Source of the DNA: Niastella vici
GTDB taxonomy: Bacteria; Bacteroidota; Bacteroidia; Chitinophagales; Chitinophagaceae
DNA length: 64,000 nucleotides
Direction of reading: 5' to 3'
Assembly: GCF_002077945.1 (NCBI RefSeq)
Contig: NZ_LVYD01000124.1
Span: 310,001 to 374,000, forward strand
Part shown: one piece after another, positions 1 through 64,000 of the stretch
Layout: every line of letters starts with the position of its first letter
Numbering within the stretch: position 1 is the stretch's first letter
The notes under the pieces: generated by a model
Database searches by the model: none
The model's input: only the letters and a program-made list of their open reading frames with translations
Told to the model about the DNA's origin: nothing
Translations under genes and position numbers: made by a program

Positions 1-1
1 T

Positions 2-526
2 AATTATGGCATCAAAAAAATAGTAACGGCCTGCCCCCACTGCTTTAACATCCTTAAAAACGAATATCCCGAACTGGGCGGTAATTACGAGGTCATTCAC
101 CATACCACCTTTTTACAGCAACTGATCGATGAAGGCAAAATAAAATTGAAGGAAGGTGGCACCTTTAAAGGACAGCGCATTACCTATCACGATAGCTGTT
201 ACCTGGGCCGGGCCAACGATATTTATGAAGCGCCGCGCAAGGTGCTTGAAGCGCTGGATGCCGAGCTGGTTGAAATGAAACGTTGCCGAAGCAAAGGATT
301 GTGTTGCGGGGCCGGTGGCGCGCAAATGTTCAAGGAAGAAGAAAAAGGCAATGTGCGCATTAACCAGGAGCGCATACAGGAAGCGCTGGAAACTGAAACA
401 CAAATTGTGGCAGCGGCCTGTCCGTTCTGCAATACCATGCTTACCGACGGCGTAAAGCAAAAAGAGAAAGAAGATTCGGTGAAAGTGCTTGATGTAGCCG
501 AGCTGGTGGCGGCGAGTATGGAATAA
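2..526 (+). CDS. (Fe-S)-binding protein, CCG-domain oxidoreductase subunit (5' end outside window)
   Basis: The reading frame is open from the left edge, so only the C-terminal part is present. Two cysteine-rich repeats of the CCG (heterodisulfide-reductase-like) type are visible: TACPHCFNIL near the edge, then YHDSCYLGR, LCCGAGGAQMF and AACPFCNTML. In this family (GlpC/LutA/HdrD-like) these cysteines bind a [4Fe-4S] or non-cubane cluster, usually passing electrons between a flavin dehydrogenase and the quinone pool. The substrate cannot be told from this fragment. The internal ATG at 146 lies inside the conserved domain and is not the start. A convergent gene begins 10 bases downstream. Confidence 0.85.
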   Translation, partial: NYGIKKIVTACPHCFNILKNEYPELGGNYEVIHHTTFLQQLIDEGKIKLKEGGTFKGQRITYHDSCYLGRANDIYEAPRKVLEALDAELVEMKRCRSKGLCCGAGGAQMFKEEEKGNVRINQERIQEALETETQIVAAACPFCNTMLTDGVKQKEKEDSVKVLDVAELVAASME

Positions 527-535
527 CAGCCACCA

Positions 536-1114
536 TCAGGCTTTTTTACCAACAGCATTGGTGAAATCAATGACAATACCATTTCTTTTTTCAGGATTTG
601 CCCACGGTGTAATACCTGGAACTACTTTTTCCTGCAGTGCCCGGTTGAATTTGTAAGCCCGGCTAACGTCGGTGATCTCTTTCAGTTTTTCTCCTGTTTT
701 ATAATAATGGGTGAGGTAGCACATGTCCTCTGTGTATTTTGCCGCAAGCCATTCGTCCAAATCAAATACCTCCAGTTCATGAAGTATGCGAATTCCATAA
801 CAGTTGGCCTCCCATTCGTATTGTTGTAACCTCAACAATGTACCATCGTCGGGCTTCTCATGTAATACGGAACCTAAGGAACGTAGTTCATTACTTACAT
901 TCCATTGAATGGAATGCCCTACCAGGTGAAGCACATTGAACAATTCTTCTTCATCGTCAAGTGCACTGGCTATCCAGATGCTTACCCCATCGAGGTCGCC
1001 CTTAAAATAAGGGTCCAGGTCAGAAGTATCAACGATCTTTAAACCGAGCCGCTTATCGGCATAGAGCTGTACTTTTTTTAATACGTCTGTAAATCGCTGG
1101 GGAGAAATCGACAT
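536..1114 (-). CDS. ImmA/IrrE-like zincin-fold protein lacking the catalytic Glu
   Basis: A 192-residue soluble protein with no signal peptide. The middle carries NVLHLVGHSIQW followed about 35 residues later by YEWEANCYGIRIL. This layout matches ImmA/IrrE (DUF955) metallopeptidases, where HExxH and a downstream Glu in an EANxxA-like helix bind zinc. Here HExxH reads HLVGH, so both histidines and the third ligand are present but the catalytic Glu is Leu. It may be a non-catalytic zinc-binding or regulatory relative. The family call rests on motif spacing only. It is divergently placed from the ABC/OmpA operon (209-base gap) and has no obvious operon partner. Confidence 0.6.
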   Translation of the reverse strand: MSISPQRFTDVLKKVQLYADKRLGLKIVDTSDLDPYFKGDLDGVSIWIASALDDEEELFNVLHLVGHSIQWNVSNELRSLGSVLHEKPDDGTLLRLQQYEWEANCYGIRILHELEVFDLDEWLAAKYTEDMCYLTHYYKTGEKLKEITDVSRAYKFNRALQEKVVPGITPWANPEKRNGIVIDFTNAVGKKA

Positions 1115-1245
1115 ATTCGCAAATAATTATTTTTTTCCGGTAAAACTGGGTAAAATGCAGGCCGGCAGTCCTTTAAACGCCAAAATTAGCTGAAAATGAT
1201 CACCAATTTCAAGAAATGTTCGAAATTAGCGTTTAAAAAATGCCA

Positions 1246-1253
1246 TAAATTTG
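1246..1253 (+). promoter_or_regulatory. Bacteroidota-type -7 box TAAATTTG before the ABC/OmpA operon
   Basis: TAAATTTG fits the TAnnTTTG -7 consensus of the Bacteroidota primary sigma factor. A weak TTCG at about 1219 is the only -33 candidate. The implied start of transcription near 1260 gives a leader of roughly 60 bases before the ATG at 1324. The gap also holds AT-rich near-repeats of AAATTAGC (about 1185 and 1223) that could be operator half-sites. Confidence 0.45.
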
Positions 1254-1323
1254 ATGGGAACCCAGGCGTTCTTATCTTTCTCCAAAGTATACCCCGTTCT
1301 AAATAATTCAACAATACAACACC

Positions 1324-2118
1324 ATGTCACTTAAAAAATTCCTGCAACAAAAAGGCTTCATTGAAAAAGAAGAGGAAACTGAAAAAAGCGAGGGCGAAAA
1401 AAAGACCGGCAGTTCGGGAAAACAAGACCAGCAAACGATAGAACCAACTTACTTCCCTCTTTATAGCGGTGAAACAGCACCGGCAGAACCCAAATCAGGC
1501 GCCACCACCACTGAACCCAAATCGTTCGTTGTGGCAGATAGCGCCGCCGTGAATATCACTAATACGGCAGAAAGTGTTGATCCGGCATTTATTAAATTTT
1601 TTGAAGATGAATTAACAAAATCAAACTTCCCGGGGCCGGACTATTTCGAGTTTCGTAAACAAATGCAGGCGATGTATCAGAAGCTTGGGAAAGGCACCCC
1701 TCCTAACGTTATCCTTCAGGCGGTGTTAACGAGTTTTGAAGCAATGAACGTTCCGTCGGCCAGGTTGCTCGAAACCGCTAAACAATACAAAGACGTCCTT
1801 GAAAAGAAAAAAATCGACTTCCTGAACGGCGCGGCGGCAGAAAAAGACAAGCAGCTTAAAAAAAGACAGGAGGTTTTGCAAACCCAACAAAATAACCTTA
1901 AACAAATGCAGGACCAGCTGCTGCAATTGCAAAACCAGGAGAAACAATTACAGGATATGATCAAACGCGAGCAAACCCAGCTGGAAGTCAATAAAACACT
2001 GGGGAAAGAGAGCATTGAAAAGATTGAACGCGCTGAAAAACAAATATCTTTGGCACATAAGTATATGATCACTGCCATAGACACTGATATTTCCCAGCTT
2101 ATTTCTACCGGTCATTAA
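1324..2118 (+). CDS. Soluble coiled-coil protein, first gene of the ABC/OmpA cassette
   Basis: 264 residues, no signal peptide or membrane segment. The first 75 residues are charged and low-complexity (E/K/S/T-rich). Residues about 85-150 look folded, with the motif NFPGPDYFEFRKQM. Residues about 165-230 are a strong Gln/Lys/Glu-rich coiled coil. I cannot name a family. It starts an operon of five same-strand genes with gaps of 4-72 bases, so it probably works at the cytosolic face with the two-TM coiled-coil protein encoded next. Helical partners such as TelA or PspA-like proteins would be plausible analogues, but no homology is claimed. Confidence 0.8.
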   Translation: MSLKKFLQQKGFIEKEEETEKSEGEKKTGSSGKQDQQTIEPTYFPLYSGETAPAEPKSGATTTEPKSFVVADSAAVNITNTAESVDPAFIKFFEDELTKSNFPGPDYFEFRKQMQAMYQKLGKGTPPNVILQAVLTSFEAMNVPSARLLETAKQYKDVLEKKKIDFLNGAAAEKDKQLKKRQEVLQTQQNNLKQMQDQLLQLQNQEKQLQDMIKREQTQLEVNKTLGKESIEKIERAEKQISLAHKYMITAIDTDISQLISTGH

Positions 2119-2182
2119 TTGCACATCTTGTAATATATTATTACTTTTCGCGACTAATTCCTAAACAATTATCTGTCATTAT

Positions 2183-3205
2183 ATGAGCACTCTGGATAAA
2201 AGTTCTTCCATCTTTACACTGGAAACAACTGACGAAAAAAAAATGCGAATGATAATTACCGCGGTAGCTATCATCGCATTCCTTGGAATAGGGTTCTTTT
2301 TCCTGCCAAGGATCACCCAAATCATCCACAACTGGATCGACTTTGGCATTGCATTAATGCAACTATTCATTATTGCTGTGATAATCGGGACCTTGTTTGT
2401 CATGCGTAATGTGTTGCTCAATTTATGGAAAGCCCTGGTCAGAAAAATGACCCGCTGGCTTATTAAAACAAATTTGCCCGACCTGCTTGAAGTAGTGGTA
2501 GCCAACCGCCGGGCGGTTCTTGCCAAATTCAATGACAGCATTCACAAAATGATGAATGCGATCACGCTGCATGAAAGGAAAATGACGGAAAGGAAAAAGT
2601 CGATGCAGGACAACCTTGATTATGCTACGCAATTCAGGAAGCAGGCTGAAAATCCAAAAGCAGATCAGCATACCAAAGAAAAAGCCGATGACCAGGCGAA
2701 ACATTTTGGCCGCGAAGCTGCTGAAGATAAAAAATTGCTCGAAAGCATGCAGGCCGATAAGGAGAAAATGCTCAAAAGCTACAACTTCTTTGATCGTTTG
2801 TACAACAACCTTCAAAATAGCACAGAGTCGGTCGCCAATACAATTGGCCGCCTGAAGGACCAACTGGAGACTTCAGACACCTGGCGCGAAGCCGCACAAA
2901 GCGCATCGAGCCTGCTTGGGGTATCAGAATTTGAAACTATTACGCTGGAGGAAACCCGTAACCGTATTGCCCAGAACGAAGCAGAAGTTATGATGATGAT
3001 CCACGATCATGAAACATTGCTCATGAAAATGGAAGCCGAAAATGGTATTATGGACGATGCAGGTCAAAAACTGTTGGAGCAATACAGCAATAAGGTAGAT
3101 GTGTTTGCCTTTATGGAAAACAAAGGAACCGACCGCCCCTCTGGTGGTGGCGACTCGGGTCTTGATACCTCCTGGTTATCTGCCAACCAGGACCTGCTCA
3201 AATAA
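2183..3205 (+). CDS. Two-TM membrane protein with long cytosolic coiled coil
   Basis: 340 residues. Hydrophobic segments at about 22-42 and 55-78 form a hairpin, placing the rest in the cytosol. Residues about 100-230 are highly charged and helical, with heptad-like K/E/Q content, and the C-terminus is a Gly/Ser-rich tail. No enzymatic motif is visible. The arrangement (two N-terminal TMs plus helical domain) resembles that of XpaC-type proteins, which from memory often accompany SBP-OmpA/ABC cassettes in other phyla; this is analogy only. It sits 64 bases after the soluble coiled-coil gene and 72 bases before the SBP-OmpA gene. Confidence 0.8.
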   Translation: MSTLDKSSSIFTLETTDEKKMRMIITAVAIIAFLGIGFFFLPRITQIIHNWIDFGIALMQLFIIAVIIGTLFVMRNVLLNLWKALVRKMTRWLIKTNLPDLLEVVVANRRAVLAKFNDSIHKMMNAITLHERKMTERKKSMQDNLDYATQFRKQAENPKADQHTKEKADDQAKHFGREAAEDKKLLESMQADKEKMLKSYNFFDRLYNNLQNSTESVANTIGRLKDQLETSDTWREAAQSASSLLGVSEFETITLEETRNRIAQNEAEVMMMIHDHETLLMKMEAENGIMDDAGQKLLEQYSNKVDVFAFMENKGTDRPSGGGDSGLDTSWLSANQDLLK

Positions 3206-3277
3206 TTTTTATAAATCATTCGTTTTCATAAACTCTATTTTCTATTTTTCGATCGTTTTAACCCGAATCAATTTGTC

Positions 3278-4852
3278 ATGGAATTAACACCAAAAGGTCG
3301 CCAGGCCGTAAAAGCAGTTCGCAACCTGGCAATACTGCTCGCTGTTCTGGCTATAGGCTATTTTGCTATTCGTGCCTGGGGCCCCTCCTCAAAAGATGGA
3401 AAACTGACCATTGGCGGAACAAGCGGCAAACCAGATCTTGTACTTGCCTATAACACGTTTACCGGTGTGGAAGGGATCGTATTAATGAACGGTGGAATGG
3501 ACCCCAATGAAAATAGTGAGCTGTATAAAAATTACGGAATAAAACTCCAGATCAAACAAATGGACGCGGTAAAGGATACCAGGTCGGGCCTGCACGCAGG
3601 AGATCTGGACCTTGTTTATTGCACCACTGACGCCCTCCCGGTTGAAATGGGCTCAGGCAGCGAATTGCGCTCAGATGACGTAGTGCAGATCATGCAGGTG
3701 AACCAGAGCCATGGGGCCGATGCTATTGTTGTTCGTAAAGGTATAGACGAGGTTAGCAACCTGAAAGGAAAGAAGGTTGCTTATGCAGTGGGAACAGCAT
3801 CGCATACGTTGTTATTAAATGTGCTCGAAACATCAAATATGAAGATGTCGGATATTGATGGTTACCAGGTAGCAGATGGCGTTGAAGCGGCTAATGCATT
3901 TAAAAACGGGCAATGTGATGCAGCGCTTGTGTGGGCTCCCGATGATGAAGATTGCGTAGCGGCCTCAGCCGGTTCAAAAGTGCTGGTAAGCAGTGCCGTG
4001 GCAAGCCAGATCATTGCCGATGGATTGCTGGTAAAGAAAACCGTGCTCGACCAAAAAAGAGCGGTTATCACAAAACTCGTAAAAGCCTGGTTGCAGGGCA
4101 ATGCAAAGATCAATACAGATGCCGCAGCCAAAAAAGAGGCCAATGCGCTTTTTGCAAAAGGATTCAAATTCCCCGAAGACATTGCGGCAAAATCTGCCGA
4201 CAAAGTATATTTTTCGACATTTGGTGACAACGTCAATTTCTTCGGACTGAACAGTACCTACACCGGTATGACGGGTGAAAGAATGTATGGAAGAATGGCG
4301 GTGAAATATACCGAGATCGGTTTGGCTAAATCGCCGGCTCCCTGGAGAAACATTTCAGATCCTTCGGTTATACAGGAATTGATGAACGACCAGGCTTTTG
4401 CCAACGACGCCAAGCAGGGAGCTGTAAAACCTGAAGCATTTCAGCCGGCTACACAGGAAATTAAAACCCAACAGGCACAAAGCAGCAAGATCGTAAAACT
4501 GGAGTTCCCGGTTAATTCGGCACAGCTTACAGAAGATAATATTGTAACACTCGACAGGGAAGTAAAAGAATTGATCCAGGGCTTTGAAAAAGCATATGTA
4601 CGTGTAGAAGGAAATACAGATAATACCGGACAGGCAAAAACCAATGAGCGCTTATCGCTCGACAGGGCGAACGCCGTTGTCAATTATCTGGTAAGTGAGC
4701 AACACCTCGATAAGAACAAGTTTATCGTTATCGGTAACGGTTCAAAAAAACCGGTAGCTGGCTGCGAAGGGAACCAGGATGAAGCCTGCAAAGCCCGCAA
4801 TCGCCGCACAGAATTTCAGTTCATCTGGAAAAAACCAGGCGAAACTGAGTAA
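3278..4852 (+). CDS. Inner-membrane-anchored solute-binding protein fused to OmpA peptidoglycan-binding domain
   Basis: 524 residues. A single TM anchor (about 14-32, rich in Leu/Ala) is followed directly by a periplasmic NMT1/NitT-TauT-like solute-binding domain (about 45-330). A C-terminal OmpA-like domain (about 405-520) has VEGNTDNTG, LSLDRANAV and ARNRRTEF. The Asp in NTD and Arg in NRR are the residues that in OmpA/Pal/MotB bind diaminopimelate of peptidoglycan. There is no lipobox. The protein therefore probably ties an ABC permease in the inner membrane to the cell wall. Permease and ATPase genes follow at once. Such fusions are often annotated as phosphate ABC transporter substrate-binding/OmpA proteins; the real ligand is unknown. 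Confidence 0.9.
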   Translation: MELTPKGRQAVKAVRNLAILLAVLAIGYFAIRAWGPSSKDGKLTIGGTSGKPDLVLAYNTFTGVEGIVLMNGGMDPNENSELYKNYGIKLQIKQMDAVKDTRSGLHAGDLDLVYCTTDALPVEMGSGSELRSDDVVQIMQVNQSHGADAIVVRKGIDEVSNLKGKKVAYAVGTASHTLLLNVLETSNMKMSDIDGYQVADGVEAANAFKNGQCDAALVWAPDDEDCVAASAGSKVLVSSAVASQIIADGLLVKKTVLDQKRAVITKLVKAWLQGNAKINTDAAAKKEANALFAKGFKFPEDIAAKSADKVYFSTFGDNVNFFGLNSTYTGMTGERMYGRMAVKYTEIGLAKSPAPWRNISDPSVIQELMNDQAFANDAKQGAVKPEAFQPATQEIKTQQAQSSKIVKLEFPVNSAQLTEDNIVTLDREVKELIQGFEKAYVRVEGNTDNTGQAKTNERLSLDRANAVVNYLVSEQHLDKNKFIVIGNGSKKPVAGCEGNQDEACKARNRRTEFQFIWKKPGETE

Positions 4853-4917
4853 CCAATTTCTTTGTATCCCGGCCACCTGATGCAATCAGGCATGCGGAAA
4901 CATCTTATTGTTTATTT

Positions 4918-5718
4918 ATGACAAACAGCCCGGAAAATAAATCGAACATACTCGTAAAGAAATTTCTGCGCGATCATCTTTCATTGCTGCAAACAGCGGG
5001 ATGGCTGGTCATTTTCATAATCTGGTACCTGATCACGAATTTTGGCCTCATCAATACACACGTATTACCCACTCCTCAAAAAACGTTTAGTGCTTTCAGG
5101 GAGTTGCAAAAAGATGACAATCTTGGCCAAAACATTCTTTTTTCTGTACGCATCAACGTCATAGGTTATTTGAAATGCATTGTTGGCGCCATTGCCTTTG
5201 GCTTTGCCATAGGATTGAACCCAACGTTGAGGAAAATGTTCAGCCACCAGATCAATGCGCTACGTTTTGTACCTATTACTGCCATGATGGGAATATTTAT
5301 TGCGATAAGCGGACTAACAATCGCTACCAAGATCAATTTCCTGGCCTTTGGTATTTGGGTATATCTTGTACCGGTGGTGGTGCAAAGGATCGATGAAGTA
5401 TCGGTCACTCACCTTCAAATGATGAAAACCCTTGGCGCCTCTGCCTGGCAAACACTGATACATGTACAATGGAGATCGGTGATCGCCCGCCTGTCGGATG
5501 ACATTCGCATTCTCGTAGGCATCAGTTGGACCTATATCATCGTTGCTGAGCTGGCCGGTATTCAGGGCGGACTGGGCAGTCTTATATTCCTGGGCGAAAG
5601 ACAAAGTAACGTTGGAAAGGTATATGCAGTGATCTTTATCATTGTGGCTATTGGCATCATCCAGGATATTATTTTCAAGCTCATAGACAGATTATTATTC
5701 AAATTCAAATACCAATAA
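4918..5718 (+). CDS. ABC transporter permease, NitT/TauT (SsuC/TauC) type
   Basis: 266 residues with about six hydrophobic segments and a binding-protein-dependent permease domain. The EAA-type loop that docks on the ATPase is visible around residues 165-185 (MMKTLGASAWQTLIHV), followed by the usual GISWTYIIVAELAG segment. Relatives in this family import sulfonates, nitrate or pyrimidine precursors. Here the partner binding protein is anchored to membrane and wall, so uptake of a conventional nutrient is not certain. The stop is 4 bases before the ATPase start, indicating translational coupling. Confidence 0.92.
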   Translation: MTNSPENKSNILVKKFLRDHLSLLQTAGWLVIFIIWYLITNFGLINTHVLPTPQKTFSAFRELQKDDNLGQNILFSVRINVIGYLKCIVGAIAFGFAIGLNPTLRKMFSHQINALRFVPITAMMGIFIAISGLTIATKINFLAFGIWVYLVPVVVQRIDEVSVTHLQMMKTLGASAWQTLIHVQWRSVIARLSDDIRILVGISWTYIIVAELAGIQGGLGSLIFLGERQSNVGKVYAVIFIIVAIGIIQDIIFKLIDRLLFKFKYQ

Positions 5719-5722
5719 CGGC

Positions 5723-6541
5723 ATGAGCCAGTCAAGCGACCTTCCTCCTATACTGGAACTACGTGGTATCCATCAAACATATTTTGATGACAAAAAACAA
5801 CAGGATTTTGTCGTCTTCAACGATTTCAGTCTGGCAATTGAAGATTATACCAACCTTGGCCAGTTTGTAGTAATAATGGGCAAATCGGGCTGTGGCAAAT
5901 CTACCTTGCTGCGCTACTGGTCGGGCTTGCAAAAGCCTACCGCAGGGGAAGTGCTGATCAGCGGCAAGCCTATCGGAGACAAGCAGAGTATCCCAATGGT
6001 ATTTCAACAGTACTCTTCCCTGGAGTGGTATACAGTACTTGAAAATGTGGCCTTACCGCTTACATTGAAAGGCGTATCAAAAAAGGAAGCGCATGAGAAA
6101 GCCATGGATATGATCAAGGTCGTTGGCCTGGAAGGGCATGAAAATAAATTTGCAAAAACGCCGCAACTGTCGGGCGGGCAATTACAGCGTGTAGCCATCG
6201 CCAGGAGCCTTGTAGCCAACCCGAGTATGATCTTGTTGGATGAACCTTTTGGGGCGCTGGATGGGTTTACAAGGGCTAAAATGCAATTCTTCCTGCTCGA
6301 TCTGTTCCAAAAAAGTGAAGTGGCCGATCTTAACCCAACCGTAGTGCTTGTTACCCACGATCCGCGTGAAGCGGTGCTGCTCGGTAATGACATTTACATT
6401 ATGGACGCAAACCCGGGCAGGGTTATCAAACATCTGAAACCTGAGTTACCTAATACAAGGGACAGAGCCATTCGTAAAGATTCGCGCTTCATTGAAATAG
6501 TTTCATATGTAGAAGATGTGATGGAAGGGAATATTAAATAA
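5723..6541 (+). CDS. ABC transporter ATP-binding protein, NitT/TauT type
   Basis: 272 residues with all ATPase motifs: Walker A GKSGCGKSTLL (about residue 54), Q-loop VFQQYSSLEWYTV, signature LSGGQLQRVAIARSL, Walker B MILLDEPFGALDG and H-loop VLVTHDPREA. It should energise the permease encoded just upstream. It ends the five-gene operon, followed by a strong palindromic terminator. No fused regulatory domain is visible beyond the usual C-terminal tail. Confidence 0.95.
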   Translation: MSQSSDLPPILELRGIHQTYFDDKKQQDFVVFNDFSLAIEDYTNLGQFVVIMGKSGCGKSTLLRYWSGLQKPTAGEVLISGKPIGDKQSIPMVFQQYSSLEWYTVLENVALPLTLKGVSKKEAHEKAMDMIKVVGLEGHENKFAKTPQLSGGQLQRVAIARSLVANPSMILLDEPFGALDGFTRAKMQFFLLDLFQKSEVADLNPTVVLVTHDPREAVLLGNDIYIMDANPGRVIKHLKPELPNTRDRAIRKDSRFIEIVSYVEDVMEGNIK

Positions 6542-6558
6542 AACAGCTTTTTCCAATA

Positions 6559-6592
6559 AAAAATGCGTCCCGATGCATCGGGACGCATTTTT
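6559..6592. terminator. Bidirectional palindromic terminator
   Basis: A perfect 17-bp inverted repeat with no loop bases, centred on ATGCAT, is flanked by A-run and T-run. It separates the ABC operon (+) from the convergent TonB receptor (-) and can terminate both. Its core CCCGATGCATCGGG closely resembles the hairpin at 49737-49758. Confidence 0.85.
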
Positions 6593-6611
6593 GTTTTAAG
6601 AAGTTATTACA

Positions 6612-9554
6612 CTAAAACACATTATACCCAAAGCTCACATAATATAAACCGCCCACACTGGGATTCCCAAACGCACTGGTATAATATTTATTCAACAAAT
6701 TGGTGGCGCCGAGCTTGATGAGGCTCTTGATCTTCGGTAACCGGTAGCTGATCTGTGCATCCAGCGATCCGAAGGATTTTACGTCTCCGGTTCCAAAGGT
6801 TCCTTCCCATAACATTTTATCCTGCCAGCGATACAGGATATTAAAGCCCCAGTTTGTACCATTCACCTTTTCATTACCCAATGTAACATTAAAACGAACT
6901 TTCGGTGTATTGAAGAAGGTAACAAGGCCTGAATCTACATTGTGCAATTGATCGCCCGAAACGTTCACGCCAAAATCATATCCTTTGGGGAAGCGATAGT
7001 TAACACTTACCCCCCAGCCTATGGCTTTTACCGTATTGGCTGAATTGGATATAAAAGAGTAATTGGTAGTAGTAAACGGACTGGCCAATTCAGTAAATGC
7101 TTTCGCTTGCTCGGCGCTTGCCCCTCTGCCAACCGCTTTACGGCCCAGGAAATCTTTGTATTCGCTATAATACCCATAGGCATCAACCAGCAGGCTGCTG
7201 GTAAGCAAACCGCGATACCCAATTTCATATGAGTTGGCTATTTCGGGTTTCAGCGTACCGAAATCAGCCACTTTCAGTAAAGTTGGATTAGGAGCACCAG
7301 TACTTATTGAATTGCGGTAAGCAACTATGCTTTCAGCTGTATATGCAGGACTGGCATCAAAATGATAAAAAGAATAAAAATCAGGTAAGCCGCCAATAAG
7401 TATGCTGGCCGGTGTGCGCAGGTTGATCCATTGGTCCTGTGTAGATGGGAAACGATAAGCCTGTTGATACGATAAGCGGAAGCTGTTATCCTTCGCCACT
7501 TTTATTAACGCCGTGGCGCGGGGTGTAAAGCGTCCTTTGAAATTTTCGTTCTTATCATAGCGGCCCGACACTGTCAATTTCAACAGGTCATTGATCACCC
7601 ATTTCGATACCTGCGCATATCCCCCCACTTCACTGATATTAATTCTTCCGGTTGAATCGGCAAATATGGTACCATTGGAGTTCAATGAGTACAGGCGGTA
7701 ACTGGCGCCCACAAGTACTTCGGCAAATTTTATCTTGTCTGAGAAATTGTACTGTCCTTCGAAGTGGTACATGTCGCTCCTGTCTTCGAATTTAGCGCCG
7801 CCTTTGCTGATGGGAACATTCACTACACTATCAAAAGCCGCTTTAAACCTTGGATCACTGACATCATAACGACCCTGATCAGCAACTGTTCTTGCAGCTG
7901 CGTGGGCGTTGGCATCTGGCAATATTGTGCCCGGAGCCGTAGGCAGAATGCCCAATCTGGCAGCCCCGTAAGTCCCTGCATATTGCTGAAACCAGGTAGC
8001 ATCCGATTTCCAGGTTCTGTTAATAGCCACCGCCGCAGTGGTGGCAGTATACGCATCGCCCGAATTTTCCTGAATGGTAAAGCCTCTTACAAACCAGTTC
8101 TTCCCTTTTACCTCCAGTTTATACTGGCCCATTTTCAGGTTCTTGATGCTGTAGCGGTCGGCGCCGGTATATACTGTAGTACCAGTACCCCAGTTACCCG
8201 CTAATATAGCTTCTATGTCTTCGGTGATCTTATAATGCAGTGCGGCGGATACTTTTACATTGTAGGTATTATAATCAACCAGGTTATTTTCATTATAGCC
8301 GGTGCGGCTTACATTCTGACTAATTGAATTAATAAAAGTTCCCCGGTATTGATTAGTGGCAACAGTACTGGTTGGTATCAGGAAAGGCAGGGCCTGTTGA
8401 ATTGCAGGGCTTGCGGTTCCCCAATAAGCGGCCATTTGTTGTGGCGTCCATCCAAGTGCAATTTGCTGATCTATTCCTGCCAGCGCGGCCTGACCTTGTG
8501 CCGTAGCACCTACCTGAGCACGTGCTACCTGGGCAAAAGCCTGCATGCTGGCGCTGGCTTCATCACCAAATACGTTTACGCCATCATAATTGGGGTCAGA
8601 AGTGCGATCGCCGCCTTTTAATGAGCTGAACACATTATTGCGTTGCAGATTTCTGTAGTCGGTAGCCTGCCAGTCATCGGCTTTAATGAACTGCCCCGAT
8701 ATCCTGAAAGCAAACTTTTCGCCGATCTTTTTGGCATAGCGTAGTGACCAGTCGTAATACGGCGTGGCATTTTTTTGAGCGGGGTCGCTAAAATGCATAA
8801 AACCCTGTTTTACCTGAAAGCTCAGGCCCTGGTACTTGAACGGGCTCTTGCTGGTCATCAGCAGTGTTCCGTTCATACCGCCCGAACCGTACAGGGCCGA
8901 AGAAGCGCCCTGCAGCAATTCTACGTTATCAACATCCAGCTCGGTAAGCCCGATGATATTACCCACGCTGAAGTTTAACCCGGGGGCCTGGTTATCCATA
9001 CCATCAACCAACTGGTTGAACCGGAGGTTACCGCTGCCGTTAAAACCGCGGGTACTGATGGTGCGGAAGGTAAGACTCGATGTTGTAAGGTCGACCCCTT
9101 TCAGGTTGGCTACTCCATCATAATAATTGGGAGCAGCTGCCGCCCTTATGGCGCCCACATTCATGCGTTCGATCGACACAGGCGATTCCAGGATACGCTC
9201 AGGCACGCGGCTGGCCGAGATAACCACCTCGGTACCTAAACTGGAACCAGGCACAAGGTCAACCTGAACAGGCGATCCGGCGCTGGATACTGATACTTCC
9301 TGTGAAGTAAAACCAATGGATGTAAATACAAGCGTTAGGGGAAGCGCATGGGATGTGGTCAACTTGAAATTACCATTTTCATCGGTAAAGGTCCCGGTGC
9401 TTGTTCCTTTAATAGCCACCGAAACGAAGGGTACGGTTTCTTTGTTCGTACTACTTCGAACATTGCCCGAAATAGTAGTGGTTTGAGCGCTAGCAGCAAT
9501 CGTAAACAATAAGAGCAAGGATAAAGCTGCCAGGCAACGAGGGCATTTACTCAT
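6612..9554 (-). CDS. TonB-dependent outer-membrane receptor with carboxypeptidase-like N-domain
   Basis: 980 residues. A signal peptide (about 1-23, ending ASAQ) precedes a CarbopepD_reg-like beta-sandwich (about 27-110, with FKLTTSHALPLTLVFTSIGF). A plug domain (about 115-235, with VELLQGASSALYGSGGMNG) and a 22-strand barrel ending in an aromatic residue (GYNVF) follow. It should import a bulky ligand across the outer membrane with TonB-ExbBD energy. No SusD partner, ECF sigma/anti-sigma pair or glycosidase is adjacent, so the substrate is open; siderophore, cobalamin or peptide are all possible. It stands alone, facing away from purC. Confidence 0.93.
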   Translation of the reverse strand: MSKCPRCLAALSLLLLFTIAASAQTTTISGNVRSSTNKETVPFVSVAIKGTSTGTFTDENGNFKLTTSHALPLTLVFTSIGFTSQEVSVSSAGSPVQVDLVPGSSLGTEVVISASRVPERILESPVSIERMNVGAIRAAAAPNYYDGVANLKGVDLTTSSLTFRTISTRGFNGSGNLRFNQLVDGMDNQAPGLNFSVGNIIGLTELDVDNVELLQGASSALYGSGGMNGTLLMTSKSPFKYQGLSFQVKQGFMHFSDPAQKNATPYYDWSLRYAKKIGEKFAFRISGQFIKADDWQATDYRNLQRNNVFSSLKGGDRTSDPNYDGVNVFGDEASASMQAFAQVARAQVGATAQGQAALAGIDQQIALGWTPQQMAAYWGTASPAIQQALPFLIPTSTVATNQYRGTFINSISQNVSRTGYNENNLVDYNTYNVKVSAALHYKITEDIEAILAGNWGTGTTVYTGADRYSIKNLKMGQYKLEVKGKNWFVRGFTIQENSGDAYTATTAAVAINRTWKSDATWFQQYAGTYGAARLGILPTAPGTILPDANAHAAARTVADQGRYDVSDPRFKAAFDSVVNVPISKGGAKFEDRSDMYHFEGQYNFSDKIKFAEVLVGASYRLYSLNSNGTIFADSTGRINISEVGGYAQVSKWVINDLLKLTVSGRYDKNENFKGRFTPRATALIKVAKDNSFRLSYQQAYRFPSTQDQWINLRTPASILIGGLPDFYSFYHFDASPAYTAESIVAYRNSISTGAPNPTLLKVADFGTLKPEIANSYEIGYRGLLTSSLLVDAYGYYSEYKDFLGRKAVGRGASAEQAKAFTELASPFTTTNYSFISNSANTVKAIGWGVSVNYRFPKGYDFGVNVSGDQLHNVDSGLVTFFNTPKVRFNVTLGNEKVNGTNWGFNILYRWQDKMLWEGTFGTGDVKSFGSLDAQISYRLPKIKSLIKLGATNLLNKYYTSAFGNPSVGGLYYVSFGYNVF

Positions 9555-9699
9555 AGCATGGAGTTTTTATGGTTATTGAGCAAAATACGACTTGTAATTT
9601 TTAACAGAAAATTTTATTTAATCACATCTTGTTGATTTTGTTGATATTTCGGGAATTCTTTTTTTTCATCAATTTCCCCATCGCTGGTATCTTCGGCCC

Positions 9700-10626
9700 A
9701 TGAAATCATTACAATTTCCGCAGCAGACGAACTTTTATAAAGGTAAGGTCAGAGATGTGTATACCATTGACGATCAGTGGCTCGTAATGATAGCCAGTGA
9801 CCGCATCTCTGCATTTGATGTAATATTACCCCGCCCCATTCCTTATAAAGGACAAGTATTAAATCAGATAGCTGCATATATGCTGCAGGCCACCCGCGAC
9901 ATTTGTGCCAACTGGTTAGTATCGGTACCTGCTCCCAATGTATCAATAGGAAAAAAATGTGTGCCTTTCAAAATAGAAATGGTGGTGCGTGGCAATTTAA
10001 CAGGCCATGCGTGGCGTACTTATGCCAGTGGCAAACGCGAGTTATGTGGAGTTGTACTACCTGAAGGCATGAAAGAAAATGATTATTTCCCCACACCTAT
10101 TATAACGCCCAGCACCAAGGCAGAAGCCGGTCATGATGAAGATATCTCAAAAGAACAAATTATTGCGACGGGGCTGGCAACGGCCGAAGATTGGGCTATA
10201 CTTGAAGACTATACGCGGAAATTATTTGCCCGGGGCAAGGAAATTGCCGCCAAACAGGGCCTTATATTAGTAGATACCAAATATGAGTTTGGCAAGATCG
10301 GCGATACCATTTATTTGATGGATGAGATCCATACGCCCGATAGCAGCCGCTATTTTTATGCCGACGGGTTTGAAGAAAGACAAAAAACCGGCGAACGGCA
10401 AAAGCAACTGAGCAAGGAATTTGTACGCGAATGGCTGATCGCAAATAATTTTATGGGCAAGGAAGGACAAACCGTTCCCGAAATGAGCGATGAATGGATA
10501 AACACCATTTCGAAAAGATATATTGAGCTGTATGAAAAAGTGATTGGGTCGTCATTTAAACCCGAAGATTTATCGGAAGAAGAAACTTACAGCCGCATCG
10601 TGAAAGAGCTGGAGAAGGTGAAATAA
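9700..10626 (+). CDS. purC: Phosphoribosylaminoimidazole-succinocarboxamide (SAICAR) synthase
   Basis: 308 residues, cytosolic. It joins aspartate to CAIR using ATP in de novo purine synthesis. Family landmarks: [12 protein letters not shown] at the N-terminus, [28 protein letters not shown] and [13 protein letters not shown]. Length fits the yeast-like, longer SAICAR synthases. TATCTTCG (9689-9696), one mismatch from TAnnTTTG, lies just before the ATG and would give a very short leader. It is monocistronic, ending at a clear terminator. Confidence 0.96.
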
Positions 10627-10655
10627 GTTGATGAGGTTAAGAATTATAAAATTAT

Positions 10656-10687
10656 GCCCGGGCATTACCTGAATGTTCGGGCTTTTT
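10656..10687 (+). terminator. Rho-independent terminator after purC
   Basis: An 11-bp stem (GCCCGGGCATT with AATGTTCGGGC, two G-T pairs) and a 5-base loop are followed by TTTTT. It lies 30 bases after the purC stop. Confidence 0.8.
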
Positions 10688-10801
10688 ACTTGTTGAGCTC
10701 ATCTATTAATTTAATTACGTAACATTAGCTTCTCAATAAGCTAACTTGTCAACTTACCAATTTGTGAATTGCTCAAGGGTGCTTTTCCGTATCTTCCATG
10801 T

Positions 10802-11917
10802 ATGAAATACATCTGGCGCCTTATTTTATTGCTTGCAATTCCTGTAATCGGTGAATGTCAAATGAATTACTACTTATTGATCGGAACCTATACCAAAGGA
10901 AAAAGTGAAGGGCTATACGTGTATAAAATGAATACCGAAACCGGCGATGTGGTAGCCATAAGCAAAGCCACGGCGGCCAACCCCTCCTATCTCGATGTGT
11001 CGCCCGATGAAAAATTCGTATATGCGGTGAACGAAGATGCCAACGACAAAGGCAGCGTATCGGTTTTTGCATTCGATAAAAGCAATGGCGCCCTCAAATA
11101 CATCGATAAACAAACAAGCGGTGGTGACCATCCCTGTTATGTGGCGGTAAATAAAACCGGCAAATGGGTGGCTGTGGCCAATTATACCGGCGGCAGCTTT
11201 TCTACCCTGCCCATTATGGCCAATGGAACGCTTGGCACACCCACAACCATTCAACACACCGGCAGCAGCATTAATAAAGAACGGCAGGAAAAACCGCATG
11301 TGCACTCCACCGTTTTTTCGCCCGACGATAAATATATTTTCGTTCCCGACCTGGGTATCGATAAAGTGATGATCTATTCCTTCAATGCGGGCAGTGGCAA
11401 ACCCGAACCGGCCAAACAGCCTTTTGTGAAAGCCACTGAAGGGTATGGTCCAAGGCATTTTACTTTTCATCCCAATGGCAAACTGGCTTACCTGGTTGAA
11501 GAAATGGGTGGCGCTGTGGCAGCCTATAAGTATAAGGACGGAAAATTGACCTTTATTCAACACATATCTGCATATCCGGCCGATTTTACCGGCAAGAAAT
11601 GGTCGGCTGATATTCATATTTCGCCCGATGGCAAATTCCTGTACGCCAGTAACCGTACGCCGGCCAATACTATCGCCATTTTCTCCATCGACAGCAAAAG
11701 TGGTAAACTGAAGGCATTGGGCTATGAATCAACCAAAGGCGATGTTCCGCGCAATTTCACGATCGACCCCACGGGGAACTTTCTGCTTGTTGCCAACCAG
11801 GAAACCGATAATATCGTGATCTTCAAACGCAACAAAGAAACCGGTCTGTTGACCGATACCGGCAAACGCATTGAAGCGGGCAATCCGGTTTGTTTGAAAT
11901 GGGTGGGTGAAAAGTAA
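10802..11917 (+). CDS. Exported lactonase-fold beta-propeller protein (6-phosphogluconolactonase-like)
   Basis: 371 residues. An ATG at 10802 gives a good signal peptide (MKYIWRLILLLAIPVIGECQ), so it is preferred over the upstream ATG at 10769. The mature part has the seven-blade lactonase repeats with recurring motifs such as YLDVSPDEKFVYAVNE, FSPDDKYIFVPDLG and ISPDGKFLYASNR, and the GGDHPCYVAVNKTGKW segment. Cytosolic relatives (Pgl) open 6-phosphogluconolactone. The export signal argues against a pentose-phosphate role and for hydrolysis of an extracytoplasmic lactone, which is inference. It faces trhO tail to tail with an 11-base gap. Confidence 0.85.
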   Translation: MKYIWRLILLLAIPVIGECQMNYYLLIGTYTKGKSEGLYVYKMNTETGDVVAISKATAANPSYLDVSPDEKFVYAVNEDANDKGSVSVFAFDKSNGALKYIDKQTSGGDHPCYVAVNKTGKWVAVANYTGGSFSTLPIMANGTLGTPTTIQHTGSSINKERQEKPHVHSTVFSPDDKYIFVPDLGIDKVMIYSFNAGSGKPEPAKQPFVKATEGYGPRHFTFHPNGKLAYLVEEMGGAVAAYKYKDGKLTFIQHISAYPADFTGKKWSADIHISPDGKFLYASNRTPANTIAIFSIDSKSGKLKALGYESTKGDVPRNFTIDPTGNFLLVANQETDNIVIFKRNKETGLLTDTGKRIEAGNPVCLKWVGEK

Positions 11918-11928
11918 TGCCCCGGGGC

Positions 11929-12963
11929 CTATTCTCCCAACCTCGGCCTTAATCTATGGCGTGATTTATTGAAGATATTACGGCCTTTATCGATGCCCTT
12001 ACGAAGCTCTTTTCGCTCTTCTTCGGGTAAATGAATAAAATCCTGGCAATCCTTGCTGCAGCAACCTTCATATTGCTGGCGGCAGTTCTCGCATTGTATA
12101 AACAACAGGTGGCAACCATCATTGGCACAATTGGCATGGGTATCGGCCGGGTTTCCGCACTGGTGGCAGCGGGCGATCACATCGGGTGTAATGCGTTCCC
12201 CCAGCCTGTTGTCGAACACAAAGTTCTTCCCAATGAACTGGCTTTCGAGCCCCTGTTCTTTGATCTGTTTGGCATAATTGATAATACCGCCCTCGAGGTG
12301 AAACACGTTCTGAAACCCGTGGTGCAGCATGTAGGCGCTGGCTTTTTCACACCGGATACCGCCGGTGCAATACATAATGATATTGCGGTCTTTGCGGTCT
12401 TTCAGCATGTCAACCGCCATGGGCAACTGCTCGCGGAACGTATCGCTGGGCACTTCAAGGGCCTTTACAAAATGGCCCACCTCGTACTCATAGTGATTGC
12501 GCATGTCAACCACAATGGTCTCGGGATCGTTCAACAGGGTATTCATTTGCCGGGCATTTACATACTTTCCCTTGTTTTCCATGTTGAAGGTTTCATCTGT
12601 AATGCCATCGGCCACGATCTTATCGCGCACCTTTATTTTCAACACCCAAAACGATTTGCCATCATCATCTACGGCAATATTCAGCCGCAGCCCGTTCAGC
12701 GGTTCAATGGTATATAAATAATTCTTAAACGCCTCAAAATTGCTTTGCGGAACACTGATCTGTGCATTAATACCTTCATGCGCCACATAAATGCGGCCAA
12801 ACACTTTTAATACTTCTAAATGTTTGTAGAGCTCGTTGCGGAATTGCTCGGGTTCGGCAATGGGAAAATACTGATAGAAAGAAATAGTGGTACGGGGTTC
12901 AGTTTCCTGGTACAAACGTTCTTTCAGCTCCTTCTGGGAGACGCGGTTGTGTAAAATAGCCAT
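11929..12963 (-). CDS. trhO: tRNA uridine(34) hydroxylase, rhodanese family (TrhO/YceA)
   Basis: 344 residues from the ATG at 12963, where the family N-terminus [10 protein letters not shown] begins; an upstream ATG at 13017 only adds a non-conserved tail. An N-terminal ferredoxin-like domain ([18 protein letters not shown]) is followed by a rhodanese domain with active-site loop [13 protein letters not shown]. The C-terminal cysteine-rich region ([21 protein letters not shown]) probably binds zinc. Known relatives hydroxylate U34 of tRNA, the first step to 5-methoxy/carboxymethoxyuridine. Upstream on the same strand is the DUF5686 gene, separated by an octamer repeat element. Confidence 0.92.
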
Positions 12964-13033
12964 ATTTGAATTTTTGCGACCGCTTGCAGGGCAGTCAAAA
13001 ATTTTTAAACGGGGCAAATTTAGTTCATTATTA

Positions 13034-13125
13034 TTAAGTTATTCAGTTCATAAGTTCGAAATTCAGAAAGCTTTATAAAAGATTAAAACTCAGCAATTAA
13101 AACAACTGAATAACTGAACAACTGC
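13034..13125. repeat. Octamer fold-back element (AACTGAAY words)
   Basis: Left arm words AAGTTATT, CAGTTCAT, AAGTTCG and right arm words AACTGAAT, AACTGAAC, AACTGCC are inverted complements spaced every 8 bases, with about 50 AT-rich bases between. It fills the gap between the DUF5686 stop and the trhO start. It belongs to the same architectural class as the heptamer elements of this window. Confidence 0.6.
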
Positions 13126-13126
13126 C

Positions 13127-15592
13127 TTACAACTTCCCAAATCCCCTGATTCCCAGGCGTACCCCCATGGTAGATACGCGGCCCTGTTCAAAACCCCATA
13201 CCCAGTCGAACCGGGCTATTTTGAGGATATTCTCAAAACCGGTGAATACTTCTACATACTCTTTATTGCTGCTGATATAAAACGCATTGGCGCCCATGAC
13301 CAGGTACCAGTTAATGCTGCGCAACACAGGTATTTTATTTGTTAGCAGTCCATTGAAATGGTGTTCTATATGACCTTCGGCATACAGCTTGTTCTTATTG
13401 CTGTATTTATAATAAGGCAATAACTGAAAACCGCTCAGGTAATCGGCAGAAGCCAGGATCTGGTTTCCGTTAAAATGGGTATAATCGATCACTGCCACAC
13501 TATCACGTTTCAAAAACCCGCCCAGTGCCAGCTTATACCTGAAATTGCCACCCAGGTTCAGGTTCAGGCTTTGGCTCACATCAAAACGCCATTTTGAATA
13601 ATTGATATCACTGCCCAGCCATTTGTTGATCCCCTGCGTGTACGTCAATGTAAACAGCGGATACCGGGAACCCACGTTCACGATCCTTTCAGGATACTCA
13701 ATATATTTAGTGCCGGGCAGCCAGCTTATACCCACATTGCCGATCAATGCCTGGTGCCGCTTAAAGTTCTCGCCCATGATCTCTTCCGGATAATTCGGGG
13801 TGAATTCAATGTTCTTTCTGTTTGCCAGCGTATAATCGGTGGTATTCTCCAGCGGTAAGCGGTCTTCAAATTTCAGTGCGCCAAAAAAAGTTAACCCGCG
13901 TCCCACCTCTTTTGTGAAATTGAACTTAGCATACCAGGCCTCATAGAATTTCGCATAGTTACGCTCGAACAACCAGCTGCGGATGGTATTGCTGAACTGG
14001 CTGATGGGGTTGGCATTGTTTAGCTGAAAGATCCATTTACCGCCGCCAAAGGAGAAGGATGAAAAATATTTTCGGCCATGCGTATAGGTAAATGTTCCGG
14101 CATAATTGATATGATGATTGCTGAATCCATAACGTAATCCCGGTTCCACATACATGGCCCGCCGCGACGTGGCAATGGTATCGAGCCGTTTTGAATACCG
14201 GCCACCCAAATTCACCACCCAGCCTTCCACGGTGTTATAGGCAAATGTTTGCAGCAGCGGGTTAACGCCATAAGTTTCGCGATTTTTTTCATGATAGAAA
14301 TTTTCGCCGGTAGCAAGGAGGGAGAACCAATTTACTTTGTTGCGCCGCCGGTCGATTGAATCGAGATAATGTGGGTTTTTATGCGCTTCTTCCAAACTAT
14401 CTTTCCGTTGATAATCGGCTATTTCTTCTGCATGCAAAGGCACGGGCCTGATGCTATCCCAGAAAACAGCCGGCTTTTTGTTAGAGCCCTCATAGATCTT
14501 CAGGTAAGTATTGTTAAAGAACCTGTGCTCAAAAGAGGGCGCTATATTGAACCGGGAATACACATTCACAAAACTGCCGAACGCATCAAAGCCCAGCAGC
14601 TTTACTGCGGGGTATAATACCTGTGTTTTAATAACCCAAACATCTTTGTTATATGGAACATACAATTGCTCAATATTCAACGAATCAATGAGCTCCATCT
14701 GCGATGTTTTGGTGAGGCCCAATTGCAGGCTATGTATTCGCCAGTCGCCTTCGGTGATATTGATATAACCGCTGAACAACGGTTCATACCGCCGTTTGGG
14801 AATAACCTTAATACGATTGATCTCGCGGCCATCTTCAATAAAACTTCCCTCGTAATGATAGCGGTAAAAATTCAGGGCATTGCCGGCAATGGGCGAAATA
14901 AATCCGCGCGGGTTCAGGTTGCGCCCCACCTGAATATTGTTTTCATAAAACGAAATGATCTGCGGTGTACTTAAGCCAAACTCATCGCTGCGGCCACTTA
15001 CCTTGGTACTCAGTACTTCGATCTTGCTGCGGCGTGGCTTTTCCACTGAGTAGCGGGCAACGGTCTCTGAGAGAAAAAGCATTTTTTTCTGGCTGGTATC
15101 GCCATCTTCAAAATCTATTGTTTCGCCCATGAACTTCTTGGGATAGGCCCGCAACTGCAATTGCCCTTTTATATACACTTCGCACTGGAATGTCTTGAGC
15201 TGGTTGAGGTAATAGGGTCTTTTTTGAATGGCATTTCGAATGACCTCATACGCGGGGTCTTCGGCGCCGGGCCGCACCACCACTTCTTTCAGACTTAATT
15301 GTTGTATGGAAAGCTGGAAATCGAGAATGATGTTATCTGTGCCTACCGTAATTGTTTTTTCCTGGCGGTTATACCCTACATATTGTGCCACGATGGTGTA
15401 GGTACCGGGTTCAAGCTGCATGAAATACCCGCCTTCCTTATTGGCCGTGGCGCCCTGGGTGGTGCCTTTTATGAGAATGGAAGCGTATGCCAGCATCTGC
15501 CCTTTTTCGTCGGTGACCTTGCCGCTGATTCGCGCGGCCTGCCCGGATCTATAAATTCCAATAAAGAGGGTAAGTAAGGTCAGTAATCTCAT
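13127..15592 (-). CDS. DUF5686 outer-membrane protein with carboxypeptidase-like N-domain
   Basis: 821 residues. A short signal peptide (about 1-19) precedes a CarbopepD_reg-like domain (ISGKVTDEKGQMLAYASILI, about 22-105). A long DUF5686 region rich in aromatic and alternating residues, typical of beta-barrel strands, runs to the C-terminus. No plug domain or TonB box is visible, so it is not a TonB receptor. The family is widespread in Bacteroidota and thought to lie in the outer membrane, with unknown role. The nearest same-strand upstream gene is the RDD protein 130 bases away. Confidence 0.85.
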   Translation of the reverse strand: MRLLTLLTLFIGIYRSGQAARISGKVTDEKGQMLAYASILIKGTTQGATANKEGGYFMQLEPGTYTIVAQYVGYNRQEKTITVGTDNIILDFQLSIQQLSLKEVVVRPGAEDPAYEVIRNAIQKRPYYLNQLKTFQCEVYIKGQLQLRAYPKKFMGETIDFEDGDTSQKKMLFLSETVARYSVEKPRRSKIEVLSTKVSGRSDEFGLSTPQIISFYENNIQVGRNLNPRGFISPIAGNALNFYRYHYEGSFIEDGREINRIKVIPKRRYEPLFSGYINITEGDWRIHSLQLGLTKTSQMELIDSLNIEQLYVPYNKDVWVIKTQVLYPAVKLLGFDAFGSFVNVYSRFNIAPSFEHRFFNNTYLKIYEGSNKKPAVFWDSIRPVPLHAEEIADYQRKDSLEEAHKNPHYLDSIDRRRNKVNWFSLLATGENFYHEKNRETYGVNPLLQTFAYNTVEGWVVNLGGRYSKRLDTIATSRRAMYVEPGLRYGFSNHHINYAGTFTYTHGRKYFSSFSFGGGKWIFQLNNANPISQFSNTIRSWLFERNYAKFYEAWYAKFNFTKEVGRGLTFFGALKFEDRLPLENTTDYTLANRKNIEFTPNYPEEIMGENFKRHQALIGNVGISWLPGTKYIEYPERIVNVGSRYPLFTLTYTQGINKWLGSDINYSKWRFDVSQSLNLNLGGNFRYKLALGGFLKRDSVAVIDYTHFNGNQILASADYLSGFQLLPYYKYSNKNKLYAEGHIEHHFNGLLTNKIPVLRSINWYLVMGANAFYISSNKEYVEVFTGFENILKIARFDWVWGFEQGRVSTMGVRLGIRGFGKL

Positions 15593-15722
15593 ATTCGCGA
15601 CGAACGCGAAAATAAGGCCAATTGTTGATTAGCTACTCAGTAAAATAGTTAAAACACCCGTACAAATAGACCAACCGTCCTTTTTACGAGGTGAACCAGT
15701 AATTCCCCTGAAAACCAGCCCG

Positions 15723-16184
15723 TCATTTGCTGGCATCTATTACCATTGTTTGTGCAACCCGGTCGCCTAATCGTTGCGCCTTTTTGTTATTGGTGGTGAG
15801 TGCCAATCCGAGAATTCCGGCAAGGGGAAGAAAATCTATACAATCCAACAGATGTCTTACGATACTGCGTCCAAAATCAATCTTTGAACCATCGGATTTT
15901 ATGGCTTTTATTTTGAAAAAGGCTTTGCCAAAGGTTTTACCATCGTTGATTGTTTCAATGCCCGGTAATAATAGCAACCAGGGTATAAGCAACATCCCAA
16001 TTCGTACCAGGCCTTCCAGGTCGAACATACCTATTTCGCCATGTATGGGCCGGCCATCAAGAAAATATTGAATGATGCCGGTTAATAAAAAACAAAACAG
16101 GTAATCAATAAAACTGGCCAGCCAGCGCTTTAATCTGGATGCTGGCACGGGGGAATCATAAAAGTCGTTCAGGATATCTTCCAT
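15723..16184 (-). CDS. RDD family membrane protein
   Basis: 153 residues from the ATG at 16184, which avoids the overlap made by the upstream ATG at 16259 and puts the RDD signature (SRLKRWLASFIDYLF) near the N-terminus. Three to four hydrophobic segments follow, with KTFGKAFFKIKAIKSDG between the last two as usual for the family. RDD proteins are small inner-membrane proteins; some act as Na+(Li+)/H+ antiporters, most are unassigned. It lies 7 bases downstream of a small four-TM gene and probably shares its transcript with the penicillin acylase. Confidence 0.85.
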   Translation of the reverse strand: MEDILNDFYDSPVPASRLKRWLASFIDYLFCFLLTGIIQYFLDGRPIHGEIGMFDLEGLVRIGMLLIPWLLLLPGIETINDGKTFGKAFFKIKAIKSDGSKIDFGRSIVRHLLDCIDFLPLAGILGLALTTNNKKAQRLGDRVAQTMVIDASK

Positions 16185-16191
16185 AAGGCGA

Positions 16192-16554
16192 TCAATGCCT
16201 TTCGCGGCTATCAATATACTTGCGTAAAAAACTACCCGATAAAGCCCCCAAACCGCCAATGATAGCGCCTACCACCGAACTTACCAGTATCAATAATGCA
16301 GAAGAACCGCCTAATGGAAACAGGGTTGCCATGCGGTGCGACAGAATACTGTCGTTTTGCGCATCGATCCACCAGGCCAGTGCCCCCCACAATAATAAGA
16401 TGCCCAGGAAGCCGGCTAACCAGGCCATGCCCGGCTTTTGATAAATGAATACAGCAACCAGGAACGACACCAGCGCTACGCTCCAGAAAGGAAGATAAAG
16501 ACCGATTGCGAAACTCACGATCATGGTTAGTAATATGGCAACTCCGAATTTCAT
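16192..16554 (-). CDS. Small four-TM membrane protein of unknown function
   Basis: 120 residues with hydrophobic segments at about 3-22, 24-40, 44-62 and 82-105 and a charged C-terminus (RKYIDSRERH). Two helices contain Gly-rich packing motifs (VVGAIIGGLGAL). No family is recognised. It lies between the penicillin acylase (17-base gap) and the RDD gene (7-base gap) on the same strand, so it is likely an operon member. Confidence 0.75.
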   Translation of the reverse strand: MKFGVAILLTMIVSFAIGLYLPFWSVALVSFLVAVFIYQKPGMAWLAGFLGILLLWGALAWWIDAQNDSILSHRMATLFPLGGSSALLILVSSVVGAIIGGLGALSGSFLRKYIDSRERH

Positions 16555-16571
16555 GAATGTTTTGTTTGATT

Positions 16572-19025
16572 CTAATTACTAAAGTTCATGGCAAATAATA
16601 TGCGCTTATCCTTCGCATCCTTCTCGCCCATCACCCACAGTTTATTATACTTCCCTGCGGCCCACTGATCAATAAAATTATCATAGTATTTACTGCCGGG
16701 GTTACCACTTTGTCCGCCGGGATAAACACCCCAGGCTTCCGTTGTATCGGTTAACTCAACGATCATGCGCCAGCTGGGCCCATGAAATTGTTTTGTGGCA
16801 TTAATGATGTTTTCGCCACCCCCGGTCATTAAATGAAACCGGCTCAATGGCGCCAGGCGCAACAAATGCCTGATGCCGGCATCCTTGTATTTACCCCAAT
16901 TGAGCGCGCCTTCGGCATCGGCCATCGAAACAACCGGCACTGCTTTTTTCAGCGCTGCGGTCACCACATCGCGCGTAGTCTCTATGGGGGTGGTACTAAT
17001 ATTATCGGCAAACTTGAAGTTCGCCATGGCAAGGCATTTTACCAGTGTTGCCTTTTCGGGCATTATTATTGGTTTATTTGCCACATCCAGTTCATCACTC
17101 CATACTTCTTTTTCCAGGTTGTCGATCCAAACCTGAAATATAGCCGGCGCTTTTTCGGTGGCATCGCTGCGCAAATTCCAGCCACGTAAAATATCGAGGT
17201 ACTTCTTCTCTTCACTGCTCAGGGTGCTTTCATCAACATTGGCCATCAAAATGGGTAATGCAGTTTCGGCAAACACATTGAAATTATCGGTCTGCATTTT
17301 TTTCATATCGTCGATGGTAATACCACTCAATTGTTGCAGGTACCGGTTAATGATAATGCCCCGGTAAATGGGATAGCTGCTACCGAGGTAATATGGATAC
17401 GATGTATCTACGGGAGTCTGGTTGGCGCTGCTTACAAAACCACGTACAGGGTTTTCAATATGCGGGTTGTATTTCTGATCAATTTGTGCCTGCCACATGT
17501 AAGAAGAATCGGTTCCGGGCATAATAAAATCGCCCTGCCTGCGCCATTTGGCCGGAAAACTTCCCTGCTGCCAAATAGCGATATCACCGCTCTTGGAGGC
17601 AAAGACAAAATTCTGGCCCGGACAGGAAAAATATTTAATGGCTTCCTCATAATCACTTTTATTCTTCATGCGGTTGAGCAGGTAAAATGTTTTCAGCTCC
17701 TTGGAACCATCATGCGCCTTCCAGCGTACGGCGTAATTGTTGTTGGCCGAAGATCGGTTGTTACCGGTAAAGGAATTATCATACTGTACCGGGCCAAAAA
17801 TGGTATAGGCCACGGTATCAAGCAAAGGCTGCTGACCTTTTATCTTAAATGTATCAACATGCAGATCGCTTTTTAACCATTCGCCATTGAACTCGTATTG
17901 CTCTTTTGACCCGTCTTTGAACCGCACATTAAAGTAATCCTTTACATCGCGGCCTGCATTGGTAACGCCCCAGGAGCAGCTGTCGTTAAACCCGATTATA
18001 ACGGCCGGTGATCCGGGAAAAGAAACGCCATATACATTGTATTGCGGCGTATGCAATTGCATTTCGAACCAAAGCGAGGGCAGGTTCAGCCCCAGGTGCG
18101 GGTCGTTGCATAATATGGGCCGGCCGCTTTGGGTTTTGCTGCCACTCACCGCCCAGTTATTACTGCCATTGTCTTTATCGGGTTTATTGATGGCGGCTGG
18201 CATCAGGTTCGAAAATGAGTTCCATTTGAAATACAGGGAATCGGTAGAAGCCGGCATTTGCGGACGGGTTACCTGTGGCGGCGTTAAAACGGTTCCTTTG
18301 GGGATGATGGGGTCCAGCGAATCCTGCATAACGGGATACAGCAATTCAAAATCTTCGCGGCTCAATACATTGCGCACATTGGTATATTCAAAATCGTTTT
18401 CCGAACCGGTAAGGTCGAAGCTCATATATTTCAGGAAGAGCGCCGTTTTAAAATTGCTCCAGTGCTCGGGCCCATAGTTCAACAACCGGTATTCGAGCGG
18501 CAGTTCATTGGCCGGTAAATGATCGATATAACAATTCACGCCGGCAGTATACGCATCGAGCATGGTTTTGGTGACAGGGTCACTTTCCATAGTATCGAGC
18601 GAATGCCGCGCACCATATTGCATGCCTAACCGGCGCATATTGCGGTCATAATTGAGGTACGCGTTGTTGGGGCCCGTACCCAGCACTTCTGACAGGCGGC
18701 CGGCAGCTGCATGTGTTTGAAATTCCATTTGCCACAGGCGGTATTTTGCATGCAGGTATCCCTGTACGAAATACAGGTCTTCATCATTCTGCGCAAATAC
18801 ATGCGGCACCATTCTTTCATCGAAGTACACCTGCACTTTGTCTTTCAGTTGCGGAAAATGAAGGTCAGGGTTGGGATGGGCATCAACCGGCTCGGCATTT
18901 TGCCAGAAACCCGTTTGCGGACTCAGAAAACTACCCAAAGGGGGAATGCTTGCTATAGGTTTGCTGAGTGTGATGAGTAAACCAATAGTAATAACTACGG
19001 TAACAATAAATGGAATAATGCGCAT
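16572..19025 (-). CDS. Penicillin acylase family (Ntn-hydrolase) protein
   Basis: 817 residues with an N-terminal signal/anchor (IIPFIVTVVITIGLLITL). The precursor layout is clear: an alpha chain, then the autoprocessing site before Ser in DNGSNNWAVSGSKT (about residue 288), where this Ser becomes the N-terminal nucleophile of the beta chain. Conserved CNDPHLGLNLPSLWFEMQL and GFNDSCSWGVTNAG follow. Family members hydrolyse amide bonds of beta-lactams, acyl-homoserine lactones or N-acyl peptides; quorum quenching is possible but not shown. It is the first gene of a likely acylase/small-TM/RDD operon. Confidence 0.92.
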   Translation of the reverse strand: MRIIPFIVTVVITIGLLITLSKPIASIPPLGSFLSPQTGFWQNAEPVDAHPNPDLHFPQLKDKVQVYFDERMVPHVFAQNDEDLYFVQGYLHAKYRLWQMEFQTHAAAGRLSEVLGTGPNNAYLNYDRNMRRLGMQYGARHSLDTMESDPVTKTMLDAYTAGVNCYIDHLPANELPLEYRLLNYGPEHWSNFKTALFLKYMSFDLTGSENDFEYTNVRNVLSREDFELLYPVMQDSLDPIIPKGTVLTPPQVTRPQMPASTDSLYFKWNSFSNLMPAAINKPDKDNGSNNWAVSGSKTQSGRPILCNDPHLGLNLPSLWFEMQLHTPQYNVYGVSFPGSPAVIIGFNDSCSWGVTNAGRDVKDYFNVRFKDGSKEQYEFNGEWLKSDLHVDTFKIKGQQPLLDTVAYTIFGPVQYDNSFTGNNRSSANNNYAVRWKAHDGSKELKTFYLLNRMKNKSDYEEAIKYFSCPGQNFVFASKSGDIAIWQQGSFPAKWRRQGDFIMPGTDSSYMWQAQIDQKYNPHIENPVRGFVSSANQTPVDTSYPYYLGSSYPIYRGIIINRYLQQLSGITIDDMKKMQTDNFNVFAETALPILMANVDESTLSSEEKKYLDILRGWNLRSDATEKAPAIFQVWIDNLEKEVWSDELDVANKPIIMPEKATLVKCLAMANFKFADNISTTPIETTRDVVTAALKKAVPVVSMADAEGALNWGKYKDAGIRHLLRLAPLSRFHLMTGGGENIINATKQFHGPSWRMIVELTDTTEAWGVYPGGQSGNPGSKYYDNFIDQWAAGKYNKLWVMGEKDAKDKRILFAMNFSN

Positions 19026-19298
19026 ATGGCTTGGTTCAACATCGGGGTTAGAAGGATTTTTTAAAAATAGTGTATTTTTTAATACAGAAAGCAGCGGTGC
19101 AGGGAAAGCACCAGGCGGCAGGCAGAAACTTCACGATCATTTAAAGTTAATGCTAGAAGCTATTAGCACCCGATTCATTTATATTTTTTCCAATTCGTGG
19201 CAGCAAAACTACCACAAAGTTGTATTGTGAGGATTGCTACTTATACGGAATTTTGTAGTGCAGTCAAAGCGATACATGCTTTAAAAAAATGAAATGAG

Positions 19299-19382
19299 AT
19301 GGAAGCCCGGACCTATCAAAGAAAGAAATTAGTGCTGGCGTTATTATTTACCGGGTTAATAGTAGTCGCATTATTTGTATAG
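19299..19382 (+). CDS. Candidate 27-residue single-pass membrane miniprotein
   Basis: ATG at 19299 opens 27 codons ending in TAG. The N-terminus is short and basic (MEARTYQRKK) and the rest is one uninterrupted hydrophobic helix (LVLALLFTGLIVVALFV), a classic positive-inside small membrane protein. A rho-independent terminator follows 90 bases later on the same strand. There is no strong ribosome site, as usual here. It could be chance; conservation in relatives would decide. Confidence 0.4.
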   Translation: MEARTYQRKKLVLALLFTGLIVVALFV

Positions 19383-19471
19383 CAGGTATACATTAAAATA
19401 GTTCGCAGTTCAGTAGTCATCAGCAATCGTTTAGTTCATCAACCTTAGAGGTTACAGTCCGTGGTACCGAG

Positions 19472-19499
19472 TCCCGCCAACTGGCGGGATTCTTTTTTT
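19472..19499 (+). terminator. Rho-independent terminator
   Basis: TCCCGCC, loop AACT, GGCGGGA, then TTCTTTTTTT. No annotated + gene lies directly before it except the 27-residue ORF. Confidence 0.65.
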
Positions 19500-19769
19500 A
19501 CAGGGATCAATGGGATTAGTGCGATGATGAGATAACTTGATAATTAAAAGAAACGCAAAGCCGGCAGTTTTCCTTTCCCCATCCCATAACTCCCATTCAT
19601 CCCATAAATCCCGGTCCAAAATACTGACACTGATCACCCTTCCTGGCCAAAGCTCCCCGCCCGAACGTTCCGTTCGGTACGGGTGGGCAAAACTAATATG
19701 TAATTGTCCAAATTTTAGTAACTTACTTATCAGTTCTTTCATTTATTCGTCACCTAAATATTGTTTGCT

Positions 19770-20255
19770 ATGAAAAAGACAGCCCATTATGCCATGGCAA
19801 TGCTGCTGGTTCCATGGCTGTCCTGCACCAATCACCCGGTACAGAACCTTGCAAATCCTCCTATAGAAAAAGGTGAAAATGCAAAAATGATACTCCCGCC
19901 CGTGAAAGATACCCTGCTTAAAAGTGGTAGAAAGAATATTTACCTCACCGGAAACCGCCTGCAACCCGGATTCTTTATTGAACGCTACATATTCCCGCCC
20001 GGTTATAAAGGCATGCCGCATGTGCACAATTCTGATCTGTATGTAACCATTATCAGCGGTTCAGCCCATATTGTAATGAATAAGGTGTTTGATACCACAG
20101 AAGCTTCCATGGCGTATGGTCCCGGAAGTTTTGTAATCATCAAAGCCGATCAACCGCACTACGAATGGTTCACGCAGGAATGTACTATGCAGGTGAGTGG
20201 TATTGGCCCTAATGAAACATATTATTTACCGGAGAATGAAACAAAGAAACCGTAG
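19770..20255 (+). CDS. Cupin-domain lipoprotein
   Basis: 161 residues from the ATG at 19770 (MKKTAHYAMA); an ATG 9 bases earlier is possible. A lipoprotein signal ends in WLSC, so Cys about 19 is the likely lipid anchor. The mature part is a single cupin: PPGYKGMPHVHNSDLYVTI and GPGSFVIIKADQPHYEW carry the His residues expected to bind a metal. Cupins of this kind include ChrR-like and isomerase/dioxygenase types; the substrate is unknown. It ends 2 bases before the convergent bioF-like gene. Confidence 0.8.
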   Translation: MKKTAHYAMAMLLVPWLSCTNHPVQNLANPPIEKGENAKMILPPVKDTLLKSGRKNIYLTGNRLQPGFFIERYIFPPGYKGMPHVHNSDLYVTIISGSAHIVMNKVFDTTEASMAYGPGSFVIIKADQPHYEWFTQECTMQVSGIGPNETYYLPENETKKP

Positions 20256-20257
20256 GT

Positions 20258-21388
20258 TCACGCACCTAAACAATCAATCAGCTGCTGCAGTTGGGCCATA
20301 GTATTGTAAGCGTGTAACACTATCCGTAATCTCTCCCCACCTGCCGGAACCGTAGGATATAAAATAGCACGTACGTCTAATCCGGATGCCTGCAAATCAC
20401 TGGCTACTTTTTTTACCTGGTCGTTACCGGGGATAATAACTATTTGTATAGGCGTATCGGAAACCAGTTTTTCCCAGCTTCCCGTTACCTGTTGAAAGGT
20501 GCTGATCAGTTGTTGCAGGTGGGCCCGTTCGGCATGCATAGCCGGAAATAACTCATATGCACAACGGATGGCGGCTACACTGGCCTCGGGCAGCGACGTG
20601 CTGTAAATAAAGGACCGGCAAAAATTCACCAGGTAATTCCGCAGCCGCTCACTTCCCAGCACAATGGCGCCATGGCAACCCACTGCTTTGCCAAAGGTGT
20701 GAACCCGGGCAAAACATGCTGCCGTAAGGTTCAGCTCCTGAACCAGTCCGGCCCCATTGGGACCCACTACCCCCGTAGCATGCGCTTCATCCACAATCAG
20801 GTGCGCACCATATTTTTCGCACAATGCGCTGATGGCGGTTAACGGCGCTTTATCGCCATCCATGGAGAATACAGATTCAGTCACCACGAATATTGTTCCC
20901 GTAGCGGCCTGCAGCCTTTTCTCCAGATCGGCCAGGTCATTGTGCCGGAAAGAAAAGGACTGCGCAAAACTCAGGCGAATGCCATCGCGCAGGGAGGCAT
21001 GACTGAGATAATCGTATATGATAGTATCGCCGCGTTGGGGTACGCTGCTCAATAATCCCAAATTGGCATCATATCCTGAATTGAAGATGAGTGCCGCCTC
21101 AGCCTGGTGAAAGGCCGCCAGCATTTTTTCCGTTTCTTCTACCAGCGCATAATTTCCCGCCAACAACCGCGACCCGGTTGATCCGTGTTTATATACCCGG
21201 TTAAGCGGCGTTTTCCCAACCGACCCCTCGACCCCCAACAGCAATTTTTTTTCGATCAGTCCATTGTGCACGATACCGAGGTAATCGTTCGAGCAGAAAT
21301 CAATTTTGCCACCGGGCAATGTGAGCCGGCGGAACGCATTCTGTTGCTGCCGCTCGTTGAGTTTTTTGAGTAAGAAATCGTCGTTCAT
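20258..21388 (-). CDS. bioF: 8-amino-7-oxononanoate synthase-like PLP enzyme
   Basis: 376 residues, fold-type I alpha-oxoamine synthase. Visible: CSNDYLG near the N-terminus, GSTGSRLLAGN, DEAHATGVVGPNGAG with the PLP-binding Asp and His, and HTFGKAVGCHGAI with the PLP Lys. AONS condenses pimeloyl thioester with alanine in biotin synthesis. Other family members (KBL, serine palmitoyltransferase) are longer or differ at these motifs. No other biotin gene is nearby, so the symbol is by family rather than context. Confidence 0.82.
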   Translation of the reverse strand: MNDDFLLKKLNERQQQNAFRRLTLPGGKIDFCSNDYLGIVHNGLIEKKLLLGVEGSVGKTPLNRVYKHGSTGSRLLAGNYALVEETEKMLAAFHQAEAALIFNSGYDANLGLLSSVPQRGDTIIYDYLSHASLRDGIRLSFAQSFSFRHNDLADLEKRLQAATGTIFVVTESVFSMDGDKAPLTAISALCEKYGAHLIVDEAHATGVVGPNGAGLVQELNLTAACFARVHTFGKAVGCHGAIVLGSERLRNYLVNFCRSFIYSTSLPEASVAAIRCAYELFPAMHAERAHLQQLISTFQQVTGSWEKLVSDTPIQIVIIPGNDQVKKVASDLQASGLDVRAILYPTVPAGGERLRIVLHAYNTMAQLQQLIDCLGA

Positions 21389-21479
21389 GGTTTAAATTGG
21401 TGTCTGGCCCCCGGTTACGCAGGAGCCCTTAATGCAGCGCCTTCGACTGCGCTCAGGCCCAAATATCGCACTTACGTGT

Positions 21480-21487
21480 TAACTTTG
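21480..21487 (+). promoter_or_regulatory. -7 box TAACTTTG immediately before miaE
   Basis: A perfect TAnnTTTG match ends 8 bases before the ATG at 21496. It overlaps the GTG at 21487, ruling that out as start and implying a leaderless or nearly leaderless mRNA. No convincing -33 TTTG is seen. Confidence 0.5.
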
Positions 21488-21495
21488 TGCACTTT

Positions 21496-22104
21496 ATGAG
21501 CACTACCAACGAAACAAAGAATATCCTGGGGCTGCACCTGCCCACCGATCCGCGCTGGGTGAACCTGGCCGAAATGTCACTGGAACATATTCTTACCGAT
21601 CATGCCTATTGCGAGCAAAAAGCCGCTACCAGTTGCATTTCGCTGATACAGCGGTACAGCGATAAGGAAAAGCTCGTGAACGAACTGGCGCCCATTGTTA
21701 CAGAAGAATGGGGCCATTTCAGACTGGTGCTGGCCGAACTGCAAAAACGTAACCTGAAGCTGGGCAAACAGCGGAAAGATGAATACGTGAACCAGCTGCT
21801 TCAATTTGAAACAAAAGGCGGTAGCGAACAACAACGCCTGCTCGATAAATTACTGATCTGCGCCCTCATAGAAGCCCGCAGCTGCGAACGCTTTAAACGC
21901 CTGAGCGAAGGGCTCGATGATGAATACCTGCGCAATTTTTACCGCCGCTTTATGGAAAGCGAAGCCGGCCATTATCATTTGTTCATTGAACTGGCCGAAA
22001 CCTATGTTGAGAAAACCATGGTGCGCAAACGCTGGCAGGAATGGCTCACTTATGAAGCGGAATTAATGAAGAAGCTGGAAGTGAGGGGGGATAGGATGCA
22101 TTAG
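21496..22104 (+). CDS. miaE: tRNA-(ms2io6A)-hydroxylase
   Basis: 202 residues from the ATG at 21496. It is a ferritin-like diiron protein that hydroxylates the isopentenyl group of ms2i6A37 in tRNA. Likely iron ligands are the Glu of MSLEHILTDHAYCEQKAA, EEWGHFRLVLAEL, ALIEARSCERF and ESEAGHYHLFIELAETY, the paired ExxH pattern of the family. Length matches MiaE. It converges on the SMUG2-like gene across a heptamer fold-back element. Confidence 0.92.
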   Translation: MSTTNETKNILGLHLPTDPRWVNLAEMSLEHILTDHAYCEQKAATSCISLIQRYSDKEKLVNELAPIVTEEWGHFRLVLAELQKRNLKLGKQRKDEYVNQLLQFETKGGSEQQRLLDKLLICALIEARSCERFKRLSEGLDDEYLRNFYRRFMESEAGHYHLFIELAETYVEKTMVRKRWQEWLTYEAELMKKLEVRGDRMH

Positions 22105-22109
22105 GTTCG

Positions 22110-22219
22110 AGAAATAAGAGGTAAGAAGTAGGAAGTAAGAAGAGCTTGAGTTTTGTACTTCATTATAAACTTCGACATTCGGGTTCTTCTTACATCTTAC
22201 TTCATACTTCCTACTTCGG
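22110..22219. repeat. Heptamer fold-back element, GTAAGAA family (copy 1)
   Basis: Left arm words GAAATAA, GAGGTAA, GAAGTAG, GAAGTAA and right arm words TTCTTAC, ATCTTAC, TTCATAC, TTCCTAC are phased every 7 bases and inverted relative to each other, with about 45 bases between. It sits between convergent miaE and the SMUG2-like gene, and the stop codon of the latter (22211-22213) is part of the right arm. Either strand could form a long hairpin. Confidence 0.8.
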
Positions 22220-22909
22220 CGTCTTTAGCTTCTCAATATAAAGTTTCACATACTCTTCTACCTTCTTCCGCCGGTATTGCATAATAAATCTTGGATGCGG
22301 CAATGGAATGATCTCCTTAAAGAAATGATGTTTTGCATTCAGGCGTTGAAAGATCTTGTAATTGGTGCCCTCGCCCAAACAATAACATACATCCCTGTCC
22401 GTAGCAATAGTGCTTAACTGGTCTTTTATACATTGTATAATATACGGCTCGCTGTCTTTCAGCAATTCTTTATCGTCATAATAATTCAGGTTGATGCCAT
22501 TCTTTGTAAAGCCCAACGGTGATAAGGCGGTAATAAAAAAATCGTGGTAAAAGGCTTCCGCCCCGCCATACGCTTCTACCACTGCGTATATAAAATGAGA
22601 AGATAACTCCGCTTTTTTAGGCAGCTCATTATCGATACCGCACACTTCTTTCAGCCTTATGGGGTCAGTAAACGGAATGCCTGTAACCCCACCACCAAAA
22701 CGCCCGGGGTTAATGCCAAAAATGAAAGTGCGCTGATGAGTATCGTTGTAAAATTTGTTGTAGAACGTTTCGGCCAACCGCCAGGAATCCGCATCGGTAA
22801 AGGGATTCATAATAGCCACACCAGCCGGCAATTTGAGCTTCGGCGACAGGTTTTTATAGAAATTCAGGATTGCATACGATTGCGTGATTTTATTACCGGC
22901 GGTCTTCAT
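22211..22909 (-). CDS. SMUG2-like uracil-DNA glycosylase (DUF4918)
   Basis: 232 residues. UDG-superfamily motifs are visible: motif 1 GINPGRFGGG (about residue 64) and motif 2 PLPHPRFIMQ near the C-terminus. The DUF4918 pattern FTDPIRLKEVCGI and HDFFITALSPLGF is typical of the SMUG2 branch described in Bacteroidota such as Pedobacter. It should remove uracil or oxidised pyrimidines from DNA in base excision repair. It is divergent from the oxidoreductase (52-base gap). The last codons and TAG stop overlap a heptamer repeat. Confidence 0.85.
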   Translation of the reverse strand: MKTAGNKITQSYAILNFYKNLSPKLKLPAGVAIMNPFTDADSWRLAETFYNKFYNDTHQRTFIFGINPGRFGGGVTGIPFTDPIRLKEVCGIDNELPKKAELSSHFIYAVVEAYGGAEAFYHDFFITALSPLGFTKNGINLNYYDDKELLKDSEPYIIQCIKDQLSTIATDRDVCYCLGEGTNYKIFQRLNAKHHFFKEIIPLPHPRFIMQYRRKKVEEYVKLYIEKLKTPK

Positions 22910-22961
22910 GTTGGCTTATTTACTATTTTGGCGTCACCAAATTTCACATAAAAATAAGGCT

Positions 22962-24314
22962 ATGAACCGAAGAACGTTTGTCAAAAATACCGGCCTCGCA
23001 ACAGCCGGTTTTGCCATATCTCCAACCGCCCGTTTTTTCTCCGCACCCGAACCCAGTGTTAAGTTGGGGTTTATTGGGGTTGGCCTGCGCGGACAAAACC
23101 ACCTCGATAATGCACTTCGGCGTAAAGATGTAAATGTAATAGCCATATGTGATATTGATGACCGAATGCTTGATATGGCCGGTGAGCTTTTTAAAAAAGC
23201 GGGCAAACTACAGCCCAAAGTCTTTAAAGGCGATGTAAATGCCTGGAAAAAAATGCTTGAACTGAAAGAGCTGGATGCCGTCATTATTGCAACGCCCTGG
23301 GAATGGCATGCGCCCATGATCATTGGTTCGCTCGAAGCGGGTATTAAATATGTTGGAACCGAAGTAATACTGGGCATTACGCTGCAAGACCATTGGGATG
23401 TTGTGAAAGCAGCCGAACAACATAAAGGCCACGTAATGATGTTGGAGAACGTGTGCTATCGCCGCGATGTAATGGCCGTATTGAATATGGTGCGGCAGGG
23501 ACTATTTGGCGAACTCATACACCTGCAGGGCGGTTATCAGCACGACCTGCGCCAGGTAAAATTCAATAACGGGCAAAATGCTTATGGCGGCGGTGTTGAA
23601 TTTGGGGAGAAGGCTTTCTCTGAAGCACGTTGGAGAACAGAACATTCCGTTCATCGTAACGGTGATTTATATCCCACACACGGCATTGGCCCCGTTGCGG
23701 AAATGCTCAATATCAATTATGGCAACCGCTTTGTATCGTTGAACTCCTTTGCTACCAAATCGCGTGGCTTACATGATTACATAGTAAAGAATGGCGGCGA
23801 ACAACACCCCAATGCAAAAGTTGAATTTAAACTGGGCGATATTGTTACCACCCAGATCCGCTGCGCCAATGGGGAAACCGTTTTCTTGCAACACGATACC
23901 AACCTGCCCCGCCCCTATTCACTGGGCTTCAGGGTGCAGGGTACTAAGGGCATCTGGATGGATGTGAACCACTCCCTGTATATTGAAGGCGTAAGTAAAA
24001 CCAACGACGCCTGGGAAGATGCCAAAGCTTACCTCGATAAATACGATCATCCTTTATGGAAACGCTGGAGCGCTTCAACCGAAGGCGCCGGTCATGGCGG
24101 TATGGACTTCTTTGTACTGCATGCCTTTGTAGAATCTATAAAGCGCAAAACCCCCACTCCTATGGACGTATATGATGGGGCAGCCTGGAGCGCCATTACG
24201 CCGCTCAGTGAAAAAAGTATTGAACTGGGTAATGAAACGGTTGAGTTCCCCGATTTTACAGGCGGGCAATGGATGTACCGGAAGAGTTCGTTTGCGCTTA
24301 CAGATGAATATTAA
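22962..24314 (+). CDS. Tat-exported Gfo/Idh/MocA family oxidoreductase
   Basis: 450 residues from the ATG at 22962, which reveals a twin-arginine signal (MNRRTFVKNTGLATAGFAIS). A Rossmann domain follows (KLGFIGVGLRGQNHL, then AICDIDDRM and ATPWEWHAPM) and a C-terminal alpha/beta domain with GGVEFGEKAFSEARWRTEH. Tat export with cofactor bound is common for Bacteroidota GH109-type and related enzymes acting on sugars or glycosides. The domain order fits, but GH109 activity is not proven. No operon partner is seen; a heptamer element and the GSCFA gene follow. Confidence 0.88.
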   Translation: MNRRTFVKNTGLATAGFAISPTARFFSAPEPSVKLGFIGVGLRGQNHLDNALRRKDVNVIAICDIDDRMLDMAGELFKKAGKLQPKVFKGDVNAWKKMLELKELDAVIIATPWEWHAPMIIGSLEAGIKYVGTEVILGITLQDHWDVVKAAEQHKGHVMMLENVCYRRDVMAVLNMVRQGLFGELIHLQGGYQHDLRQVKFNNGQNAYGGGVEFGEKAFSEARWRTEHSVHRNGDLYPTHGIGPVAEMLNINYGNRFVSLNSFATKSRGLHDYIVKNGGEQHPNAKVEFKLGDIVTTQIRCANGETVFLQHDTNLPRPYSLGFRVQGTKGIWMDVNHSLYIEGVSKTNDAWEDAKAYLDKYDHPLWKRWSASTEGAGHGGMDFFVLHAFVESIKRKTPTPMDVYDGAAWSAITPLSEKSIELGNETVEFPDFTGGQWMYRKSSFALTDEY

Positions 24315-24349
24315 GTGGTAACATTTGACTATATTGGTGATAACTATAC

Positions 24350-24460
24350 AAAGTAGGAAGTATGAGGTAAGAAGTATGAAGAACCCGATTGTTGATATTT
24401 CTAAAAAGTTTCAACTTTTATGTTTTCCTTACTTCCTACTTCCTATCTCTTACTTCTATA
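24350..24460. repeat. Heptamer fold-back element, GTAAGAA family (copy 2)
   Basis: Left arm AAGTAGG, AAGTATG, AGGTAAG, AAGTATG and right arm TCCTTAC, TTCCTAC, TTCCTAT, CTCTTAC, each every 7 bases, inverted, with about 40 AT-rich bases between. It lies between convergent genes and nearly fills the gap. Confidence 0.8.
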
Positions 24461-24467
24461 AGTTTTA

Positions 24468-25478
24468 TCACTGAAGAAAGTATCTTATGTCTTCATCCAG
24501 ATTAAGAAATGGGTACTTCTTCTGTAACTCCTGCGCCTTTTCCAGATGCGTTTTTAAAAACCTTTTATGCGCTTCAGTTGAAGGCTGAAAAGGTTTGTGT
24601 TTGCGCGCGATCACGATCTTTTTTATTTCCTCTGCCAGTTGCTGCGCTTTTTCATCAACAAAATGCCGCATGAATTTGTCGAGCACAAATTGCGTGGCCT
24701 GGTAGTTGGGATGTACCATATCGATATCGTAGAACCGGTAATCGCGTAATACATCGATCACCAGCTCATAGGCCGGGAAGTAATACAGCTTGTCGAATTT
24801 ATTCACCAGGTGATGCACCACTTCTATCAACCGCGCCTTGCTGCGGTTATTATCAATAACGCCATCGCGTATATGCCGCACGGGGCTTACGGTGAAGATC
24901 ACTTTCAACCCGGGATTGAACTGGAACAACTGGTGTAAACAGTTGTCGAGCATGGTGGTGGTTTCTTCGATCGTAAGCAGGTGTTTATTGAACCAGCCGG
25001 CCGGTGTGCGATGGTTGTTGGCAACCCCGCCACGTACAGCGCCCCGCCTGAACGAGATGGGCACCTGATCGGTAAGCCGGTACGAGAATGAAGTACCAAG
25101 GGTAATGATAAGCCAGTTGGCGGTCTTTAAATAAGCATGTGCTTCCTGTTGCGAAGCATTGATGCCGCGCAAACATTCCTGCAGATCGGTTTTGGAAAAG
25201 CGGCTGTGGTGCTGCCAGCTTTGCCATACCTCGTTATAATAGAAAAGCTCTTCGGTTTGATACTGTTTGTTCTGAATATACGAAACCAGACTGCTCACGA
25301 CACTGGCGGGATCGAACAAAATACCATTGGGATTTTGCAGCACACTGAACTTAAGCTCTTCGAGCTTTTCACCAATATGTTCGGTAAAGCACGATCCCAT
25401 CAACATGATATTGTCCTGGTAATTGACCGGTGTCGACAAAGTTGAGATCTGGATCGGTATCTGTAGGTCCATAATCAC
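24468..25478 (-). CDS. GSCFA domain protein
   Basis: 336 residues, no signal peptide. The name-giving motif LMGSCFTEHIGEKL sits near residue 27, followed by NPNGILFDPASV, IITLGTSFSYRL and IDMVHPNYQATQFV. The family resembles SGNH/GDSL hydrolases, with GSCF as the nucleophile-loop equivalent and the late D..H as the catalytic pair; substrates are unknown. A second ATG two codons in (25472) is an equally good start. Confidence 0.88.
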   Translation of the reverse strand: MIMDLQIPIQISTLSTPVNYQDNIMLMGSCFTEHIGEKLEELKFSVLQNPNGILFDPASVVSSLVSYIQNKQYQTEELFYYNEVWQSWQHHSRFSKTDLQECLRGINASQQEAHAYLKTANWLIITLGTSFSYRLTDQVPISFRRGAVRGGVANNHRTPAGWFNKHLLTIEETTTMLDNCLHQLFQFNPGLKVIFTVSPVRHIRDGVIDNNRSKARLIEVVHHLVNKFDKLYYFPAYELVIDVLRDYRFYDIDMVHPNYQATQFVLDKFMRHFVDEKAQQLAEEIKKIVIARKHKPFQPSTEAHKRFLKTHLEKAQELQKKYPFLNLDEDIRYFLQ

Positions 25479-25608
25479 GGTTATCTGATTTATACATTAT
25501 AAGATAAGGTATATTCAAAGGAGACTATCAACCAGTGGCCAGTACTTGATAATAGGCGTAGTTATGATGAAGGGCAATTATGGTAAATCAGCCTGTGTGC
25601 AGAGCGCA

Positions 25609-25625
25609 ATCCCGCTTCGCGGGAT
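25609..25625 (-). terminator. Weak hairpin after the HMG-CoA lyase gene
   Basis: ATCCCGC, loop TTC, GCGGGAT, 22 bases past the stop. No T-run follows on the minus strand, so it may be an RNA stabiliser rather than a terminator. Confidence 0.35.
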
Positions 25626-25647
25626 GATCGTTTCCCCAGGGTGATCT

Positions 25648-26520
25648 TCATAAGGTAAATATTTCGTTAGCTAAGTTAAGACTTTTAGCCAGCGCTGTTT
25701 TATTTAATCCATTCAAATTCTCATATTGTTCTAAATATGATATGAGCCATTCGGTATCTATGTTACCAACCAGGTCGTTATTGGCCATAGGACAGCCGCC
25801 AATGCCTTTTAAAGCGCTATCGAACCGCCGGCAGCCTGCCTGCCAGGCCGCTTCTATTTTAGCCAGCCGGTTGTGCGGGCTGCTATGCAAATGCACCCCG
25901 ATCTGGTGATTGGGTAGTTTACCGGTGACGTAACTGGTGATGTCGGCCACCTGTCCGGCATCTGCCAGCCCCACGGTATCGGCCAGCGAAATAATGGGCA
26001 CGCCCAGGTCGGCGATCCTGTTCACCCAGTCAAAAACGATCTCAGGTGACCAGGGGTCGCCATACGGATTGCCAAAGCCCATGGAGATATAGATCACCAG
26101 TTGCTTGCGGCTCTGTTCACAAATGCGTTGTATTTCGGCTACCCGTTGCAGGCTTTGCGCAATGGTGCTGTTGGTATTACGCAGCTGAAAGGTTTCACTT
26201 ACCGAAAAGGGAAAGCCCAGGTAACTGATCTCGTCAAAAACGGCAGCTTCCTCTGCCCCCCGTACATTGGCGATAATGGCCAGCAATTTCGTGGCCGTAT
26301 CAACCGGCATGCTTTTCAACCCTTTCAATACTTCTGCAGTATCGGCCAGTTGCGGAATGGCTTTGGCCGAAACAAAACTGCCAAAATCGAGGGTATGGAA
26401 CCCTACCTGTAAAAGAGCATGCAGGTATTCGATCTTTTTTTCAGTTGGAATAAAGACCGGCCAGCCCTGCATGGCATCGCGGGGGCATTCGACAAGTTGT
26501 ATAGGTTTATTTGTGCTCAA
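25648..26520 (-). CDS. Hydroxymethylglutaryl-CoA lyase
   Basis: 290 residues, HMGL-like TIM barrel. Landmarks: LVECPRDAMQGW at the N-terminus (R and D expected in catalysis and metal binding), SLADTVGLADAGQV, GVHLHSSPHNRL with the metal-binding His pair, and GIGGCPMANNDLVGN, the active-site Cys loop of HMG-CoA lyases. It would cleave HMG-CoA to acetoacetate and acetyl-CoA in leucine breakdown. PRDAMQ differs from the usual PRDGLQ, so a related acyl-CoA lyase remains possible. No leucine-degradation genes are adjacent. Confidence 0.85.
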   Translation of the reverse strand: MSTNKPIQLVECPRDAMQGWPVFIPTEKKIEYLHALLQVGFHTLDFGSFVSAKAIPQLADTAEVLKGLKSMPVDTATKLLAIIANVRGAEEAAVFDEISYLGFPFSVSETFQLRNTNSTIAQSLQRVAEIQRICEQSRKQLVIYISMGFGNPYGDPWSPEIVFDWVNRIADLGVPIISLADTVGLADAGQVADITSYVTGKLPNHQIGVHLHSSPHNRLAKIEAAWQAGCRRFDSALKGIGGCPMANNDLVGNIDTEWLISYLEQYENLNGLNKTALAKSLNLANEIFTL

Positions 26521-26542
26521 GAATTTATAATTTGAAGTTATA

Positions 26543-26670
26543 GGTTGCAGTCACCGTTTACCAGTTACCCGTTGCCAGGTACCCGACGGATCAGCATTCG
26601 GCGTTTCCGGGAAATGCAGTGAAAGCTGCATTAAAAATTTGGTAACCGGAACCTGGTAACTGGTAACAGT
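26543..26670. repeat. Heptamer fold-back element, TGGTAAC family (copy 1)
   Basis: Left arm GTTGCAG, TCACCGT, TTACCAG, TTACCCG, TTGCCAG, GTACCCG and right arm TGGTAAC, CGGAACC, TGGTAAC, TGGTAAC. The spacer of about 55 bases contains CAGCATTCGGCG and an internal TGCAGTGAAAGCTGCA hairpin. It fills the gap between rlmB and the HMG-CoA lyase gene. Confidence 0.75.
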
Positions 26671-26674
26671 TCCT

Positions 26675-27451
26675 TTATACCCCATTGTTCATTCTATTCT
26701 TCATTGCTTCATACAAAACGATTCCCGTTGCTACCGATACGTTGAACGATTCAAAATTACCTGCCATGGGTATCTTTATTTTTTCATCGCATATTTTCAT
26801 CAGCGCCGGAAACACACCATTCTCTTCATTGCCCATCACTATACAACAGGGTTCTGAATAATCCACTTCGTACAGGAACTTATCGGCGGTCATTTCGGTG
26901 GCAAATACTTTTATCCCGTTCAGGTGCAGGGTATCCACCGCTTTCATCAGGCTGTTCACCCGGCAGATATTGATCTTTTCCAGGGCGCCGGCCGATGATT
27001 TCATGGCCTCTTCGTTCAGGGCCCCCACTCCTTTGTCGGGTATAATAATGGCCTGCGCCCCGCAACACACCGCACTGCGGGCGATAGCCCCGATGTTGCG
27101 TACATCAGTTATACCATCGAGTATCACAAACAACGGCGTTTCACCATTACCCAGCACATGATCAATAACCTGTTGCAGGTCCATATATTGAACGAGTGCG
27201 GCAATGGCAATACAACCCTGGTGATTGGCTTTGGTAAAAGATTGCAGTTTTTCGGGCGGAACCTGTTGAATAGGGATATTATTTTCCCGGGCCAGTTGCC
27301 GGATGGTGCCAATGGCATCACCGCTCACATTGCGCTGAAAGAATATTTTATCAATGGGCCGGCCCGATTCAATGGCCTCAATAATAGGTTGCCGGCCAAT
27401 GATCAGCGACGCTTTATTAATACCGGGTCTTTTCTTATGAAATCCGTCCAT
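26675..27451 (-). CDS. rlmB: 23S rRNA 2'-O-methyltransferase of the RlmB/TrmH family
   Basis: 258 residues: an N-terminal substrate-binding domain (IIGRQPIIEAIESGRPIDKIFF) and a SpoU/TrmH knot methyltransferase domain with ILDGITDVRNIGAIARSA, IVMGNEENGVFP and IPMAGNFESFNVSVATGI, the three family motifs. It should methylate a ribose in 23S rRNA (G2251 for RlmB itself) using S-adenosylmethionine. It overlaps the NUDIX gene by 17 bases, so the two are translationally coupled; metK, which makes the cofactor, lies one gene further upstream. Confidence 0.9.
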   Translation of the reverse strand: MDGFHKKRPGINKASLIIGRQPIIEAIESGRPIDKIFFQRNVSGDAIGTIRQLARENNIPIQQVPPEKLQSFTKANHQGCIAIAALVQYMDLQQVIDHVLGNGETPLFVILDGITDVRNIGAIARSAVCCGAQAIIIPDKGVGALNEEAMKSSAGALEKINICRVNSLMKAVDTLHLNGIKVFATEMTADKFLYEVDYSEPCCIVMGNEENGVFPALMKICDEKIKIPMAGNFESFNVSVATGIVLYEAMKNRMNNGV

Positions 27452-27995
27452 CTGCCAACATAAGTTTTACTTTTAAAATTGCTGCCACCGACATCGAATC
27501 AGTGATCTCGCCCCGCTCTACCATTTGGTATGCTTCTTCAAAGGGCAGCTTTTTTACCTGCAATTGTTCCGTTTCTTCGGGACTGGGCGTATGCTGACTC
27601 AGTTCGCGGGCCAGGTAAATAACCGCATATTCGTCGGAGACGGAATTGCTCAGGTACATCTCCACTATTTTCGTCCATGCTGAGGCTACCAGTCCGGTTT
27701 CTTCCAACAGCTCGCGTTTGGCCGATTCTACGGGGTCAACGCCAAAAGCGCCGCCGCCTTCGGGTATCTCCCAGCTGTATTGATTAAGGGGAAAACGATA
27801 CTGACCAACCAGGTAGGTATTCAACGTTGAATCCAATACAAGCGCGCCTACGGCAATAGATTGATAATGCACCTTGCCATAAATGCCTTTGCCGCCCGAG
27901 GGATTAATAACATCAAACTCCGTGATCTTTATCCAGGGATTTTCGTAGATCTCCTTTTCTACTAATATCTTCCAGGGATTGTCTTGTTCGTTCAT
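27435..27995 (-). CDS. NUDIX hydrolase (ADP-ribose pyrophosphatase-like)
   Basis: 186 residues. The core reads WEIPEGGGAFGVDP then AKRELLEETGL. The REUXEEXGU half of the Nudix box is intact, while the first half (GX5EX7) has Val where Glu is expected. The N-terminal beta-domain (KILVEKEIYENPWIKITEF) matches ADP-ribose/GDP-mannose hydrolases that act as dimers. The metal site may therefore use the remaining glutamates. It overlaps rlmB by 17 bases and is separated from metK by tandem hairpins. Confidence 0.85.
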   Translation of the reverse strand: MNEQDNPWKILVEKEIYENPWIKITEFDVINPSGGKGIYGKVHYQSIAVGALVLDSTLNTYLVGQYRFPLNQYSWEIPEGGGAFGVDPVESAKRELLEETGLVASAWTKIVEMYLSNSVSDEYAVIYLARELSQHTPSPEETEQLQVKKLPFEEAYQMVERGEITDSMSVAAILKVKLMLADGRIS

Positions 27996-28005
27996 TTGTC
28001 GAAAA

Positions 28006-28028
28006 TAAAAAATCCCGCCAAAGCGGGA
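28006..28028 (-). terminator. Rho-independent terminator downstream of metK
   Basis: On the minus strand TCCCGC and GCGGGA pair around a short loop and are followed by a run of T (28006-28012 as A on the plus strand). It is the second of two tandem hairpins. Confidence 0.75.
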
Positions 28029-28042
28029 TAATGTTATTTTGG

Positions 28043-28064
28043 TCCCGATAGCCAGCTATCGGGA
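28043..28064 (-). terminator. Strong hairpin directly after metK
   Basis: A 10-bp perfect inverted repeat (TCCCGATAGC / GCTATCGGGA) with a 2-base centre, 10 bases past the metK stop. There is no T-run of its own; it probably works with the next hairpin. Confidence 0.6.
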
Positions 28065-28073
28065 AGAAATCTC

Positions 28074-29327
28074 TTATCTGATTCCAAACGCCTGCTTGAT
28101 CTTTCTCACATAATCCAGTTTCTCCCAGGTAAACAGCTCTACTTTCTTCTTAACGGTTTTACCATCAGGAGCAGTGAATGTTTTTTCTACTACTTCAGGT
28201 TGACGGCCCATGTGTCCGTAAGCAGCTGTTTCGCTGTAAATAGGATTACGCAGTTTCAGGCGTTGTTCAATAAAGTAAGGACGCATATCGAAGATCTGAG
28301 CAACGCGTTTGGCTATTTCGCCATCGGTAAGCTCCACTTTGGCAGTACCATACGTGTTGATGTACAATCCCATTGGCTGGGCAACACCAATTGCATAGGA
28401 AACCTGTACCAGTACTTCATCGCACAAACCGGCAGCAACCAGGTTTTTGGCAATGTGACGGGTAGCGTAGGCAGCAGAACGGTCAACTTTTGAAGGATCT
28501 TTTCCGCTGAAAGCACCACCACCGTGAGCGCCTTTACCACCATAAGTATCTACGATGATCTTACGGCCGGTTAAACCTGTATCACCATGCGGACCGCCGA
28601 TCACGAATTTACCGGTTGGGTTTACGTGATATTTGATCTTGTCGTTGAACAGGTGGGCATATTTTTTATATTTTGACTTAACACGGGGGATCAGGATGTT
28701 AACAACATCTTCCTTGATCTTTTTCGCCATTTTGGCTTCAGTGTCAAAATCATCGTGCTGGGTGCTCACTACGATAGCATCAATACGAACGGGTTTGTTG
28801 TTATCGTCGTACTCCAACGTAACCTGGCTCTTTGCATCAGGACGCAGGTACTCGATCTTTTTGCCTTCGCGACGCAGTGCAGCCAGTTCAATCAATAATT
28901 TATGTGCAATGTCCAATGCCAAGGGCATATAATCTTCAGTTTCGTTGGTAGCGTAACCAAACATCATACCCTGGTCACCAGCGCCCTGTTCTTCTTTTTT
29001 TGTTCTGTCGACACCCTGGTTGATGTCTGAAGATTGTTCGTGAATGGCCGACAACACCCCGCAAGAGCTGGCTTCGAACATATACTCAGATTTGGTATAA
29101 CCAATTTTGCGGATCACTTCACGGGCTATTTCCTGTACATCAAGATATGCCTTTGACTTTACTTCTCCAGCCAGCACTACCTGACCGGTGGTAACCAGCG
29201 TTTCGCAGGCTACTTTCGATTGGGCGTCAAATGCCAGGAAGTTATCAATCAGGGCATCAGATATCTGGTCAGCTATTTTATCAGGATGACCTTCCGAAAC
29301 ACTCTCAGAAGTAAATAAGTAAGGCAT
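28074..29327 (-). CDS. metK: S-adenosylmethionine synthetase
   Basis: 417 residues, cytosolic. It makes SAM from methionine and ATP. Family motifs: [20 protein letters not shown] (ATP/Mg), [33 protein letters not shown] and [18 protein letters not shown] (P-loop and K+ site). Length is slightly above the E. coli enzyme because of an insertion near residue 165, common in Bacteroidota. No SAM riboswitch was recognised upstream; the 190-base gap holds an octamer fold-back element. Confidence 0.97.
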
Positions 29328-29378
29328 ACTACTTTTTGTTTGAGGAATTGAATTAGTAAATAATGGGTAAATATATAA

Positions 29379-29474
29379 GATTTCTGATTTCGGGATTTAG
29401 CGATTTGGAGATTTCTTTTGAGTTTGCATAATGAACAAATCTCAAAATCCCGAAATTCCAAAATCAGAAATTGC
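29379..29474. repeat. Octamer fold-back element (GATTTnnn words)
   Basis: Left arm GATTTCT, GATTTCGG, GATTTAGC, GATTTGGA, GATTTCTT and right arm AAATCTCA, AAATCCCG, AAATTCCA, AAATCAGA. The arms are nearly complementary over about 38 bases around a 20-base spacer. It lies upstream of metK and downstream of the GT5-like gene. The same words recur at 63328-63388. Confidence 0.75.
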
Positions 29475-29517
29475 TGTTCAAAAGGACTGGCCCTTAAACA
29501 TAGACATTACAATCTTA

Positions 29518-30330
29518 TTATTTGGTTAGATCGTGATAGAGCTGCAGGTAATCAGTAAGATCCGACTCGGCGTTGTAAGTGAGCACTTTTTTGCCTTTTA
29601 CTTTTCCGAATTCCTCTACCAGCTTTTTATCAACCTTATCGGCGCCAAAAGTAATGGCATCGGCATAAGTAGCCCCACCCCGCATCATGGCAGTGGTAGT
29701 GCCTTCCTTAAAAGGCTCCAGGTCTTTTTCTTTAACAAAAGAGCTGATAGAAGCTATTTTCAGAAAATCATCGCCCAGCTTTTCTTTCACCGTGTTATTG
29801 CCAATGGTGTAAATAACCTTGCTGTGCGAGAACACCGGTTCTTTTTTGTAGGCCGTTTTTTGATAAAGCGGGATCAGGCCGGTCATCCAGCCGCTGCAAT
29901 GAATGATATCTGGCGGCCAGCCGAATTTCTTAACCGTTTCCAGGGCGCCTTTACAGAAGAATACGGTACGCAGGTCATTGTCATCGAACCATTTTTCGCC
30001 TTCATCGTGGAAAATGAACTTGCGTTTGAACAGGTCTTCATTATCCAGAAAGTAAACCTGCAACCGCGCATTGGGTAAAGAGGCTACTTTAATTTGTAAG
30101 GGATAATCATCATTACCTACCGAAACATTAATGCCCGACAAACGAACCACTTCATGCAGGCGATGACGTCTCTCGTTGATGACCCCAAACCGGGGCATAA
30201 TACAACGCACTTCAAAGCCATTTTCATTTGCCTTTATTGCCAACCGGTTAACCGTTTCGGAGAATTCCGTTAATTCCAGGTAGGGGGACATTTCGTTAGC
30301 AATAAATAAAATTCTTTTCTTTGTCAGCAT
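29518..30330 (-). CDS. Glycogen/starch synthase N-domain (GT5-like) protein, short form
   Basis: 270 residues, covering only the N-terminal Rossmann half of GT5 glycogen synthases (ILFIANEMSPYLELTEFSETVNRLA ... KFGWPPDIIHCSGWMTGLIPLY). The C-terminal GT-B domain with its ADP-glucose site is absent, and the KxGGL motif expected after the start reads LELTEF. Catalysis as a glycogen synthase is therefore unlikely. In Bacteroidota this short form is repeatedly found next to panC, as here (divergent, 239-base gap), suggesting a role tied to pantothenate/CoA metabolism or a regulatory role. Confidence 0.82.
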   Translation of the reverse strand: MLTKKRILFIANEMSPYLELTEFSETVNRLAIKANENGFEVRCIMPRFGVINERRHRLHEVVRLSGINVSVGNDDYPLQIKVASLPNARLQVYFLDNEDLFKRKFIFHDEGEKWFDDNDLRTVFFCKGALETVKKFGWPPDIIHCSGWMTGLIPLYQKTAYKKEPVFSHSKVIYTIGNNTVKEKLGDDFLKIASISSFVKEKDLEPFKEGTTTAMMRGGATYADAITFGADKVDKKLVEEFGKVKGKKVLTYNAESDLTDYLQLYHDLTK

Positions 30331-30372
30331 TATAGATAATAGTTGATGAGCTAACTTTTAAAAATCAGGGTG

Positions 30373-30380
30373 CAAAGTTA
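30373..30380 (-). promoter_or_regulatory. -7 box TAACTTTG for the GT5-like gene
   Basis: CAAAGTTA on the plus strand is a perfect minus-strand TAnnTTTG, placing the transcript start about 35 bases before the ATG at 30330. A -33 box is not clear. The rest of the divergent gap (30381-30569) holds a CCGGGCTCTC / GGGAGCCCCGG inverted repeat around 30434-30464. Confidence 0.45.
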
Positions 30381-30569
30381 AGGTTTTTTTATTAGTTGTA
30401 AGTCCTGGTCCCTACAAAGTCGGGATTCCGGGCTCTCAATTCAATGTTTTGGGAGCCCCGGGAACTAACCGGGGCAGGCTGGTATGGAATCCTTACTGCC
30501 GAAGAAATAAGAGGCCATTCACCCATAGAAACAATAATAGCGCATCTTTAAAACTTAAAATTTCGTTAA

Positions 30570-31424
30570 ATGATCATTTTCAAATATGCCGACCAGCTTG
30601 CCCGGTATATTCAACAACAAAAGGCCGCCCAAAAACAAATAGGTTTTGTACCTACCATGGGCGCCCTGCACAACGGACATATTGCCCTTATTGACCGGTC
30701 GAAACAGGACACAGCCGTAACGGTTTGCAGCATATTTGTAAACCCCACCCAGTTCAATAACGCCACCGATTACCAGTTATACCCTAATACCATTGAACCG
30801 GATATTATGAAGCTGGAAGCCGCCGGCTGCGATGCGCTGTTCCTGCCTTCCATAGCCGAAATGTACCCCCAGGGCACTGCCGGCCTCGAACACTACGACC
30901 TCGGTTATCTGGAAACCCTGCTCGAAGGAAAATTCCGCCCCGGCCATTTTCAGGGCGTTTGCCAGGTGATGTTCCGGCTGCTTACCATGGTGCAGCCGCA
31001 TAAGTTGTTCATGGGACAAAAAGATTACCAGCAATGTATGGTGGTAAGCCGGTTGCTGCAATTGATGCAATCTGCCACCGAACTCATCACCTGCCCCACC
31101 CTGCGCGAACCCGACGGACTGGCCATGAGCAGCCGCAACATGCGTTTATCGCTCCACGACAGGCAAATAGCCACCACCATCTATAAATGCCTTACAACCA
31201 TAAAACAGGAATGCAACAAGGGCATAACCTGGCCGGTTATTAAAGAAAAAGCTGAGCAGCTACTGACCGGGGCCGGTTTTATTATTGATTATGTGGAACT
31301 GGCCGATGCCACTACCCTGCAACCCGCCCATGCTACCATGGCCACCATTTACCAGGGCCCCCGGGTGGCTTTAATAGCCGCCTTTTTACACGAGGTTCGG
31401 TTAATTGATAATATACTGGTTTAA
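30570..31424 (+). CDS. panC: Pantoate-beta-alanine ligase
   Basis: 284 residues. It joins pantoate and beta-alanine with ATP to form pantothenate. Visible: FVPTMGALHNGHIALI with the HxGH ATP-binding motif, NPTQFN, FRPGHFQGVCQVMFRL, MGQKDYQQCMVVSRL and MSSRNMRL. Length is normal. It is followed by panD (119-base gap), which supplies beta-alanine, so the two form a pathway cluster. Confidence 0.97.
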   Translation: MIIFKYADQLARYIQQQKAAQKQIGFVPTMGALHNGHIALIDRSKQDTAVTVCSIFVNPTQFNNATDYQLYPNTIEPDIMKLEAAGCDALFLPSIAEMYPQGTAGLEHYDLGYLETLLEGKFRPGHFQGVCQVMFRLLTMVQPHKLFMGQKDYQQCMVVSRLLQLMQSATELITCPTLREPDGLAMSSRNMRLSLHDRQIATTIYKCLTTIKQECNKGITWPVIKEKAEQLLTGAGFIIDYVELADATTLQPAHATMATIYQGPRVALIAAFLHEVRLIDNILV

Positions 31425-31543
31425 ACCTGCCCGGCTGCCCCGCGTTTGGGCGGGTGTAATGGGCTAAATTGGGCAGCCATCAAAAAATCAATTAAATACC
31501 TAACTTGCGCCCGTTTTATAATCCCGAATAACAAAAACAAGAC

Positions 31544-31888
31544 ATGGAGATAGAAATACTGAAATCCAAAATCCACCGCGTAACCATCACGGAAGCCAAC
31601 CTGAATTATGTGGGTAGTTTAACGCTCGATGAAGACCTGATGGAAGCCGCCAACATGATCGAATACGAAAAAGTGCAGATCGTGAATGTAAATAACGGTA
31701 CCCGTATTGAAACCTATCTCATAAAAGGCAAACGCGGCTCAGGCGTTTGTTGTTTGAATGGCCCCGCAGCCCGCCAGGGCGCCGTAGGCGATATTGTGAT
31801 CGTTATTTCTTACGCTACCATGGATTTTGAAAAAGCAAAATCTTTCAAACCCTCCGTAGTGTTTCCTCAAACGGGAAATAAATTGTAA
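31544..31888 (+). CDS. panD: Aspartate 1-decarboxylase
   Basis: 114 residues, the normal size of the pro-enzyme. It makes beta-alanine from aspartate. The self-cleavage site is in [13 protein letters not shown]: the chain is cut between Gly and Ser, and Ser becomes the pyruvoyl group. [17 protein letters not shown] is the conserved loop binding substrate. It should share a transcript with panC. Confidence 0.96.
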
Positions 31889-31967
31889 CTAAGAGAAATT
31901 ACCCCCAATAAACCGGGGCAGGCGGAACTTATGTTAATAAGACCTTATATTGACAGCATAATTTGAA

Positions 31968-32018
31968 AGTTGTCAACTTGTTAACCCGTAAAGCTGTTAA
32001 CTTGTTAACGGGTTAACT
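31968..32018. repeat. Octamer array with inverted repeat (AACTTGTT words)
   Basis: Words AACTTGTT, AACCCGTA, AAGCTGTT, AACTTGTT, AACGGGTT follow every 8 bases. Within it GTTAACCCG (31980-31988) and CGGGTTAAC (32009-32017) form a perfect 9-bp inverted repeat abutting the -7 box of the next gene. It may be an operator or a small relative of the fold-back elements. Confidence 0.6.
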
Positions 32019-32026
32019 TAAATTTG
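32019..32026 (+). promoter_or_regulatory. -7 box TAAATTTG before the flippase-like gene
   Basis: A perfect TAnnTTTG match 26 bases before the ATG at 32052. The preceding octamer array occupies the -33 region, so a protein bound there would block transcription. Confidence 0.55.
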
Positions 32027-32051
32027 CAATACAACATAATAAGCCCTCCAT

Positions 32052-33074
32052 ATGAATAAAAAACTCCTGAGCATATTACAGTACATCCTGTTTCTGGGGC
32101 TCAGTGTTTTTTTGGTATGGTGGTCGGTACGGGGTATTAATGATGAGGGCTGGAAAAAGATCAAAGAAGCTTTTCGCAACGCGAATTACCTGCTCATTAT
32201 TCCGGTAATGATCACGTTGTTGCTCAGCCATTTGAGCCGGGCCATGCGGTGGAAGATCTTAATGGAGCCGCTTGGTTATAAACCCCGCCTTTTTAATACG
32301 TATATGGCCGTGCTCATCGGTTACATGGCTAACCTGGCCGTTCCCCGCCTTGGCGAAGTATTGAAATGCACCATACTGGCCCGTTATGAAAAGGTTCCTG
32401 CCGATAAGCTCGTAGGCACCATTGTTGCCGAACGCGCGTTTGATGTGCTTTGTCTTGTACTGGTTATTATTATCACTATACTTACCCAGGCCGATGTAAT
32501 AGGCGGCTACGTCAACGAAGCATTAAACACCATCGTAAATTCAAAGACCAGCTCGCTGTCTGTTTCCAAAATAATCATCCTGCTGGCCATTTTGTTACTG
32601 GGTGTGGGAGCCGTAATTGTCGTTTTTAAAAAGTTCACGCATATCCGGTTCATTCAAAAGATAAAGACCATTTTTGAAGGCATATGGCATGGCATTATCA
32701 GCGTGCGTTACTTAAAGAACAAAGGCTGGTTCGTATTTCATACCATTTTTATTTGGTCAATGTACCTGCTGAGCGTGCAGATCGGCTTTTGGGCCATGAA
32801 AGAAACTGCGGGTTATGGCATACCCCATGCTTTATCAGTTTTAACGATGGGCAGCCTGGCGATGATTGTGCCGGTACCGGGCGCCGGTATTGGTATTTAT
32901 GCGCTGGCTGTTAAAAATACCATGCATGCCTATGGGCTTGAAGAAACAATTGGTTTAGCCTTTGGTAACCTTATGTGGTCAGTGCAATTCTTCTTTGCCC
33001 TGCTCAGCGGTTCCATTGCCCTGAGCTTATTACCTTATTTCAATAAAAGAATTTCTGTTAATGAGAAAAGCTGA
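32052..33074 (+). CDS. Flippase-like membrane protein (UPF0104 / LPG synthase TM domain)
   Basis: 340 residues with about eight hydrophobic segments. Family features: SHLSRAMRWKILMEPLGY, YMANLAVPRLGEVLKCTIL and the late MIVPVPGAGIGIYALAV. These match the membrane half of lysylphosphatidylglycerol synthases and YbhN-type proteins, which move lipids or lipid-linked sugars across the inner membrane. The aminoacyl-transferase domain is absent. It overlaps the heptose-phosphate adenylyltransferase gene by 14 bases, so a role in lipopolysaccharide or glycolipid supply is a fair inference. Confidence 0.88.
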   Translation: MNKKLLSILQYILFLGLSVFLVWWSVRGINDEGWKKIKEAFRNANYLLIIPVMITLLLSHLSRAMRWKILMEPLGYKPRLFNTYMAVLIGYMANLAVPRLGEVLKCTILARYEKVPADKLVGTIVAERAFDVLCLVLVIIITILTQADVIGGYVNEALNTIVNSKTSSLSVSKIIILLAILLLGVGAVIVVFKKFTHIRFIQKIKTIFEGIWHGIISVRYLKNKGWFVFHTIFIWSMYLLSVQIGFWAMKETAGYGIPHALSVLTMGSLAMIVPVPGAGIGIYALAVKNTMHAYGLEETIGLAFGNLMWSVQFFFALLSGSIALSLLPYFNKRISVNEKS

Positions 33075-33549
33075 TATCATCCCTGCAAGAATATGTACCT
33101 TAAATGAAGCAGTGCACCGGATCAATCAATGGCGAATAACCGGTAAAACGGTGTCGTTCACCAATGGGGTTTTTGATATTCTGCACCGCGGTCATATATT
33201 TTCATTGTCCCAAACTGCAGCCGAAGCCGATTACCTGGTAGTGGGTTTAAACTCCGACGCCAGCACCAAACGGTTAAAAGGCGATAGCCGCCCGGTGAAC
33301 GATGAACAATCACGGGCACTGGTACTGGCTTCCCTGCTTATGGTTGATATGGTCGTGATCTTTGAAGAAGACACGCCGTTAAATCTGATCACAACACTGC
33401 AACCCGATGTGCTGGTAAAAGGGGGCGATTATACGCTGGAACAAATTGTTGGCGCCAAAGAAGTGATGGCGGCGGGGGGAAAAGTTATTATCAATCCTAT
33501 TGTGGAAGGGTTTTCGACTACGGGGATCATTGGGAAAATGAAATCGTGA
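33061..33549 (+). CDS. rfaE2: D-glycero-beta-D-manno-heptose 1-phosphate adenylyltransferase
   Basis: 162 residues, a stand-alone nucleotidyltransferase equal to the C-terminal half of HldE. FTNGVFDILHRGHI carries the HxGH ATP-binding motif, followed by VGLNSDASTKRLKGDSRPVN and VLVKGGDYTLEQIVGA. It makes ADP-heptose for LPS core. The kinase half (RfaE1) is not in the window. The start overlaps the flippase-like gene by 14 bases, giving translational coupling. Confidence 0.92.
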   Translation: MRKADIIPARICTLNEAVHRINQWRITGKTVSFTNGVFDILHRGHIFSLSQTAAEADYLVVGLNSDASTKRLKGDSRPVNDEQSRALVLASLLMVDMVVIFEEDTPLNLITTLQPDVLVKGGDYTLEQIVGAKEVMAAGGKVIINPIVEGFSTTGIIGKMKS

Positions 33550-33592
33550 ATCAGCAGTCGGCAAAATCAAAAAAAATCAGGCCTTAAAGTAA

Positions 33593-33625
33593 AAAGCCCC
33601 GGTCATTCCAGGGCTTTCTTAATTT
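33593..33625. terminator. Bidirectional terminator between rfaE2 and the DUF4294 gene
   Basis: AAAGCCC and GGGCTTT pair around an 11-base loop. T-rich sequence follows on both strands, so it serves the two convergent transcripts. Confidence 0.75.
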
Positions 33626-33635
33626 CTTTTACTAC

Positions 33636-33658
33636 TCCCCCTTTAGGGGGCTGGGGGC
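33636..33658. repeat. CCCCCTTTAGGGGG dispersed repeat, copy 1
   Basis: The core CCCCCTTTAGGGGGCTGGGG is shared with 56186-56209. In both places it abuts the stop codon of a minus-strand gene. The G5/C5 arms around TTTA form a compact hairpin. Confidence 0.65.
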
Positions 33659-33659
33659 A

Positions 33660-34301
33660 TTATAATCGCTGCATTCTGTCAATTTCCTGCACTATCATTT
33701 CTATGTCGCGCTCATCGCCCTGTGCATTGTACGGCTGCTTTAAGTTGCTGCTAAATACAAAGGCAACGGTTTGCCATACCCGGGCGGTAAATCCACCTTT
33801 ATATTCCTTGATGATCTCGTAGCAGTTATTACCCGTTTGCCGGTTAATGAGCTTCATCAATACCTTTCCCTGGTAAATTGATAATTCGCTCAGCGGCTCA
33901 GCAAATTGCTTCTTTAGCTCTTTTTCGCGGGTTTTAATATATTTCTTTTTCTCACTTTCAGGCAAATTGGCAATGTGCGCATTGATGTCGTTCATGATGG
34001 CTCCGGCCCGGCGGGCGTACGGATAGGTAACATAAACGGCATTGCGCAAACGCGTCCATTCCTGTCTTCTTTTCAGTAAATGTTTGGGATAGGGCGCCTG
34101 TACCCAGGTCCATTCGAGGGTTTGTGCAGGCACATACTCATTACCGACAACCTGTGCCGGAACGGGGATAGTATCATTCGGACCTAATTGAGGTAAGGGT
34201 ATTGAATCAGGGGCCGTTTGGCCATTTGCCTGAGTAACCGCTACAGCAACCAATGCCCAAACTGCTAACAAATTCCTGAATATTTTTCTCTTTGCAGTCA
34301 T
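33660..34301 (-). CDS. DUF4294 exported protein
   Basis: 213 residues from the ATG at 34301, which begins a signal peptide (MTAKRKIFRNLLAVWALVAV ... ANGQ). The upstream ATG at 34385 is rejected because a good promoter (34323-34351) lies between. The mature part has a Pro-rich linker, then the DUF4294 domain: YPYARRAGAIMNDINAHI, ELKKQFAEPLSELSIYQG and LIKLIN-like helices. The function is unknown. It probably lies in the periplasm. The stop touches a dispersed GC-rich repeat. Confidence 0.85.
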   Translation of the reverse strand: MTAKRKIFRNLLAVWALVAVAVTQANGQTAPDSIPLPQLGPNDTIPVPAQVVGNEYVPAQTLEWTWVQAPYPKHLLKRRQEWTRLRNAVYVTYPYARRAGAIMNDINAHIANLPESEKKKYIKTREKELKKQFAEPLSELSIYQGKVLMKLINRQTGNNCYEIIKEYKGGFTARVWQTVAFVFSSNLKQPYNAQGDERDIEMIVQEIDRMQRL

Positions 34302-34678
34302 TCGAGTGCTACTAATATAATACAAATTTACTTGTAATAATAATTCCCAAAAGACCAGAACGTAACCCGTCCCGTTGCAAAACAATTTCTTAAAAAAAGT
34401 TTAAGATCTACAGTAAAGTTACTGTACGTCCAAATATGGGAAAACAGTTGGGGAAGGGAAGTTTTTAAATTAAGATAAATCACTTAGCATGCAGAAATAG
34501 ATTCCTGTCATGTTAGGATGTCAGGAGTTGAGTAGGATTCAGGTTACAAGTTCCAGGTTTCAGGGCTTTAAATATTAAGACCCTTCAATTATGTCGGCAG
34601 CCCAAAATTCGAACCCTGCAACTTGCAACCTGTAACTTGTAACGCAATTCCTGGCACCAGGAAACCGGTAACCAGCAA
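34302..34678. other. Intergenic region between DUF4294 and ccmF genes
   Basis: It holds the DUF4294 promoter (34323-34351), an AT-rich stretch with no signal I can name (34352-34530) and a heptamer element (34541-34679). No gene is supported. Confidence 0.6.
34323..34351 (-). promoter_or_regulatory. Complete promoter of the DUF4294 gene
   Basis: On the minus strand TTTG (34351-34348), a 17-base spacer, then TAAATTTG (34330-34323). Transcription would start near 34316, about 15 bases before the ATG at 34301. Confidence 0.65.
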
Positions 34679-34679
34679 C
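34541..34679. repeat. Heptamer element, CTGTAAC/TGGTAAC family
   Basis: Left arm AGGTTAC, AAGTTCC, AGGTTTC, AGGGCTT. Right arm CTGCAAC, TTGCAAC, CTGTAAC, TTGTAAC, then a second short right block GGCACCA, GGAAACC, GGTAACC, AGCAACT. The spacer holds CCCAAAATTCGAACCC. It ends at the last base of ccmF's stop region. Confidence 0.7.
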
Positions 34680-37096
34680 TATAGCAATTTAATTCTTCTG
34701 ATGAGAGCCATTACAAACCCTGCGATCATAAGAACGGTTCCCAGCCAAACCAGGTTAATGAAGGGGAACTGCAACACCTTCAACGCCAGGAAAGGCGCCA
34801 GGCGCGAAGATTCTTTCACACTGATCTCCAGGTGTTTATCGTCGGCAATGCGGGTAAGGCTGATGGCCAGTCCCTGCGAATACAATGTATCTAATATATA
34901 TTGGGCGCTGTTGTTGCGCACATAAAATACCGGTTTGGCGCTCAGTTTCTGCTGCTCCTTGGTGTAAACGCTCAGGTTGGCCATAATAGCCGTATCCCTG
35001 GGGGTAAACTGGTGTTTGCCGTCGTGCGGGTTCACCGTTACACTATCCAGGATCATAAAGCCTTCTGAATAAAACAGCGTGTCGCCGGTTTTTACCACAT
35101 GATTTTTGAACTGCGCCGTATCGGTGCCTTCCTGTACCGAGCTGGCATGGTTCACATAACTGAAAATATCTTTATGCAGGTAATGGCGCGAATCGGGGTT
35201 GTTCGACATCCCCTCCTGCCCCTTGGTGTTCCTGATAAGATCGGGATACAGGGTGAATTTATCTTTTCCATCCTTTCTTTCCATATCAACCTGGAACCAG
35301 GTCATACGGCCATTCGTGCTTACCGAATCTTTCACATACGTTGCCCAGTAAGTGCCCATATCGGTTTTTACGCCGCGAAAAAGGGTCAGGTTCTCAAAAC
35401 CTTCTTTTGGCTTATCGGGACCAAAATTCAGTGGGTTGAAAGTATTCACCGACAGCACTTCTTTTTTGGAAGAAGAGATCAGGATGCCCACCAGCAACAG
35501 GCCAAAACCCAGGTGCGCTACCGAAGCGCCCGCTGCCTTAAGCTTGCCGTTCAAACCCGTATATATGTAAGCGGCATTGGCAACAACGGCATACACCGCT
35601 GCAAACAGCGCCAGGTGAATGGCCGAAAGAAAACCAATACCATATTTATTATAATTGATATGGCCGAAATAACTGATTGAAGCCGAGATCAATATAGCAG
35701 CCACCGTTGCCCACAGCAGTTTCTTCGTGAAATAGGCTTTTGACGTGTTCTTGTATTTGAGGTACTGGCTGATGGCCGTTAATACCCCAATAACCACCGC
35801 TACGAAGATCTGGATGCGGTTATAGGGAAACTCCTTGTCTTCCCCGATCACCAGCTTGGTACCGAACAGGGTATTGAAGATGGGGAATGAAGTGGGAATG
35901 ATAATGGCCATGGCCGACAGGAACAATACCAGCGAACCGATGAACATCCAGAATTCCCGGCTGTTGAACTCTTCCTCTTTGGCAATATGCGGGATCTTTT
36001 TATACCGGGCTATCAGCAGGGCCAGCGCCGGAACTACAAAGATGAATACCCAGCTGCGCAGCTGCCAGTTCATCCCCGAATCAACAAAGGCGTGCACCGA
36101 GGTATCCTGCAGGTCGCCACTGCGGGTAAGATAGGTTGAATACATTACCAGCAGGTAGGCGAGTATAAAAAATACGTTAGTGGCGCGTAAGGAATGACCG
36201 GTTGAATTGTAAATGAGCAGGGTGTGAATACCCGCCACCAGTACCAGCCAGGGCACCAGCGATGCGTTCTCAACCGGGTCCCAGGCCCAGTAACCGCCAA
36301 ATGTGAGGCTTTCGTAAGCCCAGGCGGCGCCCATCATAATACCCAGTCCCAGAATGCCACCCGAGAACAGCGACCAGGGTAACACGGGTTTGGTCCAGCT
36401 AAAATCTTTCTTCCACAAACCGGCAATAGAATAAGCAAAAGGAACGATGGTGCTCGCAAAACCCAGGAACAGAATTGGGGGATGGATCACCATCCAGTAG
36501 TTCTGTAATAACTGGTTAAGGCCATTTCCATTATGAATTTTCGGCAGGCTCAGGTAATCGGGGCCCGAAAAGATCGGCGCATCGGCAAACTGATGGCGAG
36601 TTAACAAAAACGGACTGCTGCCCACTTTTACATTGAAAATATACAGGCCCAATATCATGGTGGCCAGGCAAAGCTGGGCAAAGCTTATCACCGTCATAAC
36701 GGGGGCTTCCCATTTTTTGGCCGTGCGTATCAACACCACACCAATAACGGCATGCCAGAAGGTCCACAGTAAAAAACTGCCCTCCTGCCCTTCCCAGATA
36801 CTGCTGAGCAGGTATTTGGGCGACAGGGACCGGTCGCTGTGGTTCCAGGCGTAAAAATATTCGTGAAAATGATTGGCAATGAGGGTAAAAATGATGCTGA
36901 ATATGGCCAGCACCGAGCCGGCATCGATCATAAATGCAATTCGGGCCAATTTCTTCCAGCTATCGTGCTCAGTAGGTAATGAGGCATTGGAGGCCTTAAA
37001 ATAAGCAATGGTAGCCACCAGGGACGCTACCAACGAAAGCACTACCAGGAAATGTCCCAACTGACCGGGTAACAGGTGTTCACCGATATACTTCAT
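34679..37096 (-). CDS. ccmF: Cytochrome c heme lyase CcmF/CcsA family
   Basis: 805 residues with about 14 hydrophobic segments. The tryptophan-rich heme-handling motif WGGYWAWDPVENASLVPW is near residue 270. His residues in flanking loops (for example NYWMVIHPPILFLGF and THLTRSGDLQDTSVHAF-like segments) match the heme-ligand positions of the family. A periplasmic domain of about 200 residues lies before the last TM. It should attach heme to apocytochrome c. ccmE is 9 bases upstream on the same strand, so heme passes from CcmE to this protein. Confidence 0.92.
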   Translation of the reverse strand: MKYIGEHLLPGQLGHFLVVLSLVASLVATIAYFKASNASLPTEHDSWKKLARIAFMIDAGSVLAIFSIIFTLIANHFHEYFYAWNHSDRSLSPKYLLSSIWEGQEGSFLLWTFWHAVIGVVLIRTAKKWEAPVMTVISFAQLCLATMILGLYIFNVKVGSSPFLLTRHQFADAPIFSGPDYLSLPKIHNGNGLNQLLQNYWMVIHPPILFLGFASTIVPFAYSIAGLWKKDFSWTKPVLPWSLFSGGILGLGIMMGAAWAYESLTFGGYWAWDPVENASLVPWLVLVAGIHTLLIYNSTGHSLRATNVFFILAYLLVMYSTYLTRSGDLQDTSVHAFVDSGMNWQLRSWVFIFVVPALALLIARYKKIPHIAKEEEFNSREFWMFIGSLVLFLSAMAIIIPTSFPIFNTLFGTKLVIGEDKEFPYNRIQIFVAVVIGVLTAISQYLKYKNTSKAYFTKKLLWATVAAILISASISYFGHINYNKYGIGFLSAIHLALFAAVYAVVANAAYIYTGLNGKLKAAGASVAHLGFGLLLVGILISSSKKEVLSVNTFNPLNFGPDKPKEGFENLTLFRGVKTDMGTYWATYVKDSVSTNGRMTWFQVDMERKDGKDKFTLYPDLIRNTKGQEGMSNNPDSRHYLHKDIFSYVNHASSVQEGTDTAQFKNHVVKTGDTLFYSEGFMILDSVTVNPHDGKHQFTPRDTAIMANLSVYTKEQQKLSAKPVFYVRNNSAQYILDTLYSQGLAISLTRIADDKHLEISVKESSRLAPFLALKVLQFPFINLVWLGTVLMIAGFVMALIRRIKLL

Positions 37097-37105
37097 TACA
37101 GGATT

Positions 37106-37525
37106 TTAATTTTGAGTCAGGTTGTTCTGCGCTGCTTTGGGATCGTCTTTATACTTGGAAGGACATTTGATAAGGATACCATCTTTACGGGTGATCACAA
37201 AAATATCGCCCTGCATTTTTCCTTTCAGCACAATACGATCGCTCTTCTCCATATCCATAGGCTTTTCAAAATAGTAACGCACCTGCGCTCTGTTACCCAG
37301 TGAATCGATCACAAAGAATTGGGTGAGGTTGGGGTTTTTAGCGGGGTCGTATTCGATGGGGGTAGCCACCGATTTATCGAGCTTCGCAATAACAGTTACT
37401 GTTTTTCCTGCTTTCTGACGGGCTGAGGCAAGGGTTTCATAGGTCGACAGATCGGCCATAAAGCTCAAAAGGATCATGATACAAACCGCTATGCCTACCA
37501 GTATAACAATATGGATCTTTTTCAT
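37106..37525 (-). CDS. ccmE: Heme chaperone CcmE, CxxxY variant
   Basis: 139 residues: an N-terminal signal anchor (IVILVGIAVCIMILLSF) and an OB-fold domain (VTVIAKLDKS, VRYYFEKPMDMEKSDRIVLKGKM). The covalent heme site, HxxxY in most proteobacterial CcmE, here reads CPSKY (about residue 124). The CxxxY form is known from some archaea and Desulfovibrio and goes with a modified maturation pathway. It is translationally close to ccmF (9 bases). CcmABCD were not seen and may lie elsewhere. Confidence 0.9.
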   Translation of the reverse strand: MKKIHIVILVGIAVCIMILLSFMADLSTYETLASARQKAGKTVTVIAKLDKSVATPIEYDPAKNPNLTQFFVIDSLGNRAQVRYYFEKPMDMEKSDRIVLKGKMQGDIFVITRKDGILIKCPSKYKDDPKAAQNNLTQN

Positions 37526-37579
37526 CTGAAATTTTTATTGTAACAGCTTGCAGGCGAGCTACAAGTGTATTATGCACCG

Positions 37580-37587
37580 CAAAGTTA
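37580..37587 (-). promoter_or_regulatory. -7 box TAACTTTG for ccmE-ccmF
   Basis: CAAAGTTA on the plus strand is a perfect minus-strand TAnnTTTG, 55 bases before the ccmE start. No clear -33 box. Confidence 0.45.
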
Positions 37588-37740
37588 GTTCAAAAATGGT
37601 TTGAGGTACAGAATGATTTTCATCATATGGGTGCCTGATCAAATGTTAACAGTTTCTATATAAAAAAGTTACCGCCGCAAACGGGAAAATTTGGGCGGAA
37701 CCGGAAAATGGTACGGGAACCCCGAAGGGCGGGCGTTGAA

Positions 37741-37859
37741 CCGTAACCTTTGGACTGTAAACTGTAAACTGTAAACTTTAAACTGTGCACTTTGAACTGT
37801 AAACTGAGAACCAGGAACTGTGAACATTAAACTGAGAACTAAGAACTTTGAACCTCATT
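37741..37859. repeat. Single-arm heptamer array, CTGTAAA words
   Basis: Seventeen successive 7-mers hold one phase without slipping: for example CTGTAAA three times, CTTTAAA, CTGTGCA, CTTTGAA, CTGTAAA, CTGAGAA, CCAGGAA, CTGTGAA, CATTAAA, CTGAGAA, CTAAGAA, CTTTGAA. Consensus CTgtaAA with the last AA best kept. No inverted partner arm is seen nearby. Confidence 0.85.
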
Positions 37860-37948
37860 TCCTAACAAACGTAAGCTCGTTAACCATAATTTTTTTGCTG
37901 CTTTCTATTCCTGCACTAACTTGCATCCCGTTTTTTAGTGTATGATAT

Positions 37949-38995
37949 ATGACAGATCTATCACATTTTGATCCCAACGCGGCAAGTAATCCCAATAATA
38001 ATATTTTTGGTTTGCCCTTCACCGAAGAAGATGCCCGCCTGGTTATATTACCTGTTCCCTGGGAAGTAACAGTAAGCTATAACGCCGGTACCGCCCGTGC
38101 AGCGGATCATATCTTCAAGGCCAGCATGCATGTTGACCTTTTTGACCCTGACAACAATGATGCGTGGAAACAGGGCTTTTTTATGCGCTATCCCGATAAA
38201 AAGATCCTGCTGAAAAGCGATTACCTGCGCAAGGAAGCCGAGCTGTACATCGACTACATTTGTCATGGCGAAAAGCTCGAGAAAAACCTCTTCATGTGTA
38301 AATCGCAGCGCGATATCAATGAAGGCGGCACCTATTTGAACAAATGGGTATACGAACAAACAAAACAACTCCTTAACCGCAATAAACTGGTAGCCGTACT
38401 GGGCGGCGACCACAGCATTGTGCTGGGTTTCTTTAAGGCAATTGCCGAACTGCATGGCGATTTTGGCGTTTTGCAGATCGATGCCCATTGCGACCTGCGC
38501 CAATCGTATGAATTTTTTACGTACAGCCATGCCAGTGTTATGTACAATGCGCTAACTGAAATTCCCTCGCTTACGCATTTGGTACAGTTGGGCGTACGCG
38601 ATTATTGCCAGCAGGAATATGAATATATACAGAATAACCAGGGCCGCGTGATCACTTATTTTGATAAGGATATAAAAGAACGCCAGTTCGAAGGCGAAAC
38701 CTGGAAACAGATCACCGATGAGATCGTGAATAAATTACCTGAAAAAGTACTGGTAAGTTTTGATATTGATGGGCTTGATCCTAAATTGTGTCCTAATACA
38801 GGCACACCCGTACAGGGCGGATTTGAAACCGAACAGATCTTTTACCTGCTTAAAAAAATAGTGCAAAGCGGTCGAAAGTTCATCGGGTTCGATCTTGTTG
38901 AAATAGGCGTGGGCGATAATAATGAGTGGGATGCCAATGTGGGCGCGCATATTTTATGGAGATTAGCCAATCTGCTGGTGGCCAGCAACCAATAA
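37949..38995 (+). CDS. Agmatinase-like ureohydrolase
   Basis: 348 residues, arginase/agmatinase fold. The Mn ligands are all present: GGDHSIVLGF, QIDAHCDLRQSYEFFTYSHASVM and SFDIDGLDP. The DAHxDLR...YSHASVM pattern is nearer to agmatinase (agmatine to putrescine and urea) than to arginase. Formimidoylglutamase or guanidine hydrolase remain possible. The gene is cotranscribed with a membrane protein 7 bases downstream. No hut or other polyamine genes are near. Confidence 0.88.
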   Translation: MTDLSHFDPNAASNPNNNIFGLPFTEEDARLVILPVPWEVTVSYNAGTARAADHIFKASMHVDLFDPDNNDAWKQGFFMRYPDKKILLKSDYLRKEAELYIDYICHGEKLEKNLFMCKSQRDINEGGTYLNKWVYEQTKQLLNRNKLVAVLGGDHSIVLGFFKAIAELHGDFGVLQIDAHCDLRQSYEFFTYSHASVMYNALTEIPSLTHLVQLGVRDYCQQEYEYIQNNQGRVITYFDKDIKERQFEGETWKQITDEIVNKLPEKVLVSFDIDGLDPKLCPNTGTPVQGGFETEQIFYLLKKIVQSGRKFIGFDLVEIGVGDNNEWDANVGAHILWRLANLLVASNQ

Positions 38996-39002
38996 ATGGC
39001 CT

Positions 39003-39548
39003 ATGGTATATCAATATGTTGTCACCCTTAAAAATCAAACAAGCCGGTATATTGATATACTGGGACTGATACTGAGTGTTTTTTCTGCGTTTTGTTTTGG
39101 GTTTGAACTGGTGAAAGCCAGTTCTGTGAGCCTGGCCTGCCTTATCGGCGTTATTGCCGTGCCGGGTTTTGTTATCTGGAACCTGGTGCTGCAGCGAAAA
39201 AACCGGAAAGTGTATTACAGCCGCGCTTTACTGATAGCCGCACTTGTTTGGATGAAGATGCCCTGGTTTCAATGGCTGGCATTTATCTTTATCATTCTCG
39301 CCTTACTCGAATACCAGGCTAAATACTCCATTGAGATCGGATTTGCCGATAATGAGATCGTTTTTAACTCCCTGTTCAAAAGAAGATACTCCTGGCAACA
39401 ATTCACCAATATTGTGCTGAAAGATGGTTTGCTCACCCTCGACTTTGCCAATAACAAAATTCTGCAACGCGAAGTGGAAGACGATGAAGATGATGATGCA
39501 GATGAAGATGAGTTCAATGACTATTGCAGAAAACAGTTAAACAACTAA
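39003..39548 (+). CDS. Membrane protein with acidic tail, unknown function
   Basis: 181 residues. Hydrophobic segments at about 18-38, 44-66 and 78-102 are followed by a PH-like cytosolic region (IGFADNEIVFNSLFKRRYSWQQFTNIVL) and a very acidic tail (EVEDDEDDDADEDEF). No family is recognised with confidence. It begins 7 bases after the ureohydrolase stop, so the two are probably one operon. Confidence 0.78.
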   Translation: MVYQYVVTLKNQTSRYIDILGLILSVFSAFCFGFELVKASSVSLACLIGVIAVPGFVIWNLVLQRKNRKVYYSRALLIAALVWMKMPWFQWLAFIFIILALLEYQAKYSIEIGFADNEIVFNSLFKRRYSWQQFTNIVLKDGLLTLDFANNKILQREVEDDEDDDADEDEFNDYCRKQLNN

Positions 39549-39561
39549 ATCGCTATTACAA

Positions 39562-40614
39562 TCAAACAACCTGGTCCATCTTTCCATCTACACTTAAAGA
39601 AGGGTCGTGCTTTTTATATTTTATTCTTGAAGACAGTTTTTGAGAATTCTTTTCAATAATCCGGTAAAAAACGTATGAACAAGCTATGGTAAACAGGTAA
39701 CCTGTCATAATTACAATTGGCTTTTGATATCCGGCCCTGAACCTGTGCGACAGGATATTGATTAAAGCACTTCCTGTTATCTTATGGATCAAATAAATTG
39801 AATAAGAAATATTTCCGAGAAATTTGAGCACTTTATTGGTCAGGCCGGGCAGATACTGAACAATAAGAAGAGTAAGTAACCCTGCCGCAATAGTATCTAC
39901 AAAAGGTAATGTTATAAAGCTTACCACAATACAAAGCGCAGTTACATTCAGATACTCCTTACTTTCAATGATATTCATTATTGAAAAGGCATATAATATT
40001 CCGATCAGGAACAGCGGCGCATACAAAGGAAAAAAAGCATCATGAGGCAAAATAAAAGGGATTGCAAGAAATATAAAATAAAAGCAATACCTGCTCTTAC
40101 TATTTCCATTCAGCGCCAATGGTAATAATAGTGATAAGGCAATATAATATTGAAATTCGATACAAAGCGTCCAGTACGGAGGTTGTATCCATTTAGCCCC
40201 TGCAAATGGCACCAGGTAACCTATGTGCAGCGCAACATCCTTAGAGGAAGGAAACACAGGTAAATGAACTGCGGATGAGCCCGCTATTATCATTCTGATC
40301 TTAAAATAACAAAGCGCTAATATAATTGAAGCCAGATAAGGAGGTTCAAGCCTGGCTACTCGTTTCAGCATGAAATTTCCCCAATTCCCGATTGTGTAAC
40401 CGCCCCGGATCATTGAAAGCGGTATCACAATCCCCGATATCACGAAGAAAATAAAAACGCCAGTTCTGCCAAGGGCAAAAGCACTTTTTATTTTTTCATT
40501 CTCTATATATCCAACCGTTGAAATAAAGTGATCGAAACAAACCATTGAAGCAGCTATTCCTCTCAGGCTCCCAATGACCGGAATTGGTTTAGAATTTAGA
40601 TCGGCTTTTAACAT
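39562..40614 (-). CDS. Acyltransferase 3 family membrane protein (OafA/YrhL-like)
   Basis: 350 residues from the ATG at 40614, chosen because a complete promoter (40624-40653) lies immediately upstream; the ATG at 40782 would sit in a repeat. About ten hydrophobic segments. The family N-terminus is clear: SLRGIAASMVCFDHF with the catalytic-type His and GRTGVFIFFVISGIVIPLS with the RxxVxxFFxxSG pattern. Such enzymes O-acetylate cell-surface sugars or glycolipids. It stands alone, AT-richer than its neighbours by eye, which may hint at transfer. Confidence 0.88.
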   Translation of the reverse strand: MLKADLNSKPIPVIGSLRGIAASMVCFDHFISTVGYIENEKIKSAFALGRTGVFIFFVISGIVIPLSMIRGGYTIGNWGNFMLKRVARLEPPYLASIILALCYFKIRMIIAGSSAVHLPVFPSSKDVALHIGYLVPFAGAKWIQPPYWTLCIEFQYYIALSLLLPLALNGNSKSRYCFYFIFLAIPFILPHDAFFPLYAPLFLIGILYAFSIMNIIESKEYLNVTALCIVVSFITLPFVDTIAAGLLTLLIVQYLPGLTNKVLKFLGNISYSIYLIHKITGSALINILSHRFRAGYQKPIVIMTGYLFTIACSYVFYRIIEKNSQKLSSRIKYKKHDPSLSVDGKMDQVV

Positions 40615-40623
40615 AAAAAATGA

Positions 40624-40653
40624 CAAATATAAAGATATAATTAGTGCTGCAAA
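40624..40653 (-). promoter_or_regulatory. Complete promoter of the acyltransferase gene
   Basis: On the minus strand TTTG (40653-40650), 18-base spacer, TATATTTG (40631-40624). The start of transcription would be only a few bases before the ATG at 40614. Confidence 0.7.
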
Positions 40654-40720
40654 TAACAATTGGCCCAGAAGCCAGCCTGTGTTTGCCAACGATGGTACAA
40701 CCGACTGCCGTTTTATGCGT

Positions 40721-40770
40721 TCAGCTTGAAGCTTGAGCGTACAGCTTGAAGCGGGTAGCTTGCAGCTTCT
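40721..40770. repeat. Single-arm heptamer array, AGCTTGA words
   Basis: CAGCTTG, AAGCTTG, AGCGTAC, AGCTTGA, AGCGGGT, AGCTTGC, AGCTTCT follow every 7 bases. It lies between the divergent acyltransferase and ALDH genes. No inverted partner arm is obvious. Confidence 0.6.
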
Positions 40771-40796
40771 TCCCCACGACATTCACAAATGTTAGT

Positions 40797-40804
40797 TACT
40801 TTTG
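40797..40804 (+). promoter_or_regulatory. -7 box TACTTTTG before the ALDH gene
   Basis: A perfect TAnnTTTG match. It ends 7 bases before ATG 40812 and 16 bases before ATG 40821. It excludes the earlier ATG at 40746. Confidence 0.55.
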
Positions 40805-40820
40805 GCCAAAAATGCACCAT

Positions 40821-42344
40821 ATGGATTTTCTGGCTCCGCTGAAAATAGACGAACTGAATTCGGGCGTTTCAACAGGAAACACCATCCTTACCGCCCATGG
40901 CGAACGCATAGCTTCACACTCCCCCGTTGATGGCAAACTCATTGCCACTGTACAGGGCGGCGATAAAAATGATTATGAAACCGTAATAGCCAAAGCCCAG
41001 GCTGCATTTCTGGAATGGCGCACCTGGCCGGCGCCCAAACGTGGCGAAGTGGTTCGCCAAATTGGCGAGGCCTTGCGTACCTATAAAGAACCGCTGGGCA
41101 AACTGGTTAGCTACGAAATGGGTAAAAGCCTGCAGGAAGGTTATGGCGAAGTACAGGAAATGATCGATATCTGCGATTTTGCTGTTGGCCTCAGCCGCCA
41201 GTTGTACGGCTTAAGCATGCACAGCGAGCGCCCCTCGCACCGCATGTACGAACAATGGCATCCGTTAGGCATTGTAGGCATTATTTCCGCCTTTAACTTC
41301 CCCGTGGCAGTATGGAGCTGGAACGCCATGCTCGCCTGGATCTGTGGCAATGTGTGCATCTGGAAACCTTCTGAAAAAACGCCCCTGTGCGCAGTGGCGT
41401 GTCATCATATTATTGCAGAAGTACTAAAACGCAACAATGTGCCCGATGGCATAAACGGACTGGTAACTGGCGGCCGTGAAGTGGGCGAATGGCTTTCGGC
41501 CGATGCGCGTATTCCGCTGGTTTCGGCAACCGGTTCAACGCGTATGGGCAAAGCCGTGGGGGCAACCGTGGGCGCCCGCCTGGGCCGGGCTCTGTTGGAG
41601 CTGGGCGGCAACAATGCCATCATCATTTCAAAACATGCCGACCTGGATATTGCCATCCGCGGATCGGTTTTTGGCGCCGTAGGCACGGCCGGGCAGCGCT
41701 GCACTACCACCCGGCGTTTGATCATACACGATGAAGTGTACGATTCGGTAAAAAGCAAACTGGTGGCCGCTTACCAGCAATTGCGTATCGGCAACCCGCT
41801 CGATGAAAACAACCACGTAGGACCGCTGATCGATAAAGACGCTGTTATTATGTATAATAAGGCCCTGGAAGCCTGTAAAAAAGAAGGCGGCCGGTTTATT
41901 GTAGAAGGCGGCGTGCTCGATGGGGATGGTTACGAAAGCGGCTGTTATGTAAAACCCTGTATTGCTGAAGTGGAATCGCATTTTAAGATCGTGGAGCAGG
42001 AAACCTTTGCGCCCATCCTGTATTTAATGAAATACAATACCCTCGACGATGCCATCGCCATTCAAAACGGAGTGCCACAGGGTTTGTCATCCAGTATTAT
42101 GACCCTGAACCTGCGCGAAGCAGAACAATTCCTGTCGGCCAACGGCAGCGATTGCGGTATTGCCAATGTGAACATTGGTACATCGGGCGCCGAGATCGGC
42201 GGTGCATTCGGTGGCGAAAAAGAAACCGGCGGTGGCCGCGAAAGCGGAAGCGATGCCTGGAAAGCATATATGCGGCGCCAGACGAATACGATCAATTATT
42301 CTACACAATTACCCTTAGCGCAGGGAATTAAATTCCATGTATAA
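40821..42344 (+). CDS. ALDH7-type aldehyde dehydrogenase (aminoadipate semialdehyde dehydrogenase-like)
   Basis: 507 residues from ATG 40821; ATG 40812 adds three residues and cannot be excluded. Catalytic Glu is in LLELGGNNAIII (about residue 260) and catalytic Cys in GTAGQRCTTTRRL (about 293), with the ALDH7 hallmark AFNFPVAVWSWNAMLAW. ALDH7 (antiquitin/AmaB) oxidises alpha-aminoadipate semialdehyde, in balance with piperideine-6-carboxylate, in lysine breakdown. No other lysine-catabolic gene is near, so the substrate is inferred from the family. Confidence 0.92.
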   Translation: MDFLAPLKIDELNSGVSTGNTILTAHGERIASHSPVDGKLIATVQGGDKNDYETVIAKAQAAFLEWRTWPAPKRGEVVRQIGEALRTYKEPLGKLVSYEMGKSLQEGYGEVQEMIDICDFAVGLSRQLYGLSMHSERPSHRMYEQWHPLGIVGIISAFNFPVAVWSWNAMLAWICGNVCIWKPSEKTPLCAVACHHIIAEVLKRNNVPDGINGLVTGGREVGEWLSADARIPLVSATGSTRMGKAVGATVGARLGRALLELGGNNAIIISKHADLDIAIRGSVFGAVGTAGQRCTTTRRLIIHDEVYDSVKSKLVAAYQQLRIGNPLDENNHVGPLIDKDAVIMYNKALEACKKEGGRFIVEGGVLDGDGYESGCYVKPCIAEVESHFKIVEQETFAPILYLMKYNTLDDAIAIQNGVPQGLSSSIMTLNLREAEQFLSANGSDCGIANVNIGTSGAEIGGAFGGEKETGGGRESGSDAWKAYMRRQTNTINYSTQLPLAQGIKFHV

Positions 42345-42350
42345 TACACC

Positions 42351-42470
42351 GAAGTAAGAGGTAGGAAGTACGAAGTAAGAAGAAACCTGTATTTCCTACT
42401 TCCTAATTAATCGCGAGCATTGAAATTCGAGCTCTTCTTACATCTTACTTCTTACTTCCTATTTCTTTTC
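42351..42470. repeat. Heptamer fold-back element, GTAAGAA family (copy 3)
   Basis: Left arm GAAGTAA, GAGGTAG, GAAGTAC, GAAGTAA, GAAGAAA and right arm TTCTTAC, ATCTTAC, TTCTTAC, TTCCTAT. The spacer contains an extra TTTCCTACTTCCTA block and ATTGAAATTCGAGCTC. Its right arm start TCTTCTTACATCTTACTTC is identical to that of the copy at 22110. Confidence 0.8.
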
Positions 42471-42553
42471 CCTTACCTGTACACAGGCCTCCAATCAAAC
42501 AATATTACAGTTTCCCAAACGTTATTACCTGTCTGACAAGCTGAAAAACCGGT

Positions 42554-44059
42554 ATGAAGAAACTTTACGCCCTGTTGTTATTGACCAGTATCACGTATGC
42601 CGCCAATTCACAAATGCGGCTGGGGATCATGGGAGGTCCGCAATCGTCGTCAGTAATTGAAAAAAATTTCATACCAGGCTGGGAAACAACCGTTAAGCCC
42701 TTCTATTCAAAAAGAAGCGGCCTTAACCTGGGTATCATCGGCGAAATTCCGCTCGGTTATTCGAATAAGGTCTTTTTTCAGCCCGGCATTTTTTATTCGA
42801 CCAAGGGCCGTAAATACCAGCGTTACTTCGACACGGCCGCTGTAAAAACCGATACCTTATTTCACAACAATACTTTTTCACCCAATTATATTGATGTTCC
42901 GCTGAACATAACGTTGAAATTACACATGAGCAGGAAAGCCAGTTTTTTGCTCAGCGCCGGTCCCTACCTGTCGTTCTTCTATAGCGGAAAACAAACTACC
43001 GAAACAAGGGTAGCTAATGGTACCGACGTTAAATATACCAGCAACGAATCGAATATACAGGTGGGTAAGGACGATAATAAAGTTACCACCTTTGATTTGG
43101 GCGTGAATTTCAGGGCCGGGTTCGAACTGGGCAATGTACTATTGACCGGTTTCATTAGCCAGGGGTTAACCAACTTTTACGATGCTTCGTACAAAGGCAC
43201 GTTCAAACATCAGGTCATTGGCGCCTCTCTTGGTTTCTGGTTGAACAAAAAGACCGTATTGACCAACGACAGGGATAAAGATGGTGTTCCCGATAAAGCA
43301 GATGCCTGTCCCGATGTGCCGGGTTCGGCCAAAGCTGGCGGTTGCCCCGATAAAGACGGCGACGGCGTTGCCGATGCAGTTGATAAATGCCCCGATGTGC
43401 CGGGAGAAGCCCGCTACAGAGGATGCCCCGTCCCCGACCGCGACCACGACAGTGTTATAGATGACGAAGACAAGTGCCCCGATGTGCCCGGGCTTGTTAA
43501 ATACCATGGTTGCCCGCCGCCCGATACCGATGGCGACGGCCTGAACGATGAAGAAGATCTTTGTCCCGATAAACCAGGTCCCAAAGAGTTTAATGGTTGC
43601 CCCATCCCCGACAGTGATGGAGATGGCGTAAATGACAGGGACGACAAATGCCCCACCTTAGCGGGCACGAAAGAAAACAATGGTTGTCCGGCCATTAAGC
43701 AGGAGATCATTGAAAAAGTGAACTATGCTGCTAAAAAAATATTCTTTGCAACCGGCAGCGACAAAATATTACCAGCTTCGTATCCCGCGCTGAATAATGT
43801 TGCGAACATTCTGAAAGCCAATGGTACCCTGATACTGGTAGTAGAAGGTTATACCGATAATGTAGGTAAACCGGCATCCAATTTGACCTTATCGCAGCAG
43901 CGTGCTGATGCCGTGAAAAATTACCTGGTTCAAAAAGGCCTTGACGCCAGCAGGTTACAGGCTACCGGCTATGGACAGGAAAAAGCCGTTGCCGATAACA
44001 GCACACCCGAAGGCCGGGCAGCCAACCGCAGGGTTGAACTGAGGGTTTCACAGCAATAG
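42554..44059 (+). CDS. OmpA family outer-membrane protein with TSP3 repeats
   Basis: 501 residues. Signal peptide (ending YAANSQ, about residue 20), an eight-strand-type outer-membrane barrel (about 20-235), then five calcium-binding thrombospondin type 3 repeats (about 240-380; DRDKDGVPDKADACPDVPG and variants). A C-terminal OmpA peptidoglycan-binding domain has VVEGYTDNVG and AANRRVELRV (key Asp and Arg). It links outer membrane to wall. PorE/PorF-like gliding or secretion proteins share parts of this layout, but no such genes are near. A terminator follows. Confidence 0.93.
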   Translation: MKKLYALLLLTSITYAANSQMRLGIMGGPQSSSVIEKNFIPGWETTVKPFYSKRSGLNLGIIGEIPLGYSNKVFFQPGIFYSTKGRKYQRYFDTAAVKTDTLFHNNTFSPNYIDVPLNITLKLHMSRKASFLLSAGPYLSFFYSGKQTTETRVANGTDVKYTSNESNIQVGKDDNKVTTFDLGVNFRAGFELGNVLLTGFISQGLTNFYDASYKGTFKHQVIGASLGFWLNKKTVLTNDRDKDGVPDKADACPDVPGSAKAGGCPDKDGDGVADAVDKCPDVPGEARYRGCPVPDRDHDSVIDDEDKCPDVPGLVKYHGCPPPDTDGDGLNDEEDLCPDKPGPKEFNGCPIPDSDGDGVNDRDDKCPTLAGTKENNGCPAIKQEIIEKVNYAAKKIFFATGSDKILPASYPALNNVANILKANGTLILVVEGYTDNVGKPASNLTLSQQRADAVKNYLVQKGLDASRLQATGYGQEKAVADNSTPEGRAANRRVELRVSQQ

Positions 44060-44123
44060 GGATGAGGAGGAGTTATAATTTGATTTTAATCTATTTGTAG
44101 CTAATACTTATGAACAAATTATC

Positions 44124-44167
44124 AGCCACTCATGTAATAACATACATGTGTGGCTTTAATTTTTTTA
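44124..44167 (+). terminator. Rho-independent terminator after the OmpA/TSP3 gene
   Basis: AGCCAC-CATGT pairs with ACATG-GTGGCT (one T-T mismatch) around an 8-base loop and is followed by TTAATTTTTTTATTTT. The rest of the 44060-44357 gap is AT-rich with no gene. Confidence 0.75.
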
Positions 44168-44357
44168 TTTTGTGCCGGGGGAAAATGAACGTTAGTTAAA
44201 GCCCGAAAGGGGATAATTTACACAACAGCTTTCCTGCCTTAAGGCGTTAAAAGGTTCAAAATGTTAAGAATTAGTAAAAAACCAGATATTTGGACCTTAT
44301 ATCCCGCAATAAAAATAAACTTACGTTACACATCTGTAAAGAAAAAAACACTCGTAA

Positions 44358-46067
44358 ATGAACAAACTGGTAAAAGTAGCAGGATTAGTAACTGCCCTTG
44401 TGATTGCTGACCATACCTCCTTTGCGCAGCAAGAGAAAAGCATAAAAACAGGAGATGTGCCGAAGGGATGGCACCTGCTCGACAAAACCAAAGACGGATA
44501 CTATGGGATCAGTATCAATAAAGCCTATGAGTTTATTCATAGCAAAAACCTCAAAGGCAAAACCGTAGTGGTGGCCATTATTGACTCGGGCATCGATACC
44601 CTGCACGAAGACCTGAAAGACATTCTTTGGGTAAACCCCAAAGAAATACCCGGCAACGGTATTGATGATGATGGCAATGGCTATATCGATGATGTACACG
44701 GCTGGAACTTTATTGGCGGTAAAGATGGCAAGAACGTAAAACAGGACTCTTACGAAGGAGCCCGGGTTTACCATATGTTTAAAAGTAAGTATGAAGGCAA
44801 AACCATTGACACCACCCAACTTTCGGCCGACGATAAAGACGAATATGCGATGTGGCTGAAAGCCAAAAAGAAAATTGAAGGCGATGGTAATGAGGAAGGG
44901 GTCGACCTGGTAATGTTGAAAAGAGCGTTGATCAGCGCACAAAAAAGCGACAGCGTTATGCGTAAAGCGTTGAATAAAGAAACCTACACCGGTAACGATG
45001 TAGATACCTTCAATGCCGTTTCAGGTTCCGATAAATCGGCCAAAGGAGCCCTGCTGTATTTATTCAAGGCCAACCAAATGATGGAAACCACCAACAAAGA
45101 GTTCATCGATGGTTTTGAAGAGTTTGTAAGCGGTGAAGAAAGAAAGGCCGAAGCCAAGGAAAAAGCGCCCCAAAACTACCGCGGCGATATTACCCACGAT
45201 AACGAGCAGGATATCAACGACCGCAGCTACGGTAACCCCGATGTAATGGCTTCTACCCCATTCCACGGTACGCACGTAGCCGGTATCATTGGCGCCATTC
45301 GCAACAATGGCAAGGGTATGGATGGCGTGGCCGATAACGTACGAATAATGATGATCCGTGCCGTGCCCGATGGCGATGAGCACGATAAAGATATTGCCCT
45401 GGCCATTCGCTATGCAGTTGATAACGGCGCCAAAGTGGTGAACATGAGCTTTGGTAAAGACTTCTCGCCCCAGAAAAAATGGGTAGATGAGGCCGTTAAA
45501 TATGCCGAAAGCAAGGGCGTGTTGCTGGTACATGCAGCTGGTAACGATGCCAAGAACGTTGATACCGCTGATAATTTCCCGAACCCCATTATGAGAAGCA
45601 CGCACACCCAGGCCTCTAACTGGATCACCGTAGGCGCCAGTGGCGACCCAAGGGCCGGCGGTTTCACCGCTTCGTTCTCGAACTACGGTAAAAAAGAGGT
45701 AGATGTATTTGCACCCGGTGTAAAAATTTACTCAAGCATTCCCGGTGGTAATACCTATGGAAATGCACAGGGTACCAGTATGGCCTGCCCGGTTGTTGTT
45801 GGAACAGCCGCCTTTTTGCTGGAATATTTCCCTTACCTCACGCCGCAGCAGTTAAAATACTGCATCACCAAATCGGCCCAGGTGCCCGATGGCAAGGTTA
45901 AAAAACCAGGTACCGATGAGCTGGTTGCCCTGAGCGACCTGAGCGAAAGCGGTGGTATCATCAATGCGTATGAAGCCGCTAAAGTAGCAGCTACGCTTGA
46001 TCCTTCGGGTAAAACCACCCCCAAAAAACCATCGCCCAAACCAACGTTGAAGAATAAGAAAGGATAG
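44358..46067 (+). CDS. Subtilisin-like S8 serine peptidase, exported
   Basis: 569 residues with signal peptide (LVTALVIADHTSFAQQ). Catalytic triad: Asp in VVVAIIDSGIDT (about 75), His in FHGTHVAGIIGAI (about 303) and Ser in GTSMACPVVVGTAAF (about 473); the oxyanion Asn is in LVHAAGNDAKN. An insertion of about 170 charged residues separates Asp from His, much longer than in subtilisin. The C-terminus is a Lys/Pro-rich tail (KPSPKPTLKNKKG). No type IX secretion C-terminal domain is apparent. It is likely periplasmic or secreted. Confidence 0.93.
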   Translation: MNKLVKVAGLVTALVIADHTSFAQQEKSIKTGDVPKGWHLLDKTKDGYYGISINKAYEFIHSKNLKGKTVVVAIIDSGIDTLHEDLKDILWVNPKEIPGNGIDDDGNGYIDDVHGWNFIGGKDGKNVKQDSYEGARVYHMFKSKYEGKTIDTTQLSADDKDEYAMWLKAKKKIEGDGNEEGVDLVMLKRALISAQKSDSVMRKALNKETYTGNDVDTFNAVSGSDKSAKGALLYLFKANQMMETTNKEFIDGFEEFVSGEERKAEAKEKAPQNYRGDITHDNEQDINDRSYGNPDVMASTPFHGTHVAGIIGAIRNNGKGMDGVADNVRIMMIRAVPDGDEHDKDIALAIRYAVDNGAKVVNMSFGKDFSPQKKWVDEAVKYAESKGVLLVHAAGNDAKNVDTADNFPNPIMRSTHTQASNWITVGASGDPRAGGFTASFSNYGKKEVDVFAPGVKIYSSIPGGNTYGNAQGTSMACPVVVGTAAFLLEYFPYLTPQQLKYCITKSAQVPDGKVKKPGTDELVALSDLSESGGIINAYEAAKVAATLDPSGKTTPKKPSPKPTLKNKKG

Positions 46068-46085
46068 TTTTCCGATATATACAAC

Positions 46086-46124
46086 AGGGCTCAAATAACT
46101 GGCATGACCACTTATTTGGGCCCT
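46086..46124 (+). terminator. Hairpin after the S8 peptidase gene
   Basis: A continuous 13-bp stem (AGGGCTCAAATAA with TTATTTGGGCCCT, one G-T pair) around a 13-base loop, followed by a short TTT. The T-run is weak. Confidence 0.6.
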
Positions 46125-46138
46125 TTGCTATTCTATGC

Positions 46139-46272
46139 AGTCGCCGGTTACCGGTTGCCAGTTTCCAGGCCTTCAGCTCAGGATGCCCGCCAATAATCAG
46201 ACCGCTAATAATTTTTGAGCCCCGGTAACCGGTAACCGGTAACTGGTAACTGGTAACTGGCAACTGGCAACT
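46139..46272. repeat. Heptamer fold-back element, TGGTAAC family (copy 2)
   Basis: Left arm GTCGCCG, GTTACCG, GTTGCCA, GTTTCCA. Right arm is seven clean units: CGGTAAC three times, TGGTAAC twice, TGGCAAC twice. The spacer contains ATGCCCGCCAATAATC, shared with the copy at 47846, and a GAGCCCCGGTAACCGG boundary. Confidence 0.8.
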
Positions 46273-46295
46273 TTTAAGTACATTTAGCAAAAAGT

Positions 46296-46925
46296 ATGGT
46301 TAATAAAAAGGAAATTACCGTACCTGATTTTTACAAAACCTATATCAACGCACTGCAGGAAGACAACCTGCCCGAAGCCCTCGCCAACAACACCCGCCGA
46401 TTTCGCAAACTACTGAAACAAATACCCCACAAAAAGATCAACTACGCGTACGCCGAAGGCAAATGGACCATCAAGGAACTGTTGCAACACATCATCGATG
46501 CCGAACGGGTATTCATTTACCGGGCGCTTACCTTTGCCCGTATGGACCCCGCTCCCCTGCCCGGTTTTGATGAGAACAACTGGGCCATTACCGCCAAAGC
46601 GCCCAAACGTAAATGGAATGACCTGGTCGATGAATTCAAGGCCCTGCGCAGCGCCAATGAACTGTTCCTGAATTCGCTCGACGATGACCAGCTGCTGCAA
46701 ACCGGTTCTGCAAACAACAATACCATCAGCGTGGCCGGACTGGCATTTGTTTGCGCGGGTCATGTGGCCCATCACATGCGCATCATCAGGGAAAGGTATT
46801 TGAACGATCAGCCGGCAAACGCAAAAGAAGAACCGGTGAAACCTGCCGTAAAAGGAAAGAAAGTGAAGGCCAGGGAAAAAGTAAAAATTGAGAAGAAGAA
46901 AAAGAAGAAGAGAACTGTTAGGTAG
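46296..46925 (+). CDS. DinB family protein with poly-lysine tail
   Basis: 209 residues. A four-helix DinB/YfiT-like domain (about 10-170) carries the usual metal-binding His positions in ELLQHIIDAERVFIYRAL and CAGHVAHHMRIIRERYL. Members act in thiol transfer, dehalogenation or DNA-damage responses; this one cannot be assigned. The C-terminal 40 residues are almost only Lys, Glu, Val and Ala (for example KIEKKKKKKRTVR), which is unusual and may bind nucleic acid or membrane. Confidence 0.85.
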   Translation: MVNKKEITVPDFYKTYINALQEDNLPEALANNTRRFRKLLKQIPHKKINYAYAEGKWTIKELLQHIIDAERVFIYRALTFARMDPAPLPGFDENNWAITAKAPKRKWNDLVDEFKALRSANELFLNSLDDDQLLQTGSANNNTISVAGLAFVCAGHVAHHMRIIRERYLNDQPANAKEEPVKPAVKGKKVKAREKVKIEKKKKKKRTVR

Positions 46926-47032
46926 GAACACAAGGCCCCTGATCTTTTGTAGTACTGGCTTGTAACGCATTGGAATGCTCGAGCCACCTTCGCCATTGCC
47001 CCGCCTTCGCTCCGCTATGGACGGGCAGGCAT

Positions 47033-47797
47033 TTATCCTTTATACATTTTCCGGATACTATCTGTAAACAACGCGTATAAGGCTTTCAGTGAAGGATGTT
47101 GCTGCAAAAGCGCCAGGTGTTTTTGAATAGTAGCGTCGTCGTTCCTTATGGCCGGACCGGTTTGTACAGCCGCCGGTTCATATTCGTTCAGCCTGTCGGC
47201 CACGGCAGTGATCAGTGGCAGCAACATAGTAAAATCCAGTTTTTCGTGTAAACAATAAGCTTTGGCCAAAGCATATAAATGGTTGGTAAAATTGCTGACC
47301 ATAACGGCCGCTACATGCATTTTGAGGCGTTCTTCATCGCCGGCCTGTTGTACCTGGTGAGAAACTGAGTTTGCAAACTCAGTGATGAAGGCCAGGTCAT
47401 CTTCGGTGTTGCCATCGACCAGGAAGGGAATATCGGGCAATTCATTTAATTCGCTGCGCAGGCTTTGCAGGGGGTACAAAACCCCGTAGTTCCTGCTACA
47501 GGCGCTTAATACGTCTTTCGACACCGCCCCCGCAGTATGCACAACCAGTTTATTATTCAGCCGCAGGTTCGCAGCTATGCCGGCCACCGCGGTATCGGTT
47601 ACTGCCACCACATACAGATCGGCATCTGGTGTCAGCTGTTTCACATCGGCGGTAAAGGAGGCAGCAAGCGTATCGGCCAGCTCCTCGGCATGCAGGGGAT
47701 TCCTTCCACAAACCTGCACTATCTCGTGGTCGGCCGCCAAAAATCTTTTTCCCAATATTGTGGCAACATTTCCAGTACCTATGATGACTACTCTCAA
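47033..47797 (-). CDS. Rossmann-like/DUF2520 oxidoreductase
   Basis: 254 residues. An N-terminal NADP-binding Rossmann fold (VVIIGTGNVATILGKRF) resembles ProC and F420-dependent reductases. The C-terminal half is DUF2520 helical (AAVMVSNFTNHLYALAKAYC and QTGPAIRNDDATIQKHL). The family is annotated as short-chain or 6-phosphogluconate-dehydrogenase-like, with substrate unknown. It is followed upstream by pcm on the same strand across a heptamer element. Confidence 0.88.
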   Translation of the reverse strand: MRVVIIGTGNVATILGKRFLAADHEIVQVCGRNPLHAEELADTLAASFTADVKQLTPDADLYVVAVTDTAVAGIAANLRLNNKLVVHTAGAVSKDVLSACSRNYGVLYPLQSLRSELNELPDIPFLVDGNTEDDLAFITEFANSVSHQVQQAGDEERLKMHVAAVMVSNFTNHLYALAKAYCLHEKLDFTMLLPLITAVADRLNEYEPAAVQTGPAIRNDDATIQKHLALLQQHPSLKALYALFTDSIRKMYKG

Positions 47798-47845
47798 TTT
47801 CTTGATTCTTTGTTCTATGATTTATACATTCCTGAGTTCTTTAAC

Positions 47846-47953
47846 TTCTGGTTGCCGGGGTTTCTGGTTCCCAGGGCTTCCCCGAAGAATGCCCGCCAAT
47901 AATCGAACGCTATCGATTTGCGCCCCGGTAACCGGTACCAGGTAACTGGTAAC
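47846..47953. repeat. Heptamer fold-back element, TGGTAAC family (copy 3)
   Basis: Left arm GTTGCCG, GGGTTTC, TGGTTCC, CAGGG and right arm CGGTAAC, CGGTACC, AGGTAAC, TGGTAAC. The spacer ATGCCCGCCAATAATCGAAC and the GCCCCGGTAACCGGTA boundary match the copy at 46139. It ends 2 bases before the pcm stop codon. Confidence 0.8.
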
Positions 47954-47955
47954 TT

Positions 47956-48612
47956 CTATTGATTTTTTCCTTCAACCATTGGCACAAACGAAAATTTATC
48001 GTACAATTCTTCGGCCACACTGCCATCCGGTTGTTTGGTAAGGCGTAACATGCGTTGAACATGCCCCTCGCCTACCGGTATCACCATTTTACCGCCCACT
48101 TTCATCTGATCTATCAGTTTTGGCGGAATATACGGCGCCGCTGCGGTAACGATCACTTTATCGAAAGGCGCATAGGTGGGCAGGCCTTCATACCCGTCAC
48201 CATAAAAATATTTTATGTTGGGGTATTTGCTCCGCAGAATAAAACCGCGGTGTTCTTCAAACAATTTTTTCTGCCGTTCAATGGTGTATACCTGGGCGTT
48301 CATTTCGCCCAGGATAATAGCCTGATAGCCGCTGCCCGTACCAATCTCCAGCACCTTTTCGTAAGGCTTTACCTCCAGTAACTGGGTTTGGTAAGCAACG
48401 GTATAAGGTTGTGAAATGGTTTGTCCTTCTGCAATGGGAAAAGCCCGGTCTTCGTAAGCGACCCTGTCTAAAGCTGAATCGAGGAAATAATGCCGGGGAA
48501 CCTGTAAAATAGCTGTAAGCACCCGTTCATCGGTAATGCCTTTCTGTTTTAATTGATCAACCAGTTGTTTTCGCAATCCCTTATGCCGGTAAGTATCTTC
48601 AAACGTTCTCAT
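47956..48612 (-). CDS. pcm: Protein-L-isoaspartate O-methyltransferase
   Basis: 218 residues from the ATG at 48612; the ATG at 48621 overlaps the promoter's -7 box. It methylates isoaspartate in aged proteins using SAM, starting their repair. Family motifs: AEGQTISQPYTVAYQTQLL, VLEIGTGSGYQAIIL (SAM motif I), VYTIERQKKL, FDKVIVTAAAPYIP and GGKMVIPVGEG. Length is normal. It is monocistronic or cotranscribed with the DUF2520 gene. Confidence 0.95.
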   Translation of the reverse strand: MRTFEDTYRHKGLRKQLVDQLKQKGITDERVLTAILQVPRHYFLDSALDRVAYEDRAFPIAEGQTISQPYTVAYQTQLLEVKPYEKVLEIGTGSGYQAIILGEMNAQVYTIERQKKLFEEHRGFILRSKYPNIKYFYGDGYEGLPTYAPFDKVIVTAAAPYIPPKLIDQMKVGGKMVIPVGEGHVQRMLRLTKQPDGSVAEELYDKFSFVPMVEGKNQ

Positions 48613-48620
48613 AAACGCCA

Positions 48621-48628
48621 CAAAGATA
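48621..48628 (-). promoter_or_regulatory. -7 box TATCTTTG directly before pcm
   Basis: CAAAGATA on the plus strand gives a perfect minus-strand TAnnTTTG ending 9 bases from the ATG at 48612, implying a near-leaderless mRNA. The -33 region is occupied by heptamer words. Confidence 0.55.
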
Positions 48629-48638
48629 GTTCAATTGT

Positions 48639-48693
48639 AGTTACCGGTTGCCAGTTACCGGTTCCCGGGACCCGCAAACTGGTAACTGGCGAC
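48639..48693. repeat. Compact heptamer fold-back element, TGGTAAC family (copy 4)
   Basis: Left arm GTTACCG, GTTGCCA, GTTACCG, GTTCCCG, GGACCCG and a short right arm AACTGGTAACTGGCGAC with almost no spacer. It may be a shortened form of the longer copies. Confidence 0.65.
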
Positions 48694-48730
48694 GTATTGT
48701 TAATTGTAATTTATCTGTTGTTAATCAATG

Positions 48731-49624
48731 TTACAGTTCACCTCGTGAAGCGGCATAAAGTTCGTACCAATCCTGGTGATCGAGATCAATGGTGAATGCA
48801 TTGGCGATATTGCGAATGCGTTGTTCATTGATGGTGCCAATAAGCGGCAGGGCGCCTAATTTTACCAGCCAGGCAACAGCAAGGGATTCTATATCAGCAT
48901 TGTATTTTTTGCCAATTTCTTCCAGCTTTGTACGCACTTTTACCGCCTGCGCATCGGTGCCATTCGCAATACGGCCGGCAGCCAGCGGCGCCGAAGCCAG
49001 CGGACGCATATACCGTTGTTTTATATAATCAACCTGGCCATTGTCGAGCGCCGCCGTGTTCAACAGGCTCAGTTCAATATGATTGGTTACAATAGGCGTT
49101 TTTAATAGAGAAGCCAGCAGCTGGTGTTGGAACACAGTGAAATTCACCACGCCCACGTTCTTCACCTTGCCCGAATCTTTCAGGCGTTGTAAGGCCAAAG
49201 CCGTTTCTTCTACATTCGACAGGTGATCGAGGTGATTGAGCAGGAAAATATCAATATAATCAGACTTAAGTTTACGCAATGAATTATCAACACTTTTGAG
49301 AATATGCTCCCTGGAGGTGTTGTAATGTTTTACGCGCACTTCTGGTTTACCGGCATTCGGTACAACCAGCCCGCATTTGGAGAATAACACAATATCTTCC
49401 CGTTTGAACGACTTGCGGCTGATGAGCTTTCCAAACAGTTCTTCGCACTGGTAATCGCCGTAAATATCTGCATGATCAAACGTGTTAATACCTAATTCCA
49501 GGCAAAGATTTACGATCTTTTCCATGGTTTGGGCAGCATCGCCTGTTACTTCATTCCATCTGTAAAAACCATAAATGGCCGGTGATACCTTGGGTCCTGA
49601 ATCGCTGAGATAGATCTTTTCCAT
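48731..49624 (-). CDS. Aldo/keto reductase (YdhF-like)
   Basis: 297 residues, AKR TIM barrel. The catalytic tetrad can be placed: Asp and Tyr in FDHADIYGDYQCEELFG, Lys in DIVLFSKCG, and an Asn-His in DIFLLNHLDHL. The NADPH-binding end has PLIGTINEQRIRNI. It reduces an unknown aldehyde or ketone. No partner gene is adjacent. Confidence 0.92.
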   Translation of the reverse strand: MEKIYLSDSGPKVSPAIYGFYRWNEVTGDAAQTMEKIVNLCLELGINTFDHADIYGDYQCEELFGKLISRKSFKREDIVLFSKCGLVVPNAGKPEVRVKHYNTSREHILKSVDNSLRKLKSDYIDIFLLNHLDHLSNVEETALALQRLKDSGKVKNVGVVNFTVFQHQLLASLLKTPIVTNHIELSLLNTAALDNGQVDYIKQRYMRPLASAPLAAGRIANGTDAQAVKVRTKLEEIGKKYNADIESLAVAWLVKLGALPLIGTINEQRIRNIANAFTIDLDHQDWYELYAASRGEL

Positions 49625-49708
49625 GCAGATAATTGTTTTTTACTAATACGCAATTATCGGGATTAAATGAATACAATACAAAATTTACCCCTTACAAGTT
49701 TTTAATTC

Positions 49709-49726
49709 CCCCGCGCACGCGCGGGG
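49709..49726. terminator. GC-rich hairpin (CCCCGCGC/GCGCGGGG)
   Basis: An 8-bp stem with a 2-base loop lies just past the terminator of the minus-strand lipoprotein gene. It has no T-run. Confidence 0.4.
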
Positions 49727-49727
49727 C

Positions 49728-49758
49728 AAAAAAAAGGCGTCCCGATGAATCGGGACGC
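49728..49758 (-). terminator. Terminator of the PKD/DNRLRE lipoprotein gene
   Basis: A 10-bp stem (GCGTCCCGAT / ATCGGGACGC) with loop GA is followed on the minus strand by eight T. The stem closely resembles the one at 6559-6592. Confidence 0.8.
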
Positions 49759-49785
49759 GTATTTATTCGTCAATTAAAACTGTTG

Positions 49786-50712
49786 TTATTGATAGATCAC
49801 CACCAGTTTGGGGTGCTTATCAGGATAGGTAGCATTGTGGCTGGCTACAAAGATCCTGCTGTTATAAGTAACCTCGTTCTGCAGTTTTAAAAAAAACCCA
49901 TAATTGGCATTGTTATTTACCATTGAACCAACCATCGCCGTTACATCCAGGTTCAGGTCAAGCGTGCTTGAATTGGTATGCGGTACCAGTATCTGGTTAG
50001 TGGTTGTTACAGTCGGTTGATTACTCCATGAAACGGTTGAAGTTGACCAGTTTGAAGTTACCTGTTGTACATACATTGCATTGGCCGTACCATAATTCGC
50101 ATGAATTTGGTCACCGGTTGTAGGCGCCGGGTTTGAATATAAATACAGGTTAGCACTTTTAATGGTGGCCGTGGCCGGAATGCTGCTTAAATCAAATTTT
50201 ACAACTCCCCGCAGCGTAAAAGGACCACCCGAGGTCCATGCATCTGCTTCAAGCGAGGCCTGGGTTAAACCCGATGCATCACTGCCATTTAATGTGGCTA
50301 TGGTATATTCCAATGGGTTGTTATTGGGTTGTAAGGTGAGCGTTTTTGTGGTTACCACCGGCGGGTTAACCAAAACCGCCACCGTGTCAACACCAGTAGC
50401 CCCTTTATCATCTGTAACCATTAATTGAAATACATAACTTCCCTGTGCAACGAATCTAATTGCAGTAGACGCCGAACCCGGGTTTACAATGGTAGTATTG
50501 GTAGGCCCCGAAACCTGGCTCCACAAATAAGCCACCACTTTACCATCGGCATCTGTTCCTGTGCCTGAAAGCACTACTGAATCGGGAAATGTAATCGTCT
50601 TTGACTGACCGGCATCGGCAACCGGTACTTTATTCTCTTCAAAATCTTTCTTACAGCTTACCACGAACAACACCATGGAAAGAACTGCCAGCGAGTAAAG
50701 GGTTTTGGACAT
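49786..50712 (-). CDS. Lipoprotein with PKD domain and DNRLRE-type beta-sandwich
   Basis: 308 residues. Lipoprotein signal ending FVVSC (Cys about 20). A PKD domain follows (about 30-115; VPVADAGQSKTITF, VVAYLWSQVSG, GSYVFQLMVTDDKG). The C-terminal DNRLRE-type domain (about 125-308) shows VVKFDLSSIPATATIKSANLYLY and VTSNWSTSTVSWSNQPTVT. Such domains are non-catalytic and occur on cell-surface or secreted proteins that bind glycans or proteins. No polysaccharide operon is adjacent. Confidence 0.88.
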   Translation of the reverse strand: MSKTLYSLAVLSMVLFVVSCKKDFEENKVPVADAGQSKTITFPDSVVLSGTGTDADGKVVAYLWSQVSGPTNTTIVNPGSASTAIRFVAQGSYVFQLMVTDDKGATGVDTVAVLVNPPVVTTKTLTLQPNNNPLEYTIATLNGSDASGLTQASLEADAWTSGGPFTLRGVVKFDLSSIPATATIKSANLYLYSNPAPTTGDQIHANYGTANAMYVQQVTSNWSTSTVSWSNQPTVTTTNQILVPHTNSSTLDLNLDVTAMVGSMVNNNANYGFFLKLQNEVTYNSRIFVASHNATYPDKHPKLVVIYQ

Positions 50713-50862
50713 AACGAGACTATTTTAAATTAACAAGCAAAATAATACTCATTATTCCGAAAAGGAAATCTTATAAGCTCCATTTGATAACCGTGCAGAA
50801 AAGGCCGATAACCGCGCAGTTTTGCCAATAAGCGTGCACGATTACCGGCCCCAATAAATGTT

Positions 50863-52080
50863 TTATACCTCCAGCACACATTCCTCTTCGGGTATGAATG
50901 CCTCTTCAGCTGGTTGTTGCTCAACGGCTGTTTCCCCGGCAGCAGCAGACCGCTTACTGAGAACCACAAACGTAAGGGCAAGCGATACCAGTAATAACAG
51001 AATGCTTATCCAGATAACCTGGTGAATACCAAAACCCGCGATAATGATACCCCCTAAAAACGTTCCCAGGGTTACCCCGGCATTTCCAAACGATACCATT
51101 AAGCTGGCTGCCAGCTCCGGCGCTTCGGGCGCTTCGGAAGTAGAACGGGTTTGACCAATTAAAAACCCGCCGGTATGAATAAAACCCCATATCCCTACAA
51201 TGGATGCCATGGGTACAAACAGGCCACCGAATAAATAAGCCATAACGTGTACTGCAATAAGAGAAAGTAAAAAGAAACGCGTGGTGAGCATCACATTTTT
51301 ACTTAATGCCAGCCCCGTAACCCAGTTACCGGCTATTCCGGTTGTACCAAACAACAACAACATGATGCTTATTTGTTTTCCATTCATGCTGCTGATCTTT
51401 CCCAGGTATTCGGCCAGGTAACTATAGGTGGCGAAGATGCCCGCTATCATGATCATGGTGGCAACAAGGTTCACCCACATTTGTCCTTTACGCAAGATCA
51501 CCAGTTGACTTTTAACCGATTGCTTTTCGGTAACGGGCATGGAAGGTACAAAGGCCGACAGGGCCGCAAATGCGATCAGGTTAATAACACCCGATACCCA
51601 GAACGAAGCCTTCCAGTTTATTAATTCAGATACATAAGTTGTAAGCGGAACGCCCAGTACCGTAGCCACGCTTAAACCGGCCAGCACAACCGAAACGGCT
51701 TTTGGTGCATCTTTCGGCTCAACCTGTTTGGCTGCCGCCACCGTAGCCACTGCCCAGAATACCGGATGCAAAAACGCCGGTAGTATACGCGCTATCATCA
51801 ATACCGTAAAACTGGGCGCTACCGCCGAAAGCATGTTCGATAGCACAAAAATGAACAACACCAGGCTCATCATCCATTTTCGGTTTATTTTAGAAGTTAG
51901 TAGAACGGTGAACGGTCCGGTAAGCGCAATGGTGAGGGCAAACCCGCTCAATAACCAGCCGGCCGTGTCAATAGATATTCCAAAGTGTTTTGCAATGGCG
52001 GGCATAATTCCAATAATGCCAAATTCGGTAGTGATAATACCAAAGGCCCCTAATGCCATAATGTAGATCGACTTCTTCAT
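50863..52080 (-). CDS. MFS transporter, DHA1-type drug/sugar exporter
   Basis: 405 residues, about 12 TM segments. N-terminal half carries GFALTIALTGPFTVLLTSKINRK-like motif A region and LMIARILPAFLHPVFWAVA. The C-terminus is an acidic cytosolic tail. Relatives export arabinose, chloramphenicol and other small molecules using the proton gradient. It lies downstream of an ArsR regulator on the same strand; a palindrome very like the regulator's own lies 11 bases before the start, so ArsR control is likely. Confidence 0.9.
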   Translation of the reverse strand: MKKSIYIMALGAFGIITTEFGIIGIMPAIAKHFGISIDTAGWLLSGFALTIALTGPFTVLLTSKINRKWMMSLVLFIFVLSNMLSAVAPSFTVLMIARILPAFLHPVFWAVATVAAAKQVEPKDAPKAVSVVLAGLSVATVLGVPLTTYVSELINWKASFWVSGVINLIAFAALSAFVPSMPVTEKQSVKSQLVILRKGQMWVNLVATMIMIAGIFATYSYLAEYLGKISSMNGKQISIMLLLFGTTGIAGNWVTGLALSKNVMLTTRFFLLSLIAVHVMAYLFGGLFVPMASIVGIWGFIHTGGFLIGQTRSTSEAPEAPELAASLMVSFGNAGVTLGTFLGGIIIAGFGIHQVIWISILLLLVSLALTFVVLSKRSAAAGETAVEQQPAEEAFIPEEECVLEV

Positions 52081-52090
52081 AAATTTAAAT

Positions 52091-52106
52091 ATTCAAATGT
52101 TTCGAT
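52091..52106. promoter_or_regulatory. Putative ArsR operator before the MFS gene
   Basis: ATTCAAATGTTTCGAT differs at two positions from the perfect palindrome ATCGAAATGTTTCGAT upstream of the arsR-like gene; AAATGTTTCGATAT is identical in both. It overlaps AACATTTG, a one-mismatch minus-strand -7 box, so binding would block the MFS promoter. Confidence 0.6.
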
Positions 52107-52128
52107 ATTTTCAGTCAAAGCAATGTCC

Positions 52129-52262
52129 CGGCAAACCTGGTTTGCCGCAGTTTCCTGTTGATGGGGGCCTCGCCCCCGGCTTCCCCGCTATGCGGGGGAA
52201 AAAATACTATGTGGCTTGTTGCCTGAAGCGCGTGCACTGCCCTGGCGAACATTTGTTTCGCC
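52129..52262. other. Four tandem hairpins in the arsR-MFS spacer
   Basis: Stems: CGGCAAA/TTTGCCG (52129-52147), GGGGGC/GCCCCC (52163-52177), CCCCGC/GCGGGG (52183-52197), GGCGAA/TTCGCC (52244-52262). No T-run follows them. On a read-through arsR-MFS transcript they would form a structured spacer that could slow or end transcription or protect one half. Confidence 0.55.
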
Positions 52263-52293
52263 GCAGCGCGTATACCATTCAGCCTTGAGCTTT

Positions 52294-52569
52294 CTACCCT
52301 TTCAGGGCATTGAGAAAAGCAATGTAATCGTTGACCACCGCTTCGTTTAACTGGTACTTCAGGTTGCGGCCTTCTTTTTCGGGCAACAGCAGATCGGCAT
52401 CGACCAGCTGTTTCAGGTGGTGAGATATAGAGGGCTGGGCAAGATCAAGCATATCATGAATTTCAGAACAGTATAAACAGTCTTTCTTCTTTTTGAATTT
52501 CTGCAGTATCACGATCCTGTTGGGATCACTCAGTGCCCGCGAAACCTTTTCAAATTTTTTACTGTCCAT
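52294..52569 (-). CDS. ArsR/SmtB family winged-helix repressor
   Basis: 91 residues from the ATG at 52569; the ATG at 52596 overlaps the promoter. Winged helix: VSRALSDPNRIVILQKF, recognition helix LAQPSISHHLKQLVDADLL, wing PEKEGRNLKYQL. A CxxC (DCLYCSEI) just before the DNA-reading helix could sense metal, thiol oxidant or sulfide. It probably represses itself and the MFS exporter through the shared palindrome. Confidence 0.9.
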   Translation of the reverse strand: MDSKKFEKVSRALSDPNRIVILQKFKKKKDCLYCSEIHDMLDLAQPSISHHLKQLVDADLLLPEKEGRNLKYQLNEAVVNDYIAFLNALKG

Positions 52570-52593
52570 ACCGGCTTGTTTGATTTGCCAGCA

Positions 52594-52626
52594 CAAATAT
52601 AAATAGATAGATCGAAATGTTTCGAT
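52594..52626 (-). promoter_or_regulatory. arsR promoter with perfect palindromic operator
   Basis: The minus-strand -7 box TATATTTG (52601-52594) lies 25 bases before the ATG at 52569. Just upstream, ATCGAAATGTTTCGAT (52611-52626) is a perfect 7-2-7 palindrome over the -15 to -33 region, the place expected for autorepression. Confidence 0.65.
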
Positions 52627-52653
52627 ATATTTTTTGTTAAATGGGTGAAAGAA

Positions 52654-52764
52654 AGTTACCAGATACCGGGTACCAGTTGCCGGGCAAAAAATTCGGAAAA
52701 CCCGACGATTTGCAAGAGTTCTCGAAATTCAAGTCCCGGTAACCGGAAACAGGTAACCGGTAAC
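52654..52764. repeat. Heptamer fold-back element, TGGTAAC family (copy 5)
   Basis: Left arm AGTTACC, AGATACC, GGGTACC, AGTTGCC and right arm CGGTAAC, CGGAAAC, AGGTAAC, CGGTAAC. The spacer begins GGGCAAAAAATTCGGA and holds CTCGAAATTCAAG, both close to the copy at 55922. Confidence 0.8.
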
Positions 52765-52793
52765 AAAAAAAAATGAACCCCGCTATTAGCGGG
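52765..52793 (-). terminator. Terminator of the S8-propeller gene
   Basis: On the minus strand CCCGCT/AGCGGG with a 3-base loop is followed by TTCATTTTTTTTT. It lies 40 bases past the stop. Confidence 0.75.
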
Positions 52794-52831
52794 ATCCATT
52801 TCTCATACTGGAACTTACTATTTACTAGTCT

Positions 52832-55423
52832 CTAAAATTTGGTAATGATGCCGCCCATGTTCTCATAACCGGTGAGCGATGGGCCCCAGGCCGAACCGTT
52901 CCACCATTTATGGAACAGCGCCGAGTTGGTGCCTATCACAAATACATCTAACCGGTTCGAACCCCAGCTGGCAACCCTTGGCTGACCAATAATGGTTCCG
53001 CCCATATTTTCATAACCGGTAAGCGATGGGCCCCAGGCCGAGCCGTTCCACCATTTATGATACAGGGCACTATCGGTGCCTACCACAAATACATCGAGCC
53101 GGTTCGGTCCCCACGATACCACTTCGGGTGAACCATTAATGATGCCGCCCATATTTTCATAACCGGTAAGCGATGGGCCCCAGGCCGAGCCGTTCCACCA
53201 TTTATGGTACAACGCCGAATTGGTGCCTACCACAAATACATCGAGCCGGTTCGGTCCCCATGATACCACTTTCGGCTGGCCGATAATGGTTCCACCCATA
53301 TTTTCCCAACCGGTAAGCGATGGGCCCCAGGCCGAACCATTCCACCATTTATGATACAGGGCGCTATCGGTTCCCACCACAAAGATGTCGATGCGGTTGG
53401 GTCCCCAGCAAACCACTTCGGGATTGCCAACGATCTTTCCGCCCAGGTTTTCGTAACCGGTAAGCGAAGGCCCCCAGGCCGAGCCATTCCACCATTTATG
53501 ATACAGTGAACGGTCGGTGCCCACCACAAATACATCGAGCCGGTTGGGCCCCCATGATACCACTTTCGGTTGTCCCTGAATAATACCGCCCATGTTTTCA
53601 TAACCCGTGAGCGATGGCCCCCAGGCCGCGCCGTTCCACCATTTATGGTATAACGCTGAATTAGTGCCCACCACAAATACATCGAGCCGGTTGGGTCCCC
53701 ACGATACTACTTCGGGCGAGCTAATGCAAACGCCGCCCATATTTTCATAACCGGTAAGTGATGGGCCCCAGGCCGCACCATTCCACCATTTATGATACAG
53801 CGCTGAATCGGAGCCAACAACGAATACATCTAACCGGTTAGGTCCCCAGGCCACTACAGGTCCCGATGCAGATGGTGATGCGGCAATGGTATCGAGCGCC
53901 TGTTTGGGCCTTATGATACCGGCGCCGGAGTGCTGGTCCCACCCGGCCGGACCAATATCCTTGGCCGTATTTTTTAAAGCTGTTTTCACCTGGTCTTGGG
54001 TTAAGGAAGGCTTGGCCTGTTTCAACAGGGCCACGCAACCCGCTGCTATGGGGGTGGCTGCAGAGGTACCACTATCGCTGGTAAAGAAACCGGTGAAATG
54101 CGAGATAGAACAGAAATCAGGTTTTTGCGGATCGAGCGCTGCCGGTCCCTGGCTGCTATAACCGATGAACTGCTCGTTCTTGTTAACGGCGCCCACCGTC
54201 ATAACCCGTGGATGACCGTTAGCTCCCCAAATGCTCTTGCCCGGACCGTTATCGGTTCCGCACCGGCCATCGGGACAGCTACTGCCGCAGTTACCGGCTG
54301 CAAATAATACGATGATGCCTTCATTCAATGCATCTACCACCTTACGCGTGAATGGGTGATTGGGATTGGTGGCATAATCGGGGTCCCAGTTATCCTGGAA
54401 GATACCCCAGCTGTTACTTAAAATTTGCGGGGTGCCATTGGCTTTATGTTGATCTATTGCCCATTGAAAACCGGCAATGGCATTTGAAATGGTGGCGCCA
54501 ATATCGGGCGCGGCAATGCGAATATCATAGATCTGCGCATTGGGAGCCATACCCAATACATCGGTTGAGGTCATGTTGCCATGCCAGCCCCAGCTGGCGC
54601 CGGTAGTGCCCCAGTTAGCGGCAGGAAAACCGCCAATAACCCGGGGAACCAGTTTGTTAGGCCAGCCGGGCGCGCTTGTATCATTATTATTAATGGTACG
54701 GCCCTGTGCGGTTATACCGCCATCGACTATACCTACCACAATACCATCGCCTTTGAAGCCGGCAGCCCAGATCTGGTTAACGCCCAGGTAATTGGCTACA
54801 TCGGCAATAGTGCCCTTCGGTGTTCCGGGCGCACAATCGCAGGTGCCTATGGGGCAGGTACCCAGCCCTTCCATGGGCATTATCTTTATTTTCTGCTCTT
54901 CTTCAACCAGCACATCTGCATCATATTCAAAATGTTCGATCCTGGTATCGTTCCATACTTTTATAACATTGGGCTGTTGTTCCAGCTCATTGATACGCGA
55001 AGATGGAACCGTGCCGCGTACCAGCACAATCTGTCCTTCCTGTTCAGTTGCACCGGCCTGGGCATTGGGACCACCGCTAACGGGTACCGGTTCATAGTTA
55101 TAATCTAACTGAAAGCCATAAGAAGTTAATCCGGCGCCCATTTGCAAACCAAAGGAGGCTGTTTTGGCAGAAGGTATGCGTATCTCTACAATTACATTCC
55201 GCATGTCGCCTTCGCCATTGCTGGCTGAAGCAGACATTTCAGACATAGGCATGCCCGTGGAAGGTGTAGTAGTGTCGGCTTTGGAGCTTCCCTCCATACC
55301 CGACGCAACCATACCACCCGGGGTTTGTTTTTCAATGGCTTCACCAGGCATTTTACCCATGGCGGCAGTTTCTTCCTGCGACATGCCGCCCACCGGCATT
55401 TGATGTTGTTTCTCTTTTCTCAT
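52832..55423 (-). CDS. S8 serine peptidase fused to a seven-blade PLL/DUF346-type propeller
   Basis: 863 residues. The first 75 are Met/Gly/Ser/Thr-rich with no signal peptide. A small I9-like domain (about 75-165) precedes the S8 domain: Asp in [10 protein letters not shown] (about 231), His in [10 protein letters not shown] (about 280, HGN instead of HGT), Asn in LSNSWGIF and [11 protein letters not shown], Ser in [14 protein letters not shown] (about 452). From about 515 to the end come seven 49-residue repeats (core [20 protein letters not shown]), the blade count of the fucose-binding PLL lectins. It probably targets a protease to glycans. Without an export signal, release by lysis or a contractile device is conceivable. 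Confidence 0.9.
52838..53866 (-). repeat. Seven 147-bp direct repeats coding the propeller blades
   Basis: Seven in-frame 147-bp units, highly similar at DNA level, including synonymous positions. This points to recent expansion or ongoing conversion. The last unit (lowest coordinates) is the most diverged. Confidence 0.9.
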
Positions 55424-56182
55424 AAAAAAGAATTTTTAAAGATTAAGAAATGGAACAAGAGCTACGTGCGGCTAATCATTTCAATAACCTTCCCCGGTCG
55501 TCAGAATAACTGACAACAATCAGTGATCACATGCCACATACGGGCATGCAAAAGAGCACTGCTTTAGTTCAGATAGGAGGAATGGCTTTCTGAGGGTAAT
55601 GCGTTGCAGTTGTTGACAAATGTCAGCACTCCGATAAATTTGATTATTATTTACGGCCTATGTGGGAATCTCGTTTCGTGCAGGCTTTACGATCACCTGC
55701 GTATCAATAAGTGGAACGGGTATGTATCAGTTATCTGCTAGTAACCAGGCCGTATAAAATGAGAGTTCAAATGATGCTTTCAGTGATCCCGGGCTTTAAT
55801 TGATTAACCGGCAGCGAATGTAAGTAATAAATTATATACGAACAATAACAAATTTATCTTACAGGGTCACATAACCTATAATTAACATTGGTTAAAGGTT
55901 AGTGTTCAATGGGCAATGTTTCAGATACCGGGTCCCGGTTGCCGGTTGCCGGTTGCCGGGTCCCGGTTGCCGGACAAAAAATTCGGAGATATTAACTACA
56001 ACCAGAGTGATCGAAATTAAAGGACCGGAAACTGGCACCTGGTAACTGGCATCCCGTATAAAGAATAGAGCCATCGCTGGTTTACAGGATGGCTCATACT
56101 CCCCTCCGGGTATTCAGGAATCCCATGGGGCGAAACAGCAGGTGCGCCTGGGGCGAATGATACGGTAACCAGTAACTGGTAA
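55424..56182. other. 759-bp intergenic region, no gene seen
   Basis: AT-rich and without credible ORFs. It holds the upstream region of the S8-propeller gene, a heptamer element (55922-56055), an inverted GCCATC...GGATGGC motif around 56070-56095 and a short extra TGGTAAC arm at 56163-56183. Confidence 0.6.
55922..56055. repeat. Heptamer fold-back element, TGGTAAC family (copy 6)
   Basis: Left arm AGATACC, GGGTCCC, GGTTGCC three times, GGGTCCC, GGTTGCC. Right arm CGGAAAC, TGGCACC, TGGTAAC, TGGCATC. The spacer starts GGACAAAAAATTCGGA and holds ATCGAAATTAAAG, as in the copy at 52654. Confidence 0.8.
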
Positions 56183-56473
56183 TTACCCCCCCTTTAGGGG
56201 GCTGGGGGGTATCTTATTATCTTTCAGGTATTGCGCAAATACGATGTGTGTTATTTTGGTATAATCAACGTCGAACAACGTACTGATACTAACGATCTCC
56301 TGTACGGTAAGATCATCAACATTTGTTACAAGGCGGGTCATTCGGGGATTATTGGTATGAAGATGCCTGCCCAGTAAACTTTTTGGAATGTAATGGAAAA
56401 TTTGTTTGAATTCGGTTATGTGTCCGGTCTCGATCATGAACTTGATACTTTCATATCGTTTATCCATACTCAT
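56183..56473 (-). CDS. Small protein A of a paralogous pair, repeat-derived C-terminus
   Basis: 96 residues, soluble, mostly helical. It is paralogous to the protein of the next gene upstream: both have RY..I...IE.G.I.....IF.YIPKS, then L.TNN.R.TRL and a helix ending in an (I/V)S(K/T)-type segment. The spacing of helices would suit a helix-turn-helix DNA-binding fold, but the family is not recognised. The last residues IPPSPLKGG are read from a dispersed GC-rich repeat, which also gives the stop. Confidence 0.65.
   Translation of the reverse strand: MSMDKRYESIKFMIETGHITEFKQIFHYIPKSLLGRHLHTNNPRMTRLVTNVDDLTVQEIVSISTLFDVDYTKITHIVFAQYLKDNKIPPSPLKGG
56186..56209. repeat. CCCCCTTTAGGGGG dispersed repeat, copy 2
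   Basis: It shares CCCCCTTTAGGGGGCTGGGG with 33636-33658. It overlaps the 3' end of the small-protein gene and encodes its C-terminal PPSPLKGG. Confidence 0.65.
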
Positions 56474-56612
56474 TATTCAAAGAAAAAAAGAATTATGCAT
56501 TAATTCTCAAAAAACACCGGTTCGTATTTTTTTTGTTCCGTCAGGACATCCGATAGTTCATTTTGTATTTTTTTTCTTTCGTTCGAATTAACAAAGTAAT
56601 ACACAAAGGTTG

Positions 56613-56897
56613 TTACTTACCGGTTCGCTTACCCCGGCCGGGCCGCCGGTGCTCATCCTGCAAAGCCATATTCACCAGCACCCTGGTTTCTATACCAATG
56701 GCCCGGGCTATCTTCGACAGCTCTATCAATTTAAATTCAAGCGGATCATTTATAAGCCGGGTAAAGCGGTTGTTGTTCGTTCTCAGTTCTGTACTCACCA
56801 CCGATTTGGGTATGTAATCGAAGATCTCGGGAATCGTTTTAATATCTCCTTTTTCTATAAATATGCGGACAATATTATACCGATTTTCTTTGTTCAT
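56613..56897 (-). CDS. Small protein B of the paralogous pair
   Basis: 94 residues. IVRIFIEKGDIKTIPEIFDY, IPKSVVSTELRTNNNRFTRL and LIELSKIARAIGIETRVLV align with protein A. The last part (SKIARAIGI) looks like an XRE-type recognition region. The C-terminus is basic (HRRPGRGKRTGK), which suits nucleic-acid binding. The sequences just before both genes are alike on the minus strand (CATAATT followed by T-rich then TTTCTTTG), suggesting a duplicated promoter. Gap to protein A's gene is 139 bases. Confidence 0.68.
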   Translation of the reverse strand: MNKENRYNIVRIFIEKGDIKTIPEIFDYIPKSVVSTELRTNNNRFTRLINDPLEFKLIELSKIARAIGIETRVLVNMALQDEHRRPGRGKRTGK

Positions 56898-57066
56898 ATG
56901 ACCAAAGAAAATAATTATGTTTCAATCTAAAGCATAATAGTACAATGCGTACGAAGAAAGTTCTGTACTGTACTTTTTACGTTTAAATGCATACTTTTTC
57001 AGGACACGATAATAGCTTCAGCCTTAAATGCATAAACCTTTTACACGTATTTTAAAATTGTGCAGA

Positions 57067-58869
57067 TTATTTTTTTTGATAAACCCGTACATAATCCACT
57101 TCAAACAACGAGGGAAAGCTGGTTTGGGCCGGGTCGCCGCCATTTTGCCCGCCAATGGCCAGGTTCAACAGCATATAATGCGGTTGTTTAAACGGGTTGA
57201 ACCCGCTGCCGTCTTTGTTCGTCAACGCTTCTACACGCACCTTATTCAACAACACGTTATCGACATACAGGGCAATTTCATTGGCCGTCCAATCCATTCG
57301 CCACACATGAAATTTACCGGCCCAGGTTGAACCGCCCAGCGAATCCATGTTGAAGGTATTGCTATACCATTCGGGCCGGTTGTTATTGCCAAGGCAGGCA
57401 ATATTGGCCAGCAATTTTCCGCGGTAATATTCCATAATATCTATCTCGCCATTGGCCGGCCAGGGTTTGCTGATGCCCAGCGTCCACCAGGCTGGCCAAA
57501 TGCCATTACGGATATCGATACGTGCGCGCAGCTCAAAGCGGCCATATAGCCAGGAAGCCCTGCCTTCTGTAAGCATACACGAAGAAGTAAAATCGATCGC
57601 TGGGCGGTTCTTTCGCCAGTCTTTATCACCGGCTGTATAGTTAGGGTTTGCTTTTTGTTCGCGTTTTGCTTCAATGGTGAGCTGGCCGTTGCGGCAACTG
57701 GCATTCTGTGGCTGGTACCACTGAAATTCTTCATTACGCACAAAGCCTTCTTCATACCGCCACTTACCGGCATCCGGTTGTCCATCCCGGTTAAACTCAT
57801 CGGCCCATACCAGTTGATAGCCTTCCTTTTCATAGGGATTATTTTTTGCAAACTGGTTCAGGTCCCAGGCAGGTATAAATTCAACCACCGGTTGTTCGTC
57901 GCGCATATGCAGGGGCAGCCACAAATAGCGGCTATCGCGCAGGTCATGCGGGTTCCATTTATCGGCCATGAAAATAAAGGCATCGCTTTTACCGGCCACC
58001 GGTTGTATATAGGTCGATTGCGCCCCGAAGGTGCTATCGGCGCCGGCGCCGGTCATGGGATTATGGTCCATTTTCGTCCAGGGCCCGGTTAAAGAGGTAG
58101 CCTTGTGTACCGTTGCCTTATTGGGCGCCCAGCCGGTACAACCACTGGTGATCAAATAATAGGCCTGCCGGTATTTGAACAGCGCGGGCGCTTCCCGATG
58201 CGCGCTGAACAGCAATTTATCTTCGGTGGTGGGTTGTAAATAATCATCGGTGAGCCGCACAATACGCAGGTCGTAATTTTCTTTGGAAGAATACACCTGC
58301 CAGGCAGCCCCGTCGTCATCGACAAACAGGGTCATATCGCGCGACATATTCCCATTGGGGCGAAAGCTACCGACAAATTTATACGGACCGGTAACCCGGT
58401 CGCTCACGGCCACGCCTGCGCGGGCGGCGCTGTAACCTTTCCCTTTTAGCTCCAGGTGAAACCACATTACATACTTACCGGTTTTGGCGTTATAGATCAC
58501 TTTTGGGCGTTCCATTACACAACCGGTTGCTATATCGCTGGCTTCATTGGCGCTATCGGTTTGTAAAGCCAGGGCCTCATACTTCCAGTTATACAGGTCT
58601 TGCGAAGAATATACATTCACGCCACTGGTGCCCTGGCGGCCGCGGCGTTCCCCAAACCAGTAGTAAGTATTGCCGCTGTACAACAACCCGCCGCCATGCG
58701 CATTGATCACTTCTCCCCTGTCGTCGTACCAGGACTGGCCGGGGTTGAATCCATTGTAGCGCTCATGAACTGGGCTTTTTGCACTTTGCCGGGCAAAACA
58801 ACCGGTAACCGGTACTACGAACAGCAATAAACTGAACACGACTGTCCCATGCATTCCTTTCTTGTACAT
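57067..58869 (-). CDS. GH43-GH16 bifunctional glycoside hydrolase lipoprotein
   Basis: 600 residues. Lipoprotein signal ending PVTGC. The N-terminal half (about 35-330) is a GH43-like five-blade propeller (HGGGLLYSGNTYYWFGE, SSQDLYNWKYE, SRDMTLFVDDDGAAW, REAPALFKYRQAYYLITSG). The C-terminal half (about 355-600) is a GH16 jelly roll with catalytic GEIDIMEY (about 476; ExDxxE) and WPAWWTLGIS. GH16 enzymes cut beta-1,3(4)-glucans, agars or carrageenans. GH43 trims arabinose, xylose or galactose. The chimera should work at the cell surface. The regulator gene lies 115 bases upstream on the same strand. Confidence 0.9.
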   Translation of the reverse strand: MYKKGMHGTVVFSLLLFVVPVTGCFARQSAKSPVHERYNGFNPGQSWYDDRGEVINAHGGGLLYSGNTYYWFGERRGRQGTSGVNVYSSQDLYNWKYEALALQTDSANEASDIATGCVMERPKVIYNAKTGKYVMWFHLELKGKGYSAARAGVAVSDRVTGPYKFVGSFRPNGNMSRDMTLFVDDDGAAWQVYSSKENYDLRIVRLTDDYLQPTTEDKLLFSAHREAPALFKYRQAYYLITSGCTGWAPNKATVHKATSLTGPWTKMDHNPMTGAGADSTFGAQSTYIQPVAGKSDAFIFMADKWNPHDLRDSRYLWLPLHMRDEQPVVEFIPAWDLNQFAKNNPYEKEGYQLVWADEFNRDGQPDAGKWRYEEGFVRNEEFQWYQPQNASCRNGQLTIEAKREQKANPNYTAGDKDWRKNRPAIDFTSSCMLTEGRASWLYGRFELRARIDIRNGIWPAWWTLGISKPWPANGEIDIMEYYRGKLLANIACLGNNNRPEWYSNTFNMDSLGGSTWAGKFHVWRMDWTANEIALYVDNVLLNKVRVEALTNKDGSGFNPFKQPHYMLLNLAIGGQNGGDPAQTSFPSLFEVDYVRVYQKK

Positions 58870-58984
58870 TGCTAAACTTTTTCTATAGATGTTTCGGATA
58901 ATTATACAGTCGTACTAAAATATTCCCCTTTCAGCGGGAGATATAGGGGGTATTTTGCTTTAAATGAGGGTGTAATTGGTAATA

Positions 58985-61900
58985 TTATTCCTTATTAACA
59001 TTCTTTCCGGTAACATTATACTGGTTATTAAAAGACTGCCGGTACTTTTTAATATACTCCGAAGGGTTCATGCCGAACAATTTATTGAACTGGGTGCGGA
59101 AATACTTGATATCGCTGATGCCCACTTCAAAAGCCGCCTGGTTCACATTGCACTCGCCTTTGAGCATCAGCTCTGCCGCTTTGCGCAGCCTGATGTAGCG
59201 AATAAAATTGGTGATCGACTGGCCCGAAAGCAGCCTGATCTTCTTATACAGGTTCGAATGGCTCATGCCGATCTCCTTCACCAGCACCTTGATGGTAAAA
59301 TTTTCATCGGTAAGGTGGCGCTCTACAATGGCAATACAGGTATCGAGGAACTCCTTATACTCTGCAGAAACTTTCTGGCTGTTTTGCTTCAGCGTGATCT
59401 CGTTAAAGAAATAGTTCCGCAGCTCGTTACGGGTTTTAAAGATGTTCTCCACCTTCGCCAGCAGCAGGTCTTTATCAAAGGGTTTGGTAATATACAGGTC
59501 GGCGCCTTCTTCAATGCTTTGCAATTCGGTGTCTGTGTTCTGCGAAGCGGTCAGCAGTACCACGGGAATATGGTTCAGGGCCGCATCTTTTTTTATGGTG
59601 CGGCATAAGGCAATGCCATCCATGCCATCCATCCTGATGTCGCTGATGACCAGGTCGGGCAATTTTGTTTGAACCATGGCCAACGCTTCCTGTCCGTTCA
59701 CGGCTTCCATTACCTCATATTTATCTTTCAGCATTTGTTGCAGGTAATGCCTTATCGACTTGTCGTCATCAACAATGAGCACGCTGTGCCGGTCAGTCAC
59801 CTGCAAAAGGGTCTTGTTGTCAACGGTATCAACGGCTGGTTGTTCCTCAACCGGTTCTTCGAGCAGCTCTTCGAGGATCACCGGTTCTTTTTGCGCTGCT
59901 TCCAGAATGGTTTCATTAGCCAGGTGCGCTTTTCCTTTTTGTAAAGTGATGGTGAAAGTAGTGCCCTTCCCTTCAGCTGTTTCAAAGGTCACCAAGCCTT
60001 TATGCGCTTCAATAAAATGCCGCACCAGGTACAAACCGATGCCAAAGCCCGGTTTAAGTGGCGCTTTTGACGCCGTAACCTGGTAAAACTTTTCGAACAG
60101 GCGGGGGGTTGCTTCGGCCGGAATACCGCAACCGGTATCCTGCACCTGCAGCACAACGGTATCGTTCAACTCCTGTACTTTAAATGCAATGGCGCCACCC
60201 GGCGGGGTAAACTTGATGGCGTTTGAAATAAGATTGTACAACACGATCTCCATTTTCTCGCGGTCAACGTACAACTCCAGGTCGGGGTTATTGCATTCAA
60301 AAGTATAGGTGAGGTGGTTGCTTCGCGCCTGTTGCACAAAACAGAGATATACTTCATTACACAAATTATAGAAATGATGCCGGGCAAAGGTCATTTTATC
60401 GGCTTCCACATCGGCCTTTCTGAAGATCAGCAACTGATCAACCAGGCTCAGTAAACGCCGTGCATTGCGGTATACGATGCCGAGGTCCTTCCCGGGCAAA
60501 GGCTCCCCCTCCCCGCTCTCACGCAACATATCTTTTATGGGATTGATGATAAGCGTTAAAGGCGTGCGGAACTCGTGTGAGATATTGGTAAAGAAAGAGT
60601 GCCTTTTTTCATTGATCTCTTTTTCTTTTTCGGCATTGATGTGCGCCAGTTTGATCTCATACTCCAGTTTCGCCTGGCGTGCCCGGTACCGGTAATACAT
60701 ATAAATGAGTGACGACACAATAGCCAAATACAACGCATAGGCCCACCAGGTACGGTACCAGGGCGGCAGCACGATTATTTTTATTGTGGCTTCCCGGGTA
60801 TTCCATACACCTTCGGCATTGGTTGATTTGATGCGTAACCAGTAAGTGCCTTCGCTGATGTTATTATAGTTAATGTTGCGTACGTTGCCGCTATAGTTCC
60901 AGTCCTTATCCCACCCCTGCAGAAAATAGGCGTAGTGCACTTTTTCGGGCGAAGAATATTCCAGTGCCGTAAAATGAAAAGAAAGGATCGCCTCATTATA
61001 AGGTATGCGCAACGTGGCAATGCGGTCCTGACTGGCCTGCTCAATATAGTTGGGCACTTCCGACAGGGGTTTATTGTTCACCCAAATGCCCGAGAACAAC
61101 AAGGCGGGCATGAAGCGGCGGGTATTCACCTGTTGCGGAAAGAACAAATTAAACCCATTGATACCGCCGAAAGCCAGCTCGCCCGATTGCAGCCTGAGCG
61201 CCGCGTTGTACGAGAACTGGTTGCTTTGCAGGCCATCGCTTTGATAAAAGTTCTGGAATACTTTTTTTACGGGGTCAAATTTCGATACGCCGTTAAAGGT
61301 GCTTACCCACAGCTGGCCGTTTGCATCTTCCAAAATATTCAGCACCGCATTATTCGTTAACCCATCGGCCATGGAATAGCGGGTAGCCACGGCTCCTTTT
61401 TTACGGTCGAACAACAGCAGGCCGCCGCCTTCGGTTCCCACCCACAGGTTCTGATGGCTATCTTCAAAAATAGCCCGCACCGGTTTACCGGTCTCATAAT
61501 AGGTGTGTTGGCCGTTTTGTTTATCGAGCAGTATCAGTTGCCGCGCACTTCCCACCCATAAAGCGCCGGTATGGTCCTCAGCAATGGCGATGAGATCGTT
61601 TAAATGCGCATCAAATTGTTGGAACCGTTCCTGTTCGCGGTTGAAGCGGTACAGGCGGCCATTCCCGAACGTGGTTGCCCACAGGTTTTTATCATGGTCT
61701 TCGTACAACAGGCAAACATTTTTATTTTCTTCCCCGTTTTTTTCATTGATGCATTGGTAATGGGCAAAGCTGCGGGTAGCCGCGTTGTAGCGGTTGATGC
61801 CGCCGCCGAAAGTGGCGATCCAGGTATTGCCGAGGTAGTCCTGCTTTATACAGCTCACCGCATTATGACTGAGGGAGCTGTTATCGTTTACCCGATGTTT

Positions 61901-63094
61901 GAAATTGGTGAAGGTGTTTTTTTGCCGGTCCCAGATGCTGAGGCCGCCGCCATCGGTTCCCACCCATAGCTCACCGTTCGGGGCTTCATAAAAGGAATAA
62001 ACGAAATTACTGATGAGGCTGTTGGCATCGAACGGATTGTGCGTAATTGTCTGGAACCTGCTTTTATGTACATCGAGGACGTTTATGCCGCCCTTTAAAG
62101 TACCCATCCACACCCGCGATTCCTTATCAACAAAAATGGAATACACCGATTCGCTCGAAAGCTGGTCCCTGCTTTCGCCGGGCATCAGGTATTGAAAGGC
62201 GCCGGTGGTCTTGTTGAGGATATTGGCGCCACTGTTCATGGTGCCGATCCATAAATTATCCTGCGCATCGCTGCACAGGCTTACCACCATATTGCTGGTG
62301 AGCTGGCCTTTCTTTTCTATAAAATGATTGACGATCGTGTTCGATGCAATGGCGTATTGGTACAGCCCGCCTTCGGTGCCCATCCAGATGTTACCGGCAT
62401 TATCTGCCTCGAGACGGATGACCGACTTCAACGAATTATTCACCAAACGAATGGTATTGTGGCTGCGGTCGAACAAACAAAGCCCCATTGTTTCAATAAA
62501 CAACCATACATTACCCGGTTTATCGACATAAATGGACTGCACATTATAATAAGAGCTTTCTTTAGTGCCCGTGTTAACCGGGATCTGAATGGCCGCATCG
62601 GCATCCTGTTTTTTCAGGAACAGTCCCCAGCCATTGGTGCCAAAATAAATAGTGCCACCTGCATCTGATTTAATGGTATTGATGCTGCAGGTGATGCGGT
62701 CACGGCGCTTTACGTCCCAATTAGGATGAAAATATACCGGAGAAAACCGGTCAACTATGCGGTTGTATACCGCCACCCCGAGCCCCGTACCCACCCACAG
62801 GTTATTGAATTTGTCTTCATGAATGGTATAAATGTAATTATGCGGAATAGAGGCGGTATCGTTGATCCGGTTCCGGAAAACCTTGAAGGCATAGCCATCA
62901 TAACTGTTGAGGCCATCGTAGGTGCCAAACCACATGAGGCCGTTATGGTCCTGGTAAATACATTGAACCGAGTTGTTCGATAATCCCTCCTGAATACCTA
63001 AATGCGTGATGGTTGCACCGGTGTAGGCCCCGGCCGGGCAGGTAATTAAAAATGACAGAACGGCAAATAATATATATCTGCAGAAGATACCCAT
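58985..63094 (-). CDS. Hybrid two-component system regulator (HTCS) with AraC output
   Basis: 1369 residues. Signal peptide (about 1-24); two periplasmic Reg_prop seven-blade propellers (about 28-690; repeats such as DHNGLMWFGTYDGLNSYD); Y_Y_Y domain (about 700-775); TM (about 781-801). Then histidine kinase with FFTNISHEFRTPLTLI (His about 840) and NLISNAIKFTPPGG (about 963); receiver with LIVDDDKS (about 1106) and phospho-Asp in VISDIRMDGMDG (about 1151); AraC helix-turn-helix (about 1255-1360). In Bacteroidota such proteins sense oligosaccharides and switch on glycan-use genes, here most likely the adjacent GH43-GH16 gene. All domains look intact. Confidence 0.96.
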   Translation of the reverse strand: MGIFCRYILFAVLSFLITCPAGAYTGATITHLGIQEGLSNNSVQCIYQDHNGLMWFGTYDGLNSYDGYAFKVFRNRINDTASIPHNYIYTIHEDKFNNLWVGTGLGVAVYNRIVDRFSPVYFHPNWDVKRRDRITCSINTIKSDAGGTIYFGTNGWGLFLKKQDADAAIQIPVNTGTKESSYYNVQSIYVDKPGNVWLFIETMGLCLFDRSHNTIRLVNNSLKSVIRLEADNAGNIWMGTEGGLYQYAIASNTIVNHFIEKKGQLTSNMVVSLCSDAQDNLWIGTMNSGANILNKTTGAFQYLMPGESRDQLSSESVYSIFVDKESRVWMGTLKGGINVLDVHKSRFQTITHNPFDANSLISNFVYSFYEAPNGELWVGTDGGGLSIWDRQKNTFTNFKHRVNDNSSLSHNAVSCIKQDYLGNTWIATFGGGINRYNAATRSFAHYQCINEKNGEENKNVCLLYEDHDKNLWATTFGNGRLYRFNREQERFQQFDAHLNDLIAIAEDHTGALWVGSARQLILLDKQNGQHTYYETGKPVRAIFEDSHQNLWVGTEGGGLLLFDRKKGAVATRYSMADGLTNNAVLNILEDANGQLWVSTFNGVSKFDPVKKVFQNFYQSDGLQSNQFSYNAALRLQSGELAFGGINGFNLFFPQQVNTRRFMPALLFSGIWVNNKPLSEVPNYIEQASQDRIATLRIPYNEAILSFHFTALEYSSPEKVHYAYFLQGWDKDWNYSGNVRNINYNNISEGTYWLRIKSTNAEGVWNTREATIKIIVLPPWYRTWWAYALYLAIVSSLIYMYYRYRARQAKLEYEIKLAHINAEKEKEINEKRHSFFTNISHEFRTPLTLIINPIKDMLRESGEGEPLPGKDLGIVYRNARRLLSLVDQLLIFRKADVEADKMTFARHHFYNLCNEVYLCFVQQARSNHLTYTFECNNPDLELYVDREKMEIVLYNLISNAIKFTPPGGAIAFKVQELNDTVVLQVQDTGCGIPAEATPRLFEKFYQVTASKAPLKPGFGIGLYLVRHFIEAHKGLVTFETAEGKGTTFTITLQKGKAHLANETILEAAQKEPVILEELLEEPVEEQPAVDTVDNKTLLQVTDRHSVLIVDDDKSIRHYLQQMLKDKYEVMEAVNGQEALAMVQTKLPDLVISDIRMDGMDGIALCRTIKKDAALNHIPVVLLTASQNTDTELQSIEEGADLYITKPFDKDLLLAKVENIFKTRNELRNYFFNEITLKQNSQKVSAEYKEFLDTCIAIVERHLTDENFTIKVLVKEIGMSHSNLYKKIRLLSGQSITNFIRYIRLRKAAELMLKGECNVNQAAFEVGISDIKYFRTQFNKLFGMNPSEYIKKYRQSFNNQYNVTGKNVNKE

Positions 63095-63267
63095 AAGCGC
63101 TAGCTGGTTTCAATCGTTAGAGCCGCTCGCGCGGCTTTCCTGCAGGACGGCCGCAGGAAGATGGTGCTATTTAACAATTGTAAATCTAACATTTTTTAAA
63201 TACAAGTCAACATATGCAAACAAAGTCATATCTGATAAATTTGGAACTGCTGTGAATCAAGGTCTGC

Positions 63268-64000
63268 GAAGTAGGAAGTAAGAGATAGGAAGTAAGAAAA
63301 TGCCGAATGTTGTAGCTCGTAACTAATAGCGATTTTGAGATTTCGGGGTTTCGGGTTTTGTAATTTGTGCCGAGTTTCGAATTTGAGGTAAATCCTACCT
63401 CTTACTTCTTACATCAGTTTTCCTACTTCCTACCTCTTACTTCTTACTTCAGTTTTCCTACTTCCTACCTCTTACTTCTTACTTCAGTTTTCCTACTTCT
63501 TACCTCTTACTTCTTACTTCAGTTTTCCTACTTCCTACCTCCTACTTCTTACTTCAGTTTTCCTACTTCCTACCTCTTACTTCTTACTTCAGTTTTCCTA
63601 CTTCCTACCTCCTACTTCTTACTTCAGTTTTCCTACTTCCTACCTCTTACTTCTTACTTCAGTTTTCCTACTTCCTACCTCCTACTTCTTACTTCAGTTT
63701 TCCTACTTCCTACCTCTTACTTCTTACTTCAGTTTTCCTACTTCCTACCTCCTACTTCTTACTTCAGTTTTCCTACTTCCTACCTCTTACTTCTTACTTC
63801 AGTTTTCCTACTTCCTACCTCCTACTTCCTACTTCAGTTTTCCTACTTCTTACCTCTTACTTCTTACTTCAGTTTTCCTACTTCCTACCTCCTACTTCTT
63901 ACTTCAGTTTTCCTACTTCCTACCTCTTACTTCTTACTTCAGTTTTCCTACTTCCTACCTCCTACTTCCTACTTCAGTTTTCCTACTTCTTACCTCTTAC
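63268..64000. repeat. Expanded heptamer fold-back element, GTAAGAA family (copy 4)
   Basis: Left arm GAAGTAG, GAAGTAA, GAGATAG, GAAGTAA, GAAAATG (63268-63302). A spacer with GATTTCGG-type octamers (63328-63388) follows. Then a right arm has expanded from about 63390 to the window edge as 35-bp units of five 7-mers: TTTCCTA, CTTCCTA, CCTCTTA, CTTCTTA, CTTCAGT. Units alternate CCTCTTA/CCTCCTA, giving a 70-bp higher order. About 17 units are present and the array continues past the edge. The plus strand has no stop codon in any frame, but no start either. The stretch 63095-63267 before it shows no gene. Confidence 0.9.

Follow-up and report, generated by a model that had tools for sequence, protein, structure and literature searches.

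The window, a 64,000-nucleotide stretch of Niastella vici DNA, contains a set of five co-directional genes (1324-6541, all on the + strand) separated by intergenic gaps of 64, 72, 65 and 4 bp. The first gene (1324-2118) encodes a soluble coiled-coil protein of 264 amino acids, which we call CC1, with no transmembrane (TM) segment by hydropathy. The second (2183-3205) encodes CC2, a 340-residue protein in which two N-terminal TM helices (residues 23-41 and 56-74) precede a long helical hairpin. These are followed by a gene (3278-4852) for a TM-anchored fusion of an SsuA/NMT1-type solute-binding protein to an OmpA domain (524 residues), and by genes for an ABC permease (4918-5718; BPD_transp_1, E 8.5e-14), placed as SsuC/TauC-like by domain matches and tree, and an ABC ATPase (5723-6541; ABC_tran, E 5.5e-29). 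The ATPase has Walker A, signature, Walker B and H-loop motifs, and the ATPase motifs were intact in 27 of 27 cases. The five-gene architecture described in an earlier sequence-only reading was thus confirmed: all five open reading frames lie on one strand and carry the domains assigned to them. Upstream, a weak candidate for a Bacteroidota-type promoter (1250-1280, + strand) has one mismatch to the consensus; shuffling produced such a match in 32 of 1000 regions, and the upstream sequence of two other loci (L042 and L052) had none. Downstream, a perfect inverted repeat read directly in the sequence (6559-6592) sits where the ATPase and TonB-receptor genes converge and may be a bidirectional terminator; it was not among the output of the terminator scan. 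An unusual G+C content was ruled out, with the cassette genes at 43-47% and the window at 46%.

The complete five-gene order was found at 26 loci, among which is a second copy from this genome, indicating that the arrangement is not due to chance. The cassettes fall into three divergent types (I, II and III), and that of the window is type I. CC1 adjoined CC2 in 39 of the 43 loci where this could be seen. Conservation of the coiled-coil genes together with the ABC genes, on which the sequence-only reading depended, was supported. Distances of CC2 correlated with those of the ABC genes at 0.79-0.80 and those of CC1 at 0.59-0.65, values reached by none of 500 label permutations, with the proviso that species descent alone also correlates distances. 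Eight CC1-CC2 pairs had no transporter beside them, and at one further locus (L153) the pair was accompanied by a binding protein-OmpA fusion without an adjacent permease or ATPase. Because the pair occurs alone or with another protein, CC1-CC2 looks like the core of the system. Plasmids yielded no match to CC1 or to two CC2 queries, and nowhere in them was at least 80% of either binding protein-OmpA query covered; no viral contig carrying the type I fusion was found. A sixth gene (536-1114, - strand), absent from the earlier description, accompanies the cassette and is tied to type I: it was present in 3/3 type I genomes and in 0/5 other genomes of the genus that were searched. Its product is M78/IrrE-like, although the M78 model matched 2 of 4 members below its cut-off (best E 0.036) and did not match the window's own protein. 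Unlike M78/ImmA-IrrE peptidases, all four aligned members lack the HExxH glutamate and have HLxGH in its place.

The binding protein combines an NMT1 domain (E 5.5e-12) with an OmpA domain (residues 410-502; E 4.2e-17) and has a single N-terminal TM segment (residues 13-31); no lipobox was found in its first 45 residues. The motif TDNxG..N..LS..RA, with which OmpA-like domains contact peptidoglycan, is present with its conserved D and R in all 29 family members. Together, the one TM segment and the invariant motif support, as a prediction, the earlier suggestion that this protein is tethered to both membrane and wall. An OmpA-like domain with the conserved motif is shared with the MotB, ZorB and Pal tethers. 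By contrast with these, the OmpA domain of the cassette is fused to a solute-binding domain, and the five proteins yielded no MotA/ZorA/TolQ/ExbB-type partner and no nuclease domain. With OmpA set aside, comparison of the binding domains of type I with those of types II/III gave 0.8% and 4.1%, and homology was not detected.

CC2 is probably, through its wider family, a remote TM-anchored relative of PspA/IM30, as judged from profile comparisons. The CC2 family aligned by hhalign with eight PspA-like proteins at 95.6% (P 1.3e-8, 209 columns), a figure subject to a selection effect since these eight had themselves been retrieved with the CC2 profile. Reversed sequences and other coiled-coil proteins gave at most 3.6%. 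Against four PspAs found without the CC2 profile (three via PF04012, plus E. coli PspA) the score was 4.9% (P 0.008), and it is because of this split that we hold the homology to be probable and no firmer. The two PspA sets matched each other at 93.6%. Pooling all twelve sequences gave 95.4%, with eight of the twelve derived from the CC2 profile. The seven of the eight PspA-like proteins that were scanned all passed the PF04012 (PspA_IM30) cut-off (61-73 bits versus 33.9). PF04012 also scored members of the CC2 family, a link that does not depend on the CC2 profile, with all of them below the cut-off: the best (L075) reached 29 bits (E 9.8e-7) and two others (G312 and G037) E 9.0e-6 and 9.1e-4. 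The window's own CC2 had no PF04012 match in the Pfam scan, nor did the search of its genome return one, and no canonical PspA was found among 10 genomes of the genus. Type I CC2 taken alone scored 0.1% against PspA and 98.6% against CC2 of the other types, and similarity of the family to E. coli-type PspA was not detectable.

Structural comparison did not set Vipp1 apart from unrelated helical chains. The AlphaFold model of CC2 is weak (pLDDT 59); its top Foldseek chain was Vipp1 (E 0.024), and VIA-align of this model with Vipp1 gave Z 10.7 and rmsd 2.1 over 134 residues, with dynein and BAR chains reaching Z 10-11. In sequence, the CC2 family hairpin remotely resembles one PspA/IM30 subgroup within the PspA/Vipp1 (IM30) proteins of the ESCRT-III superfamily. 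The amphipathic membrane-binding N-terminal helix (alpha0) of PspA/ESCRT-III is absent from CC2, which instead has two TM helices ahead of the hairpin. A positively charged hairpin, suggested by the available part of PMC12636044, was dropped as evidence: residues 76-160 of the window's CC2 carry a charge of +9, and six others range from -4 to +6.

CC1 was modelled with a mean pLDDT of 69 as a low-confidence linker and short helices (87-99, 105-121 and 127-141) followed by one long coiled-coil helix (145-263). Profile comparison with PspA gave 18.4% over 77 columns (reversed sequence, 2.4%), with 27.8% against the PspAs retrieved with the CC2 profile and 2.0% against those found otherwise. An amphipathic N-terminal helix is not claimed: 11 of 38 members passed a shuffle test at 0.05, and the window's CC1 had a value of 0.88. 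The sequence-only reading had placed two unrecognised proteins in the positions of TelA and XpaC. This was not supported; CC2 leads instead, only via its family, to one PspA/IM30 subgroup. The TelA profile scored 3.3% against CC1 and 0.1% against CC2 (reversed TelA, 0.2% with each), ruling out TelA homology, and neither protein had a Pfam match to XpaC. TelA (PF05816) occurred in 4 of 128 Bacteroidota genomes; in three of these it adjoins genes that look TerD-like by eye, and the TelA-locus flanks that were read had no match to the five cassette families. XpaC (PF10112) was found in none of the 128, this genome included. The TelA (YaaN)-XpaC operon lmo1966-lmo1967 has been tied to envelope stress (PMC12791056, available part), a link proposed here for the cassette as well.

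This kind of operon is already known. Ravi et al. 2024 describe, in the available part of PMC11237479, operons of a TM-bearing PspA/Snf7 protein, an AAA+ ATPase, an ABC ATPase, a permease and a PBPB-OmpA protein, with OGG56892.1 as an example. Within the available parts of PMC11237479, PMC12791056 and PMC12636044, only the first describes the combination, and none assays a cassette member. The ABC ATPase, permease and solute-binding-OmpA fusion are common to those operons and to the window's cassette, and CC2 has TM helices like their PspA/Snf7 protein, with the split PspA scores given above. Unlike them, the window's cassette has no AAA+ gene beside it: the 8.3 kb upstream and the 4 kb downstream of it contain no other P-loop open reading frame, and an AAA+ gene adjoins 1 of 25 operons (L165). 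The cassette also adds CC1 and the M78-like sixth gene, there are three types here, and CC1-CC2 pairs occur without a transporter. What is new is the detail of this form and of its swappable versions.

We propose, with a probability of roughly one half, that the cassette is an envelope-maintenance module in which wall state or a periplasmic ligand is coupled to a membrane scaffold. CC2 would be fixed in the inner membrane by its TM hairpin and expose a helical scaffold resembling that of PspA to the cytoplasm, with CC1 as its soluble partner. The binding protein, anchored in the inner membrane and clamped to peptidoglycan through OmpA, would report the position of the wall or a ligand in the periplasm, and the ABC ATPase would drive transport, scaffold remodelling or both. 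The genes, their domains and motifs, their co-inheritance and the remote CC2-PspA similarity were observed; from there we infer this sensing role, the topology, a joint assembly of the five proteins, polymerisation, the ligand and the direction of signalling. That no recognised fold was found for CC1 weighs against the proposal, as do the eight transporter-free CC1-CC2 pairs, the low score with the PspAs found without the CC2 profile, the missing Pfam PspA hit of the window's CC2 and its weak model.

A fairly unlikely alternative is an ordinary SsuABC/TauABC-like importer for nutrient uptake, its binding protein tethered to the wall for stability and CC1-CC2 serving as an assembly scaffold. 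Its binding protein, permease and ATPase belong to the same families as those of sulfonate/taurine systems, the type I ATPase groups with TauB (support 0.884), and the ATPase motifs are intact. Such importers lack the TM anchor, the OmpA fusion and the coiled-coil genes in the operon, and the NCBIfam scores fall below cut-off: 81.1 bits versus 163.5 for SsuA_fam, 190.1 versus 357 for the taurine ATPase model and 66.2 versus 342 for TauC. The transporter-free CC1-CC2 loci and L153 also argue against an importer, and none of the neighbouring frames listed resembled sulfonate/taurine metabolism by eye. In the permease tree types I, II and III join (support 0.999). The permease and ATPase trees disagree, and the ABC genes of the three types may share one origin or may have been recruited separately.

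Distinctly improbable is a role in conflict with phages or competitors, in which diversifying selection on sensors swaps divergent cassettes at one site. Two genus mates do carry type III cassettes (L166 and L167) at the site of the window's type I, between the CCG-domain and TonB-receptor genes; type I is patchy (4/394 genomes of the bacterial family), and ZorB models hit the binding protein (best E 3.9e-11). However, these hits fall within the OmpA domain, the partner and nuclease domains noted above were not found in the five proteins, and identity within type I is high (CC2, 79% mean). Equally doubtful is a machine of the Tol-Pal/FtsEX kind, powered by the ABC ATPase, that would connect the inner membrane with wall growth or division: the cassette shares the general FtsEX-EnvC plan of an ATPase, a peptidoglycan-binding protein and coiled coils, and an FtsE/FtsX/EnvC chain appeared at Foldseek rank 50 (E 0.53), but the permease belongs to an importer family (BPD_transp_1) and the CC2 family occurs in only 21/195 genomes of the bacterial family, and is therefore dispensable for division in general.

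A further, improbable reading can be drawn for Bacteroidota. The ABC transporter would replace the AAA+ ATPase, the wall-clamped binding protein would sense the membrane-peptidoglycan gap or a ligand there, and ABC ATP hydrolysis would power the building or dismantling of a PspA/ESCRT-III-type polymer, anchored by TM helices and made of CC1 and CC2, with interchangeable sensor types at one site tuned to different stresses. The available part of PMC11237479 describes as unknown how assembly is regulated in PspA homologues that have no AAA ATPase associated with them. With a TM-anchored PspA-like protein and a wall-tethered ABC transporter side by side, and no canonical PspA in the genomes of the genus searched, the cassette offers a tractable place to ask this question; its solute-binding protein is also a concrete example of one that may act as an envelope sensor.

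The window spans G000:C124:310001-374000 of the 10.1 Mb source genome. Its five co-directional genes at 1324-6541 lie in the order CC1 (a soluble coiled-coil protein), CC2 (a two-TM coiled-coil protein with a long helical hairpin), SBP-OmpA (an SsuA/NMT1-type binding protein fused to an OmpA-like domain), permease and ATPase, separated by gaps of 64, 72, 65 and 4 bp. Domain searches of the window proteins bore out the domains assigned in the sequence-only reading. The two TM helices of CC2 lie close to its N terminus, and SBP-OmpA has one TM helix and lacks a lipobox. The TDNxG..N..LS..RA motif, which has a contact role in the OmpA-like domain, was present in 29 of 29 SBP-OmpA proteins (19 of 29 matched a stricter pattern with one extra residue fixed), and all four ATPase motifs were present in 27 of 27 ATPases. 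No known fold was recognised in CC1, for which a link to PspA is possible.

This cassette, type I of three divergent forms, is well conserved but rare. Mean pairwise identity among five type I cassettes was 61% for CC1, 79% for CC2, 81% for the SBP and 82% for both permease and ATPase. A single-sequence scan of genome contigs with six exact peptide patterns, which finds close relatives only, yielded four type I loci; L041 and L042 share contigs with L054 and L053, respectively, and each was counted once. CC1 and CC2 of the congener G247 are letter-for-letter identical to those of Niastella sp. OAS944 (L042). A type I CC2 profile matched 4 of the 394 genomes searched in the bacterial family and a single one of the 247 searched in the phylum. 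The entry point to a wider family was L047, a locus from another bacterial family with a 22% match to CC2 (hhalign 95.1%). Searches with L047 and then with the CC2 family profile A5 gave matches in 20 of the 247 genomes searched across the phylum and in 21 of the 195 from the family; the 20 comprised CC2 proteins in 10, PspA-like proteins in 8 and two matches with no clear ORF (L103, L104). The source genome holds a second five-gene cassette, of type II (G000:C13, L069 7607-13011). Types I and II share mean identities of 14-28% per gene.

Conservation of the cassette was directly observed in the neighbourhoods of 44 CC2 loci (L152, without CC2, was excluded); the survey started from CC2, and its counts do not speak to the frequency of SBP-OmpA cassettes without CC2. 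The five-gene order was complete in 26 loci, of which 5 are of type I, 16 of type II and 5 of type III, and contig ends cut two (L040, L143). CC1-CC2 stood alone in eight (L070, L072, L073, L074, L077, L078, L144, L170), and CC2 occurred without CC1 in four (L047, L071, L164, L171). In three loci CC1-CC2 was followed by a different protein in place of the SBP-OmpA/ABC genes (L149 9305-10309, L151 6063-7106, L169 8836-9888), apparently membrane-anchored as judged by eye and weakly Ppx/GppA-like in two of the three. At one locus (L153 6107-9798) CC1-CC2-SBP/OmpA had no adjoining permease and ATPase; its SBP domain is of the window's kind (hhalign 100%). An AAA+ ATPase with AAA_lid_6 directly follows the ATPase of a type III cassette (L165 12446-13852), the only such gene beside 25 operons examined. 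Bacteroidota TelA genes (L161, L162, L163) were clustered with TerD-like genes, named by eye.

A sixth gene, at 536-1114 on the minus strand, encodes a 192-aa M78/IrrE-like protein in which the HExxH motif is replaced by HLxGH. It adjoins the type I cassette in each of the five loci whose flanks are long enough: in the window, L042 and L052 it lies upstream and divergent, and in L039 and L041 downstream and co-directional. Among the genomes searched, it was present in 3 of 3 with type I and 0 of 5 others of the genus. Its product is possibly a sensor or regulator. In the window, type I and the sixth gene are bracketed by a CCG-domain gene and a TonB receptor; in G252 (L167) and G253 (L166) the same two genes bracket a type III cassette. 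The flanks are 91-92% (CCG-domain gene) and 82.5-84.1% (TonB receptor) identical to those of the window, and in G253 the next gene is purC, at 93% identity, matching the order of the window, whereas the ATPases of the two types share 37-38%. This arrangement is an exchange of one cassette for another at a single site. In L042 the type I block (5349-11210) is inverted with respect to the genes that flank it, taking the window and L052 as reference, and two extra genes separate it from the TonB receptor.

In the 26 cassettes with all five genes, distances between gene trees correlated at 0.70 for CC1-CC2, 0.79-0.80 for CC2 versus the ABC genes, 0.59-0.65 for CC1 versus the ABC genes and 0.94-0.96 among the ABC genes; none of 500 label permutations reached any observed value. 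Inside type II all ten gene pairs gave 0.90-0.95. Species descent contributes to this correlation, but two types co-occur in single genomes (I and II in G000 and G299; II and III in G252 and G253), and in permease and ATPase trees with outgroups the genes cluster by type.

Given the profile comparisons, sub-cut-off scores with the PspA_IM30 model PF04012 and the PspA-like further matches, CC2 is probably related to PspA/IM30, as a remote relative with a TM anchor rather than as PspA proper. In profile-profile comparison, 25 CC2 sequences matched twelve PspA sequences at 95.4% (P 1.6e-8, 180 columns), as against at most 3.6% for controls (reversed alignments, TelA, two sets of other coiled-coil proteins). 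Type I CC2 alone gave 0.1% against PspA and 98.6% against the other CC2 types. The eight PspAs found with the CC2 profile gave 95.6% (P 1.3e-8, 209 columns), and the other four, namely three found via PF04012 plus E. coli PspA, gave 4.9% (P 0.008); the two sets matched each other at 93.6%, and all seven of the eight that were scanned exceeded the PspA_IM30 cut-off (61-73 bits). Independently of the CC2 profile, PF04012 scored the L075 CC2 at 29 bits (E 9.8e-7) and its sub-cut-off matches in G312 and G037 are members of the CC2 family. Kinship is also favoured by the further matches of the CC2 profile in the 247 genomes: all eight resolvable ones were PspA-like, not other coiled coils. Foldseek placed Vipp1 first for the CC2 model (E 0.024), and VIA-align gave Z 10.7 for Vipp1, 10.8 for Snf7 and 10.1 for PspA, with BAR and dynein chains scoring alike; confidence in the model is low except at roughly residues 130-200, and these comparisons are compatible with a PspA-like fold, not decisive. 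PF04012 had matches above its cut-off in 3 of 59 genomes, and no match of any score in the source genome or nine congeners.

Ravi et al. 2024 (PMC11237479) describe operons combining TM-bearing PspA/Snf7 proteins, ABC ATPase, permease, PBPB-OmpA and AAA+ ATPase, and on that description the window cassette probably belongs to this kind of system. Unlike those operons, the Bacteroidota form nearly always lacks the AAA+ ATPase, L165 being like them in having it. This Bacteroidota form is new, as are its near-constant CC1 partner and its three types. Further new features are CC1-CC2 pairs that stand alone or with another third gene, the M78-like protein that accompanies type I, and the swap of cassettes at one site. 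Our preferred reading, given about an even chance, is that the cassette serves envelope maintenance, in which a TM-anchored PspA-like scaffold would be coupled to a wall-tethered ABC transporter; this coupling, polymer formation, a ligand and a stress would be its putative elements.
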